64,000 nt of DNA from Albula goreensis (lineage: Eukaryota > Chordata > Actinopteri > Albuliformes > Albulidae): contig CM040747.1 in the NCBI GenBank assembly GCA_022829145.1, forward strand, positions 35,604,052-35,668,051. The letters run 5' to 3'. Shown here piece after piece: positions 1 to 64,000 of the stretch; the first letter of the stretch is position 1; each line of letters opens with the position of its first letter. The notes under the pieces were generated by a model. It was given only the letters and a program-made list of their open reading frames with translations, made no database searches and was not told where the DNA came from. A program made the position numbers and the translations under genes.

Positions 1-3000
1 CTTAACTCATGTATAGCACAGAAGCGAAGGAACGTGTTTCATGCGCACCTTAGAAACTCGCAAGTGCCACATCGCGTTTAGAACAACATTTCGTTTCATC
101 GGTGAAACAGTTTGTCATCGCACAGACTGGGAAGTGGACGAAGAAGCAGAAACTGAAAATGTTGACTTTTGTCGAATGCTTTACACACGCGTGTACGTTC
201 TTAAGTCTTTGCGAGGTGCGATCCAACGCATACTGTTAGAGTGAAGATTCAGTCACTGTGAGAGTTCTTTTCATTGCAGCGAGCTGTACTGCTCTCACAA
301 TGAAGGGAAATATGAACCTTACACTGGCACTGGCCAAGAAGGAAATCTGAAGTGTTGCAAGCCCAGGAATGAGAAATCATTAATACCTGACTTTGTTTTT
401 GAGCCAAACACAAAACTAAGGTTTCTTAGTCAAACAAGCTTGAAACTTGGATCTTGCATCCGTATACACTTTTGCAGTTGTTGGAGTGTACTGACAGTGA
501 AAACGTTTTCCTTCACTCACTTGAAGTTTTTTGGCTTTCTTAACTCATGTACAGCACAGGAGCGAAGGAACGTGTTTAATGCGCACCTTAGAAACTCGCA
601 AGTGCCACATCGCGTTTAGACTAACATTTCGTTTCATCGGTGAAACAGTTTGTCATAGCACAGACTGGGAAGTGTACGAAGAAGCAGAAACTGAAAATGT
701 TGAATTTTGTAGAATGCTTTACACACGCATGTACGTTCTTAAGTATTTGCGAGGTGCGATCCAACGCATACTGTTAGAGTGAAGAATCAGTCACTGTGAG
801 AGTTCTTTTTCATTGCAGCGAGCTGTACTGCTCTCTCACAATGAAGGGAAATATGAACCTTACACTGGCACTGGCCAAGAAGGAAATCTGAAGTGTTGCA
901 AGTCCAGGAATGAGAAATCATTAATACCTGACTTTGTTTTTGAGCCAAACACAAAACTAAGGTTTCTTAGTCAAACAAGCTTGGAAACTTGGATCTTGCA
1001 TCCGTATACACTTTTGCAGTTGTTGGAGTGTACTGACAGTGAAAACGTTTTCCTTCACTCACTTGAAGTTTTTTGGCTTTCTTAACTCATGTACAGCACA
1101 GGAGCGAAGGAACGTGTTTAATGCGCACCTTAGAAACTCGCAAGTGCCACATCGCGTTTAGAACAACATTTCGTTTCATCGGTGAAACAGTTTGTCATAG
1201 CACAGACTGGAAAGTGTACGAAGAAGCAGAAACTGAAAATGTTGACTTTTGTCGAATGCTTTACACACGCATGTACTTTCTTAAGTCTTTGCGAGGTGCG
1301 ATCCAACGCATACTGTTAGAGTGAAGATTCAGTCACTGTGAGAGTTATTTTCATTGCAGCGAGCTGTACTGCTCTCACAATGAAGGGAAATATGAACCTT
1401 ACACTGGCACTGGCCAAGAAGGAAATCTGAAGTGTTGCAAGTCCAGGAATGAGAAATCATTAATACCTGACTTTGTTTTTGAGCCAAACACAAAACTAAG
1501 GTTTCTTAGTCAAACAAGCTTGGAAACTTGGATCTTGCATCCGTATACACTTTTGCAGTTGTTGGAGTGTACTGACAGTGAAAACGTTTTCCTTCACTCA
1601 CTTGAAGTTTTTTGGCTTTCTTAACTCATGTACAGCACAGGAGCGAAGGAACGTGTTTAATGCGCACCTTAGAAACTCGCAAGTGCCACATCGCGTTTAG
1701 AACAACATTTCGTTTCATCAGTGAAACAGTTTGTCATCGCACAGACTGGGAAGTTTACGAAGAAGCAGAAACTGAAAATGTTGACTTTTGTCGAATGCTT
1801 TACACACGCATGTACTTTCTTAAGTCTTTGCGAGGTGCGATCCAACGCATACTGTTAGAGTGAAGATTCAGTCACTGTGAGAGTTATTTTCATTGCAGCG
1901 AGCTGTACTGCTCTCACAATGAAGGGAAATATGAACCTTACACTGGCACTGGCCAAGAAGGAAATCTGAAGTGTTGCAAGCCCAGGAATGAGAAATCATT
2001 AATACCTGACTTTGTTTTTGAGCCAAAAACAAAACTAAGGTTTCTTAGTCAAACAAGCTTGGAAAGTTGGATCTTGCATCCGTATACACTTTTGCAGTTG
2101 TTGGAGTGTACTGACAGTGAAAACGTTTTCCTTCACTCACTTGAAGTTTTTTGGCTTTCTTAACTCATGTACAGCACAGGAGCGAAGGAACGTGTTTAAT
2201 GCGCACCTTAGAAACTCGCAAGTGCCACATCGCGTTTAGAACAACATTTCGTTTCATCGGTGAAACAGTTTGTCATCGCACAGACTGGGAAGTTTACGAA
2301 GAAGCAGAAACTGAAAATGTTGACTTTTGTCGAATGCTTTACACACGCATGTACTTTCTTAAGTCTTTGCGAGGTGCGATCCAACGCATACTGTTAGAGT
2401 GAAGATTCAGTCACTGTGAGAGTTATTTTCATTGCAGCGAGCTGTACTGCTCTCACAATGAAGGGAAATATGAACCTTACACTGGCACTGGCCAAGAAGG
2501 AAATCTGAAGTGTTGCAAGTCCAGGAATGAGAAATCATTAATACCTGACTTTGTTTTTGAGTCAAACACAAAACTAAGGTTTCTTAGTCAAACAAGCTTG
2601 GAAACTTGGATCTTGCATCCGTATACACTTTTGCAGTTGTTGGAGTGTACTGACAGTGAAAACGTTTTCCTTCACTCACTTGAAGTTTTTGCCTTTCTTA
2701 ACTGATGTACAGCACAGGAGCGAAGGAATGTGTTTAATGCGCACCTTAGAAACTCGCAATTGCCACATCGCGTTTAGAACAACATTTCGTTTCATCGGTG
2801 AAACAGTTTGTCATCGCACAGACTGGGAAGTGGACGAAGAAGCAGAAACTGAAAATGTTGACTTTTGTCGAATGCTTTACACACGCATGAACTTTCTTAA
2901 GTCTTTGCGAGGTGCGATTCAACGCATACTGTTAGAGGGAAGATTCAGTCACTGTGAGAGTTCTTTTCATTGCAGCGAGCTGTACTGCTCTCACAATGAA

Positions 3001-5379
3001 GGGAAATATGAACCTTACACTGGCACTGGCCAAGAAGGAAATCTGAAGTGTTGCAAGTCCAGGAATGAGAAATCATTAATACCTGACTTTGTTTGTGAGC
3101 CAAACACAAAACTAAGGTTTCTTAGTCAAACAAGCTTGGAAACTTGGATCTTGCATCCGTATACACTTTTGCAGTTGTTGGAGTGTACTGACAGTGAAAA
3201 CGTTTTCCTTCACTCACTTGAAGTTTTTGGCTTTCTTAACTCATGTACAGCACAGGAGCGAAGGAACGTGTTTAATGCGCACCTTAGAAACTCGCAAGTG
3301 CCACATCGCGTTTAGAACAACATTTCGTTTCATCGGTGAAACAGTTTGTCATAGCACAGACTGGGAAGTGTACGAAGAAGCAGAAACTGAAAATGTTGAC
3401 TTTTGTAGAATGCTTTACACACGCATGTACGTTCTTAAGTCTTTGCGAGGTGCGATCCAACGCATACTGTTAGAGTGAAGAATCAGTCACTGTGAGAGTT
3501 CTTTTCATTGCAGCGAGCTGTACTGCTCTCACAATGAAGGGAAATATGAACCTTACACTGGCACTGGCCAAGAAGGAAATCTGAAGTGTTGCAAGTCCAG
3601 GAATGAGAAATCATTAATACCTGACTTTGTTTTGAGCCAAACACAAAACTAAGGTTTCTTAGTCAAACAAGCTTGGAAACTTGGATCTTGCATCCGTATA
3701 AACTTTTGCAGTTGTTGGAGTGTACTGACAGTGAAAACGTTTTCCTTCACTCACTTGAAGTTTTTGGCTTTCTTAACTCATGTACAGCACAGGAGCGAAG
3801 GAACATGTTTAATGCGCACCTTAGAAAGTAGTGAGTGCCACATCGCGTTTAGACTAACATTTCGTTTCATCGGTGAAACAGTTTGTCATCGCACAGACTG
3901 GGAAGTGTACGAAGAAGCAGAAACTGAAAATGTTGACTTTTGTCGAATGCTTTACACACGCATGTACTTTCTTAAGTCTTTGCGAGGTGCGATCCAACGC
4001 ATACTGTTAGAGTGAAGAATCAGTCACTGTGAGAGTTCTTTTCATTGCAGCGAGCTGTACTGCTCTCACAATGAAGGGAAATATGAACCTTACACTGGCA
4101 CTGGCCAAGAAGGAAATCTGAAGTGTTGCAAGTCCAGGAATGAGAAATCATTAATACCTGACTTTGTTTTGAGCCAAACACAAAACTAAGGTTTCTTAGT
4201 CAAACAAGCTTGGAAACTTGGATCTTGCATCCGTATACACTTTTGCAGTTGTTGGAGTGTACTGACAGTGAAAACGTTTTCCTTCACTCACTTGAAGTTT
4301 TTGCCTTTCTTAACTCATGCACAGCACAGGAGCGAATGAATGTGTTTAATGCGCACCTTAGAAACTCGCAAGTGCCACATCGCGTTTAGAACAACATTTC
4401 GTTTCATCGGTGAAACAGTTTGTCATGGCACAGACTGGGAAGTTTACGAAGAAGCAGAAACTGAAAATGTTGACTTTTGTCGAATGCTTTACACACGCAT
4501 GTACGTTCTTAAGTCTTTGCGAGGTGCAATCCAACGCATACTGTTAGAGTGAAGAATCAGTCACTGTGAGAGTTCTTTTCATTGCAGCGAGCTGTACTGC
4601 TCTCACAATGAAGGGAAATATGAACCTTACACTGGCACTGGCCAAGAAGGAAATCTGAAGTGTTGCAAGCCCAGGAATGAGAAATCATTAATACCTGACT
4701 TTGTTTTTGAGCCAAACACAAAACTAAGGTTTCTTAGTCAAACAAGCTTGGAAACTTGGATCTTGCATCCGTATACACTTTTGCAGTTGTTGGAGTGTAC
4801 TGACAGTGAAAACGTTTTCCTTCACTCACTTAAGTTTTTGGCTTTCTTAACTCATGTACAGCACAGGAGCGAAGGAACGTGTTTAATGCGCACCTTAGAA
4901 AGTCGCAAGTGCCACATCGCGTTTAGAACAACATTTCGTTTCATCGGTGAAACAGTTTGTCATCGCAGAGGCTGGGAAGTGTACGAAGAAACAGAAACTG
5001 AAAATGTTGACTTTTGTTGAATGCTTAACACACGCATGTACTTTATTAAGTCTTTGCGAGGTGTGATCCAGCGTATACGTAAGACAGAAGATTCAGTCAC
5101 TGTGAGAGTTCTTTTTATTTCAGAGCGCTCTACTGCTCTAAGCATGAACACGAACTTTACATTTCCAACGGCCGAAATTGAGACGTAAAGTGTTTGAAGT
5201 CTTAGAAAGACAAATCTTCAAAACATGACAATGTTAGTGAGCAAAACACAAAACTTAGTTTTCTGAGGTCGTATGAGCTTGGAAACTCGAATACTTCATC
5301 CGTATACACATTTGCAGTATTTGGCCTGCACTGACAGTGAAAACGTTTTCCTTCTCTCGCTTTTAGTTTTCTGGCTTCC
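1..5379 (+). repeat. Tandem satellite array, unit about 538 bp
   Basis: Ten head-to-tail units begin at 1, 539, 1081, 1620, 2159, 2697, 3235, 3772, 4309 and 4846, each starting with CTTAACTCATG or a close variant. Unit lengths are 538, 542, 539, 539, 538, 538, 537, 537, 537 and 534 bp. Units 1-9 are near-identical by eye, differing at scattered single bases. Unit 10 matches well for its first 200 bp and then diverges strongly. The array runs off the left edge of the window. Each unit keeps a short open frame of about 83 codons and an acceptor-like TTCTTTTCATTGCAG. No known RNA gene or protein domain is recognised in it, so it is called non-coding satellite DNA. Confidence 0.95.
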
Positions 5380-5705
5380 TTACCGCATGTACAGCACAGG
5401 AGCGACGAAACGTGTTTTCAAAGCACCTTACAAACACGCAAGTGTCATATCGCGTTCAGAACAACATTTCATTTCAAAGGTATAATGTTTGTCACCATAC
5501 AGACTTGGAAGTGTATGAAGAAGCAGAAACTGAAAATGTTGACTTTTACTGAATGCTTTACACACGCATGTGGTTTCATGTATCTTTGTGAGGTACAAGT
5601 CAGCATATAATGTTAGAGTGAAGTTTCAGTCACTGTGAGAGTCGTTTCAGGCCACATACTGCACATGTGTATAAGGATGCAAGATTACAGTTTCCAAGTT
5701 TGAAG
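5380..5705 (+). repeat. Decayed last forward satellite unit
   Basis: This stretch follows unit 10 in the same orientation and phase (CTTACCGCATGTACAGCACAGG matches the unit start). It carries many substitutions and small indels and stops about 60% of the way through a unit. It is the decayed margin of the array. Confidence 0.8.
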
Positions 5706-7200
5706 GACCTAAGAAAACTAAGTATTGTGTTTTACTCACTAACATTGTCATGACTTCATGATTTTTCATTCTGGAACTTGAAACACTTCAGGTCTCCGTT
5801 TGGGCCGGTGGAAGTGTAAGGTTTGCGTGTATGTTCATGCTGAGAGCAGTACAGCGCTCTGCAATGAAAAGAACTCTCACAGTGTCTGAATCTTCACTCT
5901 ATCAGCATGTGCTCGCAATCACACCAAATTCCTTGTTGAAGCATTGAAGAAGAAGGGACTTTGCCATTATCTTGTTCGTCATTCTTTTCCCATAGTGTAC
6001 AGAGAAACTTTGCCTCAAAGTTTGGAAATGTTGTTCTGAAGTGGATATGGCACCTTGCTTTGTTTTAAGTTGTCTAGAAAACATTTTCACTCAGTCCTGA
6101 GCTATATATGCGAGACTAAGCCTAGAAAGTTAAAGGAAGTGAAATGAAAACGTACCGTCTGGAGATGGGACTTTCTTCACCTTAGGTCTCCGTTTTGGGC
6201 TTTAGAACAGAATGGTGTACATGAAGGCTGATTCTGAGAGTTGTACATATGCCTTTTTACTGAAGACATCTCACAGTGACTGAATCTTCACTCTAACAGC
6301 ATATGCTGAAATGTAGCTCTCAGAGACCCAAGAAATTATATGCCTGTGTAAACCCTTCAAAAATAGGGGACTGTGTCATTTTCTGATTCTTCATACATTT
6401 TCCATTATGTATACTGAGAAACATTGCATCAAAGATAGAAAATATTGTTCTGAATTTGATATGGTGCTTACGTGTTTGTAAGTTGCTCATAAAACATATT
6501 CTGTTCCTCTTAGTGTTTGTCAGTCCAGAATGAAAAATCATCTTATAAACAATTATCATTGTTCTTGTATAGAATGAAAATCAGGTCTCTGTTTTGGGCT
6601 GGAAGAGAATACATAAACAATTATCATTGTTCTTGTATAGATGATTTTTCATTCTGGGTCTTGCAACACCTCAGGTCTCTGTTTTGGGCTGTGGAAGAGA
6701 ATGGCGTACGTGAAGGTTGATTCTGAGAGCAGTCCAACTCTCTTTACTGAAAAGACCTTTCACATTACATTAAGGCAAAGTGCATAAGAATCGTACAAAA
6801 AAAGTGCAAAGATAACAGCATATGCTGAAAGGGTTAAAGTCCCAAAGTGCCAAAGTGACCCTTCAAAAACAGATTCAGGATTCTTCATACATTTTCCATT
6901 ATGTATACTGAGAAACATTCATCAAAGAGAAAATAAATTTGATATGGTGCTTAAAGTTGCTCATAAAACATATTCTGTTCCTCTTAGTGTTTGTCAGTTG
7001 CTTATAAAACACTTTCTACAGAATGAAAAATCATCTATACATAAACAATTATCATTGTTCTTGTATAGATGATTTTTCATTCTGGGTCTTGCAACACCTC
7101 AGGTCTCTGTTTTGGGCTGTGGAAGAGAATGGCGTACGTGAAGGTTGATTCTGAGAGCAGTCCAACTCTCTTTACTGAAAAGACCTTTCACATTACATTA
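5706..7200 (-). repeat. Inverted, decayed satellite copies in a rearranged mosaic
   Basis: From about 5706 the satellite reads on the opposite strand. For example 5846-5905 is the reverse complement of the block containing AGATTCAGTCACTGTGAG, and 5712-5760 is the reverse complement of 5222-5246 and its flank. Two decayed inverted copies (about 5706-6095 and 6176-6545) are followed by shuffled pieces. These include a perfect 162-bp direct duplication (6611-6772 and 7039-7200) and a piece of the LINE tail at 6770-6870 mixed into satellite sequence. Confidence 0.8.
7021..7082. repeat. Perfect 20-bp inverted repeat (hairpin)
   Basis: GAATGAAAAATCATCTATAC at 7021-7040 is the exact reverse complement of 7063-7082, with a 22-nt loop. 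The loop itself contains AACAAT...ATTGTT, so it can extend the fold. It lies inside the rearranged satellite mosaic. Confidence 0.9.
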
Positions 7201-7707
7201 CATTAAGGACATTTGTTAGACGTTCTTATCCAGTGCAACTTACAAGGCAAAGTGCATAAGAATCGTACAAAAAGTGCAAAGATAACCCTAGAGAGGGTTA
7301 AAGTCCCAAAGTGCCAAAGTGATCGAACATATTAGGACTCCCCTTCCGACTATCTAAAGAGAAAGTAAACAACAGCCTCGGCTAAAACAAATCACTTAAA
7401 ACAATCAATTAAAACAAGAGCAATAAGGGTAGAGACATTACAAAGAGCAAGGCAGGGGAGGGGAGGGGAGAGGTGCAGCCTGAAGAGGTGAGTCTTCAGT
7501 CTGCGCTTGAAGGTGGCCAGTGTCTCTGCTGTTCTGACCTCCACAGGAAGGTCATTCCACAACTGGGGGGCCAAGACAGATAGCAGACGTGACCTGGAAG
7601 TGCAGGAGTGGAGACGGGCGGCATCAGGCAACCAATGGCAGAGCGGAGGGTCTGATGATCTTCCGGAGGTAAGCTGGAGCTGTTCCTTTAACAGCCTGGT
7701 ATTTTAG
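7190..7707 (-). mobile_element. L2-like LINE 3' fragment
   Basis: The minus frame 7631-7392 contains LAPQLWNDLPVEVR...LATFKRRLKTHLFRL, the typical C-terminal tail of fish L2/CR1-type LINE ORF2 proteins. Downstream on the minus strand lies a conserved fish LINE/SINE tail (GGATAAGAACGTCTAACAAATG-like) ending in TAATG repeats near 7197. The element is truncated at its 5' end and only the last roughly 500 bp remain. The clade assignment to L2 rather than another CR1 relative is inferred. Confidence 0.7.
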
Positions 7708-8870
7708 CACCAAAGTTTTAAATTTGATGCGAGCAACTCTTTGATGCATTGGCACCAAAGTTTGTATTATGGATTCAGTACACTATTGTAAGGGTGTCCA
7801 AAAAATGTGGTGTCAACTGACCACTGGGGCACGCTGCAATAAGCTAAAACACACCTGTACCTGTTGATGTGTTTGCCTTTTAAAAGTGATTCTTATGACA
7901 TAAAACTTCCTATCAGTGTTTACAGCCACACTTTTAACATGATCAGATCAAGTTGTCATGGTGACTCTTCCCTGCTGGACCCTGTTCATCACTGCTTGTG
8001 GCTATGTTTTTTTGGGGTTCAAGCAGCAAAACTGCTGAAACTCTATTGAATATGTCAAGATTGTTATTCTGGGTTCAAGCAGTGAAGCTGCTGAAACTCT
8101 ATTGTATTTGTCAAGATTTTTATTATTTTTATTTGGGGTTAAAGCGGCAAAGCTTTTTTTCTGCCCTAAAAGTGTTTGCACACCAAAAACTATGGAAGCT
8201 AGAGCTACCAAACTTGGTAGATAGGTTTCTATATTCACCCAAAACACAGGTAAAAAAAATACCCCGATTGGCCAGATGGTGGCACCACAGAGCCACAATG
8301 CGTTTTGGGCTATAACTCTCAAGAGGGAAAAAGACACAAGACACACAAACTCTCAATCAGAGAGAAAAAGAATTTTGATTCTATTCCAAATGGTTCAAAC
8401 CATTTGGGATAAAATCTAAATTCCTTTTCTCTCTGATTCCCTGGTTTATGATGAACAAAACAGCCACTTGGACCAAATTGCTGCGTCATAATAGATTTTC
8501 TGCCATTTAGAATTTTTGTAAAACCTTTAAAATCTAATTTTTCTTAGATGGTGTGACTGATTTGCGCAAACCTTGGTACATGGCATCTTCAGACCAAGAT
8601 CTTAAAATATTCTATAAACAAATATATTACGTTAAAAGATGTGGCCGCAGTAAGCCAATGAAATTTGTGGGCATGGACTCTATTGATATTATGAGCTATA
8701 ACCTGTGAATGCAATGTCCAATCATCACCAAAGCGGAGATCCTCATCTACAGGCCATTAGACTCAAGCCTGCCCAAGTTGGTGTAAATCCATCCATAGGT
8801 GGTGCTATAGCAAACAGATGGTCATAACTCCTAAATCAATTGTCTGATCAACTTGAACTTTTGCATGCTG
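7708..8870 (+). repeat. Unclassified interspersed repeat, copy 1
   Basis: No gene is seen. The block 7900-8000 (...GATCAGATCAAGTTGTCATGG...) reappears on the opposite strand at about 45420-45520, and phrases such as GATGGTGGC(A/G)C(C/A)ACAG are shared with 45180-45200. The shared blocks identify an interspersed repeat family with no recognised coding part. Internal edges are not clear. Confidence 0.6.
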
Positions 8871-8989
8871 CATGTTGGTCAAAGCTCCTAATGATATTTA
8901 TAAGTACAAGGTGATTGCTCAAACAAGATGGCCAACGTCAGCCAATCAAATTTCAGTAGCCCTTATACTCACACAGGTATTACCTATCG

Positions 8990-9720
8990 CCATGCAACTT
9001 CAGAGGATTGCTAAGGAAGTGTCAAAGAGCAATTTATATGAAAATGAGGAAAGACTCACAGAAGCCCCCAACAATTTGCAAAATGCCTTCCACAAACAGG
9101 ATGAGAACTGGGGCCCCCTATCAGACACCACATCAACAGGAAGTCCATGAAGTCTAAAGACATGGTTGACCCACAGCTCAGAAGTCTTTGGCCAAGGGCA
9201 ACTTAGGTAGGGCAATAAAGTGTCTGAACGGGGCAGACCAGTGACTAAGTCCAGGGTGACATTGGACCAGGGCCTCCTGGGGACTGGCAGGGGGCATAGG
9301 AGACCAGCCAGAGGAGGGTTGGAGGGCTTGTTCTTGGCACAGACAGAGCAGACATCCTCATCCAGAGACGGCCACCAAAAAGGTTGCCTGATGAGGTCTT
9401 TGGTGTGGCTGGCTGTGTGATGGCAGGTTCACCAGTGTATGGCTCTGGAAGTGGTAGACATGGCTCCCAGTCAGGATGGTTGGAGGGCGGAGGCCGGGGC
9501 AGGGGCTGCTACTGGAGGTTCCTGAATGACTGGAGGTGTTGGAGTTGAGACGATAGGTTATTCATGCTCACCGTGATGGACTGCAGGGTTCTCGTTGACT
9601 GACTCCAACTGACTTCGGTGCCTGTTGAGCATGACTCCCTGTCTGTCCAAAACTGACTGCTGTCTGCTGAGTCCATCTTCCTGGCCAGTTTGTACTGTCA
9701 TGAAACAGGCAGGGACTCAA
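8990..9720 (-). mobile_element. Ty3/Gypsy LTR retroelement fossil, fragment
   Basis: On the minus strand, 9215-9000 carries integrase-core sequence ([18 protein letters not shown]) of Ty3/Gypsy type. About 9675-9440 resembles the start of a fish Gypsy gag protein. Most of the internal region is absent, so this is a broken relic with several breaks. It lies between an unclassified repeat and the CR1 element. The family is given at Ty3/Gypsy level only. It looks older than the Gypsy-type element at 58-64 kb. Confidence 0.75.
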
Positions 9721-10165
9721 GCGTAGACCGAAATAAACAATAATGGTTATTCAGCTTGCACAAAAGACAACAGGATCGGGGACAGGCAGATCAAAAACCA
9801 AAAAATAAGGCATAAGTACTAGTACACAGTTCAAGGGCAAAATCAGGAGGTAGACAGGAGTCACACCAGGCAAACTCAGCAGAACAATCCAAAACACAAC
9901 CCAAAAAACACAAAGTCAAAAAATAGGCACAAGTCACAACTAATGGCTGAAACACACACAAAATAGTTGGTTGCAAAACAGGAATGAACACTAAGATGAA
10001 CTGGCAATGAACAAATGAAAGAACAGGGTGTAAATACATAGACAAATTTGTAACTAGACACAGAAGAACAAGCAGGGCAGGTGAAACAACTTGGTAATCA
10101 ACTTATATGAAGTGAAAACAGTGGGAGGGGACACACGTGAATGAAAATAAAACACATGGTACAAA
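9721..10165. other. A-rich stretch, possible retroelement flank
   Basis: No gene is seen. The A-rich composition and position next to the gag-like end of the Gypsy fossil suggest leader or terminal-repeat remnants of the same element. No second terminal repeat was found to prove this. Confidence 0.3.
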
Positions 10166-10183
10166 ATTGGTAGTGAGGGAACC

Positions 10184-10570
10184 ATGATTGCAAATCAGTT
10201 TGAGCAGCACTGTTGTAGAGGTGGTTTTCAGCAGCTGGGAGTGGAGAGGAAAGATGGGAAATGCAAACGAAGTACCCTGACATTTCTCTGTTTAAATGCT
10301 AGAAGCATAAAAAATAAAGTTTTGGATCTAGAAGCAGTTTTGAGTAATAGTCACTATGATGTTGTTGGGATCACAGAGATGTGGCTTGGTGCAGGGGATG
10401 GGGATGAGTATAACATAGAGGGATACAACGTGCTTAGAAAAGATAGAACCAATAGAAGAGGAGGGGGCGTAGCTCTGTATGTAAAGGATTATCTTAATAT
10501 CCAGGAAATTCCAGGTATGGAGCCTCTTGGTGTTAGTGATAGCATGTGGTTAGGTGTGCATGTGGGTTAA
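10184..10570 (+). pseudogene. CR1 ORF2 endonuclease N-terminal part
   Basis: The 128-codon frame has the AP-endonuclease-like opening of CR1 ORF2: LNARSIKNK, then VVGITEMWL (the catalytic Glu motif) and GGGVALYVKD. In the other CR1 copy this region continues through GDLNYPSINWE to SDHSAVTYE. Here the frame closes after GVSDSMWLGVHVG, and the later endonuclease motifs (about 10,610-10,960) sit in broken frames. The domain should therefore be non-functional. Confidence 0.85.
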
Positions 10571-11048
10571 AGTACTGGGGCAAAATGAAAAGGGTCTGAA
10601 TGTCAGAGTATGTTATAGGCCACCAGCCTCTGACAGCAGTGTCAACAGTATGCTCTTTGATAACATTACACTAGCATGTCAGGAGGGTGAGACAATAGTA
10701 ATGGGGGACTTGAACTAACCTTCAATTAATTGGGAAGCTGTGTCTGGTCAGGGTAAATGTGAGGAAAAAATTCTGGATGTTGTAAATGATTGTTTTCTGA
10801 TACAGTCTGTTACTCAACCTACAAGGGAGAACAAAATTCTAGACCTGGTTCTGTGTAATAATCGTGATGCAACTGCAGTACTGAGGTAGGGGAGCCACTT
10901 GGAACAAGTGACCATAGTGCAGTTACATATGAAGTTTTTTGGCGAGTTAAGACTACATCCTCCAGTGCTAGAATTTTCAACATCAGGTGAGCTGACTTTA
11001 TTAAAATGCGTGATTGTACAAGAAATATAAACTGGGTACTCTTGTCTT

Positions 11049-11098
11049 TTTCTCTCACAGTTCTACCACTCTTCTAGATGGTAGAACTGTGAGAGAAA
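11049..11098. repeat. Perfect 20-bp fold-back inside CR1 ORF2
   Basis: TTTCTCTCACAGTTCTACCA at 11049-11068 is the exact reverse complement of 11079-11098, with a 10-nt loop. The right arm is normal ORF2 coding sequence (DGRTVREMW). The left arm is an inverted extra copy that interrupts the frame between endonuclease and reverse transcriptase. The same structure is present in the other CR1 copy at 52619-52668. Confidence 0.95.
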
Positions 11099-11100
11099 TG

Positions 11101-12900
11101 TGGAACATATTTAAAACGATTATTCAGGATGTACAGTGTAAATTCATTCCGCAACTGCGAAAAGGGAAGCTGAAAAATAAGCATCTGCAGTGGATGAATA
11201 AGGCATTACATGATAGTTTGAAACATAAAAGGAAACTATTTCGAAAATTCAAGTTAGACAGCTCAGAGACAAACAAGATTGAATACAGTAAAATGCAAGC
11301 TCAAGTTAAGAAAGAAATAAGGGAAGCTAAAAGGCGTTTGGAAAGACAGATTGCGCTAGATGCAAAGAGCAACCCTACATGCTTTTTTCAATACTACAGT
11401 CGAAAAAGGATAGTTATAGACAAAATAAGAGGTTTAAAAACAAGGATGGACGTATGGTTTATGATAACAAGGCTATTGCTGATACCCTAAACAACTACTT
11501 TGTGGAGAGTTTCACTAGCGAAGTGTTTTCTCATATGCCTTCAGGTGCATTCAGTTCTCAGAGTCTTATGGAGGAAAATGATGCAGAAGTACTAGATAAA
11601 CTTCAAAAACTTAAACAAATAAGGCACCAGGTCCTGATGTAATATTTCCAAGAGTCCTCAGGGAACTAGCGGAAGAGGTCTACAAACCTCTGACAGTTAT
11701 TTTTAAGCAATCTCTTAAAACTGGAGAAATACCAGATGACTGGAAGCAAGGCAGTGTAGTACCAGAAACAGTACAACAATGGAGACCGGACTAATCCAGG
11801 AAATGATAGGCCTGTCAGCTTAACTTGTATCACTTGTAAATTACTGAAATCCATCATTAGGGACAATTTGGAATTATTCCTTGAACAAAATGGTATCTTA
11901 AATGATAGCCAGCATGATTTTCGCAGAGGGAGGTCATGCTTAACAAACCTCCCGGACTTTTTTGAGGAAGCTACAGCATGTTTAGATGCAAACCAAGCTT
12001 ATGACATTATCTATCTAGACTTCCAAAAGGCATTCGACAAAGTTCCGCATGAGAGGCTCATAGTGAAAATGAAATCTGCAGGCATATCAGGAGCTATCAC
12101 TGAATGAGTTCGAAGTTGGCTGACTGGTAGAAAGCAGAGTGTAACTGTTGGAGGAATTGTATCAGAGCAGGGTCCTGTAAGAAGTGAATTCCCGCAGGGA
12201 TCGGTGTTGGGGTCTTTGCTTTTCCTTATTTACATAAACAATCTTTTTTTTTGATTTGCAGATGACACAAAACTAGGGGGTCTAGCCAACAGTTTAGAAT
12301 CAACTAAGGTAACACAAGAAGACCTAAACAGCATCCATAAGTAGGCAGATACCTGGCAGATGACATGCAACTTAGCTAAATGTAACGTCTTGCATGTGGG
12401 AAATAAGAATCTTAGACAAGACTACTTCATGGGAGGAAGTAAACTAGAATGTGCTCGATCTGAAAAAGACTTGGGAGTAATAGTTGACCAAAGCTTAACA
12501 GGATCTAGACAGTGTGCTGTAGCAGTAAAAAAGGCCAACAGGATGCTGGGATATATAGCCAAAAGTATTGATTATAAATTTAAGGAGGTTATATTAAAAT
12601 TATACAATGCTTTAGTCAGACCCCACTTGGAATACTGTGTGCAGTTCTGGGCACCGCACAATAAGAAAGATATTGAGGCTCTTGAAAAAATACAAAGGTG
12701 AGCAACTAAATTAGTTCCTGGCATGAAATATAAAAGCTACGAGGCAAGACTCAAGTTACTGAACCTATTTAGACTCAGTAAGAGGAGACTAAGGGGTGAT
12801 TTAATAGGTTTTTAAATTTATAAAAGGACTCAACAAGGTTAACTACAATACATTTTTTAAAGTGAATTCAGTCTGTAAGACAAGGGGACATAAATGGACA
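11101..12900 (+). pseudogene. CR1 ORF2 reverse transcriptase and C-terminal region
   Basis: Pieces follow in order. MWNIFKTIIQDVQCKFIPQL...NKHLQWMNKAL (11100-11220) is the linker. HDFRRGRSCLTNLPDFFEEA and YLDFQKAFDKVPHERLI (11910-12060) are reverse transcriptase. FADDTK is encoded near 12255-12275 but in a shifted frame. NRMLGYIAKSIDYKFKEVIL and LEYCVQFWAPHNKKDIEALE (12540-12690) are the thumb and C-terminal part. At least four frame changes or stops separate them. It is a plain LINE relic. Confidence 0.88.
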
Positions 12901-13109
12901 CTAGTTAAGAGTAAGTTCCGCACTGATATAAGGAAGTATTATTTTACACAAAGAGTTATCAATACATGGAATAGGTTGCCAGGTCATGTAGGTGAGGCAG
13001 AAAACCTTGCAAGTCCAGACTTGTTGCAGTTTTGGATACTCTTTAAATTTGGATGGCGAGCTTTGTTGGGCCAAATGGTGTGTTCTAGTCATAATATGTT
13101 CTTAAAATG

Positions 13110-13970
13110 ACAACAAAAACAAATCAGGCTAAGTAGCTACAGACATTACATTCCCTCCAATTTTACTGTTTTTCTGTAGTAATGGTAATATCACTTCAAC
13201 TTTATACTGCTAATCAAAATCAAGTTTTTAAACTGTTCAGGGTGACTCTTTGCAGTCTTTTATGTTGAAGCATAATTGTGAAAATATGTCAGTGGGTGCC
13301 TGCTTTTGCCAGTGTGGCCCATGTCCTGTTGAAATCCTTGGTGCTTTTTTCTGCAAGACAGTCTTTATTTTGTGATTAGTTTGGCAGGTTTCTCTGCATG
13401 CATGGATGAGGGTGCACAAATGGCCTCTTTCATGATTCTGTTCTTTACAACATGATGCAAATTGAAAGGATTAGTCTCACTGATTAATTCAGTATTTTAC
13501 ATGTTAGGACCATAATATACAAGACAATACAGTAATACTTACAATACTTACAATACCATTACACCAAGTCTTTCCTTTAGAAATATGGTGTCACATATAC
13601 AATTGCAGTTTTTCTTGATCGCTAAGACACATTTCTTGAAATTATGCTCCATTTCCCAAAACTTTAAACAAAATTGCAAAACTGCACACTTATCTCCATG
13701 TCAAAACCAAACTGTCCAATCAAAATCATGTAATCTTACATCTAAACCAAACTTCTTCTGCCTTCAGACAACATCACACAATAGCCACCAAATACACATA
13801 CACTGCAAAATGGTCATTACACATCAGTGATATAAATTCAAACCACTTCTGTAAAAAACCTTCCTGCAATGAATAACGGTGCTGGTGGCTTTTTCCCCTG
13901 GAAAAAAAACTCTTTACATTATGAACACAGAAAAAAATCCCTCAATGTACTGCAGTACACTGAACTATTG
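13110..13970. other. No gene seen
   Basis: AT-rich DNA after the CR1 3' end. Only short chance frames are present and no family was recognised. Confidence 0.5.
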
Positions 13971-13971
13971 A

Positions 13972-14030
13972 GTTGTATGTTGCTCTGGATAAGAGCACCT
14001 GGAAAATACCTATAATGTAATGTAAACTGA
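13972..14030 (+). repeat. Fish LINE/SINE-type 3' tail
   Basis: TTGCTCTGGATAAGAGCACC followed by TAATGTAATG is the same tail motif found, reverse-complemented, at the end of the L2-like fragment near 7197-7245. Here it stands without a recognisable LINE body, so it is a short tail insertion or a SINE remnant. Confidence 0.6.
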
Positions 14031-14164
14031 AACTGAGTGACAAAGTAAATGTACTGTAATCATATGCAACTAATAAAAAACATAGACTGCAGTAAAATAA
14101 TTTCCACCTCTCCAAATATAAACTAATGAAAATAAACAGTTTGTACATAAAGAAATTGCATCTA

Positions 14165-14880
14165 TTCTGCCTCAGCATCCTGTTTCGGGTCAGAGATTCT
14201 CATCAGTATCACAGGCAATGTTATCCTTAGCCAGGCAGCGGGGGGAAAAAAAAACTTTGTATGCCTTATCCACCCCTGCAAGCCTCAACCATAGTATCTG
14301 AAGTTTCCACCATTGCTTGGAGGGCGTGAACATGGATGCACGGGTCTAGGTTATAGACATTCTACCACCATGCCAAAAAAACCTTCTCTTTGGGATTTAG
14401 GAAGGGAAAAAAAGGGAGAAAGATGTTGCTGAAACTTGGGTTATCACTGAACCAGTCACGAACCAGAGCAGCCAGGTGGAAACTGTAATTGTCCCAAATG
14501 ACAACATAGAGTGACTGCTCTGGTTGTACTGGCTCCCTGTGGTCTAGTCAATATACATAATCATGTAGACTGCTGAAGGTCCGGATTATAAAGGCTGCTG
14601 GGAAGTGACTCAGATTCACTTTTTGCTCAGCTTCCCTTGTTGGCATCCCATGAACAAAGACATGGTCATCTAGATTTGCATGGATCTCATCAGCAACATC
14701 CTTGCTCTTGCCCTTCCACTTACTCCTTCTCCTCCTCTTCCTCTACCTCTCACGTGTCTTCTTCATCCTCTTCATCTTCCTTCGGTTCTTTCTGGACATT
14801 AACTGGCCCTTTCCCTCCTGAGTTACTGAATTGTGTGGGAACAATTTTAACTCTTTGGGGGGAATTCTGACTTGGAAGTG
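14165..14880 (-). pseudogene. IS630/Tc1-type DDE transposase relic
   Basis: The minus-strand translation contains YVVIWDNYSFHLAALVRDWF (about 14510-14450), a DDE-superfamily endonuclease motif of a common fish IS630/Tc1-like transposase. After it come pieces like GWIRHTKFFF and CLAKDNIACDTDE (14270-14190). Before it lies an acidic/Arg-rich stretch and HVFVHGMP, matching the N-terminal helix-turn-helix entry of that family. Stops, frameshifts and internal losses separate the pieces, so it is dead. No terminal inverted repeats were identified. Confidence 0.65.
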
Positions 14881-14945
14881 ATCAGCATTTTTACTGTGGA
14901 AGTAGTTAAGCGGAAAATGCTTATTCGTAGTGTGATCTGACTAAT

Positions 14946-15528
14946 GTGGCCATGTTCCAATACTTTTTCTTGTCTCCTCCTTTCCTCCACTCGTTTCCTT
15001 TCCTACCCAGGGAATATGCCGGAAGTATGTGGAGGAAAGGAGGGGAGGAAATGAGTGGAGTAAAGGAGGAAAAGAGGAGATGAATCAAAAATTGGAACAG
15101 TTAATCCGATTTGCCCGTCATCAAAATCGACGTCGGCTATTGATGAAGTAATAATTTTGACTGACTCTGAGGATACCAAAGCCAATCATGCTTGAACGCC
15201 ACCAGCCCTTTTCTTCATTAAAATACAAATGTCAGTTTCTCGCATTCTGCTCATGATGTAACATAAGCATTTGCACAAGCAATAAATAAACTTACTGCAA
15301 CATAAACTCACACAATTTTACATTTGTAAAATTACCATTTGTATCTGAAAAATGTGAATATATTGTGTCAATGTGGCTATGTTTGAAAACACAAAACAAA
15401 AAGGAGGAAAGGAGGAGGCGAGATTTCATTTTGGAACAGTGGAGGGAAGGATGACACACAGTTTACGGGGCATGGAGGAAAGGAGGGGAGGAAAGGAGGA
15501 GACAAATTTGAATATTGGAATGCAGCCC
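14946..15528. mobile_element. MITE-like element with purine-rich interior
   Basis: The left edge (about 14946, ...GTTCCAATAC) and right edge (ATATTGGAATGCAGCCC, 15512-15528) look like inverted termini of a GGG-TGCATTCCAATA type. The interior has repeated GGAGGAAAGGAGG blocks. A related copy starts at 56358 (GGGTGCATTCCGATAC) and shares a long block including AATCCGAT(T/C)(T/C)GCCCGTCATC. No transposase is seen, so it is probably a non-autonomous DNA transposon of unassigned superfamily. Confidence 0.55.
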
Positions 15529-15529
15529 G

Positions 15530-17370
15530 CATCTCCTGACAGTCTTCAAAATTGGTCAAGACGAAAAGAGCACGGTGACGTTTTCATGTGAGACAAACTG
15601 CCTATCTTGTAATTTGATAAATTCCAAGATTCCAAGACGTTTTAACTGATTAACTTGCGTAACCCTGTTGCATTTCTGTTTTGTGTCACCATCCTTGATT
15701 AAATTGAGTACCATCTCAGCTTTTTACTTTAGGTTAGCATAATGTTTCATTGGAATTTAGGTGAATGATGTAAATGACATCATTGAGGTTTGATAAACAA
15801 TGAAGGTTTAATTAACTGACATACAATGTTTACAGTGCGATTTAACGTTGAACGATAAATACTACTTGATATCATATTTTATTATTTATTAAGTATCTAA
15901 GGTGAATAATGAATTTGCTCAAGAGTTAATTTTACTTGACCTGATGATGCCATCTGTATTGACATTTAGTAAGTTTTGAGATAATGGGTTCACTGAGTTA
16001 AAAAAAGCACAACTCTCCAAAACCGTCGATGAGTGTCTATTTATATGAAATGTGCATACTGAGGAACACGGACCAAAACGCAACCATGCATTTAAAATTC
16101 AAGAACTTAATTGTTGGCGATGGTAAGGGCAGTACTTTTACGTCTGCCTGTTATCCAGAAATAATTTAAATGATTTCAACAGTTATCCTACTCCATGCAA
16201 TATGGTAACACTGAAAAAAAATGTAATATCAAAGTCTGATCCATAGGATTGCACAACTTAATACAGGATTGTGAGGTGCGTAGGCTACGCACCCTGAAAA
16301 TCCACTTAAGTCAAAGTCTGAATCCAAGAAGAGGGCATTTTCATGAGAAATTCCCCAATTTCTATGAAACTCCACCCCAAATGCAGAAGTCTCCTAAACA
16401 TGCTTAAAGGTTCAAGGTCAGAATATGGACAGACTGAAAAGGTATTTCAATGTATTTGCATGGAGAGTTTTTCACTAAGAGTTCATCAATTCTGAATCGT
16501 GTGTGAAAACAGGAATAGTGTTTAAAGTTGTGGGAAATGGGTCTGTCTTTTGGTAACTGGCATTATGGTTTGGGACATTTATAACTATATGTAATAGACT
16601 TAGGAACAGTGTTATCGTTCATCTTACTTTGTATCCTATTTTCATAATAATAATTGATTAGTGACAATGTTGATTCATGTTCTTCTTCTTAATAATAATA
16701 ATCATGATAATAATCTAAAATAAATAGTCCTGTATCCTCAGAGTCCAGGGCTTTCATATAAAGCCAAAGTAGAATTATTTGTTCAAAATTTAGAATGTCT
16801 GAAAATCATATCAAACACAAACCACACCAAATCACCATGTGTTCATTTCCGTAGACTATATCAATACTTAATTACCACCTAATTTACAGCATAAAGATCA
16901 CTATCGTTGCATCAATGGATTAATTTGTTATCAGTTGTATTCTTTTGTAACATTATTTTAAGCAAAATAACATGTTATTCCGATAATGAAACCATTCAAA
17001 ATCTTGCTAACCATAAACTGGTAGTTTAAATAAGTAAAACTATCTTGCTGAATTTAACATTAAGTAATTTTGGATAGAATGCAATAATGAAGATGTAATC
17101 CCTTCTAACATCATGGTTTACCAGAAATGTAGTGTTACTGGATAATCTTGAAACCTATGTTTTTTAATCAAAAGTAGAAATATAGCAATAATAGTTTATT
17201 GTCAGGCTGCTATTTCCATTTCTTTTACTTCCTGCTTAATGTGAAACACTTGTTTCAACATAGTTTTCGGCATTTCTATGAGGGACTTCTATTTTGACTT
17301 GTTCTGACACAGATCGCTACGAAATTCTGGGCAACTGTTGCTTCACATTGCCCTTCCTGCATTTACATCA
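15530..17370. other. No gene seen upstream of NAGA
   Basis: AT-rich intergenic DNA with only short chance frames. No repeat family was recognised. Confidence 0.5.
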
Positions 17371-17376
17371 TAAGAC

Positions 17377-17418
17377 TCACATGATTGCAGTCACATGACA
17401 CAGCTCTGGGTCATATGA
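17377..17418. promoter_or_regulatory. Cluster of TFE/MITF-type E-boxes upstream of NAGA
   Basis: Within 42 bp lie TCACATGA (17377-17384), GTCACATGAC (17390-17399) and TCATATGA (17411-17418). GTCACATGAC differs at one base from the CLEAR consensus GTCACGTGAC bound by TFEB/TFE3 at lysosomal genes. TCACATGA is the M-box form bound by MITF-family factors. NAGA encodes a lysosomal enzyme, so control by this family is plausible. Binding is inferred from motifs only. Confidence 0.45.
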
Positions 17419-17424
17419 CCTACC

Positions 17425-17512
17425 CCCTCACTGTCACTGCAGGCAGATAGACAGCAGTGTGAATGAGGAAGCTGAGAGACAGTCACAATTGCAGCAGCTG
17501 TACACACATTCA
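17425..17512 (+). other. Candidate NAGA 5' untranslated exon
   Basis: The sequence downstream of the E-box cluster ends at 17512 followed by a good donor (CA|GTAAGA, GT at 17513-17514). The first coding exon is preceded by a pyrimidine tract and AG at 18603-18604, which implies an upstream non-coding exon. This is the best-placed candidate, but the transcription start is a guess and other donors in the 1.1-kb gap could be used. Confidence 0.3.
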
Positions 17513-18606
17513 GTAAGATCAGTAACTACTTTTCTCTCAAAGGTTATTTTTCATTTCTATATCTGGTTTGTGTTTGTTCACAAGTCTTGATTACATTATT
17601 CTGTTGTGTTAGGGCACAGGTATGTTTGTCTAATCAGTGACTTTATATGTAAAGATGGTATGTTTTAGGTATATTGCCATATTGGTTTTATATTTTCAAT
17701 AATATGTTCAGTGTGGAATCAGCTTTTATGCAGTGCATTATACTGATACAGGGCATTTCATCCATAGTGAACACATATACACTCAGATTGGAAAATTGTT
17801 TTACTGTGTAGACTGAAATGAACAGATACTTTTACTACCACAAAAATGTTTAAAATGTAATTTATACAACTTTTCAATCATTTTATCTTTTTTCATTGAA
17901 TATACACTTTGGGTTGAAAAGTCTGTATGAGAGGTGCTGCATTAAGATAGTTTTTGTCATGTATTATTTCCCTGGTGCTGGGATTGTACACTGCACAGTT
18001 CTGTTAATTGTTGATTTGAACATATTTATTTACGTGGCTACAGGATGTCCATGTCACTGTTTTTAAGACTAGTCTTGATTGGTTTACTGTTTTGTCTATA
18101 TACACTGTTTGCCCAGAGAATTCCTGTTTGAGAAAATATGATGACGAGAGCATTCCCTTAATATTTTATTGTTGCATAGAAATTTTGTCAAAGTCACAGA
18201 CAAGTTTTTCAGACATCCAGTCTCCCACTATTGTGTGAGTCTCCTGCACCTCCTTCTTTTCTTTGCTTGTGCACCTCCTGCTCTCCTGCACCTGTACTTT
18301 CTGCACCTCCAGCTCCTCTGCTGTGCAAGTTGTGAGCAATCACTCTAGTATTGGGCTGCGTAGGTGACTCTGTTTGATACAGAAAGTTAGTTGACTGCAT
18401 TTGAGTCCATAGTAACTATTTTGGTAAGGGTGTGCCACTTTACAGCAAACACTACCCTGACAGCTTAAATTACCAGTCCCTTGTGTAAACGCAGTCATGT
18501 GCTTTCTGGCTTTTGTCCAGGCTAGGTGAGGGTTGAGGTCTGTGCAGGTAGGCAGTGTGGGGAGTGTGAAAGTTATGTTCTCTTTCTCCCTTGTTTACCA
18601 CTAGGA

Positions 18607-18761
18607 ATGACCTCACCATGGGTGGTTTTTCTACTGGCACTCTCTGCAGCCACCTCTGCTCTGGACAATGGTTTAATGAGGACCCCCCCCATGGGCTGGC
18701 TGGCATGGGAGCGGTTTCGCTGTGATATTGACTGTGAAAATGACCCCAAGAACTGCATCAG
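18607..18761 (+). CDS. naga: NAGA coding exon 1
   Basis: Encodes residues 1-51 plus two bases: signal peptide [18 protein letters not shown], then [19 protein letters not shown] and the CDIDC cysteines. The start at 18607 is chosen because a pyrimidine-rich tract ending in CACTAG (18599-18604) forms an acceptor two bases before the ATG. An in-frame upstream ATG at 18526 would lie in the intron and would bury the signal peptide. The donor is CAG|GTAAAT. Confidence 0.93.
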
Positions 18762-21700
18762 GTAAATAGCATGAAGCAGAGAATGACAGAGAGATGGAGA
18801 CGGAGTAAGAGGAGAAAAATATGGAATAAGAGGGATAGGAGAGTGGCGAAATACAGGGTGACCACTTTTTGTATGTCGGTATATTCACTGTTATTTGTCA
18901 TACTTTACATATTTTGTTATATGTGTTGGTTTGGAAATATTATTATGGTTGTCCTGCCAATAAAGCAGAGAGAGTGTGAATTTTGAACAAAGCATATGTC
19001 TACAAAGACACATTTCACATAAAGAAGAGCAGGAAAACCTTTTTTTTAAATAGGATCAGAGCCTCCAAACTGGCTGTCACAGGTGGAGCATTAACACAGT
19101 TTAGCAAAAAAAAAAAAAAAAAACACTGACGGCTCACGTTCTCACACTAGAGCTTCGTATGCTCCACACCTAAGACACCTCATAGACATCAGTGTGATAC
19201 TCACAACCACACCCAGCTTGAGGCAGTAAGGCCAAAGTACTTGAACAAATGTCCCACCCTGTGTACCATGCTGTTTGGAGCACACTTAAATCACTTAAAT
19301 GGAGTTTTGGTAAAACATAGTTTGGGAGAATCATTTTCGGATAACCCCTTTCAATCTATTCCCAGTCTCCCCACAAGTATAAAAGCGCCAGGTGCCTCAT
19401 TTCCCATTGTGCTCTGCATCTCTGGCACACACCCCCTTCCCCATCTCCACCTTCCCCTGTGACTCCTACCTCTTCGGGGTGCTCTTCTCCTTGAGAACAG
19501 CTCACACTGCCCCCAGGACTCCAAGCCCAAACCAGTTCATAACCACCCTCAATAAATGTTTCCAAACCTTTCTACTGTCCAAAAATGTTTCTCCTGAAAC
19601 CAACAATAAATCCACTGGCTCACTTGCCACAGTCATTCCTCCTGTGTGCGTGTGTGTGTGTTAAAATATATTTTGGTGTTGGCAGAAAACAACACTATGT
19701 TCATAACATAACAACAAATGTTCGTAACGACAGTGTTATTGGTTATTGAATTAAAACTGTTAAAATCATATTTAAGCCTTGCCAGTTTTGTTTTTTTTTT
19801 TTAAGATACATAACTAAAGATAATAAACAGTAAAACTATAGCTCCCACTACACCCATATCTGACATCATCAGATGAGGCACACACCCTGTGAGACTCCTC
19901 ATCTGTGAGATTTCCTCATCAATACACCAAATCTATGAGACAAACTCATACATATATTCAGACATTCAGTTTGAATGCCCTTAGCCCTTATATCCCTTAT
20001 GTATCATCAGAGGTGATCCCTATTGGAATGATTTAAGACCAGTGTCTACAGTTCATTTGAATGAATTTGTATATGCCTTGTTGTTCCATACTCACCCATA
20101 CTTACACTCTGTTAAGGTGACCCCCAAGTATCAACAGCCTCTGCCTTGAGGCCTACACTGCAGCTGATGTGTTCAACCCATATTCTGTGTTTATGCAGTA
20201 TCTGCAATAGCTTGCATGTTGTTTCTGTATCTGTAGTAGTTATGGGTGTGCGTGTGTATCTGCAGTGAGAATCTGTTCAGGGACATGGCTGACAGGCTAG
20301 CTGAGGATGGGTGGAGGGAGCTGGGATATGTGTACATCAACATTGATGACTGCTGGGCATCCAAGCAAAGGGACTCCCAGGGCCGCCTGCAACCAGATCC
20401 ACAAAGGTACTCACCACTGTTAATGACAAATAATGAAAACAGAAACGGAAATAACGAGGACAATGATTTCATAAATTTGTATTGTTGCTATTAAGGTAGA
20501 GCCACCATAGGTGCGTATACATCAAGTAAGAGTATGTACAAGGGATGGAAATGGAAATTAGTTAAGAGTAAGTTCCGCTCTGATATAATGAAGTATTATT
20601 TCACACAAAGAGTTATCAATACATGGAATAGGTTGCCAGGTCATGTAGTTGAGGCAGAGACCCTTGCTGTGTTCAAGGTCGGACTTTACGAAGTCTTGGA
20701 TCTTTCATAGCTGGCAAGCTTAGTGGGGCTGAATGGCCTGTTCTCATCATCACATGTTCTTATGTATTGATTACTCATAAAATGTAATCTGATCTTCTTC
20801 AAACACATTTTTTAACACCTTTGACAGGTGTGAATGGGTGCAGAGTGGGAATTTCTCTCCAATGCAAACTAGCGGGAGTCTGACCTCTAATGCTATTGCT
20901 TGTACATTGTTTCTGATTACTACTGTATTTACTAGGGCTGCCCCTGACAAAAGATTTTCCTAGTTGACTAGTAGTCATTAGTTCAAGCCATTAGTTGACT
21001 AGTTATCACACATTTTTTATTAATTTATTTCAACACAGTACAACATCACATAAATTATGAACTTAAAACACCAACACAATAACCCTATTAAACACATGGT
21101 AAATAAAAAACAACATTTTGCTAAAACACTAAATTGAAACTGAATCTACCTTTGTTCAGTCCTCCAATTATATATTAATTTCATTGTTCATTCTGTCTGA
21201 TGCCTTTCATCAGTGGCCATCAGCATGGGTATCTCCTGCACGGGTCCTGTTTTGTAGACCACCCCCGCCTCGTATCCGCAGTACTTAACACTGCAACTGA
21301 CCTGCTACCCGACATTAGCACTAATTTAATGCCGTACCCGACTGACCTGTTCAACATTTTATTTTAAATAATGCAAAACATTACAATAACGTAGCTACAC
21401 CAGGTTCCCAAAAAATTTTATTTGCTCACTTAAGCAATATTTATTAAATGACATAAACACCAGGACTGCCTATTCATAGAAGAATAGCCTGCCTTTTTAG
21501 TGCAATGTTGGTGACAATCAGAAGAAAATAAGAATGTCCATGGTTTTTTCAAATAAAAAAACAGCCTGATCTATTTCATCTGCAGCCCACCCATGCACTA
21601 CAAATTCCCGACCGCATCTGTAAATCTTTGTTAATATTTTTTCACCCATTTTGGATGATTTCCTGCCCAACATAGTCTAAGAACTTTCTAATGACAAGAT

Positions 21701-24700
21701 GCAACTCCCGAATGGAGTTTGAGGGTTTTTTTTCTTTTCTGCGACTAACTGACCAATGATAACTTGGTCGACTAAGACTCTTCTCATTGACAAACAGTTG
21801 GTCGACTAATAGGGGGCATCCCTAGTATTTACCTTTGCGGAACAAGGTGTTTGGTGGCTTCAGCCAAGTGATATCTCAAATTAAGCACTGAAAAGCCCAA
21901 CAATGCAACAGAGACGCTGAGTATGATTTGAACACCCACACAAACACATCTGTTCACACCTTTGATAGGTGTTAATGGGCTCAGGGATTGGCGGTAGATC
22001 GGCATTTTTCCCCACCAACAGTGCAGGCTTTGTGTGCCATGGTTATTCGACCCATGGCCAACATCTGCTGCAAAGTACGCCATCTATCATCCATTATCTA
22101 CCATTATTTCAATCATTACACAGCCATGATTGGTCAATTGTTGGAGCTTCACAATGGTGTTTGGCTGAATACATTTTGGAAAAATGTAAATGCAGCAAAG
22201 CGATTGGCTGTCCATTCCAACATTTTGACGGACAGGCAGCACACTGAGGACCATTGTCCGGCTGCACAGTTTTATTGCTACCCAACACTCTTAGTATGTC
22301 CTGCCTGACCGAGATAGTAAACAAGATTCACAAATGGGTAGGGATTGACTGGCTGGGATGTGTAGGGCACTCCAGTGCTGGACCCAATTCAGCACAAAGT
22401 ATCAAAAGCACAGCTTGTGTTAAGTGAAACCAAATTCAACAGCCAGTCATCATCATAGACAGAAAAGCTGAACAGTCCCTGATGCTCCTGCTGCACTGTA
22501 CCATTCGCTATATCTTCTAAGAGTGCCAACGCAGCCATGGTCATGCTATCATGCTATTTTTACACACTTTGGGTTTATTTACATGAACAGCAGAAACTGG
22601 TAAATTAACCTTTTGTTCACATCTGTTAATTTTGGCAGTTACCTGTTCAGCAGAGAGGTACTGCACCCAGGTGGTGCAACTTAAATTTTACCTGGTTGCA
22701 ACACAGTAGAAAACCATGGATTCAAGTTACCTAAGGCTACTTAAGATGTCAAAATGAATCTTAATTTATTGAAAGTCCTCTGCCAAATTCTCCATCACTC
22801 AGCATATAACAGTTTGCTAGACACTTGCTAAAAATTGTACTTGCGTGTTTCTTTAAAAGTTTAAATTGAGATTCCTGTTAACTATGCAATATGTTGCACT
22901 AGCTATTCAATCAGGATGCATACTAACCTCATGTGTGAAGCATTAAGACAGGTAATTGTTCAGTTACAATATGAAATAATGTGCTGCTACAAATCTAAAA
23001 ATGAATTTTAAGATGGTTAGAGTTAAATAGTGCTACTCAGAGACAAGTCATAAGCCATTACATGTTAACCTTAGCTAATGTACTAAGCACACTATAAGCC
23101 AGTCTGCACACTTGCTCCCATGGATTAAATGCAACCAAACTCATGTCAAACATTCTTGTTAAAAATAATTCAGGAAACTAATTTGACCTATGGCAGCACT
23201 CCTCTCTGGTCATGCAAAATGCAAATATGCAAAATGGTGGCAATCCTTTAACAACCAATACACAACATTCATCCCAGTTGAAGAAAACAGCAATTATGTT
23301 AGACTCCATGAGTTAACCCCTGATTTTAAATATTATTTACAGTGGTGCTCAGGTGAGTTCAGGGGTTAGAGTGGGTATAAGCTCAGGTGAGTTTAGGGGT
23401 TAGAGTATGTATCAGCTCAGGTGAGTTCAGGGGTTAGAGTGGGTATCAGCTCAGGTGAGTTTAGGGGTTAGAGTGGGTATCAGCTCAGGTGAGTTTAGGG
23501 GTTAGAGTGGGTATCAGCTCAGGTGAGTTCAGGGGTTAGTGTGAGGTTCAGCTCAGGTGAGTTCAGGGGTTTGAGTGGGGTTCAGCTCAGGTGAGTTTAG
23601 GGGTTAGTGTGAGGTTCAGCTCAGGTGAGCTCAGGGGTTTGAGTGGGGTTCAGCTCAGGTGAGTTCAGGGGTTTGAGTGGGGTTCAGCTCAGGTGAGTTT
23701 AGGGGTTAGTGTGAGGTTCAGCTCAGGTGAGTTTAGGGGTTAGTGTGAGGTTCAGCTCAGGTGAGTTCAGGGGTTTGAGTGGGGTTCAGCTCAGGTGAGT
23801 TTAGGGGTTAGTGTGAGGTTCAGCTCAGGTGAGTTCAGGGGTTTGAGTGGGGTTCAGCTCAGGTGAGTTTTCTCATTCAGATGGATGGCACCGTTTGCAG
23901 GTTCCCAGGTGGAATAGCAAAGCTGGCACGCTATGTCCATGACCGTGGCCTGAAGCTGGGGATCTATGGAGACCTGGGCACTTTCACCTGCATGGGCTAC
24001 CCCGGGACCACGCTGGACAGGATCGACACCGATGCCCAGACCTTTGCTGAGTGGGGCATCGACATGCTGAAACTTGACGGCTGCTACTCCAACGCCACCG
24101 TGCAGGAGCAAGGTAAGAGGGGGGGCGGGGTTAAAGGGTAGTAGGGGTGGGAATCGACAGAGACGGATCGACAATCGACAGACCCACATAATTTCCCCCT
24201 ATAATGACAGCTTCAGTTTACTGAAACCTCTTTCAGAGTGTTTTCAGTCATATCCACTCAAACACCACTCAGATACCTTTTTGGTCAGAGCTGAGTTGGT
24301 GAGAATGAGAGCAATGCCACTTTGAACAAACATTAATACTGTCTTTAATATAAAACAACAAGGAGAGCAACTGTTAATGTACTGAAGTCACAGAATGATT
24401 AACAGACATGCAAAGATAGGCAGAGAATGAGAAAAGTAAAAAGAAATATTACAATTTACCATTAAATTAATACTTTAACTTGAATGATGTTTTTTCATAT
24501 TTTATATAAATTATATATATATTTTTTTCCAACACTGAAAATTCAAAATGAACCTACTGAGTAAACTAACCATTAAAAGCACCAATTCCTGTTTTAAAAG
24601 TGTATTTTGTGCTGAGAATGTATGCAAAATGAAAAAGGCTGTTTTCTCAGAACTGCAGTTTATAAAAGTACAATGTTCTATTTGACATTACGGCCAAAGT

Positions 24701-27700
24701 ATTTCTTCATTCTTTGGCAAGTAACACCTCATTTTGCAGCTCTGAATCTGTATTTTAGTATCATGTGATAAAATAAAAATGTGAACTTTGCGAATGTGCC
24801 CCTGAATTATATGTTCGGTCACAAATATTTTTGCATGTGCACTGATGCTAAGTGAATCACATCCTTTTCCAAAAGGACTGGCTCTCAAGAGACCTATTTT
24901 CACACAATGTCCCTCTGATTAAAGTCTGTTTTTTTAAGCAATGATGTAAGTATCAGTAAATATAAAAGACAGAACAACAGACTATCACTTTCATATTTTA
25001 CAGTACATCAATGCCTTATATCAAGTTACAATGTACTCATTTGTGTTACAGTCAACTTATTATCACCAGATAATCTTAATCACATTTTTTTCCTATTATT
25101 TTCAGTAACATTTTCATGTAACATTTACTACTTTCATTTCCAGTGCATTTTATCAGGAAAAGATATTCTTGGCATAACTAACAGTGAATTTTTCACAAAT
25201 ACTTTAATTCACTCAGACCTCTCCTTTACCATCCTTCAGCATGTACTGGCCCATGGCTAGTCAATGTGAACAGTGAATTTGCTCCCCCTGTTTTACAAGC
25301 TTATCAAAGTCAGATACTATTTTTGAGGTTGAAACATGTAGTATGGCAGGCAAGTGTTCATCATTCAGTCGAGATCTGAGCTTTGATTTATTGTAGTTCA
25401 TCACAGAAAAGGTTTGCTCACAAATGTAAGTGGAGCCAAATAGCACCAACCTCCTCTGAGCCAGGTGTCGTGTATGAGCGAACTGTGTTTCACTCAATGA
25501 GGCATAGAACCCGGACAGAATGATAGTTTCAAACTTCTCCCTGAGTGAAGTGTCACACTGGAGATTAATAAGCTCCAGCTGCATGTTCGGTAGTGCTTTT
25601 TCATAATCGTATGAAAAGGCGTGACACAAGTTCCGGTGAATCTTCAATCTTGGTGAAATCAGAGAGTAAAGTAAACTCAGCCTGCAAGTTTGACAGTATG
25701 CCACTGTATCTCACTGCGCTGGGTGGCGACACCTCCACAGAAGCCAGTGTCGGAGAATGAATGAATGACATGTCGCTCAGCTGCCAATACCAGCTTGATT
25801 CTGAATGCCTTCAGGTAGATGTACAGTTCATACACAAACACGTTCTTCCCCTGTAGTTGTACCTTAAGGTCGTTTAAGTGGCCCAGAATGTCAATTGAAA
25901 ATGTGAAGCCAATCCTCCTCATGCAGTTTGGCGGAAATCCTCAGCTTTACCTACGCTGTCCATTAACATGCCAAGCTCCTCTCTAAAATCCCACACCCGG
26001 TTAAATACTTTCTTTTAACTTAATCAGCGAACATTTGAAACGCCATGCTCTGCATCAGTGTCCTCTTAACAGTTGAATTCATTTACAGTGATTGAGTCCT
26101 CTAGCTCTGAAAAAGTTTACCAGTTTCACAACCACTCTAGCATGCTCCAGTCCAAGTATAGATTTACACCGCGTTCCAAATTATTATGCAAATGATATTT
26201 TTCTCTGACTTTCTAAATAGTCAATGCAAATGACAGTCAGCATAATTTTCAAGTCATTAACTGTTAGAGTATAATTTGAATGTTATTGAACAAACCTCCC
26301 AATGATAACAGTATTTTTTTCAAAAATAAAAAACTAAAAATGCACTGTTCCAAATTATTATGCACAGCAGAGTTTCAAAACATTTTATAGGTTGTAAAGA
26401 ACTGAAAACGGTCATTTGTTGAATTTGCAGCATTAGGAGGTCATATTTACTGAAATCAAAAACTATTTCAATCAAAAACATTTTAACAGGTCAAGTTACA
26501 TAGTTAACATAGGACCCCTTATTTGATAGCAGCTTCAAAATTCTTGCATCCACTGAACTTACGTTTTTGGAGAGTTTCTGCTTGGATTTCTTTGCAGGAT
26601 GTCAGAATAGCCTTCCAGAGGTGCTGTTTGGATATGAACTGCCTCCCACCCTCATAGATCTTTTGCTTGAGGATGCTCCAAAGGTTCTCAGTAGGGTTGA
26701 GGTCAGGGGAGGATGGGGGCCACATCATGAGTTTCTCTCCTTTTATGCCCATAGCAGCCAATGATGCAGAGGTATTCCTTGCAGCATGAGATGGTGCATT
26801 GTCATGCTTGAAGATGATTTTGTTACGGAAAGCACGGTTCTTCTTTTTGTACCATGGAAGACCCTAAAGGGGCCAACCAGCTCTCTTCCCATGATTCCGG
26901 CCCAAAACATGACTCCGCCACCTCCTGGCTGACATCGCAGCCTTGTTGGGACATGGTGGCCATCCACCAACCATCCACTACTCCATCCATCTGGACCATC
27001 CAGGGTTGCACGGCACTCATCAGTGAACAAGACTGTTTGAAAATTAGTCTTCATGTATTTCTGGGCCCACTGCAGCCGTTTCTGCTTGTGAGCATTGTTT
27101 AGGGTGGTCGAATAGAAGGTTTATGTACAACTGCTAGCCTCTGGAGGATCCTACACCTTGATGTTCTTGGGACTCCAGAGGCACCAGCAGCTTCAAATAC
27201 CTGTTTTCTGCTTTGTAATGGCATTTTAGCAGCTGTTCTCTTAATCCGACGTATTTGTCTGGCAGAAACCTTCCTCATTGTGCCTTTATCTGCACGAACC
27301 TGTGTGTGCTCTGAATCAGTCACAATCAGTCACTCTTAACAGTACGATGATCACGCTTAAGTTTTTGTGAAATATCTAAGGTTTTCATACCTTGTCCAAG
27401 GCATTCAACTAAGTCAAGCTTTTCAGAAGCAGAGAGATGATTTTTCTTTCCCATATTGCTTGAAAATGGTGGAACATCCTTCTTCAGTAGTTTTTCCCTT
27501 AACTGGGCTTACCTGGCAAACTAATTATCACAGGTGTCTGAGATTTATTTCAGTGATCCAAAGAGCCCTGAGACACAATACCATCCATGAGTTTAACTGA
27601 AAAACAAAAAAAGTAACCTTTATGACACTTAAATACAATTTACATAATAATTTGGAACGCGGTATACACAGAGCCTCTTTGTGGATATTGTAGCGCAAGA

Positions 27701-30700
27701 AAGTTACTTCAGTGTTTGGCGACACCGCTCTCTCTTGGTCCTGAATTCTCTTCAAAAGGCCCATGTTTTTGCATGTAAGATTTGGAGAACCACTGGTAGT
27801 GACATTTACCAATTCATCCCATGACAGATTCAGTCATTCGAGGCAAGCAGAAATGCTTTTGAATAAGTCTTGTCCTGTAATTGTCCCTTTTAATGATTCC
27901 ATGGAAAGAAATTCATCTGTAATTTTAAAGTAATCGTTTATCCCTCTGTTAAAGACAAGCTGTGCAGTGTCCCTAATGTTCATACTGTTGTCCAGCACAA
28001 GTGAAACATACTCGAAATCCGTTACTTTCCTCTCCAACTGGGAACTAAGATTGTGATCAATTAATTCAAATGAATTAAGCTCTCAAAATGGCCTTTACTG
28101 TCTGGGCTGACCAGGCTAGCAGCCTCCACCATGCATTCCTTCAAAAATTCGCCGTCTGGAAAAAGGCTTACTATGCTTTGCGATGTTGTGAGACAGTATG
28201 TAACTCACCTTAGTTGAGTTTTAATATTTGTTCAACAATCCACTGTTCAAAAAAACTCAACTAAGGTGAGTTACGTACTGGAGGGCTTGTAAATTTGCAG
28301 CCAATGTGGCAACCCTCCTTTCTCTTTGATGTACAGATAAGTTGCTAGCATAGTTAGCATGCTTACTTGAGAAGAGGATGCTGTCAGCTATTCACAACTG
28401 GCACTCGCACAAAGTCAAGAGCTGAACAGCGGGAACATGCTATAAAGCATATATAGGAACAGGCAGGGGCTCGTACTTCTACTGCCATCTACAGGAATTC
28501 TACTGTACTGAAAGATGAAATGCAATTCACCTTTACAGCATGTGACCTCATACTGTGCTGAAACTAATTAAGGTATAACAGAATCAAATGTCTTGTTTTG
28601 GTTAAACGATTGCAGGTTGGATTAAAACTCGTGGCGAGCTGAAACTTATTAAGGTGTAATAGAATCAAATGTGTTGTCTTGGTTAAACGATTGCAGGTCG
28701 GATTAAAACTCGCCGCCCGCAAGCTGTAGTTTGCCCACGCCTGCTCTAAAGGGTCAGAACAGAATTGGTTTGAATAACTGCGGATCTTAATTGTGCCTGG
28801 TCCCATAAATCTTTATGTTTTATAGAGATGGTTTTGTACTGGAGGTCAGTAACCCTCAGGTGCACAGGCAGCACTGTTGCTCACATAGTTATAGCGCTCA
28901 TTGTGTTTACAGCTCAGACTAAGGAAAGTGAATTTGTTTTCCTGCTCCCAGGACACTGGAAACACTTCTTTAACCATGATCCTTAGCACACTTAGTAACT
29001 TAGCACTACCTAGTAAGGTAGAATGTATGCCTTACAGCAATGTAAAGGGTTAAAGATTAACAGTGTTTCTGAAACATCCATCCAGTTTGGATTGGGTTGG
29101 ATTAGACCACTGCATCACTTAGAAAATACTGAAACACATTTTCAGGCAGCAACATCTGCAGTGTCATCACCGATCAGAATTCACTTAATTTTGCGGCTGA
29201 CTGTCCAGAGCATTTTACAATCACTGCTAATCCAAAAGCTGGCACCTGAATAGTATGTATAGTATGTATTTTAATTTTTTAATCTTTTTATGTGGATGTG
29301 TCTACCTGACACCTGTGTGTGCATCTCTCCTTATTAGGCTACCCACTCATGTCCAAGGCTCTGAATGCAACGGGCCGTCCCATTGGCTACTCCTGCAGTT
29401 GGCCAGCCTACCAGGGGGGCCTCCCACCCAAAGTAAGCATCACCATGGCAATCAAATATTAAACATGTTTGTATGGGTTCATTACCTTTTACTTATTAAA
29501 GCAAACACTTGAACATTCAACTTTTTGTCCTCATTTTAAACAATATGCATTTTGTTGAAACAGAATGTGTGTTCATACAATTACATTTCCATTTAGGCAT
29601 TTAGGAAATTGTCTTTTCCTTGCCACTTTAAAAATGCATAAAAAAAGCTCAGTAAACAATTATAGATGACAGTAAGTTTCTTAAATTATTAGTAATCCTT
29701 TTATCAACATCCAACCTATTACATCAAGAGCCATAGTACATACAGGAGGGTCGTTAAGTGAAAGACTATGAAGTGACTTTTCTTATGCGATTATTTTTTG
29801 CAGTTAGCTCATTAGACTAAGTGAAAACAGGCATACTATCTGTTTGCTTTTAAATAAGGCTAGGAATTGTCATCTGTAAAGAATAATTTTAGGGGAGGCA
29901 CTTGCATAAACACATGTCTGTTGTAGATTTTAACCTTATTTTTGTGCTAATAAACAATAAATAAATTAATAAATAAGCTTTTTGTTTTCAGTATTTCACC
30001 CTACTGGTAGCACATTTTATTCCTCTTCTGCTTCCTTTTTTGTCATTTTGCATGCACTATGGTGTGAGTGATACACACTAAATGGAGTGTCTCTCACTCC
30101 CTTTGGCATGTAAAGGCACAATTTCCCACCTGCTCACCTGCTGATGACTGGCTCTGTCTCTCCAGGTGAACTACACACAGCTGGGGCAGATCTGCAACCT
30201 GTGGCGTAACTATGGTGACATCCAAGATTCATGGGATAGTGTGCTGAACATTGTGGACTGGTTCTCCACCAATCAGGATGTCCTGCAGCCTGCTGCTGGC
30301 CCTGGTCGCTGGAACGACCCAGACATGGTCTGTTTGCCTGCCTATCTGTCTGTTTGTGTATCTCTCTGTGTGCCTTTCTTTGTGAATCCATCTGGAATGT
30401 CTGTTTCCTGGCTTTCCGTTGTCTGTGGAAACATGTTAAAATATAAAATAAAATGTGGTGGTCTGTAATATGTACTAATTGCGCACCAATGAGCAATACA
30501 AACTCTATTAGCTAGAAACCAGTCCTCCACCTAGTTACGTGAGTTAATTTTCATTTGGATGAAAAGAAAAAAAGCTGCTGAAACAAGGGTTCTGTGTAGA
30601 ATTCAGTTGAAAGCATTAAAAAGTTATGTTAACCCCAGACTGGCAGGAGATGACGGCCTGTTTCTTTGGACTGAAGGCCTGTTTCTTTTCGTAATTTAAA

Positions 30701-33700
30701 CTCATATTCTTATGTTCTTCTCATCAGGCTCTCCGATGGTACAGTTGTTTAATTAATCAGGGTCATCAGGCTCAACAAAATAACTGCTGTTTTTCTCATC
30801 AGTCTTAAAACTGAATACTATAGAATCAGCTGAGATGAGGCAGTTACTCCATCACAAAGACAACAGTGAAGTATAGGCAGGTGTTCCAAAGCAAAATAAC
30901 ATTTATAAATAATGAAATGTTGAATTACCAATACCACAGCAGCTGTTGTAAAGTTCTAAAACCATTGACATTGGCTGAGGAGCTTTTGTTTTTTTTGGAA
31001 AGCTATATTTGCTTCCTGCTGTTAATCAAAGAAACTTGCATAAAACAGAAGTGCAGCAGTAACCTGGGAGTAACACCCCCTTATTTGCTCAGTAATGTTA
31101 CTAACAGGCTAAAATCACATGTGCTAAAATCACATATATTCAATTACCCATGTCCAGCATGTGAGACACTGTCATAAGAGGAAGGAAAAACTGAATACTA
31201 TGGCTAAAATACTTAACTTTTCATTGTCATGCCATATTCAGACTAGGATCATTATGCAACAACATTTTCAAACTTCAGGATGTGAATGATTAATGTCTGA
31301 GTGAGTCAAGTGCGTCTTTAACAATGGCGCTGATTTTTTCCTCATCAGTCTCACTGCTATACTGTTGTTCTTCTCTCCCAGCTCATCATTGGAGACTTCG
31401 GCCTGAGTCTGGACCAATCTCGTGCTCAGATGGCTCTCTGGGCAATTATGGCGGCTCCACTCTTTATGTCCAATGACCTTAGAACCCTGAGCAGCGAAGC
31501 CAGGGTCATCCTGCAGAACAAGGCTGTCATCAGCATTAATCAGGACCAAATGGGTATCCAAGGAAGATGCCTGCTGAAGGTAGCAGGAAACGTTCACAGA
31601 ATCCACCAGAGTACTTTTACTTACCTCTAAGCTGTTGTGTTGATTTCAGTATAAATTTAATTCTGGTTTTGTCTGTTGATCTTTGTTGTCTTGCTGGCCT
31701 CTTACAGAATTACACTGTCTTCACACACTCACATAGAAGTGTTGAGAAGATATATATGCAAAAATATCATTAAAATGAATAAAGTGAAAGCCTTAAGTCT
31801 CATCACAATTGACAGTGGAGCAACAACCAGTATTCTTCATGAGAGAAAGAGAAAGGACAGAACTCCTGGAGATTCTTAGTATTCTGGAATTTTGTCATTT
31901 AGAAATCACTGGTAATCTGAACAAATTAAATCAAATTTGTGCGACAGGCAATTGACTGGCCAGCTACGGTGTGACATTCTTAAGCACAATTCAAGATTAA
32001 CATAAATGAATCTAACTACTTCACAAGAAGAACAAATCACCCATATCTACCTTCTTATTATCCTTATGACTACAAATGTCAAAAGATAAACACTACACTG
32101 GAATAAATCATGCATTCAAATGATAAAAATTCAAAATAAACTTCTGAAATTTGTGCGTGTAGAGGAAAAGCATACTTTTGCATAACATGATGAATAAAAA
32201 ACAATGTTACTTTACTGAATTCTACAGGCTACAATAAAGCCCTCAGTTCAATGCGCTGCTTAATGCAGCACAATCTGCCTGCTCATTGACTGCTGCTTCC
32301 TATGGAAAGGATCCTCATTTGCCTTCTCTCGTAGCATCACTCTAATAATCTGAACCACCCTTGGTTTGTTTATGCTTTTGTGCTTTTACTTTGGTTGTTT
32401 TTTGTGATTCAGGTTGTAGTTTGTGTGTTTGACTTATTTGGGTCACCTCAGGTCTAGTGTTTGGGTGGATTAAATAACAAAATATACAATTCTTAAAACT
32501 CTCTTTTCATCTTCGAATCTGTTCCTTCTTGCAGGAGAAGTCTGGTATTGAGGTGTTTTGGCGGCCCCTGTCAAACTCTGCCAGTGCTCTGGTCTTCTTC
32601 AGTCGCCGGACAGACATGCCATACCGATACACCACCTCCCTGGGCAAACTCAACTGCACGGCTGGAACCTACATGGTCTGTTTGAGCCCTAAAGCTACAC
32701 TCTGTCATACACACTAAGGCTGCATTCTCTCTCTCTCACACACACACAAACACACACACACACACAGACACAGACACTGTCACATGTGCATGGTGTCTAT
32801 CCCAGACACAGTGGTGATATCACTCACAGTCTATTGCTATTACATAAATTATATTTTTGTGGTAAAAAGCCCACATGTTCTTTGGAAAGTGTTTTTTTCC
32901 ATTTTTAAGTGATAAAATCCATGTCCAGATTTAAGGCCACACCCTTCCATGTTTTCTCCATTTTCAGTCATTATGAGTGTAATGCAGATCATTAAGACCA
33001 TTAGGCATGATTTGTTTGATTTGTTTGTTCCTCTTAAAGTCTCTTCTGAATGAATTGCCACCAAACAGACTAAGGGCCAAATTTACTAAAGAATAGTTGC
33101 AGCGCAAAAATATTCTCTTTACAGCGACACTTTTGCGGTCGCAAACACAGAAATATTAACGACTAATTAGAGTAAACCTTGCTCTAATTAGAGAATCAAA
33201 AAATTAAACACGTTGAACTTTTGCGGTAGGCCCATAAAAAGGTCAGATATAACATGCTTAAACATCCAGGTAACAAGGTGATGAGAAATGGATATGGGGC
33301 AACCAGTAGTAAGGGAACCTAAAGAAAAATTAAACTTAAATTTGCTAATCATGTGATAGATATAACAGCCAACAAGGCAAAGCTTCAAAATGCTGTATTA
33401 CAGAATAGGAATTAAACACCAACCGAGAGCAGAAAGTTTTGGAGTGACATAATATTTAAAACTAATGTATTAGGTATAGGGCTGTCAAAACAAACTGTGT
33501 AGGTAGTAAAGAAAATATGGCATGATGTTAGGTGGCATACAAAAATGTTTCCTACAACATAATGAAGTCAAATACACAGCTTGTGGTGGACGAATATTAA
33601 CCGTTTAAAATAAGGTCATCACAGCATGGCTAACACATTCTGCTTGTTCCATCATATGAATGAACAGATTTTACTATGTATCAAGAGGAAAGTCACAAAG

Positions 33701-34394
33701 TGACATAGTCACCGCAAATCCACTTTTAATAGGTTCTTAACCATTGTGACTTGGAAAAGTCCCAATGTAATTCTCATGTAAATATAGAGGCATTTTAGTG
33801 TCTGCTTTTAAACCTGAAAAAGCAGTCGCAATCCTTTAGTAAATCTGGCCCAAAGTGTGGTTGACTGAATCCCCATTTTAAAGGGGGTGAAAGCAGTGTG
33901 CTTTGTTACACAGAAGGGCCAACTTTTACTGGAATTCATGGCATTGGTGAAAGCGCTTGCAAGAATGACAGTCATAAAATAAGTAACAGGGATATTACAC
34001 TCACACAGTATGGTTATAAAACCGGAACTGCTGTTACGTGTTCCTCTCATCTCCTTTTTTCCAAATCTCATTCTCTCTCTCATCTCCCTCCTCTGCTCAT
34101 CACCCTCTCGTCCTCCTTACCCTCCTACCTTTCACCTCCCCCTCTCACCCCTCCATCTCCCTCTTACAGGTGTATGATGTGTTTCTGGAGAAGCTGCTGC
34201 CAGAGCTAAATGACTCGAAAGACTTCACGGTCTCCATCAACCCCACAGGTGTGGTCATGTGGTACCTGTGGCCACTGCCTGCCCCCCAGGAAGTGCGGGA
34301 ACGTGGAGGAGTATACCCCGATTTCCGGAGGAAGTACAGAGTATCCTCGCGGAAAGGACAGCCTGGAGGCTTGGGGTCACCCTTTGTACTGTAG
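18607..34394 (+). CDS. naga: Alpha-N-acetylgalactosaminidase gene, 8 coding exons
   Basis: Joining 18607-18761, 20266-20406, 23901-24112, 29338-29432, 30166-30327, 31382-31579, 32535-32675 and 34170-34394 gives 1329 nt, or 442 aa, with every junction in phase. It is a glycoside hydrolase family 27 enzyme that removes terminal alpha-GalNAc in lysosomes. A hydrophobic signal peptide (about residues 1-18) precedes [13 protein letters not shown]. The nucleophile is Asp158 (KLDGC) and the acid/base Asp219 (NYGDI), spaced 61 residues as in human GLA (Asp170, Asp231). Ser190 and Ala193 (CSWPA) replace the Glu/Leu pair of alpha-galactosidase A, so it is NAGA and not GLA. N-glycosylation sequons include Asn163 and Asn179. 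Human NAGA is 411 aa; the extra length is a C-terminal tail of about 30 residues. Confidence 0.96.
18762..20265. other. NAGA intron 1
   Basis: GT-AG intron of 1504 bp between the signal-peptide exon and exon 2. It holds only simple A/T runs and chance frames; no repeat family was recognised. Confidence 0.8.
20266..20406 (+). CDS. naga: NAGA coding exon 2
   Basis: Encodes [20 protein letters not shown] and [10 protein letters not shown], the start of the (beta/alpha)8 barrel. Acceptor CTGCAG|T; the first codon (Ser) is split with exon 1. The donor AAG|GTACTC is weak. Confidence 0.95.
20520..20766 (+). mobile_element. CR1 LINE 3' tail in NAGA intron 2
   Basis: The sequence matches the end of the two long CR1 copies: TTAGTTAAGAGTAAGTTCCG, then GAATAGGTTGCCAGGTCATG, then GAATGGCCTGTTCTC and a final ATGTTCTTATG. 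It is a strongly 5'-truncated insertion in the sense orientation, with no coding capacity. Confidence 0.88.
20933..21824. mobile_element. Non-autonomous hAT element in NAGA intron 2
   Basis: The 892-bp element begins TAGGGCTGCCCC and ends GGGGGCATCCCTA, whose reverse complement TAGGGATGCCCCC is a near-match inverted terminus. Perfect 8-bp target duplications GTATTTAC flank it at 20925-20932 and 21825-21832, which is diagnostic of hAT transposition. No transposase frame is present. AT-rich, with repeated GACTA(A/G)T motifs near both ends. Confidence 0.92.
21833..23345. other. Rest of NAGA intron 2, no gene seen
   Basis: Only short unrecognised frames (for example 21969-22308). A TTCACACC-N6-AGGTGTTAA imperfect palindrome at about 21953-21973 has a counterpart at about 20812-20834 on the other side of the hAT insertion. 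Confidence 0.5.
23346..23870 (+). repeat. 34-bp minisatellite of donor-like sequence beside NAGA exon 3
   Basis: About 15.5 units of 34 bp, each containing CTCAGGTGAG; 16 copies of that core were counted by eye. The core CAG|GTGAG(T) matches the U1 donor consensus. Two unit types alternate, one with TTAGAGTGGGTAT and one with TTAGTGTGAGG or TTTGAGTGGGG. The array stops 30 nt before exon 3. Confidence 0.95.
23901..24112 (+). CDS. naga: NAGA coding exon 3
   Basis: Encodes [20 protein letters not shown] through [17 protein letters not shown], including the catalytic nucleophile Asp158. The acceptor TTTGCAG at 23894-23900 keeps frame. A competing AG with a better pyrimidine tract lies 20 nt upstream at 23879-23880. 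The donor AAG|GTAAGA is strong. Confidence 0.95.
24113..25200. other. Start of NAGA intron 3, no gene seen
   Basis: AT-rich intron sequence after the exon 3 donor, with only chance frames and no recognised element. Confidence 0.5.
26167..27664 (-). mobile_element. Tc1/mariner element nested in the hAT relic
   Basis: The 1498-bp element has inverted termini (C/T)ACCGCGTTCCAAATTATT and TA duplications at 26165-26166 and 27665-27666. The minus-strand transposase is in pieces: [20 protein letters not shown] (27300-27220, helix-turn-helix part), [15 protein letters not shown] and [11 protein letters not shown] (27030-26870), and [20 protein letters not shown] (26725-26665), the DDE glutamate region. 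Frames are broken in at least two places. A subterminal copy of the terminus motif lies at about 26347-26366. Confidence 0.92.
28200..28274. repeat. Perfect 23-bp inverted repeat within the hAT relic
   Basis: Arm 28200-28222 (starting GTAACTCACCTTAGTTGAG) is the exact reverse complement of 28252-28274, with a 29-nt loop. The match extends outward by about 5 bp with one mismatch. Possibly a very small fold-back insertion. Confidence 0.9.
28556..28712 (+). repeat. Two-copy tandem duplication near the hAT right end
   Basis: The block containing AATCAAATG, TTGGTTAAACGATTGCAGG and GATTAAAACTCG occurs twice about 80 bp apart, with a few differences. It lies just inside the hAT right terminus. Confidence 0.75.
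28752..29337. other. End of NAGA intron 3, no gene seen
   Basis: Unique-looking intron sequence to the exon 4 acceptor. Confidence 0.5.
29338..29432 (+). CDS. naga: NAGA coding exon 4
   Basis: Encodes [20 protein letters not shown] and [11 protein letters not shown]. It holds the specificity residues Ser190 and Ala193 and a glycosylation sequon (NAT). The exon is 95 nt, with acceptor TTATTAG and donor AAA|GTAAGC. Confidence 0.96.
29433..30165. other. NAGA intron 4, no element recognised
   Basis: AT-rich GT-AG intron of 733 bp. Confidence 0.7.
30166..30327 (+). CDS. naga: NAGA coding exon 5
   Basis: Encodes [20 protein letters not shown] through [11 protein letters not shown] (54 codons), including acid/base Asp219. 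The acceptor is CTCTCCAG. The donor ATG|GTCTGT is non-consensus at +3 and +4, but the protein match and phase fix it here. Confidence 0.96.
30650..30722 (+). repeat. Possible CR1-like 3' tail scrap in NAGA intron 5
   Basis: GGCCTGTTTCTTTTCG and TATTCTTATGTTCTTCT resemble the end of CR1 elements (compare 20730-20766). Too short and diverged to be sure. The remainder of intron 5 (30328-31381) shows no gene. Confidence 0.35.
31382..31579 (+). CDS. naga: NAGA coding exon 6
   Basis: Encodes [20 protein letters not shown] through [15 protein letters not shown] (66 codons), the end of the catalytic barrel. Acceptor TTCTCTCCCAG; donor AAG|GTAGCA, which is weak. Confidence 0.96.
31580..32534. other. 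NAGA intron 6, no element recognised
   Basis: A 955-bp GT-AG intron of ordinary AT-rich sequence. Confidence 0.7.
32535..32675 (+). CDS. naga: NAGA coding exon 7
   Basis: Encodes [20 protein letters not shown] through [11 protein letters not shown] (47 codons), the start of the C-terminal beta-sandwich domain. The acceptor is TTCTTGCAG. The donor ATG|GTCTGT is non-consensus and identical in context to the exon 5 donor. Confidence 0.95.
32730..32775 (+). repeat. (CT)n/(CA)n microsatellite in NAGA intron 7
   Basis: CTCTCTCTCT runs into imperfect CA repeats. Confidence 0.9.
33074..33851. mobile_element. Harbinger-like (PIF) element in NAGA intron 7
   Basis: The ends are GGGCCAAATTTACTAAAG at 33074 and CTTTAGTAAATCTGGCCC up to 33851, which are near-perfect inverted repeats of the fish PIF/Harbinger type. 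The flanks are TAA on the left and AAA on the right, compatible with a 3-bp duplication carrying one change. The plus strand around 33420-33540 has faint Myb/SANT-like remnants in broken frames. No usable transposase is present. Confidence 0.75.
34170..34394 (+). CDS. naga: NAGA coding exon 8, terminal
   Basis: Encodes [20 protein letters not shown], then [15 protein letters not shown], and runs on to a TAG stop at 34392-34394. The acceptor follows a long pyrimidine tract (34105-34169, TCTTACAG). After the conserved VVMWYLWP the protein continues for 39 residues, where human NAGA has about 9. The tail is rich in Arg, Lys and Gly. Confidence 0.95.
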   Translation: MYDVFLEKLLPELNDSKDFTVSINPTGVVMWYLWPLPAPQEVRERGGVYPDFRRKYRVSSRKGQPGGLGSPFVL

Positions 34395-34514
34395 TAATGT
34401 GCTTTGGGGAGGGGCTTAATGCTCTTACGCACTCAGGGAAAGTCAATGTTTACAATCAGCCAATCAAAATGGCCTCACCACACATGATCACAGCAGCTAT
34501 GATGGCCGCAGCAG

Positions 34515-34520
34515 ATTAAA
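34515..34520 (+). terminator. Candidate NAGA polyadenylation signal
   Basis: ATTAAA, a common AATAAA variant, lies 121 nt after the stop codon and is followed by a T-rich stretch. A second ATTAAA at 34746-34751 is an alternative. No AATAAA was seen in the first 400 nt. Confidence 0.45.
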
Positions 34521-34529
34521 TTTTTATGA

Positions 34530-36480
34530 TTTTAATGCAGCTTTCCTGGATACTGGGGTAAATGCAGTGGAGCAGTGCAATATGAAAGAGGAGAACAGTG
34601 AATGGTACCAAAAATCTCCCTGGTCTAGCTGGCAAATCAGGTATCAGCTAGGCGGAAGCTTCCTCAAGCATATACATATCAGCTTGGTGCTCCTTCCATA
34701 TTTTAAATTCTGTTGTTTATTTTTATTTTCAGGTTAATTATAATGATTAAATTGTTTTTAAAATACCCTTGAGAATGGATTTTTATTCACATCTGCGCAC
34801 ACATTCACAACACGCCACAAAGCATTCCCTTGGACATATTGCTTGTGGAGGGTTTGGATCTCTTTTTGATGATTTCCTGAAATCAAAAGAAGAGTTGCTC
34901 AGAGAAAAGTGCTAGATGGTGAGGTGGTTCTAAAGGAGGCAAGAGGAAGATTTACCTTTGAAGCTGCTTGTGAATGTGCAAATCTAAATGAGATGGTTTG
35001 AGTTCTGGCCAGTTTGAACTGAAGTGTTCTAGCACTTTCTCCTACTCTAGCTTTCAGCTGCTTGGGTCCTCATTCATCTGCTGGCTCATCCAGTAGCTCA
35101 CTCTCTTGTTTCTCTTTGCTCTGTCTCCTGCCTCCTACATGTCCCTACTGAGACTAAGAATATACTGTGATACCAGGTAGAGTTTAACACAATCAGATCC
35201 CTCTCTAAACTCCTGGAACTTTACCCTGGGGCAAAGTGCACAGCAGTGAAACAGTGGGCAGCAGGTGTAAACACACGTGAGTGCATCCCTGTACAGAAGA
35301 CTGGAATGAGGACAGGCACACTGATGGCGCTTCATTCAGCTCTGTTTTCCTTCACATGGGTCAGTTGTACTTGTTGGGACACAACTAGAGGTACTGAGTT
35401 ACAAACTCTGTTATCACTCTGCACACGGCTGACCGAACTACTCAGAAATAGGCCAAATACTCTGAGTGTGGAGTAGAGAAAGGGAGGATGCAGAGTTTGT
35501 TCCTGAAGCTAAAGGCACTCTTGATGAATCTATTACAACCACTGTGTGTTTGTGTGAGTGTGTGTGTGTATGTCTTTATGGTAGGAGCATTGCAGCAGTC
35601 TAATAGAGAGTATAATAACATTCAAGTTTTTAACTCATTGAATACAAATGTTTTATTTCTAGTTCATGTTTAGTTTCTTCTGGGTTTTACAAAGGATCCA
35701 TGCAAACACGTACATTATTAACTCTCCACGGTGTCTCTGAATGAAACCCTTGGAAGAGGGCTGCACACACATACATACCCACATACATTCAGAACAGACT
35801 GTGTGTTATTCTTTTTACCACTAGAGGGCAAGGAAGACCACAGGAAAAAACTGACTTGTAAGGCAGTCCCATTAGCTATGAAAAGCAGTTAGGATTGACT
35901 GCATATCTAACATGAAAACATCCATAGAAAGGTGCAGATGAAAAATATTTCAGATTCAATATTTCCATCTTTCCCTCAAAAATTGACTTGTAATTGTCCC
36001 TTATTCCTCAGTAGGGGAAAGCTCAGTCCCCTACAAATTCAGGCAAAAACACCAAATTGCACCTATATGAAGGTGACCTTGTTCTGCTGCTGCTGCTGCA
36101 GCCAAATCCAGTGAAGCTGGTGAAATGGTGAGTAGGTCTTGGAAGGAATTCTGACAAAAAACTCTTGGATATAGATTAAAACAGAGCCCATGGATACTTA
36201 GTCTAATTCCATCAGGGAATATCTAAGAGTATTTCCTGTTATATTCAGCTTAGTAACCAAATGTAACAGAGTAGGAGAAAATGAATGATGTGACTAACCA
36301 TTAACAACTAGATAAAAAAAATACTTTCTAAATACAGGATGACCAAAATTTTTGGAGCATAACTATTGTGTAATCCTTATGAAGTTTAGAGTTGGGTGAA
36401 TGCAGTGAGGCTACTGTTACACCAACAGCTGTTTCTCTCCTTATTACAGGCCTCCTCTGTTTCACATTACCCTCTTATCA
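34530..36480. other. No gene seen downstream of NAGA
   Basis: Non-coding DNA with short chance frames; no family recognised. Confidence 0.5.
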
Positions 36481-36574
36481 TTTATACACATACACACACA
36501 CAAACACACATTGTAGTACATTTGAGAGGATGAAGATCCTCTCTATTGTAATACAATGTGTGCTTGTGTATAAA
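36481..36574. repeat. Imperfect long hairpin
   Basis: The outer arm TTTATACACA (36481-36490) pairs with TGTGTATAAA (36565-36574). The inner arm, 27 nt ending GAGAGGAT, pairs with ATCCTCTC onward with three mismatches around a GAAG loop. A CA-rich bulge of about 12 nt separates inner and outer stems. It looks like a cruciform or a microRNA-like fold; no function is established. Confidence 0.7.
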
Positions 36575-37162
36575 TGAATCTGTACATCTGTGCATTTGTG
36601 TGTGTGAGTGTACATATTTGTGTGTGTATATATATCTGTGCATGTGTGAGTGTGTGTGTGTATGTGAATAGTCATTGCATAGGTATGTGTGAATGCAGCT
36701 CTAACTGTGCTCTTTAGTTTGGGTTGCAGTCCTGCTGACCTTGATAACGTTTGAAGGTGTACAAAGGCATGATTGTTATGCTTAAACAGGGTCACATGAA
36801 TGAGTTGGAGTCAAACAAGAGGATTTTTGTAATGTTGCTCTGTTATCTTTTGATTGGATAGGCAAATGAGTTCTTGTGGTCAACTTAGACAAAACTCTGG
36901 CCAATCAACTTAAGGACTTGGTCCTTGTGCACCTACATCATCTCCAGATACAATGCTGTGCTGTAGGAGCTGTTCAAGTCAAGTCTGGACATAGTATTAT
37001 ATGTAATATTTTAATGTTTTCCCCTTGCTTTTAGATAAATTAAATCAATTGGTTAATTTTGTGGTAATTTGCTAATTTTGAGAAAACATAACGAAAGACA
37101 TGCATGCACATTCATTCACAGACAAACACATATGCATGCATACACTTACATGCACTCTCATA

Positions 37163-37269
<107 letters not shown>

Positions 37270-37514
37270 TATGGGGCAGATGTTAAAACTGTGGGAAATG
37301 GGTCTTGGGTTTACGCCCCAATGTTCATTGGACTGATTCGACACAATTCCCATTTTCAAGGTCTTTGGTCTGGAAAATAGAGAGAAAGAGCAGGGGAGCA
37401 GAAAGAAAGAGTGAGGGGGTAGCTGGTGGAGGAGTGTGTCCCTGACAGAGCTCACGTAGTCCCACAGCTGCAGGGAGCAGAATTCTCGTCCCTGATCCTT
37501 AGCCATCTACTCAT

Positions 37515-37680
37515 CTACACACACACACACACACGCACACGCACTCATACACACACTCATACACATACACATGCATGTATACACACACACAAAAGCACAA
37601 AAGCACACATGCACGTACATACATACTCACATACACATGCTTTTAAACAGACATGCACATACCCACATACTCACACAGAG
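37515..37680 (+). repeat. Imperfect CA-rich stretch
   Basis: ACACACAC interrupted by CG, CAT and CAAAAG variants; simple-sequence DNA. Confidence 0.85.
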
Positions 37681-38194
37681 ATAAACACTACATATAGTGC
37701 TTTCAGAGTGAAACCTCTGAAAAATTCTTACAAAATGTAATGAGCTCCATGCATGGTGCACCAAAAGCAGCTGATTTTATAACTCTGTACAAAATGTATG
37801 GAGACCTACACTTAGAATTTAAAGTGTATTATAGGGTGTACATTGTTGATAATTAGCTGTCTAGGACATGGCATTGACATAGATTTTCCCTCACTTTTAA
37901 ACTCACAAGGATTTGTCTAGTCTGGTCTTTGTAGTGTCGTCTTGTTTTCTTTTTGTGGTGTTGTGTGACCTTTGCATAGCTGTCTTAGCCTGACCTGGGA
38001 CTAAGCAGAATACTGATTACCGGCTCAACTTGTTCTGATCCAAAACTTCCCGCAGGGGATTAACCCAGATGACCTTGTTGGTCAGCAGTAATCCCACCAT
38101 CATTGAGACAAACTGGCCCTAATAACCTGCTACCCTGCTCCTTTAGTGTGGGCCCGCTGGGGCAAAGGTCAGCCAGCAAACTGTGTCTCAAAGA

Positions 38195-38425
38195 GACCAA
38201 TCCCACACTCAGCCAGCAGCCAACCAATCACATGCCCAGACAACAGTCAGCCAATCATACATGTAGCCAACAGCCAGCTAATCATACTCTCAACAGCAGG
38301 CAGTCAATCACATGCCCTGTCAACAGCCAGCCAATCATATAACCAACCAACAGCCGGCCAACCATACACTCAGTCAACACCCAGCCAATCATGCACTCAA
38401 ACAACAGCCAGCCAATGCCATTATC
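38195..38425 (+). repeat. Minisatellite with repeated CCAAT motifs
   Basis: About seven diverged units of roughly 30-33 bp, each with CAACAGCCAGCCAATCA or a variant. At least four copies keep CCAATCA, the core of an NF-Y site. It leads directly into an AAAC microsatellite. Confidence 0.8.
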
Positions 38426-38435
38426 AATCAATCGA

Positions 38436-38501
38436 AAAACAAACAAACAAACAAACAAACAAACAAACAAACAAACAAACAAACAAACAAACAAACAAAC
38501 A
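38436..38501 (+). repeat. (AAAC)n microsatellite
   Basis: About 16 copies of a 4-bp unit. The QTNK-rich frames here are artefacts. Confidence 0.97.
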
Positions 38502-39010
38502 GATCACTACACAGGTGATTCATATAATGCTGAATGGCAAAGAGACAAACACGTAACAGGACAGTTGCTAAATACCACAGAAATAAAGCATCAAACTTTG
38601 CAGAATTGAATCAACACCTCTGTGACCCAGTCTTAAAAACTGTACATCATGAGCTTTACAAAGCTGGTATGTATGACTAGACTGCCATTCAGAAACCACT
38701 TATACCCAAGGCCGATGCACAAAGATGCATCCAAGGCTAATGAACAAAAGTACAAAACCTGGAACCCTGAGCAATGAAAAAAGGTAATGGGTCTAAGGAG
38801 AAATCCTTCTGTTTTTTCCCCTCATTTGGATGGGTTTGCAGAAACCATGATGAATGTTGCAAACTCTTAAACATTATGCTGGATATGTACTACTATGGGC
38901 AGCCATCTCATTGGAGTCAGTTGGGTCCAGTGGTTGGTCTGCATGGTCATACAACGTCCAAGGAAAATGAGCCATTTGACAAGACACTGCTCTCTCATTA
39001 TGTCCACATA

Positions 39011-39315
39011 CAGGGGGTCCTCGACTTACGAACGAGTTCCGTTCCTACGACTTGCCGTAAGCCGATTTTTGACGTAAGTTGAAATTTATACCTAAATTAT
39101 ACCTAAGGTAACACCTTAAGTCACTCACTGTACACACAACACATGAAGGACATATACAATACAGTAATTAAATGAAACAGTAATAAAAAAAAAGAGAGAA
39201 CAATTTCTTATCTTTATTTCTGTGAAATAAACTAGGTTTTTTAATTAATTTATGAGAGTGCGTCGTAACCACAAAACGTCGTAACTTGAGACCATTGTAA
39301 CCCGAGTACCCCCTG
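39011..39315. mobile_element. 305-bp MITE, Tc1/mariner (Tigger-like) type
   Basis: Starts CAGGGGGTCCTCGACTTACG and ends with the reverse complement of CAGGGGGTACTCGGGTTAC. TA dinucleotides flank both ends (39009-39010 and 39316-39317). Inner repeats CTTACG and CGTAAG also match. No coding content. Confidence 0.85.
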
Positions 39316-39949
39316 TATTCCAAGATGATTCAAATGAGTTGACAGCATATGAAATATTTTTGTGATCCATCACACCTGGGAAAGGCAAAGCACTGAAAAA
39401 TCAAAGGAGAAGGTATTATTTACCGCATATGACTACGAAAATAATCAAAAAATGTACAACTATTAGAACAGATGTTGAAAGTCCAAGAGTCTCTGTTAAG
39501 AAGCTGCAGAGTTCAGTTGCATGCTGGAGGTCACCAAATCATCTCCAAATTAACAATTAGACACCACATTTGGATGTGGATTAGTTGCCAGAGGAAAGCC
39601 CTTACTGAGTACAACATTTTGAAGCAATGAAATGATATATGCATATTCATATATACCCACACAAACGTAAAAATGCACAAATGAAGAAATGTAGAATATG
39701 TGCATATACATAATGTAAATAAATGAGGAGGTACACACAAAGACATGTGTATGTGTGCATGTGCTTATGCATTAAAATGCACACATTATGTAATTTATCC
39801 TTTATTTGCAGCTGTGCTGGTAAATGCAAGCTAAACGAGTTTAAGTTTTTAAAAATGTTCCAGTATTCCCTCCTGAACTGTTTTCCCCTCACTGTGTAAT
39901 AATATGGTGTCAATGCATGAATGAGCTCAGTATAGAGTCATGTACAGGA

Positions 39950-40170
39950 ATCCATGAATGACTTTCCGTGTGTGGCCAGAAGTGGCTGCTGTTGACTCAG
40001 CGTATAGCGGAATATTCCGGGCTGGGCTGCTTGAGGCTTACATGAGGAGCTGCACGTTGCCATGGCGTAAGCCTCTGAGTGGCAGCATGCCAGCGTGTCA
40101 GCTGCCTCCCTCCAGAAGAGAGCAGGTCAGCGCCAGTTCCGCCTGCCAAATGCAGTGACAAACTGAGCGT
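39950..40170. other. GC-richer island of unknown role
   Basis: Unlike its AT-rich surroundings, this block is GC-rich and holds TGACTCAGC (MAF/NRF2-type site, 39992-40001) and a GAGGCTTAC...GTAAGCCTC inverted repeat (40032-40074). The open frames across it match no family I recognise. It could be a regulatory element or an unannotated exon. Confidence 0.3.
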
Positions 40171-42170
40171 GCTCACACAGTGATGGAACTGCATCACACG
40201 GTTCCACAGCTCTACTCTGATTCTGTATAGGACTGCAGTTTCTATGTGCAGTGGCTCTATGGCTACACATTTTACACACAGTGCCTTTATGACTCCACAG
40301 TAATTAGAGGAGTTCTTGCTCAGTTTTACATCTTTAATATACAGTACAGTTTCTCTGTATTGCATTGACTGTATTGTATATGACACAATGTTTACCAGCT
40401 CTTAAAAGCTGAGACTGTGTATAAAAACACTTATACAGAGTTGGAAGGCAAATTTTGCTTTCTCAAAAGTTTACTGTTGACAGGGTGTAACCTGGGTGAG
40501 TTTGCGCTCTCTCATAATCCAGTTCAATTCCTTGCATTTTATCAGCTTGAATTAGCAGCATTTATACATTATCTAAGTATGACAATATGAACATTTGTTT
40601 ACATACTGGAACTGGTGTAAGGAAGTTTCGCACAATTTTCAAACTGGTTTCTTTTCACACAGTTCTCATTTGGCACAGTCTTCTCAAAGGAAATCCATGC
40701 TAAACACTGCCAAGCAGATTGTGTGCTTTTTTGTTAGCAATTTTATTCAGCCATCAGCAACCAGAGTATTCTTCATCTTCTCTAATGGGTCCATTCACTT
40801 CTATACATTTCCTTTTTCGCACTCTCTGCAATGGTCTCACCTGACCTAATCACACCCTACCTAAGAGAGACAAAAGGGCTACTCTGGTCCACAACTGACT
40901 CAGTGGAAGCCAACATTTTTCTGATAATAGCCATTTTATTTTAGACTCTTCTGGAATTAATTTTTCTTTGCATTTTTTCACATTCTGATGAAAAACATTG
41001 TACAAAGTAAAACACCAATAAACACCATGTTTTTTCCAAAATGCAGTTGTTCCATGGGGTACTTCTTCTTTTTTTTTTTTTTTTCAAATACCTATATTTA
41101 GAATTTTTACTATCAATTCTTCAACAATGGCACCAAAAAGCTTTTACCCAGCCTCAGCCAGGCTCAAAATCTGTTACTGTTGCTCCTAACACCATTTATA
41201 TTGAACACATATTTAAATAATCACAATAATAATGCCCTTTAAGCACATATCTAAAGCAAAATATAAAATCAAATTCAGGCTTTATATATTTTAACACTAT
41301 GTTAGCAAGCAGATGGTGCATTGTGTTAGCTCACATGAATAAGGAAATGAAAAGGGTGTTCTGATCTGCACACCAAATTTTTCATCTGTCTGCTGTAAGA
41401 TGAGAGAGAAGACAGCCAAGAGCTATGTATATTTAGATACATAGCTAGCTATATCTAGCCAAATGAATGCCTGTCGTGTTGGATTTATGGTCGATAGACA
41501 TATTCTTTTAGCTACAAAGAACTTCTCATGTTATGTGCACCATCAGTGTTGACAGAATTGGCTAAATCTGAAAATAAAGTTTGCTCGCTGTAGTATTAGT
41601 CTAGCAAAATCATTGTGAACTGCCTCCCTACAAAACTGGGGAAACTGCAACATTAATATCCCACTAGCCTACTGACTACATGGCACTGAACCTCAGTGGT
41701 GATATTTTATTGGACAGCACATTTCAGTAGACTGTGATCTTCATATTGGTGACGCTGCACCAGTGTATCAATGAAAACATTAACTTAGCCAGCTGGAGCA
41801 CATGTAGTGGGTCTCAAACCCTGGTATCACCACTATACACTGTGAACCATGAAAGCTTTCATAAAATGTATTTACAGATACATTTTACAATGGTAATCTG
41901 TGCAGTTTGCTTGCACTCTGTTTCACAGGACTGTTAATTTTGTGTTCACTATTAAAAAGATTATATTTAACAATAGTATTTGATTTAAAATATTCCCTTT
42001 GTGTTGATTCAACGTTGATTTTATGATTGATTTGGTTCCAAATTGAAATATCCTTAATTTAGCTTTAGCATTTGTGGGTATACGCTATTATTAAGTGAAT
42101 GATTGATCAAAATTATTCTCCAAAATTTGTTTGTCTTGACGTTAATTTGATCATTACACTTAATGTAACC
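40171..42170. other. No gene seen
   Basis: AT-rich intergenic DNA, with a poly-T tract near 41068-41084. No recognisable element. Confidence 0.5.
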
Positions 42171-42176
42171 AAAATA

Positions 42177-43739
42177 CAGTGCTGTGAAAAAGTATTTGCC
42201 CCCTTACAGATTTCTTATGTTTTTGCTTTTTTGTCACACTTAAATGTTTCAGATCATCAAACAAACTTACATATCAGACAAAGATAACCTGAGTAAATAC
42301 AAAATGCAGCTTTTAAATGATGATTTCATTTATTAAGGGAAAAAAAGCTACCCAAACCAACCGAACTGAGTTCAATTTCACTAGCCCCACCCAGGCCTGA
42401 TTACTGCCAGACCTGTAGAATCAAGAAATCATTTAAACAGAACTTGTATGACAACATGAAATAGGCTTAAAGATCTCAAAAAGCAACACATCATGCTCCA
42501 ATCTAAAATGGGTCAAGAACAGATGAGAAACAAAGTCACTGACATCTATCAGTCTGGAAAGGGTTAAAAAGCCATTTCTAAGGCTTTGGGACTCCAGCGA
42601 ACCACAGTGAGAGCCATTATCCACAAATGGAGAAAACATGGAACAGTGGTGAACCTTCCCAGGAGTGGCCGGCCTACCAAAATTACTCCAAGAGCACATC
42701 TACATCTCATCCAGGAGGTCACAAAAGAACCCAAAACAACATCTAAAGCACTGCAGGCCTCACTTACCTCAGTTAAGGTCAGTGTTCATGATTCAGCAAT
42801 AAGAAACTTAAATAAGAGACTGGGCAAAAATGGCATCCATGGGGGAGTTCCAAGGCGAAAACCACTGCTGACCAAAAAGAACACAAAGGACCGTCTCACA
42901 TTTGCCAGAAAACATCTTCATGGTCCCCAAGACTTTTGGGAAAATATTCTGTGGACTGACTAGACAAGTGGAACTTTTAGGAAGGTGTGCGTCCTGTTGC
43001 ATCTGGTGTAAAACTAACACAGCATTTCAGAAATAGAACATCATAACAACAGTCAAACATGGTGGTGGTAGTGTGATGGTCTGGGGCTGCTTTGCTGCTT
43101 CAGGACCTTAGCAACTTGCTGTAATTGATGGAACCATGAATTCTGCTCTCTACCAGGAATCCTGGTAGGAGAATGTCCGGCCATCAGTTTGTGATCTTAA
43201 GTTCAAGCGCACTTGGGTTATGCAGCAGGATAATGATCCAAAGCACGCCAGCAAGTCCACCTCTAAATGGCTAAAAAAACAAAATGAAGGTTTTGGAGTG
43301 GCCTAGTCAAAATCCGGACTTAAATCCAATCGAGATGCTGTGGCATGACCTTAAACAGGCCGTTCATGCTCGAAAACCCTCCAACGTGGCTGAATTAAAA
43401 CAATTCTGCAAGAAGAGTGGGCCAAAATTACTCCACAGTGATGTGAAAGACTCATTGCCAGTTATCGCAAATGCTTGATTGCAGTTGTTGCTGCCAAGGG
43501 TGGCACAACCAGTTATTAGGTTTAGGAGGCAATTACTTTTTCACATGGGGCCGGGGTTGGTTTGGATAGCTTTTTTCCCTCAACAAATGAAATCATCATT
43601 TAAAAACTGCATTTTGTATTTACTCTGGTTATCTTTGTCTGATATTAAAGTTTGTTTGATGATCTGAAACATTTAAGTGTGACAAAAAAGCAAAAACAGA
43701 AGAAATCTGTAAGGGGGCAAATACTTTTTCACAGCACTG
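42177..43739 (+). mobile_element. Tc1-like transposon with long inverted repeats
   Basis: The 1563-bp element starts CAGTGCTGTGAAAAAGTATT and ends with its reverse complement, with TA at 42175-42176 and 43740-43741. The inverted repeats extend about 160 bp with few differences. The plus-strand transposase has a helix-turn-helix part (ALGLQRTTVRAIIHKWRKHG, 42577-42635; LPRSGRPTKITPRAH), then ILWTD at about 42946-42960 and a broken middle (QDNDPKHASKST near 43230-43262). SQNPDLNPIEMLWHDLKQAV follows at 43306-43365. Stops and frame changes lie between the first and second catalytic Asp regions, so it is inactive. Confidence 0.95.
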
Positions 43740-43741
43740 TA

Positions 43742-44270
43742 ACTTACCACTTTTGCACAAGAACAGTGTTAAAAAGGAAGATTTGTTGGTTTTCAGATTT
43801 GAACACCTCTGCATCGCATCCTTGAGGCAGTGGTTTTATTATTTAAGCCATCGAAAACATATCTTTGTATGGGCCTTCATACCAGTTGAGTAAACAAAAT
43901 GACATTGACCAAACCTAGGCATTTGGAGGGAACTGTAAACATTTTACAATTCAAATGTTTCTGATAAGATTCTGAAAAAAATCATACATCATTTTGCTGA
44001 TATCAGTTGTATTTTCAAATATTTTGGTGAAGTTTGATCAAACAAATAGAAAATGATGCGCATACAGTACAAATTACAGTAAGACGTTGAGTATTGCTGT
44101 GGTCTCACCATTTGACATGCCTGAACATGATTTGAAACAGATGATATCTAGTGTCAAAGAATATCAAAGAATCTCTGTGCCAAAATGGTTCAATTTCAAT
44201 GATGACATTAAGATGTTAATTGATTTAGTATATTTGTAAAATTGGAGTTTGTGATGGACCTTTGAATTGG
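43742..44270. other. No gene seen
   Basis: AT-rich spacer between the Tc1-like element and the unclassified repeat cluster. Confidence 0.5.
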
Positions 44271-46165
44271 CCACAGGTTGCAGTGAGGCAAACTGAGGCA
44301 CACATCGTTTGATATGCTAGAAAAGCAGCCTTGAGTAGTGGGTAAGATTTGGAACCTATATGCCAAGTTTGGAAGCTGTAGCTGCTATGGTTTTCGAGAT
44401 CTAGATACTTTTAGAGGAAAAGTAAGAAAGAATAATAATAATAATAATATTAATAATATAATAATAAATATACCTGATGAAAGGGCCTCACACCTATGGC
44501 TCGTGCATGTTCATGTGGACATACAAGTACATCACGGAAGTCCACAAACCCGAAAAGAATACAAATCTGATGAAATGCCAATTCTAAGCCACTTCCATAA
44601 AAATCCAATCAAAAACAGTGTTTTCTTAATTATAGCGTACATTTTTACAGTAGCTCAGGAAATGATCCCGATGACAACCCTAAAGTTTGGTTCAAATGCG
44701 TTGATGCGTTGGTGAGATATGGCATTGTTTCCTGTTTGGTGTCTTTGCTGCCACATTAAAAAGATGATATCCAGTAAACGACTTTGAATATCCAAAAAAA
44801 AAGGAAAAAAATTGTGTGAAGGTGATCTGTGCCAAGTTACATGAATATTGGGCCAAAATTGAGGGAGGACATACATAAAAACAATTTCTGATAAAATTCT
44901 AAATTACAGAAAAATTTTCATGTCAAAAAATTACCTCATAGGTATCATCAGCTTGGCCCAAGGAATAAATACATAAACAAACAAACAAACAAACAAACAA
45001 ATAAATAAATAAGAAGAAGAAAACTAACAAAACAATAAGTGCCTCTGCACCTACAGTGCTCGTCCCCTAAATAATACGTATCATTGGACTTGGCTCAATC
45101 CATAGACACCTCATTTGTGAAAATTGGTCAAGGGCGTCAAAAGTTACGTGGACAAATGTAACTTCATATTTTGGCCTGATGGTGGCGCAACAGCAAAGCT
45201 AGGAGGTATTGAAAATTTGCTCATTTGATATCCAAAGCCTCCTGAAATCAGTGTGCCAAATTAAATAACAAGCAACCATACGGTTCCAGCTCTTCCCATT
45301 GACTTAGATGACGGAAAATTATTGTTATTGATAATAATAATAATAATAAAAATAATAATAATAAAACTAACAAAAACAAAAGGTGTCTGTGCACTTACGG
45401 TGCTTGGCCCCTCATAATACATATAGCTGCAAGCAGTGATGAGAGGGCAGCAGTCCAGCAGGGCAGAGTCACCATGGCAACTAGACCTGATCATGTTAAA
45501 AGCGTGGCTGTAAGCACTGATGTTTGGTGTAAATGAGATATGAGCTCATGTCCTGTTTGGGTCATTTGCCTTTGATTTGTAAACACTTCCTGTTTGGTGC
45601 CAAATTCAATTTAGCTGTACCGGTTTCAAAAATTAAAAACATCTGATAACTTTTGTGAGGCTTGGTCTGTGCCAATTTTTGGGAAGATTGGACAAAAGTT
45701 GTGGCCAGTGAAATTTTTAAAATCTTTTTCATAAAATCCAATATAGCGGAAAATCCAACATGTCAGAAATTGATATCATGGATTGAATTCGGCTTGATCC
45801 AAGGAATCCAATGGTACCTCATTTTTGAAAAAAGATTCAAACGTTACATGCATAAATTCACCTCCAACTTTGACCCATTGGTGGCGCTAGTGTGCACAAG
45901 GTGCAGACATGAAACTTGGTAAAAAGAATCAGGGGTCTGTCCCTAACCAGTGTGCCAAATTTCAAAACTTTCAAAACATATGGTTCTTGGGGCTGCCATA
46001 GACTTCAATGGCAGAAGAAGATGATTATGCATAACAATAAGAAAAGGTAGAAACTCAATGGGTGCCCACTAATAAGAAAACTAACAAAAACAATAGGTGC
46101 CTGTGCACCTGTGGTGCTCAGCCCCTAATAATATTCCAAGCAAAAAAAAAGAAGATTCCCAGAAA
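44271..46165. repeat. Cluster of unclassified interspersed repeat copies
   Basis: Three diverged copies of a terminus of the form GGTGCCTGTGCACCTGTGGTGC...CCCCTAATA lie near 45037-45075, 45375-45415 and 46090-46132. Each follows AAC/AAT-type simple sequence ((AAAC)n at 44974-45012, ATA runs at 44430-44470 and 45330-45365). The middle copy matches the block at 7900-8000 in inverted orientation. No coding sequence was recognised. A non-autonomous or non-coding element is likely, with class unknown. Confidence 0.65.
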
Positions 46166-47019
46166 CTTCAGTGCTTGGACCCCTAATGACAGCAGTTAAA
46201 CCAAATTAACCAAAAGTAACCAAATAAATGACACGAGAATTCATACACAAATTTAAAAAAAGGAAACACTCCATAGATACATGCATAAAAACATAATTAC
46301 ACATTATACACATAAATTAAAACAAATCATTTAAAACGCTCTCCATCTCTCTTTTCTGCAGATGGAATTCAGTAGCAGGGTGTTCCACCTAACCACAATT
46401 TTGTGAAGACTCTAATGAGACATGACACCATTGGAAAGGTGGAGGATGCCGAGCAGAAAGCTGTGTAGTTTAACAACCAGGAGGAAGGTGATTTAGACTA
46501 CTTACTGTTCAGTTCTACAGTTTTGAAACTGTGATTGCAGTTTTGCGCAACTAAACAGTGCTACCGCATCACTGAAGGTGTCTGTGCGGAACTGTAAGTA
46601 AGATATGCTGTGGTGTAGCAGAGAGAAGAATCCAATGCTATATAAATCACTGCAGACCATCAGCTAGCGACAGGTGTGTGTGTGCATGAGTGTGTTCTGA
46701 GACCTGCTAGAGTTATTGCGACTAATCCATGATGACTCAACACAATTAGATGCTTATTCAAAAAGCCACACTTTAAGTTCTGTTCTTTACTTCATGTACA
46801 GCTAAATAAAATATTTAACTGGGTGTCTAACTAGCTTGACCAATCTACTTCTTCCATCCCAGTTACTGGTCTCTAGCTCAGTGTGTGTGGATCCAGTTAA
46901 AATGACCTGAACGCTTAATGCTTTCCTCCCTTATTTTAATGTTTTAACAGTTTGTATAAACTTTTCTGCTGCAATAAATATAATAGCAGCAAATAATAAA
47001 TGTACCCTTCCCTCAGCAA
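46166..47019. other. No gene seen
   Basis: Non-coding DNA; 46335-46500 has a pyrimidine tract plus CTGCAG resembling an acceptor, but no supported exon follows. Confidence 0.4.
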
Positions 47020-47410
47020 GACCTCTTAGGGGATAGGGGCCTTATGTGGTTCTGTATGTAAATGAATAGGGGCCTCAGTGTAAGGACATACAGGTTTAAG
47101 AGTAAGGGGATAGAGGCCATAGTTTAGGGGGATAGGGGTCTTAGTGTGAGGGGATGGGGGCCGTGATGTAAGGGGATAGGGGTCTTAGTGTGAGGGGATA
47201 GGGCCCCTAGTGTAAGGGGATAAAGGTTTAAGTGTAAGGGGATATGGGTCTTAGTGTTGGGGAATACGGATATGCATAGTGTAAGTAGAGATGATAGGCA
47301 TCTTTATGTCAAGGAATAGGGATCTTTCAGTAAGGGGATAGAGGCCATACTGTAATGGGATAGGGTGGGTGTGTGTAAGGGTATATGAGTCTTAACATAG
47401 GGGATAGAGG
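47020..47410 (+). repeat. G-rich minisatellite
   Basis: About 14 diverged units near 27 bp built on GGGGATAGGGG-TCTTAGTGTAA. Closely spaced runs of three to five G give quadruplex potential on the + strand. Confidence 0.85.
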
Positions 47411-47429
47411 TACGTGTTTAGAGAGAGTG

Positions 47430-47765
47430 AGGATGAGTTGTCACATGGAACTAGTGGCTGGAGTCTGGCCAGGAGAAAGAGAGGCTGTACGTGCAAGACT
47501 GCAGCAGGGTGGCCCTTGGCTGGCCACGCAGCAGTGCACCAGCTTAATGTTGCACTTGTTTCAGAAACACAAAAACACAATTGCTCCCTTGTTGTTGATT
47601 CAATCGTGCCTTTCCCAAAGATCAATGGCAACAGAGAGGCTAAAAACTTCCCCTGCAGCCTCTGCCAGGGCTGACACAGGCAGAGAGAGGTAGCGTGAGA
47701 GACAGCCAGCCCAGCAACAGCTCAATGGAGGGCGCTAATGAGAACCCAGTGCAAACAGCTAAAAT
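47430..47765. other. GC-richer block, candidate conserved non-coding element
   Basis: Higher-complexity sequence between the minisatellite and AT-rich DNA, with overlapping open frames in two phases but no recognised protein. It could be regulatory; nothing here proves it. Confidence 0.25.
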
Positions 47766-50581
47766 AGATTTCATACAGATTTAATAGCCATTATATGTGT
47801 GTCTTGGTAAAGTTTTAAGAGATAATCTGAGTGTAAATGCTCTGAGCATGAGGGGTATTGATTTCATGTGTGACACGTCTTAACTCTGGAATGGAAATGT
47901 TTCTTTACACATGAAGCCTGACCTCCAAAAATGTTTCCTGATTGGGAGACGAACAGATGTGGAAATTTACCATGTATTAATGAATCCAAGCATAATATAG
48001 GCCTAAATGTATTAAATATGTATCAACATATTCTGTAAAATTAAAAACATGTAACATCCAGACAGCCTTGGATATTGAGCATTTCACCTAGTTTCCAAAA
48101 TTTCCATTCAAACCACTGACTAATATTACATAAGCTTACATAACAAACACTTGCACCTTGGTCAGACACCTCAGCTGATATATTCCAAGCTCAGATGGCA
48201 TGCTATGTCCTCCATATTCCTCATCTTACTTTCTGTATTGTTGTGACCGAGCTCTGTTGTGGCCGAGCTCAGAAGCATCTCAAATAAAGCCAGCTCAAGC
48301 TGCCTATAAGCTTTCCATTTCAGCATGACTGGCTTTCTATACTGATAACAGTTGCATTCATGATATATTAACTTATGTATTTCTTATATGAAATCACATT
48401 TATATTGTGAAGATTGAGAATATGCATTGCATTAATAATTCTTGAACACATATTTGGTGTGGTCATAACTTACATGTATAAACTGAAATTTTGGTCATCA
48501 ACATCTCCACCTTTTCAGCACCAATTTTCAAGCCATTTAGAAAATGTATTCATCCATTTTCAAATGTGAAGAACAACTAAATTAGCTGAGAAATGAAGAC
48601 TTTTTTCAATCCAACAACATAACTCAAGTTTTGTTTCTCTGATTGCTAACCTCAATAACACTAGTTCAACATTCTAAAAATAACTGTTCAGAATCTTAGT
48701 TGGACTCCAGTTTTTTTTGTTTCCAATAAATATCAGTGATCACTCTGTCAGACCAGCACCAGCTGCTAGGTAATGGAAGCCCAGCCCCTTTATCATTCTC
48801 TCAATTTTGGTTTATGCCCTTCATGCAAACACAATGCAAACCCAAAAAGATTCAATTTTTCCCATCTCAAATCCCATAGCCCCCAGACACCGGTTTCTTC
48901 ATTTTAAATAATAAACTTTGTTCTTGAACTTAAGATTCTTGTGTCTGTGTCCCTTTATGTTGTGGCCCTTAAGTAAGCTGGACCCAGAGCACAACACAAA
49001 CAACAGAAATGGGATAAAAGGAAATGCTTTATTTGTATGAATAAAGTGCCCTTTTTGGAGGTGGCTCATGGTTTTACGTAATTCTGCATGCTCTCTGTTG
49101 CACATCTCTCTATTTCCATTCCAGTTAGATTTATTTACAATTTTTCAATGTTCAATAACATACAGCTCCATGCGTCTGACAACGAGCTACCTATCATTCT
49201 GATAACCAGCACCTTGGCTTCATTTACGCGGTCTGTCTCCTCAGAGGCTTCCCTAGCCTCCTGTCTGCCCAGATGCTGCTCTGCATCCCTGCTTTCCACC
49301 ACTGCCCCGCTCGCTTCCAGTCGGCACCTTCACCTGGGCCAAAGGTCCAAGTTGGGCTTGCCAGACTGGACTGCTGTTCTCCTTCAGTTGGACCGATCTG
49401 GGATGTTGCTGGACTACTGGAAGCTTCCTGATTGATCAGGCTCGGATTACATCTTGCAACAATCAAGCACCTGATGACATCACCACTCCAACTGCATCGC
49501 CCTCGGCCTACCTCCTCCGCTTGTGGACCTGCCCTCCGCTGTTTACCTCTCTGTCTACTCCTCTGCCACCTTCTCTGCCAGCTAGCTCAACTATCTCTCT
49601 CTTTTCTGAATCTCTGCTGCCTTCTTCTGCAGTTTCACATGCCCTCCCGACTACAACCTCCACCTTCATGTCCAAACTCCATTTACTGGGTTTGTCTGCC
49701 CTCCCTCACAACACAATCAAGACTCGGAGCCTGGGGCTCTGTGAGTTAACAAAATCATGCTGCTTGATGCCCTAATTCAGCTGTGATTGTTTTCCTGGTT
49801 TTAACTGGTTTGTTAGGTCTTCTGTCTTGCATTACACGTCAATCAATTAGCTGTCCTGCTATGCTGCCTGTTGAACTGCTGTGGTTCTATTCAGCTGTAA
49901 TTTTTGTCAGAGTTTTTAAACCATTTGATACATTTTCTTCCACGTATCGCAAATTTAATGTTTCTATCCCTATCTGCAAGGTTTGTACAGCACATTATAA
50001 ATCAGCTTTGTCGTGTGAGCTGTAGGGTCCTTAGCAAACGGGTCTACCAAAGTGCACACCCTGACATCACCAGTGAGAGCGTGTTTTGAACACTGCTTAA
50101 GACAGTCCATGTGCGCTCCTGTACACCAATACTGTAGTGCCAGAAACACGCAAAAGGCAATAAAACTTAAGCAATAAAAGGACAGACAAATTCCCTCTTC
50201 TCTTTTTGTTTCTTCATGTCTCTCCTGTCTCTTCTTGCTCGTCTGCCCCTGGCGCACGAAATGCAAGCAAGAAACTCTCGCTCCAGGCCAGCATTTCGTC
50301 TCGGAGGCAAGCGCTCAACCATCCTGCACAGCACGATGCATTACTGGCCTACTTCATGCGAGGGATCCACAGCCATCCTGCGTGGTAACCTGAACACTTG
50401 TCTTAGCTTACTTGACAGCATCTAATACATCAAACAACAGTGAACCAAATCATCCAATCCAGATCTGCAAACTCGAATGACACTAGCTGTGGAATTTGGA
50501 GCATTATTTAGCACCATGCACACTACTGACCCTTGTACATACAGATAGGAACGTGCCCATATGCATGCACGAACACTCACA

Positions 50582-50582
<1 letters not shown>
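47766..50582. other. No gene recognised
   Basis: Mostly AT-rich. 49200-49760 is pyrimidine- and C-rich with several open frames of 84-115 codons (Leu/Ser/Pro-rich), which fits composition rather than a gene. No repeat family recognised. Confidence 0.4.

Positions 50583-50643
<61 letters not shown>
50583..50643 (+). repeat. (AC)30 microsatellite
   Basis: About 61 bp of uninterrupted AC. Confidence 0.98.
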
Positions 50644-50647
<4 letters not shown>

Positions 50648-51031
50648 CATATACACTTTCCTCGCATTTAATGTTATCGATACTTTTCTTGGTACTGCTT
50701 ACGCTACACAGAGAGAATTTTAGCTTGGCTTCCCTGTCCTGATGACAAGTAGTACATCGCTAGCGTAACCGGTGTAACACTAAAAAATAAGAACATAAGA
50801 ACATATTATGATGAGGACAGGCCATTCGGCCGAACAAAGCTCGCCATTACATTATCAAGAGTATTATCAAGAGTATCCAAAACTGCATCAAGTCTGGACT
50901 TGAACACAGCAAGGGTCTCTGCCTCAACTACATGACCTGGCAACCTATTCCATGTATTCATAACTCTTTGTGTGAAATAATACTTCCTTACATTGTATGT
51001 CCATGTATGTCCCCTTGTCCTACAGACTAAC

Positions 51032-51715
51032 TCACCTTAAAAATGTATTGTAGTTAACCTTTTTGAGTCCCTTTATAAATTTAAAAACCTCTATTAAGTC
51101 ACCCCTTAGTCTCCTCTTGCTGAGTCTAAATAGGTTAAGTAACTTGAGTCTTGCCTCGTAGCTTTTATGTTTCATGCCAGGAACTAATTTAGTTGCCCTC
51201 CTTTGTACTTTTTCAAGAGCCTTGATATCTTTCTTATAGTGCGGTGCCCAGAACTGCACACAGTATTCCAAGTGTGGTCTAACTAATGCGTTGTATAATT
51301 TTAATATAACCTCCTTAAATTTATAATCAATACTTTTGGCTATATATCCCAGCATCCTGTTGGCCATTTTTACTGCTACAGCACACTGTCTAGATCCTGT
51401 CAAGCTTTGGTCAACTATTACTCCCAAGTCTTTTTCAGATTGAGCACATTCTAGTTTACTTCCTCCCATGAAGTAGTCTTGTCTAAGATTCTTATTTCCC
51501 ACATGCAAGACTTTACATTTACTTATGTTGAATGTCATCTGCCAGGTATCTGCCCACTTATGGACGCTGTTTAGGTCTTCTTGTATTACCTTAGTTGATT
51601 CTATACTGTTGGCTAGACCCCCTAGTTTTGTGTCATCTGTAAATTTTACGATTTCACTACTAATCCCTGCATCAAGATTGTTTATGTAAATAAGGAAAAG
51701 CAAAGACCCCAACAC
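51032..51715 (-). pseudogene. CR1 ORF2 reverse transcriptase, C-terminal half
   Basis: The 227-codon frame starts GSLLFLIYINNLDAGI and covers VKFTDDTKLGG. The catalytic motif here is F-T-D-D where most CR1 elements have F/Y-A-D-D, a change likely to weaken or abolish polymerase activity. It then has CVQFWAPHYKKDIKALEKVQ and [20 protein letters not shown], the CR1 hallmark C-terminal region, ending in KKVNYNTFLR. The upstream half is in another frame at 52240-51812. Confidence 0.88.
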
Positions 51716-51811
51716 CGATCCCTGCGGGACTCCACTTCTTACAGGACCCTGCTCTGAAACAATTCCTCCAACAGTTACACTCTGCTTTCTACCAGTCAGC
51801 CAACTTCGAAC

Positions 51812-52628
51812 TCATTCAGTGATAGCTCCTGATATGCCTGCAGATTTCATTTTCACTATGAGCCTCTCCTGCGGAACTTTGTCAAATGCCTTTTGGAAGT
51901 CTAAATAGATAATGTCATGAGCTTGGTTTGCATCTAAACATGCTGTACCTTCCTCAAAAAAGTCCAGGAGGTTTGTTAAGCATGACCTCCCTCTGCAAAA
52001 ACCATGCTGGCTATCGTTTAAGATACCACTTTGTTCTAAAAATAATTCCAAATTGTCCCCAATGATGGCTTCCAGTAATTTACAAGTGATACAAGTTAAG
52101 CTGACAGACTTTGTTTTAAGTTTTCGAAGTTTATCTAGCACTTCTGTATCATTTAAATCAATTTCCTCCATAAGACTCTGAGAACTGAATGCTCCTGGAA
52201 TGCATATGAGCGAACCCTTCACTAGTGAAACTCTCCACAAAGTAGTTGTTTAGGGTATCAGCAATAGCCTTGTTATTTTTTAAACCTCTTATCTCATCCT
52301 TAAGTATCCTTTTTCGAATGTAGTATTGGAAAAAGCGTTTAGGGTTGTTCTTTGCATCTAGTGCAATCTGTCTTTCCAAACGCCTTTTAGCTTCCCTTAT
52401 TTCTTTCTTAACTTGAGCTCGCATTTTACTGTATTCAGTCTTGTTTGTCTCTGAGCTGTCTAACTTGAATTTTCTAAATGGTTCCCTTTTATGTTTCAAA
52501 CTATCATGTAATGCCTTATTCATCCACTGCAGATGCTTATTTTTCAGCTTCCCTTTTTGCAGTTGCGGAATGAATTTACACTGTACATCCTGAATAATCG
52601 TTTTAAATATGTTCCACATTTCTCTCAC
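51812..52628 (-). pseudogene. CR1 ORF2 linker and reverse transcriptase, N-terminal half
   Basis: Two overlapping frames. 52628-52158 carries REMWNIFKTIIQDVQCKFIP, then FRKFKLDSSETNKTEYSKMR and ADTLNNYFVESFTSEG. 52240-51812 carries NDSQHGFCRGRSCLTNLLDF and YLDFQKAFDKVPQERLIVKM. A stretch of about 180 bp present in copy 1 (RELAEEVYKPLTVIFKQSL-type sequence, 11650-11820) is missing between DKLRKLK and SVSLTCITCKLLEAI, so this copy has an internal deletion in the palm/fingers region. Confidence 0.85.
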
Positions 52629-52668
52629 AGTTCTACCATCTAGAAGAGTGGTAGAACTGTGAGAGAAA
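52619..52668. repeat. Same 20-bp fold-back in CR1 copy 2
   Basis: Arms 52619-52638 and 52649-52668 are exact reverse complements around a 10-nt loop (TCTAGAAGAG). They are identical in sequence and position in ORF2 to 11049-11098 of copy 1. Confidence 0.95.
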
Positions 52669-53593
52669 AAGACAAGAGTACCCAGTTTATATTTCTTGTA
52701 TAATCATGCATTTTAGTAAAGTCAGCTCGTCTGAAGTTGAAAATTCTAGCATTGGAGGATGTAGTCTTAACTCGCCAAAAAACTTCATATGTAACTGCAC
52801 TATGGTCACTTGTTCCAAGTGGCTCCCCTACCTCAGTACTGCAGATTCTATCAGGGTTATTACACAGAACCAGGTCTAGAATTTTGTTCTCTCTTGTAGG
52901 TTGAGTAACAGACTGTATCAGAAAACAATCATTTACAACATCCAGAAACTCTTCCTCATTCAATTTACCCTGACCAGATACAGTTTCCCAATTAATTGAA
53001 GGGTAGTTCAAGTCCCCCATTACTATTGTCTCACCCTCCTGACATGCTAGTGTAATGTTATCAAAGAGCATACTGTTGACACTGCTGTCACAGGCTGGTG
53101 GCCTATAAGATACTCTGACATTCAGACTCTTTTCATTTCCCCCCAGTATTTTAATCCGTATGTCTTCACTAACACCAAGGGGCTCCATACCTGGAATTTC
53201 CTGGATATTAAGATAATCCTTTACATACAGAGCTATGCCCCCTCCTCTTCTATTGGTTCTATCTTTTCTAAGCACGTTGTATCCCTCTATGTTATACTAA
53301 TCCCCATCCCCTGCACCAAGCCACATCTCTGTGATCCCAACAACATCATAGTTACTATTACTCATAACCGCTTCTAGATCCAAAACTTTATTTTTTATGC
53401 TTCTAGCATTTAAACAAAGAAATTTCAGGGTACTATGTGCGCATTTCCCATCGTTCCTCTCCACCTCCAGCTGCCCAAAACAACCTCTATGACAGTGCTG
53501 CTCTAACTGATTTGCAGTCATGGTTCCCTCACTACCAATAAAATAATTAGCCTTGGTGTGTTCTATTCCGGCAGTCTGTCTATCCCTACCCAT
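52640..53593 (-). pseudogene. CR1 ORF2 endonuclease
   Basis: 53593-53297 has LKFLCLNARSIKNKVLDLEA and VVGITEMWLGAGDGD. 53275-52640 has LRKDRTNRRGGGIALYVKDY, VMGDLNYPSINWETV and LGTSDHSAVTYEVFW. These are the Asn, Glu, GDLN and SDH motifs of AP-type LINE endonucleases. One in-frame stop splits it, just after GDGD, and the frame ends in the fold-back. Confidence 0.88.
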
Positions 53594-53639
53594 CTCACTA
53601 TATAACCTCCCTGCCCCCCCAGTCCCTAGTTTAAATACC

Positions 53640-54322
53640 CCTCTGCTACCCTAAGCATACGCTGGCCCAATGCAGCTGTACCACTCCGGTTCAGGTGTAA
53701 CCCGTCCCGCTTGTACAGGTCACCCCTGTTCCAAAAGGAGTCCCAGTGCTCCAACCTGGGCACCAGGTAGGCAACAGACCATACGAGACTCCTTGTCGTG
53801 CGAACACAATATGCTATCTACCCTTCTAATGATTGAGTCCCCCACTATCATCAACTCCCTTTTCTTGGAGGATGAGGCCGTCTGGGTGCCCTGGGGCTCT
53901 TCAGTCCTCCCACTCACAGTATCGCGGGCCAACACGTCATGCAGTGGCATGAAGTGGTTTCTCACCACAATCTCCGGAGATGCCACCCCTCTTGGGATTT
54001 TGCGCCCCTTTCTATGCTTACACCCTACCGTAACCCAGCTCTCTTGCCCTGTCTGGTCTGTATCTTCTTCCCTACCTGGCTTTGGTGAGCTCACTATCTC
54101 CCTATAGGGTGGAGTAAACAGTTCCTGGAACTCTAACAATTCAGGATTACTGTGGAGTCCAGCTAGTTGGGCCTCAAGATCAAGAATCTTGCTCTCCAAG
54201 TGCTCAACCAGTCGGCAACAGTCGCAGATGAACTCATCCTCGAGGTCTCCCTCCAGGAACCTGATCACCCGGCAACTCTCACACAGTTTTGGCCACATTT
54301 TCTCCCCAAACAAAACGCGCAT
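53640..54322 (-). pseudogene. CR1 ORF1 with esterase-type domain remnants
   Basis: The 200-codon frame (54322-53720) opens with a Cys-rich motif (CESCRVIRFLEGDLEDEFIC, then CCRLVEHLESKI), a possible zinc-binding plus coiled-coil region known from CR1 ORF1. After an acidic linker comes ELMIVGDSIIRRVDSILCS, block I of an SGNH esterase. The last block, DLYKRDGLHLNRSGTAALGQ (about 53720-53661), holds the catalytic Asp/His but lies in a shifted frame. The middle blocks (GTND-type) are absent, so about 100 codons appear deleted between CLPGAQV and the HWDSFWNRGDLY region. Confidence 0.75.
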
Positions 54323-54497
54323 TCCCTAAATAAAGATTTACTGCCGAGGCAGAATTACCGGCTAAAAAAGTGCTAACAGCACCGAGGTGGCTCAGAGCAG
54401 CCAAAGACTGAAACCAAACACATGAAAAGCCACTGAGTAAAAAAACAAGATACAACAAAAATATGCACACAGCTAAGCAAAAGCAGACACTCTAACA

Positions 54498-56340
54498 CAG
54501 GGGTCTCAAACTCAACTTACCTGGGGGCCGCTGGAGGTAGAGTCTGGGTGAGGCTGGGCCGCATCAAGTATTCCACAAATAAAGGGTTTCAAGTAATTTA
54601 AAAAAAGTACAACTGATCCAATCTTCTCAATCTTTATTATTAATAGTTCTTCAACATGAATGTTTATTCTGAACATGAACTGTCCTTCAGAACATGAACA
54701 GTTCTTCAGAACATAGGCTTCTCTTGCCTACTCCTTGCTACCAGAGACCCAGCAGCGCTTCCTCTCACACAGCTGAGCCACATTTGGCTTGAGGGAGGAA
54801 GCAGTTGAGTAAGTTTGGACCTGTACTTTGACTTATTGAAGTTCATGGTGGAGAAGAGCTTTTCACACAGATATGTGCTCCCAAAAAGGCACATGGTCTG
54901 CTTGAACATCCTGGAAAGCTCAGGGAAGGTGGGGGGCAATTCTCTCAAAAATTGTCCAAGCTTGTCTACTTTTCCACTCACCTCCCTGAACTTGGCTTTG
55001 AGTTCAGAATTGCCCTGCAGGTCAATGAGCTCCATTCTAAGCACAGGAGGGGCATCGTGCACATCGAAGGAAAAGGGGTCAGCATAAATTTGAAAAATGG
55101 CTCTGTGTCTGCAATGGCTCTGAAGTCTGCAAACCTGTGATCATATTCTTCCTGTAGCTTCACAATGGCATCAGCATACTTCTCACCACTGAATGGTGTG
55201 CCTTGCATGCTGGGAAATGGCAGAGGTTTGTCTGAGTGAGCTGGACTTTCCATAACATAAGTTTTGTGCAGAATGCGCTCACGTTGTCATAGGCAGCACT
55301 GACAAGCTGCCCCTGGCCTTGTAACTTCTTGTTCAGTAGATTTAGCTCCTGTGTGATGTCAACAAGAAAAGCCAAGTCCATGAGCCATTTGGGATCACTT
55401 AGAACAGGATCAGCCATCCCATCCTTCTCCATGAAGGCTTTCACTTCTGCTCTCAACTCAAAAAACCTCTTCAAGACGTTTCCCCTGCTGAGCCAACATC
55501 CTCATATGCTGACTCTATTTCCTCCAAAAAGGCACAGAACTCCCGGTGCTTTAAGCCCCTGGATCTGATATGGTTGATGCATTTCACAACGACAGACATC
55601 ACATTGTCAAACTTCAGGCATTTGCTGCAAAGGGCCTGCTGATGGATAATGCAGTGCAGAGCAATGGCCTCCTCCACACCCTCCTCTTCCAGTTTTCTTT
55701 GAACAAGTGCCACCAGTCCATTTCTCCTCCCTGTCACTGATGGCGCTCTGTCAGTTGCTCTTCCAGCAAACCTCTTCCATGGCAAACCGGCATCCACAAT
55801 GGCATCATACAGCTGGCAGAATATCTCCTGAGCGGCCGCCTTAGCAATCATCTCGCTCACCACTAAGCTAGCTTCGACTGCTGCATCATTCTCTTTGCTT
55901 GCTTTCTTGAAGAAATCTTGTCGCCTCAGTTGACATGTTTTAAGATTTGCGACCCGGTTCTCTCTTTCATCTCCCTGGTATTTTGCATACTCCTCAGCAT
56001 GTCTAGTTGAGTAATCATTTCTGATGTTGTATTCCTTGTGCACAGCAACTATTTCTGTGCATATAAGACACATCGGGGTAACCCTGTGCTCAACAAAAAA
56101 ATATTCCGCCTCCCACTTTTCCTGAAATTGTTTGTCCTCGTCGCCAACCTTTCTCTTCACGGCAGGTTTTGAGAAAGACATGACTGGGGCTGGGTGACAG
56201 CATATATTTTACTTCCAGTTGGTGTCACTCCGGAATCACGTTTCACCGAAGTAACTAACGTTACTAATTCGCGTTGGCTAACTTGACAACAGACGCCACC
56301 GGAAGCTGTCACGAGCCTGAGCTATGGTAGCCCATAAGTG
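54498..56340 (-). mobile_element. hAT (Charlie-like) transposon, one end recognised
   Basis: The left terminus CAGGGGTCTCAAACTCAACT starts at 54498, preceded by CTCTAACA (54490-54497), which fits the 8-bp hAT target pattern NTCTANNN. The matching right terminus was not found, and sequence of another MITE-like element begins at 56358, so the right end seems lost or displaced. The interior is a minus-strand transposase. Confidence 0.8.
54706..56181 (-). pseudogene. hAT transposase of GTF2IRD2/ZBED type, broken
   Basis: 56181-55471 starts MSFSKPAVKRKVGDEDKQFQ, with a BED-like Cys pair (CLICTEIVAVH) and the RNase-H-like core (RATDRAPSVTGRRNGLVALV, CIIHQQALCSKCLKFDNVMS). WLSRGNVLKRFFELRAEVKA and KWLMDLAFLVDITQELNLLN (55500-55330) follow in a second frame. 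MELIDLQGNSELKAKF and LFGSTYLCEKLFSTMNFNKS (55030-54830) form the C-terminal hAT dimerisation region in a third frame. It shows a short loss before WLSRGN plus at least two frameshifts. Similar to the transposase source of the vertebrate GTF2IRD2 C-terminus, but here it is an ordinary dead transposon. Confidence 0.88.
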
Positions 56341-56357
56341 ATAAAAAAAAATATATA

Positions 56358-56620
56358 GGGTGCATTCCGATACTCTTTCTCGTATCCTCCTTTCCTACGC
56401 TGGGAATCTGTAGAGGAAAGGATGGGAGGAAACAAGTGGAGGAAAGGAGGAAATGAGGAGATGAACTGAAAATTGGAACAGCTAATCCGATTCGCCCGTC
56501 ATCAAAATCGACCTCGGCTGCAGATGAAGCAATAAATTTGACTCATTCCTCATGCATTAAAATACAAGTGTCAGTTTCTCGCATTCTGGCCATGATGTTA
56601 CATTAGCATTTGTGACCAGA
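56358..56620. mobile_element. Second copy of the GGGTGCATTCC MITE-like family
   Basis: Begins GGGTGCATTCCGATACTC and shares purine-rich GGAGGAAA blocks and the AATCCGATTCGCCCGTCATC block with 14946-15250. The right terminus was not found. It lies where the right end of the neighbouring hAT would be expected. Confidence 0.55.
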
Positions 56621-56990
56621 CGCGAGCAAACTCTCCACATTTCGGCCAAGTCAATTTTACAGGAGAGCACAAAAACCGCAGGCGGGCACTATTTTGTCAA
56701 AAATGAGATAATGGTGCATTCGAATTCCTGAAGTGCTTATGGGTCATCTCCGTTTTTGTTGAAACTGAAAATAACTTGTAAGTTGGTCCTCCAAGAACTG
56801 ACAAGGGAGGAAACGTTATCAACTCAGCATTATATTGTACTATCAAACCAAGCGATCCCATATCATATGGGTTCGTTTTCTGAAACAGTTACGCCGCTTA
56901 AGATCTTCCGGTCACATTGCCAACAGTTTATAGCTTACTTGTTTGTTTACGTTTTTAGGAAAAGTTTATTTGCGTGTTGCTAGAATCATG
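56621..56990. other. No gene seen
   Basis: Spacer between the MITE-like copy and the large hAT element. Confidence 0.5.
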
Positions 56991-56998
56991 GACTAGGA
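56991..56998. repeat. Left target duplication of the large hAT
   Basis: GACTAGGA, matched exactly at 63978-63985. Confidence 0.95.
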
Positions 56999-57717
56999 CA
57001 GGGGTCGGCAACTTTCAACATCAAAAGAGCCATTTTAGGGGGGATGGGGCAATATCCTTAATACATGCATTTGTGTGTACAAAAAGCATAGGCTATACCG
57101 CAGGAGCGGGGAGCGGGGATTCGCTTAGTAAAGTAAATAAGCGCTCAGAAAGAATCAGCGGAGCCTGGCTCTTAAAATAAAGATAGCGTGGCATGTGGAG
57201 TTTTATATAGTTTTACTACAATGACATTGGTAAAATAAGATGGTTATAGAAGAAGGCTATATAGAAGAATTTTGTTTACGAACAGTTTGAAGAGAATAAA
57301 AACACAACACTTGTACATGCAGGCCTACGTTAAAATAAAGCACAATTTTGCAGGGCGATTTCAGTCCTCTCCTTGTGGAAAATTAATCAAATACAAAATA
57401 TCCTACTTTGAAAATAAATTAAACATATAGCAGTGGCCAGATAATTTTCAAATAAAAAGAATAAACATGAAAACAGCTTGTACGTAATTATGACTTAAGT
57501 CCATTTCAGTGTACACCGTCTTCCCCCTCTGTTTTTCATCACGTCGCGGGCAGCGAACAACCGTTCAGCCTGCATGGGCATAAAGTAAAATTAGCTCAGT
57601 GTCGAAAACAGATAAAATATAGCTATAGAAAAATGATAACATAAATTACACTGTTCTCACCTTTTTAGTGTGATTTCTGTTTCTGAACGTTACTGCAGAG
57701 CTTCTTGTCTTGGGGCT

Positions 57718-58327
57718 TTAAAATGTGACTTTGATCTTCATGCAGGACTGCAGGCTGTCATCAGTGAGGTGAGAGCGGTGTTTGGGTTTAATGCAGTTCA
57801 TGTTAGAGAAAACCTGCTCACATAAGTATATAGATCCAAAGATGGACAGGGCTCCAAAGGCATACTTTTTCATGTTCACATACGTGTCAGGAATGGCATT
57901 CCACGTGTCAAATAATAGTTTGTCGGCTTTGGGGAGGCTCTCAATCTCACTCCATTTGTGCTCCTGAGCGAGAATAGCCCGCTGTCGGGCTACATCCTCC
58001 AGATCAGCGATTTTTCTTTTTTGAATTTGGCCATCCATAAGACTTTATCAGCTATGTCGGCAAGTTCAGGGTCAAGATCGGCATGATTTACTGCTGTGAA
58101 CGATGACATGTTCAGTTGTGATGGGTCGATGTATAGCGGCGTCACGGGGAAGGTTTGTGTGTTTCCTTTCTGAATTCACCGAATCTTTCCCCAAATGCGG
58201 TTTGCATTGTGGTGATTGCTCGCTGCAAATATACACAATTAAACACTCGATTTTCCTCCAAGACTTTTCTTTTTTTGGGTTGATCCATGGTTAGCTTACT
58301 GGGGGTCTGGAATTGAAGATAAGACAC
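57718..58327 (-). pseudogene. Remnant hAT transposase, two ends only
   Basis: 58327-58142 gives an N-terminal start (MDQPKKRKVLEENRVFNCVY...FGERFGEFRKE). 58038-57718 gives the C-terminal dimerisation part (YAFGALSIFGSIYLCEQVFS, NMNCIKPKHRSHLTDDSLQS). The large catalytic middle is missing, so the gene is an internal-deletion derivative. Confidence 0.8.
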
Positions 58328-58379
58328 CTGCAGGAAGAGCGCGCGGGAGGATGAGAGGTTTTGGCGGTGGATGCAGGGT

Positions 58380-58889
58380 ATTTATTTTTAACATGAAGGT
58401 AGCATAAGCTTCAGGGAGAGCACTGCCAAAACAATAAACAAACAAATCTAAATTTTATTAACTAACTTCTCATCAAAAAAAAAAAAAGAAAATAAAATAC
58501 AGGCAGCTAACCTACCTCCCTAACGTTAAACAAGAGAAAACGAAATACCAGGAACAAAAGAAAAGGCTGCTCACCCCTACAGCTACCAGGACTGCTTTAT
58601 GTACAGGGTTTGTTAATACGCAATCAAGAAAATACAGTTTGCCGTCATTCTGCAATTTCTGTGGTCATGCAGTATGGTCAAACAGGAAGCCGGGAAAAAA
58701 AAAACGGAGCGGGCTGGAATCCGACCGAGAGCCTTTTAAAGGTGGCGCAATTTCTCTTCTGGCCAATCCCCATCCACCACCTGCAACACAAGAACCTTAA
58801 AACACACAAACGGGGCGGATAGTACCACCATCAGGCAGGGAGGGAAAACACCACACAGAAAATTACACTTATGACGCAGAGTCATAACA
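58380..58889 (-). repeat. 3' long terminal repeat of the Gmr1-like element
   Basis: Closely matches 63246-63761. A short G-rich tract next to it on the internal side fits a polypurine tract. Confidence 0.9.
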
Positions 58890-61800
58890 CCCCCCAACCT
58901 AAGATCAAACATCTCTTGATCCAAAGAATGGATTGATATTTAAAACCCCACCCGTGGCAAGGCATCAGCAACCACATTATCAGTTCCTTTTATATGACGA
59001 ATTTCAATATTAAAATCCTGCAGCAACAAAGACCAGCGCATAAGACGCTGATTGTGGTTGCGCATTCGGGACAGGAACACAAGAGGATTGTGGTCTGAAT
59101 ACACAAAAACTGGTGTGGAGCTCGAACCAACATAAACCTCAAAGTGTTGTAACGCTAAAAGCACGGCGAGGGCTTCCTTCTCAATTGTACTGTAGTTTGC
59201 CTGATGTTTATTAAATTTCTTCGAAAAGTAACATACAGGATGATCAATCCCGCGATCGTCCTCCTGCAAAAGAACAGCGCCTGCACCATAAGCACTGGCG
59301 TCAACCTCTATTTTAAAAGGGCGTGCAAAATTAGGTGCAGACAGTACGGGCGCGCTACAAAGAAGAGCCTTGGCAGATTCAAATGAGTCCTGACATGCAA
59401 CCGTCCAGACAAACTGCCAGGAAGGGCTTACTAAACTAGTGAGTGGCGCAACTACACTAGCAAAATTCTTACAGAACCCACGATAATAGCCACACATACC
59501 AAGAAACCGGCGAAGTTGCCGCCGTGTTTCTGGCACAGGGAAATCCAGAATGGCTTGGACTTTGGCTGACAGGGGGCGTACCTGCCCCTGCCCTACTTGT
59601 TTTCCCAAGTACGTAACCACAGCTTTCCCAAACTCACATTTGGCTAGGTTCAAAGTCAAAGAGGCACCCTTTAAACGACTAAATATTTCTCGCAAAATTT
59701 CCAGATGCTCTGACCAAGTGGAAGAATAAGCCACAATGTCATCTAGGTACGCCTCACAGTTCTTGACATCTGAAAGAACCATATTCATTAGCCTTTGGAA
59801 CGTCGCAGGAGCATTTCGCAAACCAAAAGGCATAACAGTATATTTCAGGAAATGGTCAGGGGTGACAAAAGCCGAGATCTCAGATGCACGAGGTGAGAAA
59901 GGCACCTGCCAATATCCCTTCAGTAGGTCTAGCTTAGTTGCATACCTGGCTGATCCTACCCGATCAACACAATCATCCAGACGTGGAAGAGGAAACGAGT
60001 CTGGTTTAGTAACAGCATTTACTTTGCGGTAATCATTACAGAAACAAAATGTGTGATCAGGTTTTGGTACCAGCAGTGAGGGAGAGCTCCACAGACTGGA
60101 ACTTGGCACAGCAAAGCCATTTTCTAAAAGATACCCAACCTTTTGCATTTGAGCCCGTTTTTCTGGGTTGACACGATATGCGTGCTGCTTAATAGGCTTA
60201 TGGTCACCAACATCTACAAACAGCCAACTCACAGACAGAATGCAATCTCTCCCTGAATGAACTCACATAATCCAAAATATTGTGCTCGGGGCTGGGTCTG
60301 TCTGCTAGCCACTTCTCACGCAGCAAACGCAACGGGCCACGAACAGTGTGCCCAAAAACCAGCTCAGCCGGACTAAACCCGAGAGACTCCTGGGTAGTTT
60401 CACGAATTGCAAACAGAAACAGGGGCAACCCCTCATCCCACTCCCTACTCGATTCAACACAATATTTTCGAAGCATGGACTTTAATGTCTGATGAAATCT
60501 CTCCAGTGCACCCTGACTCTCTGGATGGTACGCACTGGAGACCTGATGTTTGACTGACAACTCTGCCATAACCTGAGCGAAAACCTTAGACATAAAATTA
60601 GATCCTTGATCAGTTTGAATACGTTTTGGTAAACCAAAAGTGGAAAAAAACTTAACCAAGGCTTTCACCACTGCTGTAGCCCTCAATGTGCGCAACGGGA
60701 CGGCCTCAGGGAAACGAGTAGCCGCGCACATCATAGTAAGCAGGTACTGGTGACCGGTCTTGGTTTTTGGCAGAGGACCAACACAGTCTATTATCACGTG
60801 CTCAAAGGGTTCACCCATTACAGGAATTGGATGTAAGGGAGCCGGTGGGATAACCTGGTTTGGTTTTCCCGTTATTTGGCAAATATGGCAAGATCTACAG
60901 AATTTAGTGACATCAGATTTTAACCCCGGCCAGAAAAAATATCGGAGGATCCGATGGTAAGTTTTCTTGATACCCAAATGGCCGGATAGACCGTGATCGT
61001 GGGCTAAACTTAAAACTTGAGGACGAAAATCTTTTGGCACAACTATCCGAGTAACCTTATCCCATTCCATCCCAGACACGGGAAACCATTTACGCAGCAA
61101 AACTCCTTCCTCAAAAAAGTAAGTCACAGACTGTGGAACATTTTTCGGTTCCTTAGCTTCAGACAAACAGGTAGCCAATGTACAATCAGATTGCTGAGCC
61201 TTAATGAGCTGGTCTTTATCTATCGCCAAGCGCAAATACATCTCGTTAGGTAACACATCAATTGACACCGACACATTTTTTGTTCAGAAGTGGGGGTGAC
61301 CGAGCCATCAGTCGAGTTCAAAAAACTATCGGCAAGGTCCACAACATCACCAAGCTTACGAGCCTGAGCACGTGTCACAACACACGCCGGAAAAACGGAA
61401 GGCGCTCTGAGCGCAGCGGGGGCAACAACACACACATTAGCCGTAGGATTTTCAACTACCTCGGGAGTCGTGGGAAACACTCTTTTTCCCGCCAAATCGT
61501 TTCCGAGAATGAGATCAACCCCTGCAACAGGCAGCTGATCTCGCACACCAACTCGCACCATTCCAGACACCAAGGAAGAGGAAATATTAACTGAATGCAG
61601 CGGCATGCGTAGAACGCTTAGTTTAATTCCCCACACCAATAGGTCCGAACCACAGTAGGACTGATCGGAAAAAGGCAAAACACCACATCGAGCTACAGAA
61701 TGCTTCGCACCAGTATCACGCAACATGGTAATTGGAACCTCGTCCTCCTTGTTACCAGTCAGAGAAACAAAACCTTGGGTAATAAAAGGCTTAAAATCCT

Positions 61801-63126
61801 CATCAATCTCCGGTTTCGGTAAAGTGTCGGTCAAAAGGTCCGGCGGACTCGCGACTGATCCACCCTGGATTAGCCCTACAGCCGAGGGATTTTTATACTT
61901 CGACTGTTCTTTTTTCTTCAACACAGGACAGACTGAAATAAGGTGGCCAGGTTCATGACAATAAAAACACGCACGACTTTCACCCACAGCAGAGAAATTT
62001 CGCCGGAAAACTTTTGGTGAACGCGTTTTTTTATTCTCCACAGTTTTATTCTCAACGGGTACTGGGACATCGGGACGCAAAAAAGACGAAAAAACACTCT
62101 TGTGGGTTAAAGCAAACTCATCCGCAAGGACAGCAGCTTCAGCGAGAGAGGCAACCTTTTGTTCATTCAAATATATCACAATGCGCTCGGGCAAACTATT
62201 TTTAAACTCCTCCAACAACACAAGCTCTCGCAATTGAGCAAAATCCCGAACTTTACTGGCTTGACACCATTTATCAAAGAGCGCCCCTTTTTCACGTGCG
62301 AACTCCACATAAGTCTGGTTGACACTTTTCTCACAATTTCCGAATTTCTGTCTATACGCTTCAGGTACTAATTCATAGGCACGTAACACAGTAGCCTTAA
62401 CCACATCATAATCCAAGCTCTGATCAACTGAGAGGGCGGCACACACCTCCTGAGCTTTTCCCACCAAATTACACTGAAGCAGTAATGACCAAACTTCCCT
62501 CGGCCAATTCAAAGTGGCTGCAATACGCTCAAATGCGTTAAAATACGAATCCACCTCAGACTCCCTGAACGGTGGAACAAGTTTAACATGCCTGCTCACA
62601 TCGAAGCTGTCTCGGGGAGAGTGTGGAGTTTGTGGTGTAACAGGTGGATAGGGAGCGACAGTAGGCTGGCGTTCCAGCTCTAAAGCCTTCACTCTGAGCT
62701 GCATAGCCTCTACCTCCAACTCCCGATTTCTCACCTCCATTTCCTTGATGCGGACTGTCAGCCGGAGCTCCTCATTTGACATCCCCGGCGTAAAAGGAGG
62801 GTCTGCGGGAGCGGGCGGCACAGGATCCCGTAGCTCCACCTCAGCTTTTCCCGCTCCATCTACAATGGACAAATCCTCAAACAAACCCATCTCCCCCAGC
62901 TTCTCAACCACGAGCTGTTTCAGCTCCCTTTTATTGGCATGTAGCGGCACCCGCACGTTACACAGATCAGCAACAAGCCTCAAATCCACTTTCCTACATT
63001 TATTAAGTTGTACCAACGTAGGATTTCTTGCAAAACTATCCAAATCAAACTCCATATTGTCACCCCTCTCCACAAAAAAAAAGTCAACCAGAAATAAAAA
63101 AAAAAAAAAGACGAGCCCCCAATTTA

Positions 63127-63761
63127 TGTTACGACCGGCCCTAGGGGATCCTGCGTAGCATAAAAAATTGACTTCCCCCTTTTCCCCACTCCCAAGGATG
63201 ACCAAGGCCACAGTATTGCAGTCCAAAATGCAGTCCAAAATTTACTATTTATTTTTAACATGAAGGTAGCATAAGCTTCAGGGAGAGCACTGCCAAAACA
63301 ATAAACAAACAAATCTAAATTTTATTTACTAACTTCTCATCAAAAAAAAGAAAATAAAATACAGGCAGCTAACCTACCTCCCTAACGTTAAACAAGAGAA
63401 AACGAAATACCAGGAACAAAAGAAAAGGCTGCTCACCCCTACAGCGACCAGGACTGCTTTATGTACAGGGTTTGTTAATACGCAATCAAGAAAATACAGT
63501 TTGCCGTCATTCTGCAATTTCTGTGGTCATGCAGTATGGTCAAACAGGAAGCCGGAAAAAAAAAAAAAAAAAAAAAAAAAGCGGGCTGGAATCCGACCGA
63601 GAGCCTTTTAAAGGTGGCGCAATTTCTCTTCTGGCCAATCCCCATCCACCACCTGCAACACAAGAACCTTAAAACACACATACAGGGCGGATAGTACCAC
63701 CATCAGGCAGGGAGGGAAAACACCACACAGAAAATTACACTTATGACTCAGAGTCATAACA
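63127..63761 (-). repeat. 5' long terminal repeat of the Gmr1-like element
   Basis: Bounded by TGTTACGAC and GTCATAACA inverted termini; 635 bp. It contains a poly-A run at 63556-63580. Confidence 0.9.
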
Positions 63762-63963
63762 ACGCATTATTGGGACAAACTAATATTTGCGAAATAAAAT
63801 TTAAGTTTTATTAATACTCAATTTAATCATTCAGAGTATAGCGTAAATACATATAAAAATAGCTGATGTCATTTTTATAAATTCTTTCCAACTTTTTTCC
63901 CCCCAAACTGGCGGGAGCCACAGCTGGGGGGCCAAAGAGCCGCATGCGGCTCCTGAGCCGCGG
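63762..63963. other. Right arm of the large hAT element
   Basis: Non-coding hAT sequence between the retroelement and the right terminus. Confidence 0.8.
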
Positions 63964-63977
63964 GTTGCCGACCCCTG

Positions 63978-63985
63978 GACTAGGA
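63978..63985. repeat. Right target duplication of the large hAT
   Basis: GACTAGGA, matched exactly at 56991-56998. The last 15 bases of the window return to flanking DNA. Confidence 0.95.
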
Positions 63986-64000
63986 TAAGAATGGTGGCAG

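Follow-up and report, generated by a model that had tools for sequence, protein, structure and literature searches.

The Gmr1 group of Ty3/Gypsy LTR retrotransposons, for which the original report is said to be that of Goodwin and Poulter in 2002, is thought to be the source of the vertebrate SCAN domain. According to passages in PMC6238403 and PMC8220671, the mark of this unusual clade is an integrase that lies upstream of the reverse transcriptase (RT). Passages of PMC3424704 and PMC4592553, where Emerson and Thomas 2011 is cited, trace the SCAN domain to a Gmr1-like gag and treat it as a homologue of the C-terminal part of the gag capsid. In pufferfishes and their relatives, the consensus sequences of Gmr1–Gmr4 measure 6058–6465 bp with LTRs of 337–518 bp; they carry one fused gag-pol ORF of 1506–1634 amino acids, and an env gene goes unreported in the part of PMC11117352 that describes them. 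In frogs, more than half of the Gmr elements carry SCAN, and the domain is reported from no other type of element in these hosts (PMC4131045).

The element described here comes from Albula goreensis and was found in a window of 64 kb (G000:C7:35604052-35668051), i.e., the whole stretch of DNA that was analysed, from a genome of 932 Mb in 208 contigs. It occupies positions 58379-63761 of the window on the minus strand (5383 bp), and its interior is enclosed, in the minus-strand reading, by direct repeats at 58379-58889 and 63246-63761. With a probability of about 0.9, we regard it as a copy, defective and fairly young, of a Ty3/Gypsy LTR retrotransposon of the Gmr1-like kind. It is an ordinary element of a previously described kind. 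To the Gmr1 group it adds one recent, broken copy with family LTRs and a clear SCAN gag, and it leaves the known picture unchanged, save that the original prediction's description of the copy as nearly whole has to be corrected.

With the Gmr1 clade, the element shares the upstream integrase, the Gypsy-type RT/RNase H and the SCAN-like gag capsid. Unlike the clade, the window copy is split-framed, has no integrase C-terminal domain and probably no RT N-terminus, and ends in a truncated 3′ LTR. Compared with the pufferfish Gmr1–Gmr4, for which an env gene is not reported, it is of the same size class and its three ORFs likewise gave no env match in Pfam, but it measures 5383 bp, has three ORFs and possesses a longer LTR of 635 bp. 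The frog Gmr elements, over half of which carry SCAN, have this domain in common with it and differ in host.

Domain order and the gag of a Gmr1-like element

Two direct LTRs, the 3′ one truncated, flank a gag-pol region that reads, on the minus strand, gag, protease (PR), integrase (IN), RT and RNase H (RH) (Table 1). We take this order to be real on the strength of the Pfam domains and catalytic motifs in the three ORFs. Thus, the second ORF matches Integrase_H2C2 and rve, and the third matches RVT_1 and RT_RNaseH. The integrase has the D,D(35)E residues, the RT a YLDD box and the RNase H its acidic motifs. The protease is assigned by DTGA (as DTGAKHS) and ILGND, presumably typical protease motifs, both present in the gag-protease ORF; the retropepsin family profile of Pfam gave no match in this ORF. 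The original prediction had placed an element of this order here, and the LTR repeats, Pfam domains and motifs bear out both position and order, with PR by motif only.

Table 1. Features of the element and of its immediate flanks (window positions).
Feature	Position	Strand	Basis
5′ LTR, 635 bp, TGTTATGAC...GTCGTAACA	63127..63761	-	13 of the 36 other genomic matches listed span query 1 to 634-636
Putative primer binding site TGGGGGCTCGTC	63110..63121	-	5 nt past LTR end; read from sequence
Gag-protease ORF, 611 aa from ATG	61220..63055	-	ORF and Pfam
SCAN domain (capsid C-terminal part), gag aa 231-319	62099..62365	-	PF02023 E=5.6e-14, 52.1 bits vs curated cut-off 27
CCHC zinc knuckle CX2CX4HX4C, gag aa 363-376	61928..61969	-	Motif; PF13696 E=0.0016, below cut-off
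Protease active-site motif DTGAKHS	61697..61717	-	Motif only
Integrase ORF: H2C2 zinc domain and DDE core, without C-terminal domain	60204..61283	-	Integrase_H2C2 (PF17921) 2e-23, rve (PF00665) 1.5e-15; D,D(35)E
Deletion junction, 6 nt vs 533 bp (C16) or 508 bp (C23)	60217..60222	-	Comparison with two related copies
RT/RNase H ORF, probably without RT N-terminus	58940..60262	-	RVT_1 (PF00078) 4e-30, RT_RNaseH (PF17917) 1.7e-33
Putative polypurine tract AGGTTGGGGGG, adjoining 3′ LTR	58890..58900	-	Sequence
3′ LTR without last 119 bp	58379..58889	-	Matches LTR positions 1-516 only
Host hAT copy, presumed 5′ end, outside element	63762..63977	-	hAT-like terminal sequence
hAT transposase C-terminal remnant, other side of insertion	57718..58038	-	PF05699 E=5e-4, 20.2 bits vs cut-off 21.4

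A gag with a SCAN-like capsid had also been predicted, and the comparison of the capsid region with SCAN profiles found the similarity rather than its absence: PF02023 matches well over its curated cut-off (Table 1), and the capsid piece searched alone matches the Pfam SCAN family at E=8e-15. When a single sequence was searched against solved structures, the SCAN chains appeared weakly (ZNF42, E=0.028; ZNF174, E=0.55). Three of the five rows of that search were chains of a single unrelated bacterial toxin, also weak, which we took to be chance matches. The Pfam matches of zinc knuckles in gag were all below their cut-offs. The SCAN domain of vertebrate zinc finger proteins belongs to the same Pfam family as that of the element; the latter, however, resides in the gag-protease ORF of a mobile element, whereas the former is part of a host transcription factor.

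Because the domain order and a gag SCAN over its cut-off are both published marks of the clade, we assign the element to the Gmr1-like group, and its identification as such in the original prediction is most likely right. The integrase-first order stands apart from that of other integrase loci in the same genome. Among the best-scoring 8 of the 150 rve matches listed, RT/RNase H precedes integrase in seven; the eighth (L002) lies at a contig end, holds integrase only, and its order is unreadable. The RT/RNase H itself is of the Gypsy type, with Ty3 on top of the 21 rows of solved-structure matches (E=5.6e-84). Searches for further relatives returned none for RT in the viral_contigs (RT and a two-row RT alignment) and genome_contigs (RT) scans, and none for integrase in the viral_contigs scan; NCBIfam gave only distant transposase matches to the integrase core, all below their cut-offs.

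One could argue that integrase came to precede RT in a Gypsy element outside the Gmr1 clade, by a separate event. Indeed, the RT shares 39% identity with Ty3 and 38% with L006, an element of the host genome in which the order is the usual one, so that identity alone gives no placement and leaves room for this idea. Against it, the SCAN gag and the order co-occur here as published for Gmr1, and a second origin of both together would be unlikely; we therefore consider an independent origin improbable and retain the Gmr1-like assignment.

Internal deletion and broken reading frames

Two related copies, C16 and C23, were compared with the window copy at the IN/RT boundary, where they hold 533 and 508 bp, respectively, in place of its 6 nt. 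On the integrase side of this junction, C16 is 94% and C23 is 93% identical to the window copy (627–628 nt); on the RT side, the values are 93% for C16 (444 nt) and 88% for C23 (103 nt). The 533-bp segment of C16 codes for 177 amino acids that include Integrase_p58_C (Pfam, E=1.6e-11). The window copy has lost the integrase C-terminal domain with these ~530 bp. In solved-structure alignments, its integrase ORF runs out at residue 280 of 395 of the PFV integrase and at 1328 of 1547 of the Ty3 gag-pol. The same deletion probably removed the RT N-terminus as well, since the segment is continuous with RT in C16 and the alignment to the Ty3 RT begins only at residue 67. The IN-RT stretch fetched from C16 is a single open frame, in which RT runs upstream in frame with IN. 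C23 has a frame change inside its 508-bp segment and is also without the part of RT corresponding to query 786-1041.

In the window copy, gag-PR and RT are in one frame and the integrase is in another, which gives three ORFs in two frames, and the gag-PR and integrase ORFs overlap by 64 nt (61220-61283). The single fused gag-pol ORF described for fish Gmr elements in PMC11117352 is thus absent from this copy. We treat such an ORF as a property of potentially working copies, not as a mark that defines the clade, and we read the split frames as damage. That the overlap is instead a conserved programmed frameshift of the family, unlike what is found in other fish Gmr elements, has little probability. 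Together with the internal deletion and the truncated 3′ LTR, the split frames contradict the claim that the element is nearly whole.

Alternatively, the short form might represent a non-autonomous lineage that is spread by the proteins of complete relatives. Divergence between the two LTRs amounts to only about 1%, as such a lineage would allow, and from one copy a deletion before insertion looks the same as one after it. However, C16 and C23, which are both of the copies read at the junction, hold the segment, and L038, a third locus with internal sequence, has about 325 nt between its IN and RT matches, an arrangement different from that of the window copy and from that of C16 and C23. We therefore rate this reading as very improbable. 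The weakest one, in which the element belongs to Ty1/Copia, where integrase normally precedes RT, draws on the domain order and is scarcely credible, given that the RT/RNase H has Ty3 as its best solved-structure match, that the RT matches RVT_1 and RT_RNaseH, the integrase matches Integrase_H2C2 and the gag has SCAN, and that RVT_2, which we take to be the Copia RT profile, is absent among the Pfam rows at E≤1; it was rejected on the RT evidence.

We thus return to a damaged Gmr1-like copy and to what it would have done when intact. LTR elements are transcribed from the LTR, make a gag-pol polyprotein, package their RNA, reverse-transcribe it from a tRNA primer and integrate. By analogy, a functional relative would be translated into a single gag-PR-IN-RT-RH polyprotein, whose gag part, SCAN-like at the C-terminal end of the capsid, would encapsidate the RNA. 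Reverse transcription would be primed by a tRNA; the putative primer binding site resembles what we take to be a tRNA-Pro site, complementary to the 3′ end of that tRNA. Insertion of the DNA by the integrase would then duplicate 4 bp of the target, and such a duplication is seen at solo LTRs of the family. A tRNA scan found no tRNA genes in the 64-kb window, and an Rfam scan of the same window gave no match. With ~530 bp lost, the reading frame interrupted between protease and integrase, and the 3′ LTR cut short, the window copy is not expected to transpose with proteins of its own, although transcription might still take place.

LTRs, age and copies of the family

A search of the host genome with the 5′ LTR gave at least 38 matches from 32 scored candidates, two of which are the window's own. 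The full length of the LTR, 635 bp, follows from the matches that span the query end to end (Table 1), and the window 3′ LTR is accordingly 119 bp short. Internal element sequence, defined as a blastn match of E≤1e-8 within 1.5 kb of the LTR (a criterion that would miss diverged insides), was present in 3 of the 28 other loci fetched, namely L013, L015 and L038; some of the 28 are pieces of one place. At that sensitivity, the remaining 25 look like solo or fragmentary LTRs. Besides the pair in the window, no two LTRs among the matches listed could be placed as the ends of one element. L038 (G000:C20:906963-910078) is a diverged relative, with the IN–RT spacing given above.

The flanks of ten other copies were inspected, six of them solo LTRs with clean ends. 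Five of these six (L011, L014, L016, L018 and L020, not L010) are flanked by 4-bp target duplications. In the window copy, the duplication went missing together with the end of the 3′ LTR and the adjoining flank.

The two LTRs of the window copy differ at 9 of 506 sites in the first, unmasked alignment (K2P 0.018). After this alignment, 47 columns around two poly-T tracts were masked, and outside these tracts there are 5 substitutions in 479 sites (K2P 0.0105). Divergence this low agrees with the expectation that the element is young. At 2.5e-9 to 1e-8 substitutions per site per year, rates that are assumed and uncalibrated for the host, the masked value corresponds to about 0.5–2 million years. 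The figure is rough, because the 3′ LTR is no closer to its 5′ partner than to L010, a solo LTR elsewhere (K2P 0.0105 in both cases).

Coding constraint was assessed by comparing pieces of the window copy with C16 or C23. Five comparisons (143–343 codons) gave dN/dS ratios of 0.14–0.29; one more, over 29 codons, gave 0.125. Stops were absent among the compared codons, with codons touching gaps left out. These low ratios and stop-free codons argue that the lineage of the family replicated under coding constraint.

Surroundings of the insertion

The sequence directly upstream of the element resembles what we take to be a hAT terminus, and downstream, on the same strand, is a remnant of a hAT dimerisation domain that scores just under its cut-off (Table 1). 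Most likely, the element landed in a defective hAT copy. Further along, a zinc finger of the Spin-doc type (PF18658, E=7.4e-7) lies in an ORF at 55471-56208 (-), which may be one more fragment of a hAT-related transposase.

The rest of the window holds other repeats. Two LINE copies lie in inverted orientation, at 10166-12807 (+) and 51091-53539 (-), with aligned blocks 94–96% alike; the second has endonuclease and RT domains. Positions 1-5650 form a tandem array with a unit of about 538 bp, a 300-nt part of which occurs in 10 copies, 8 of them at 95–100% to the reference. A 34-bp unit makes up a second tandem array at 23279-23972, and a degenerate 22-bp tandem repeat is found at 47044-47365.
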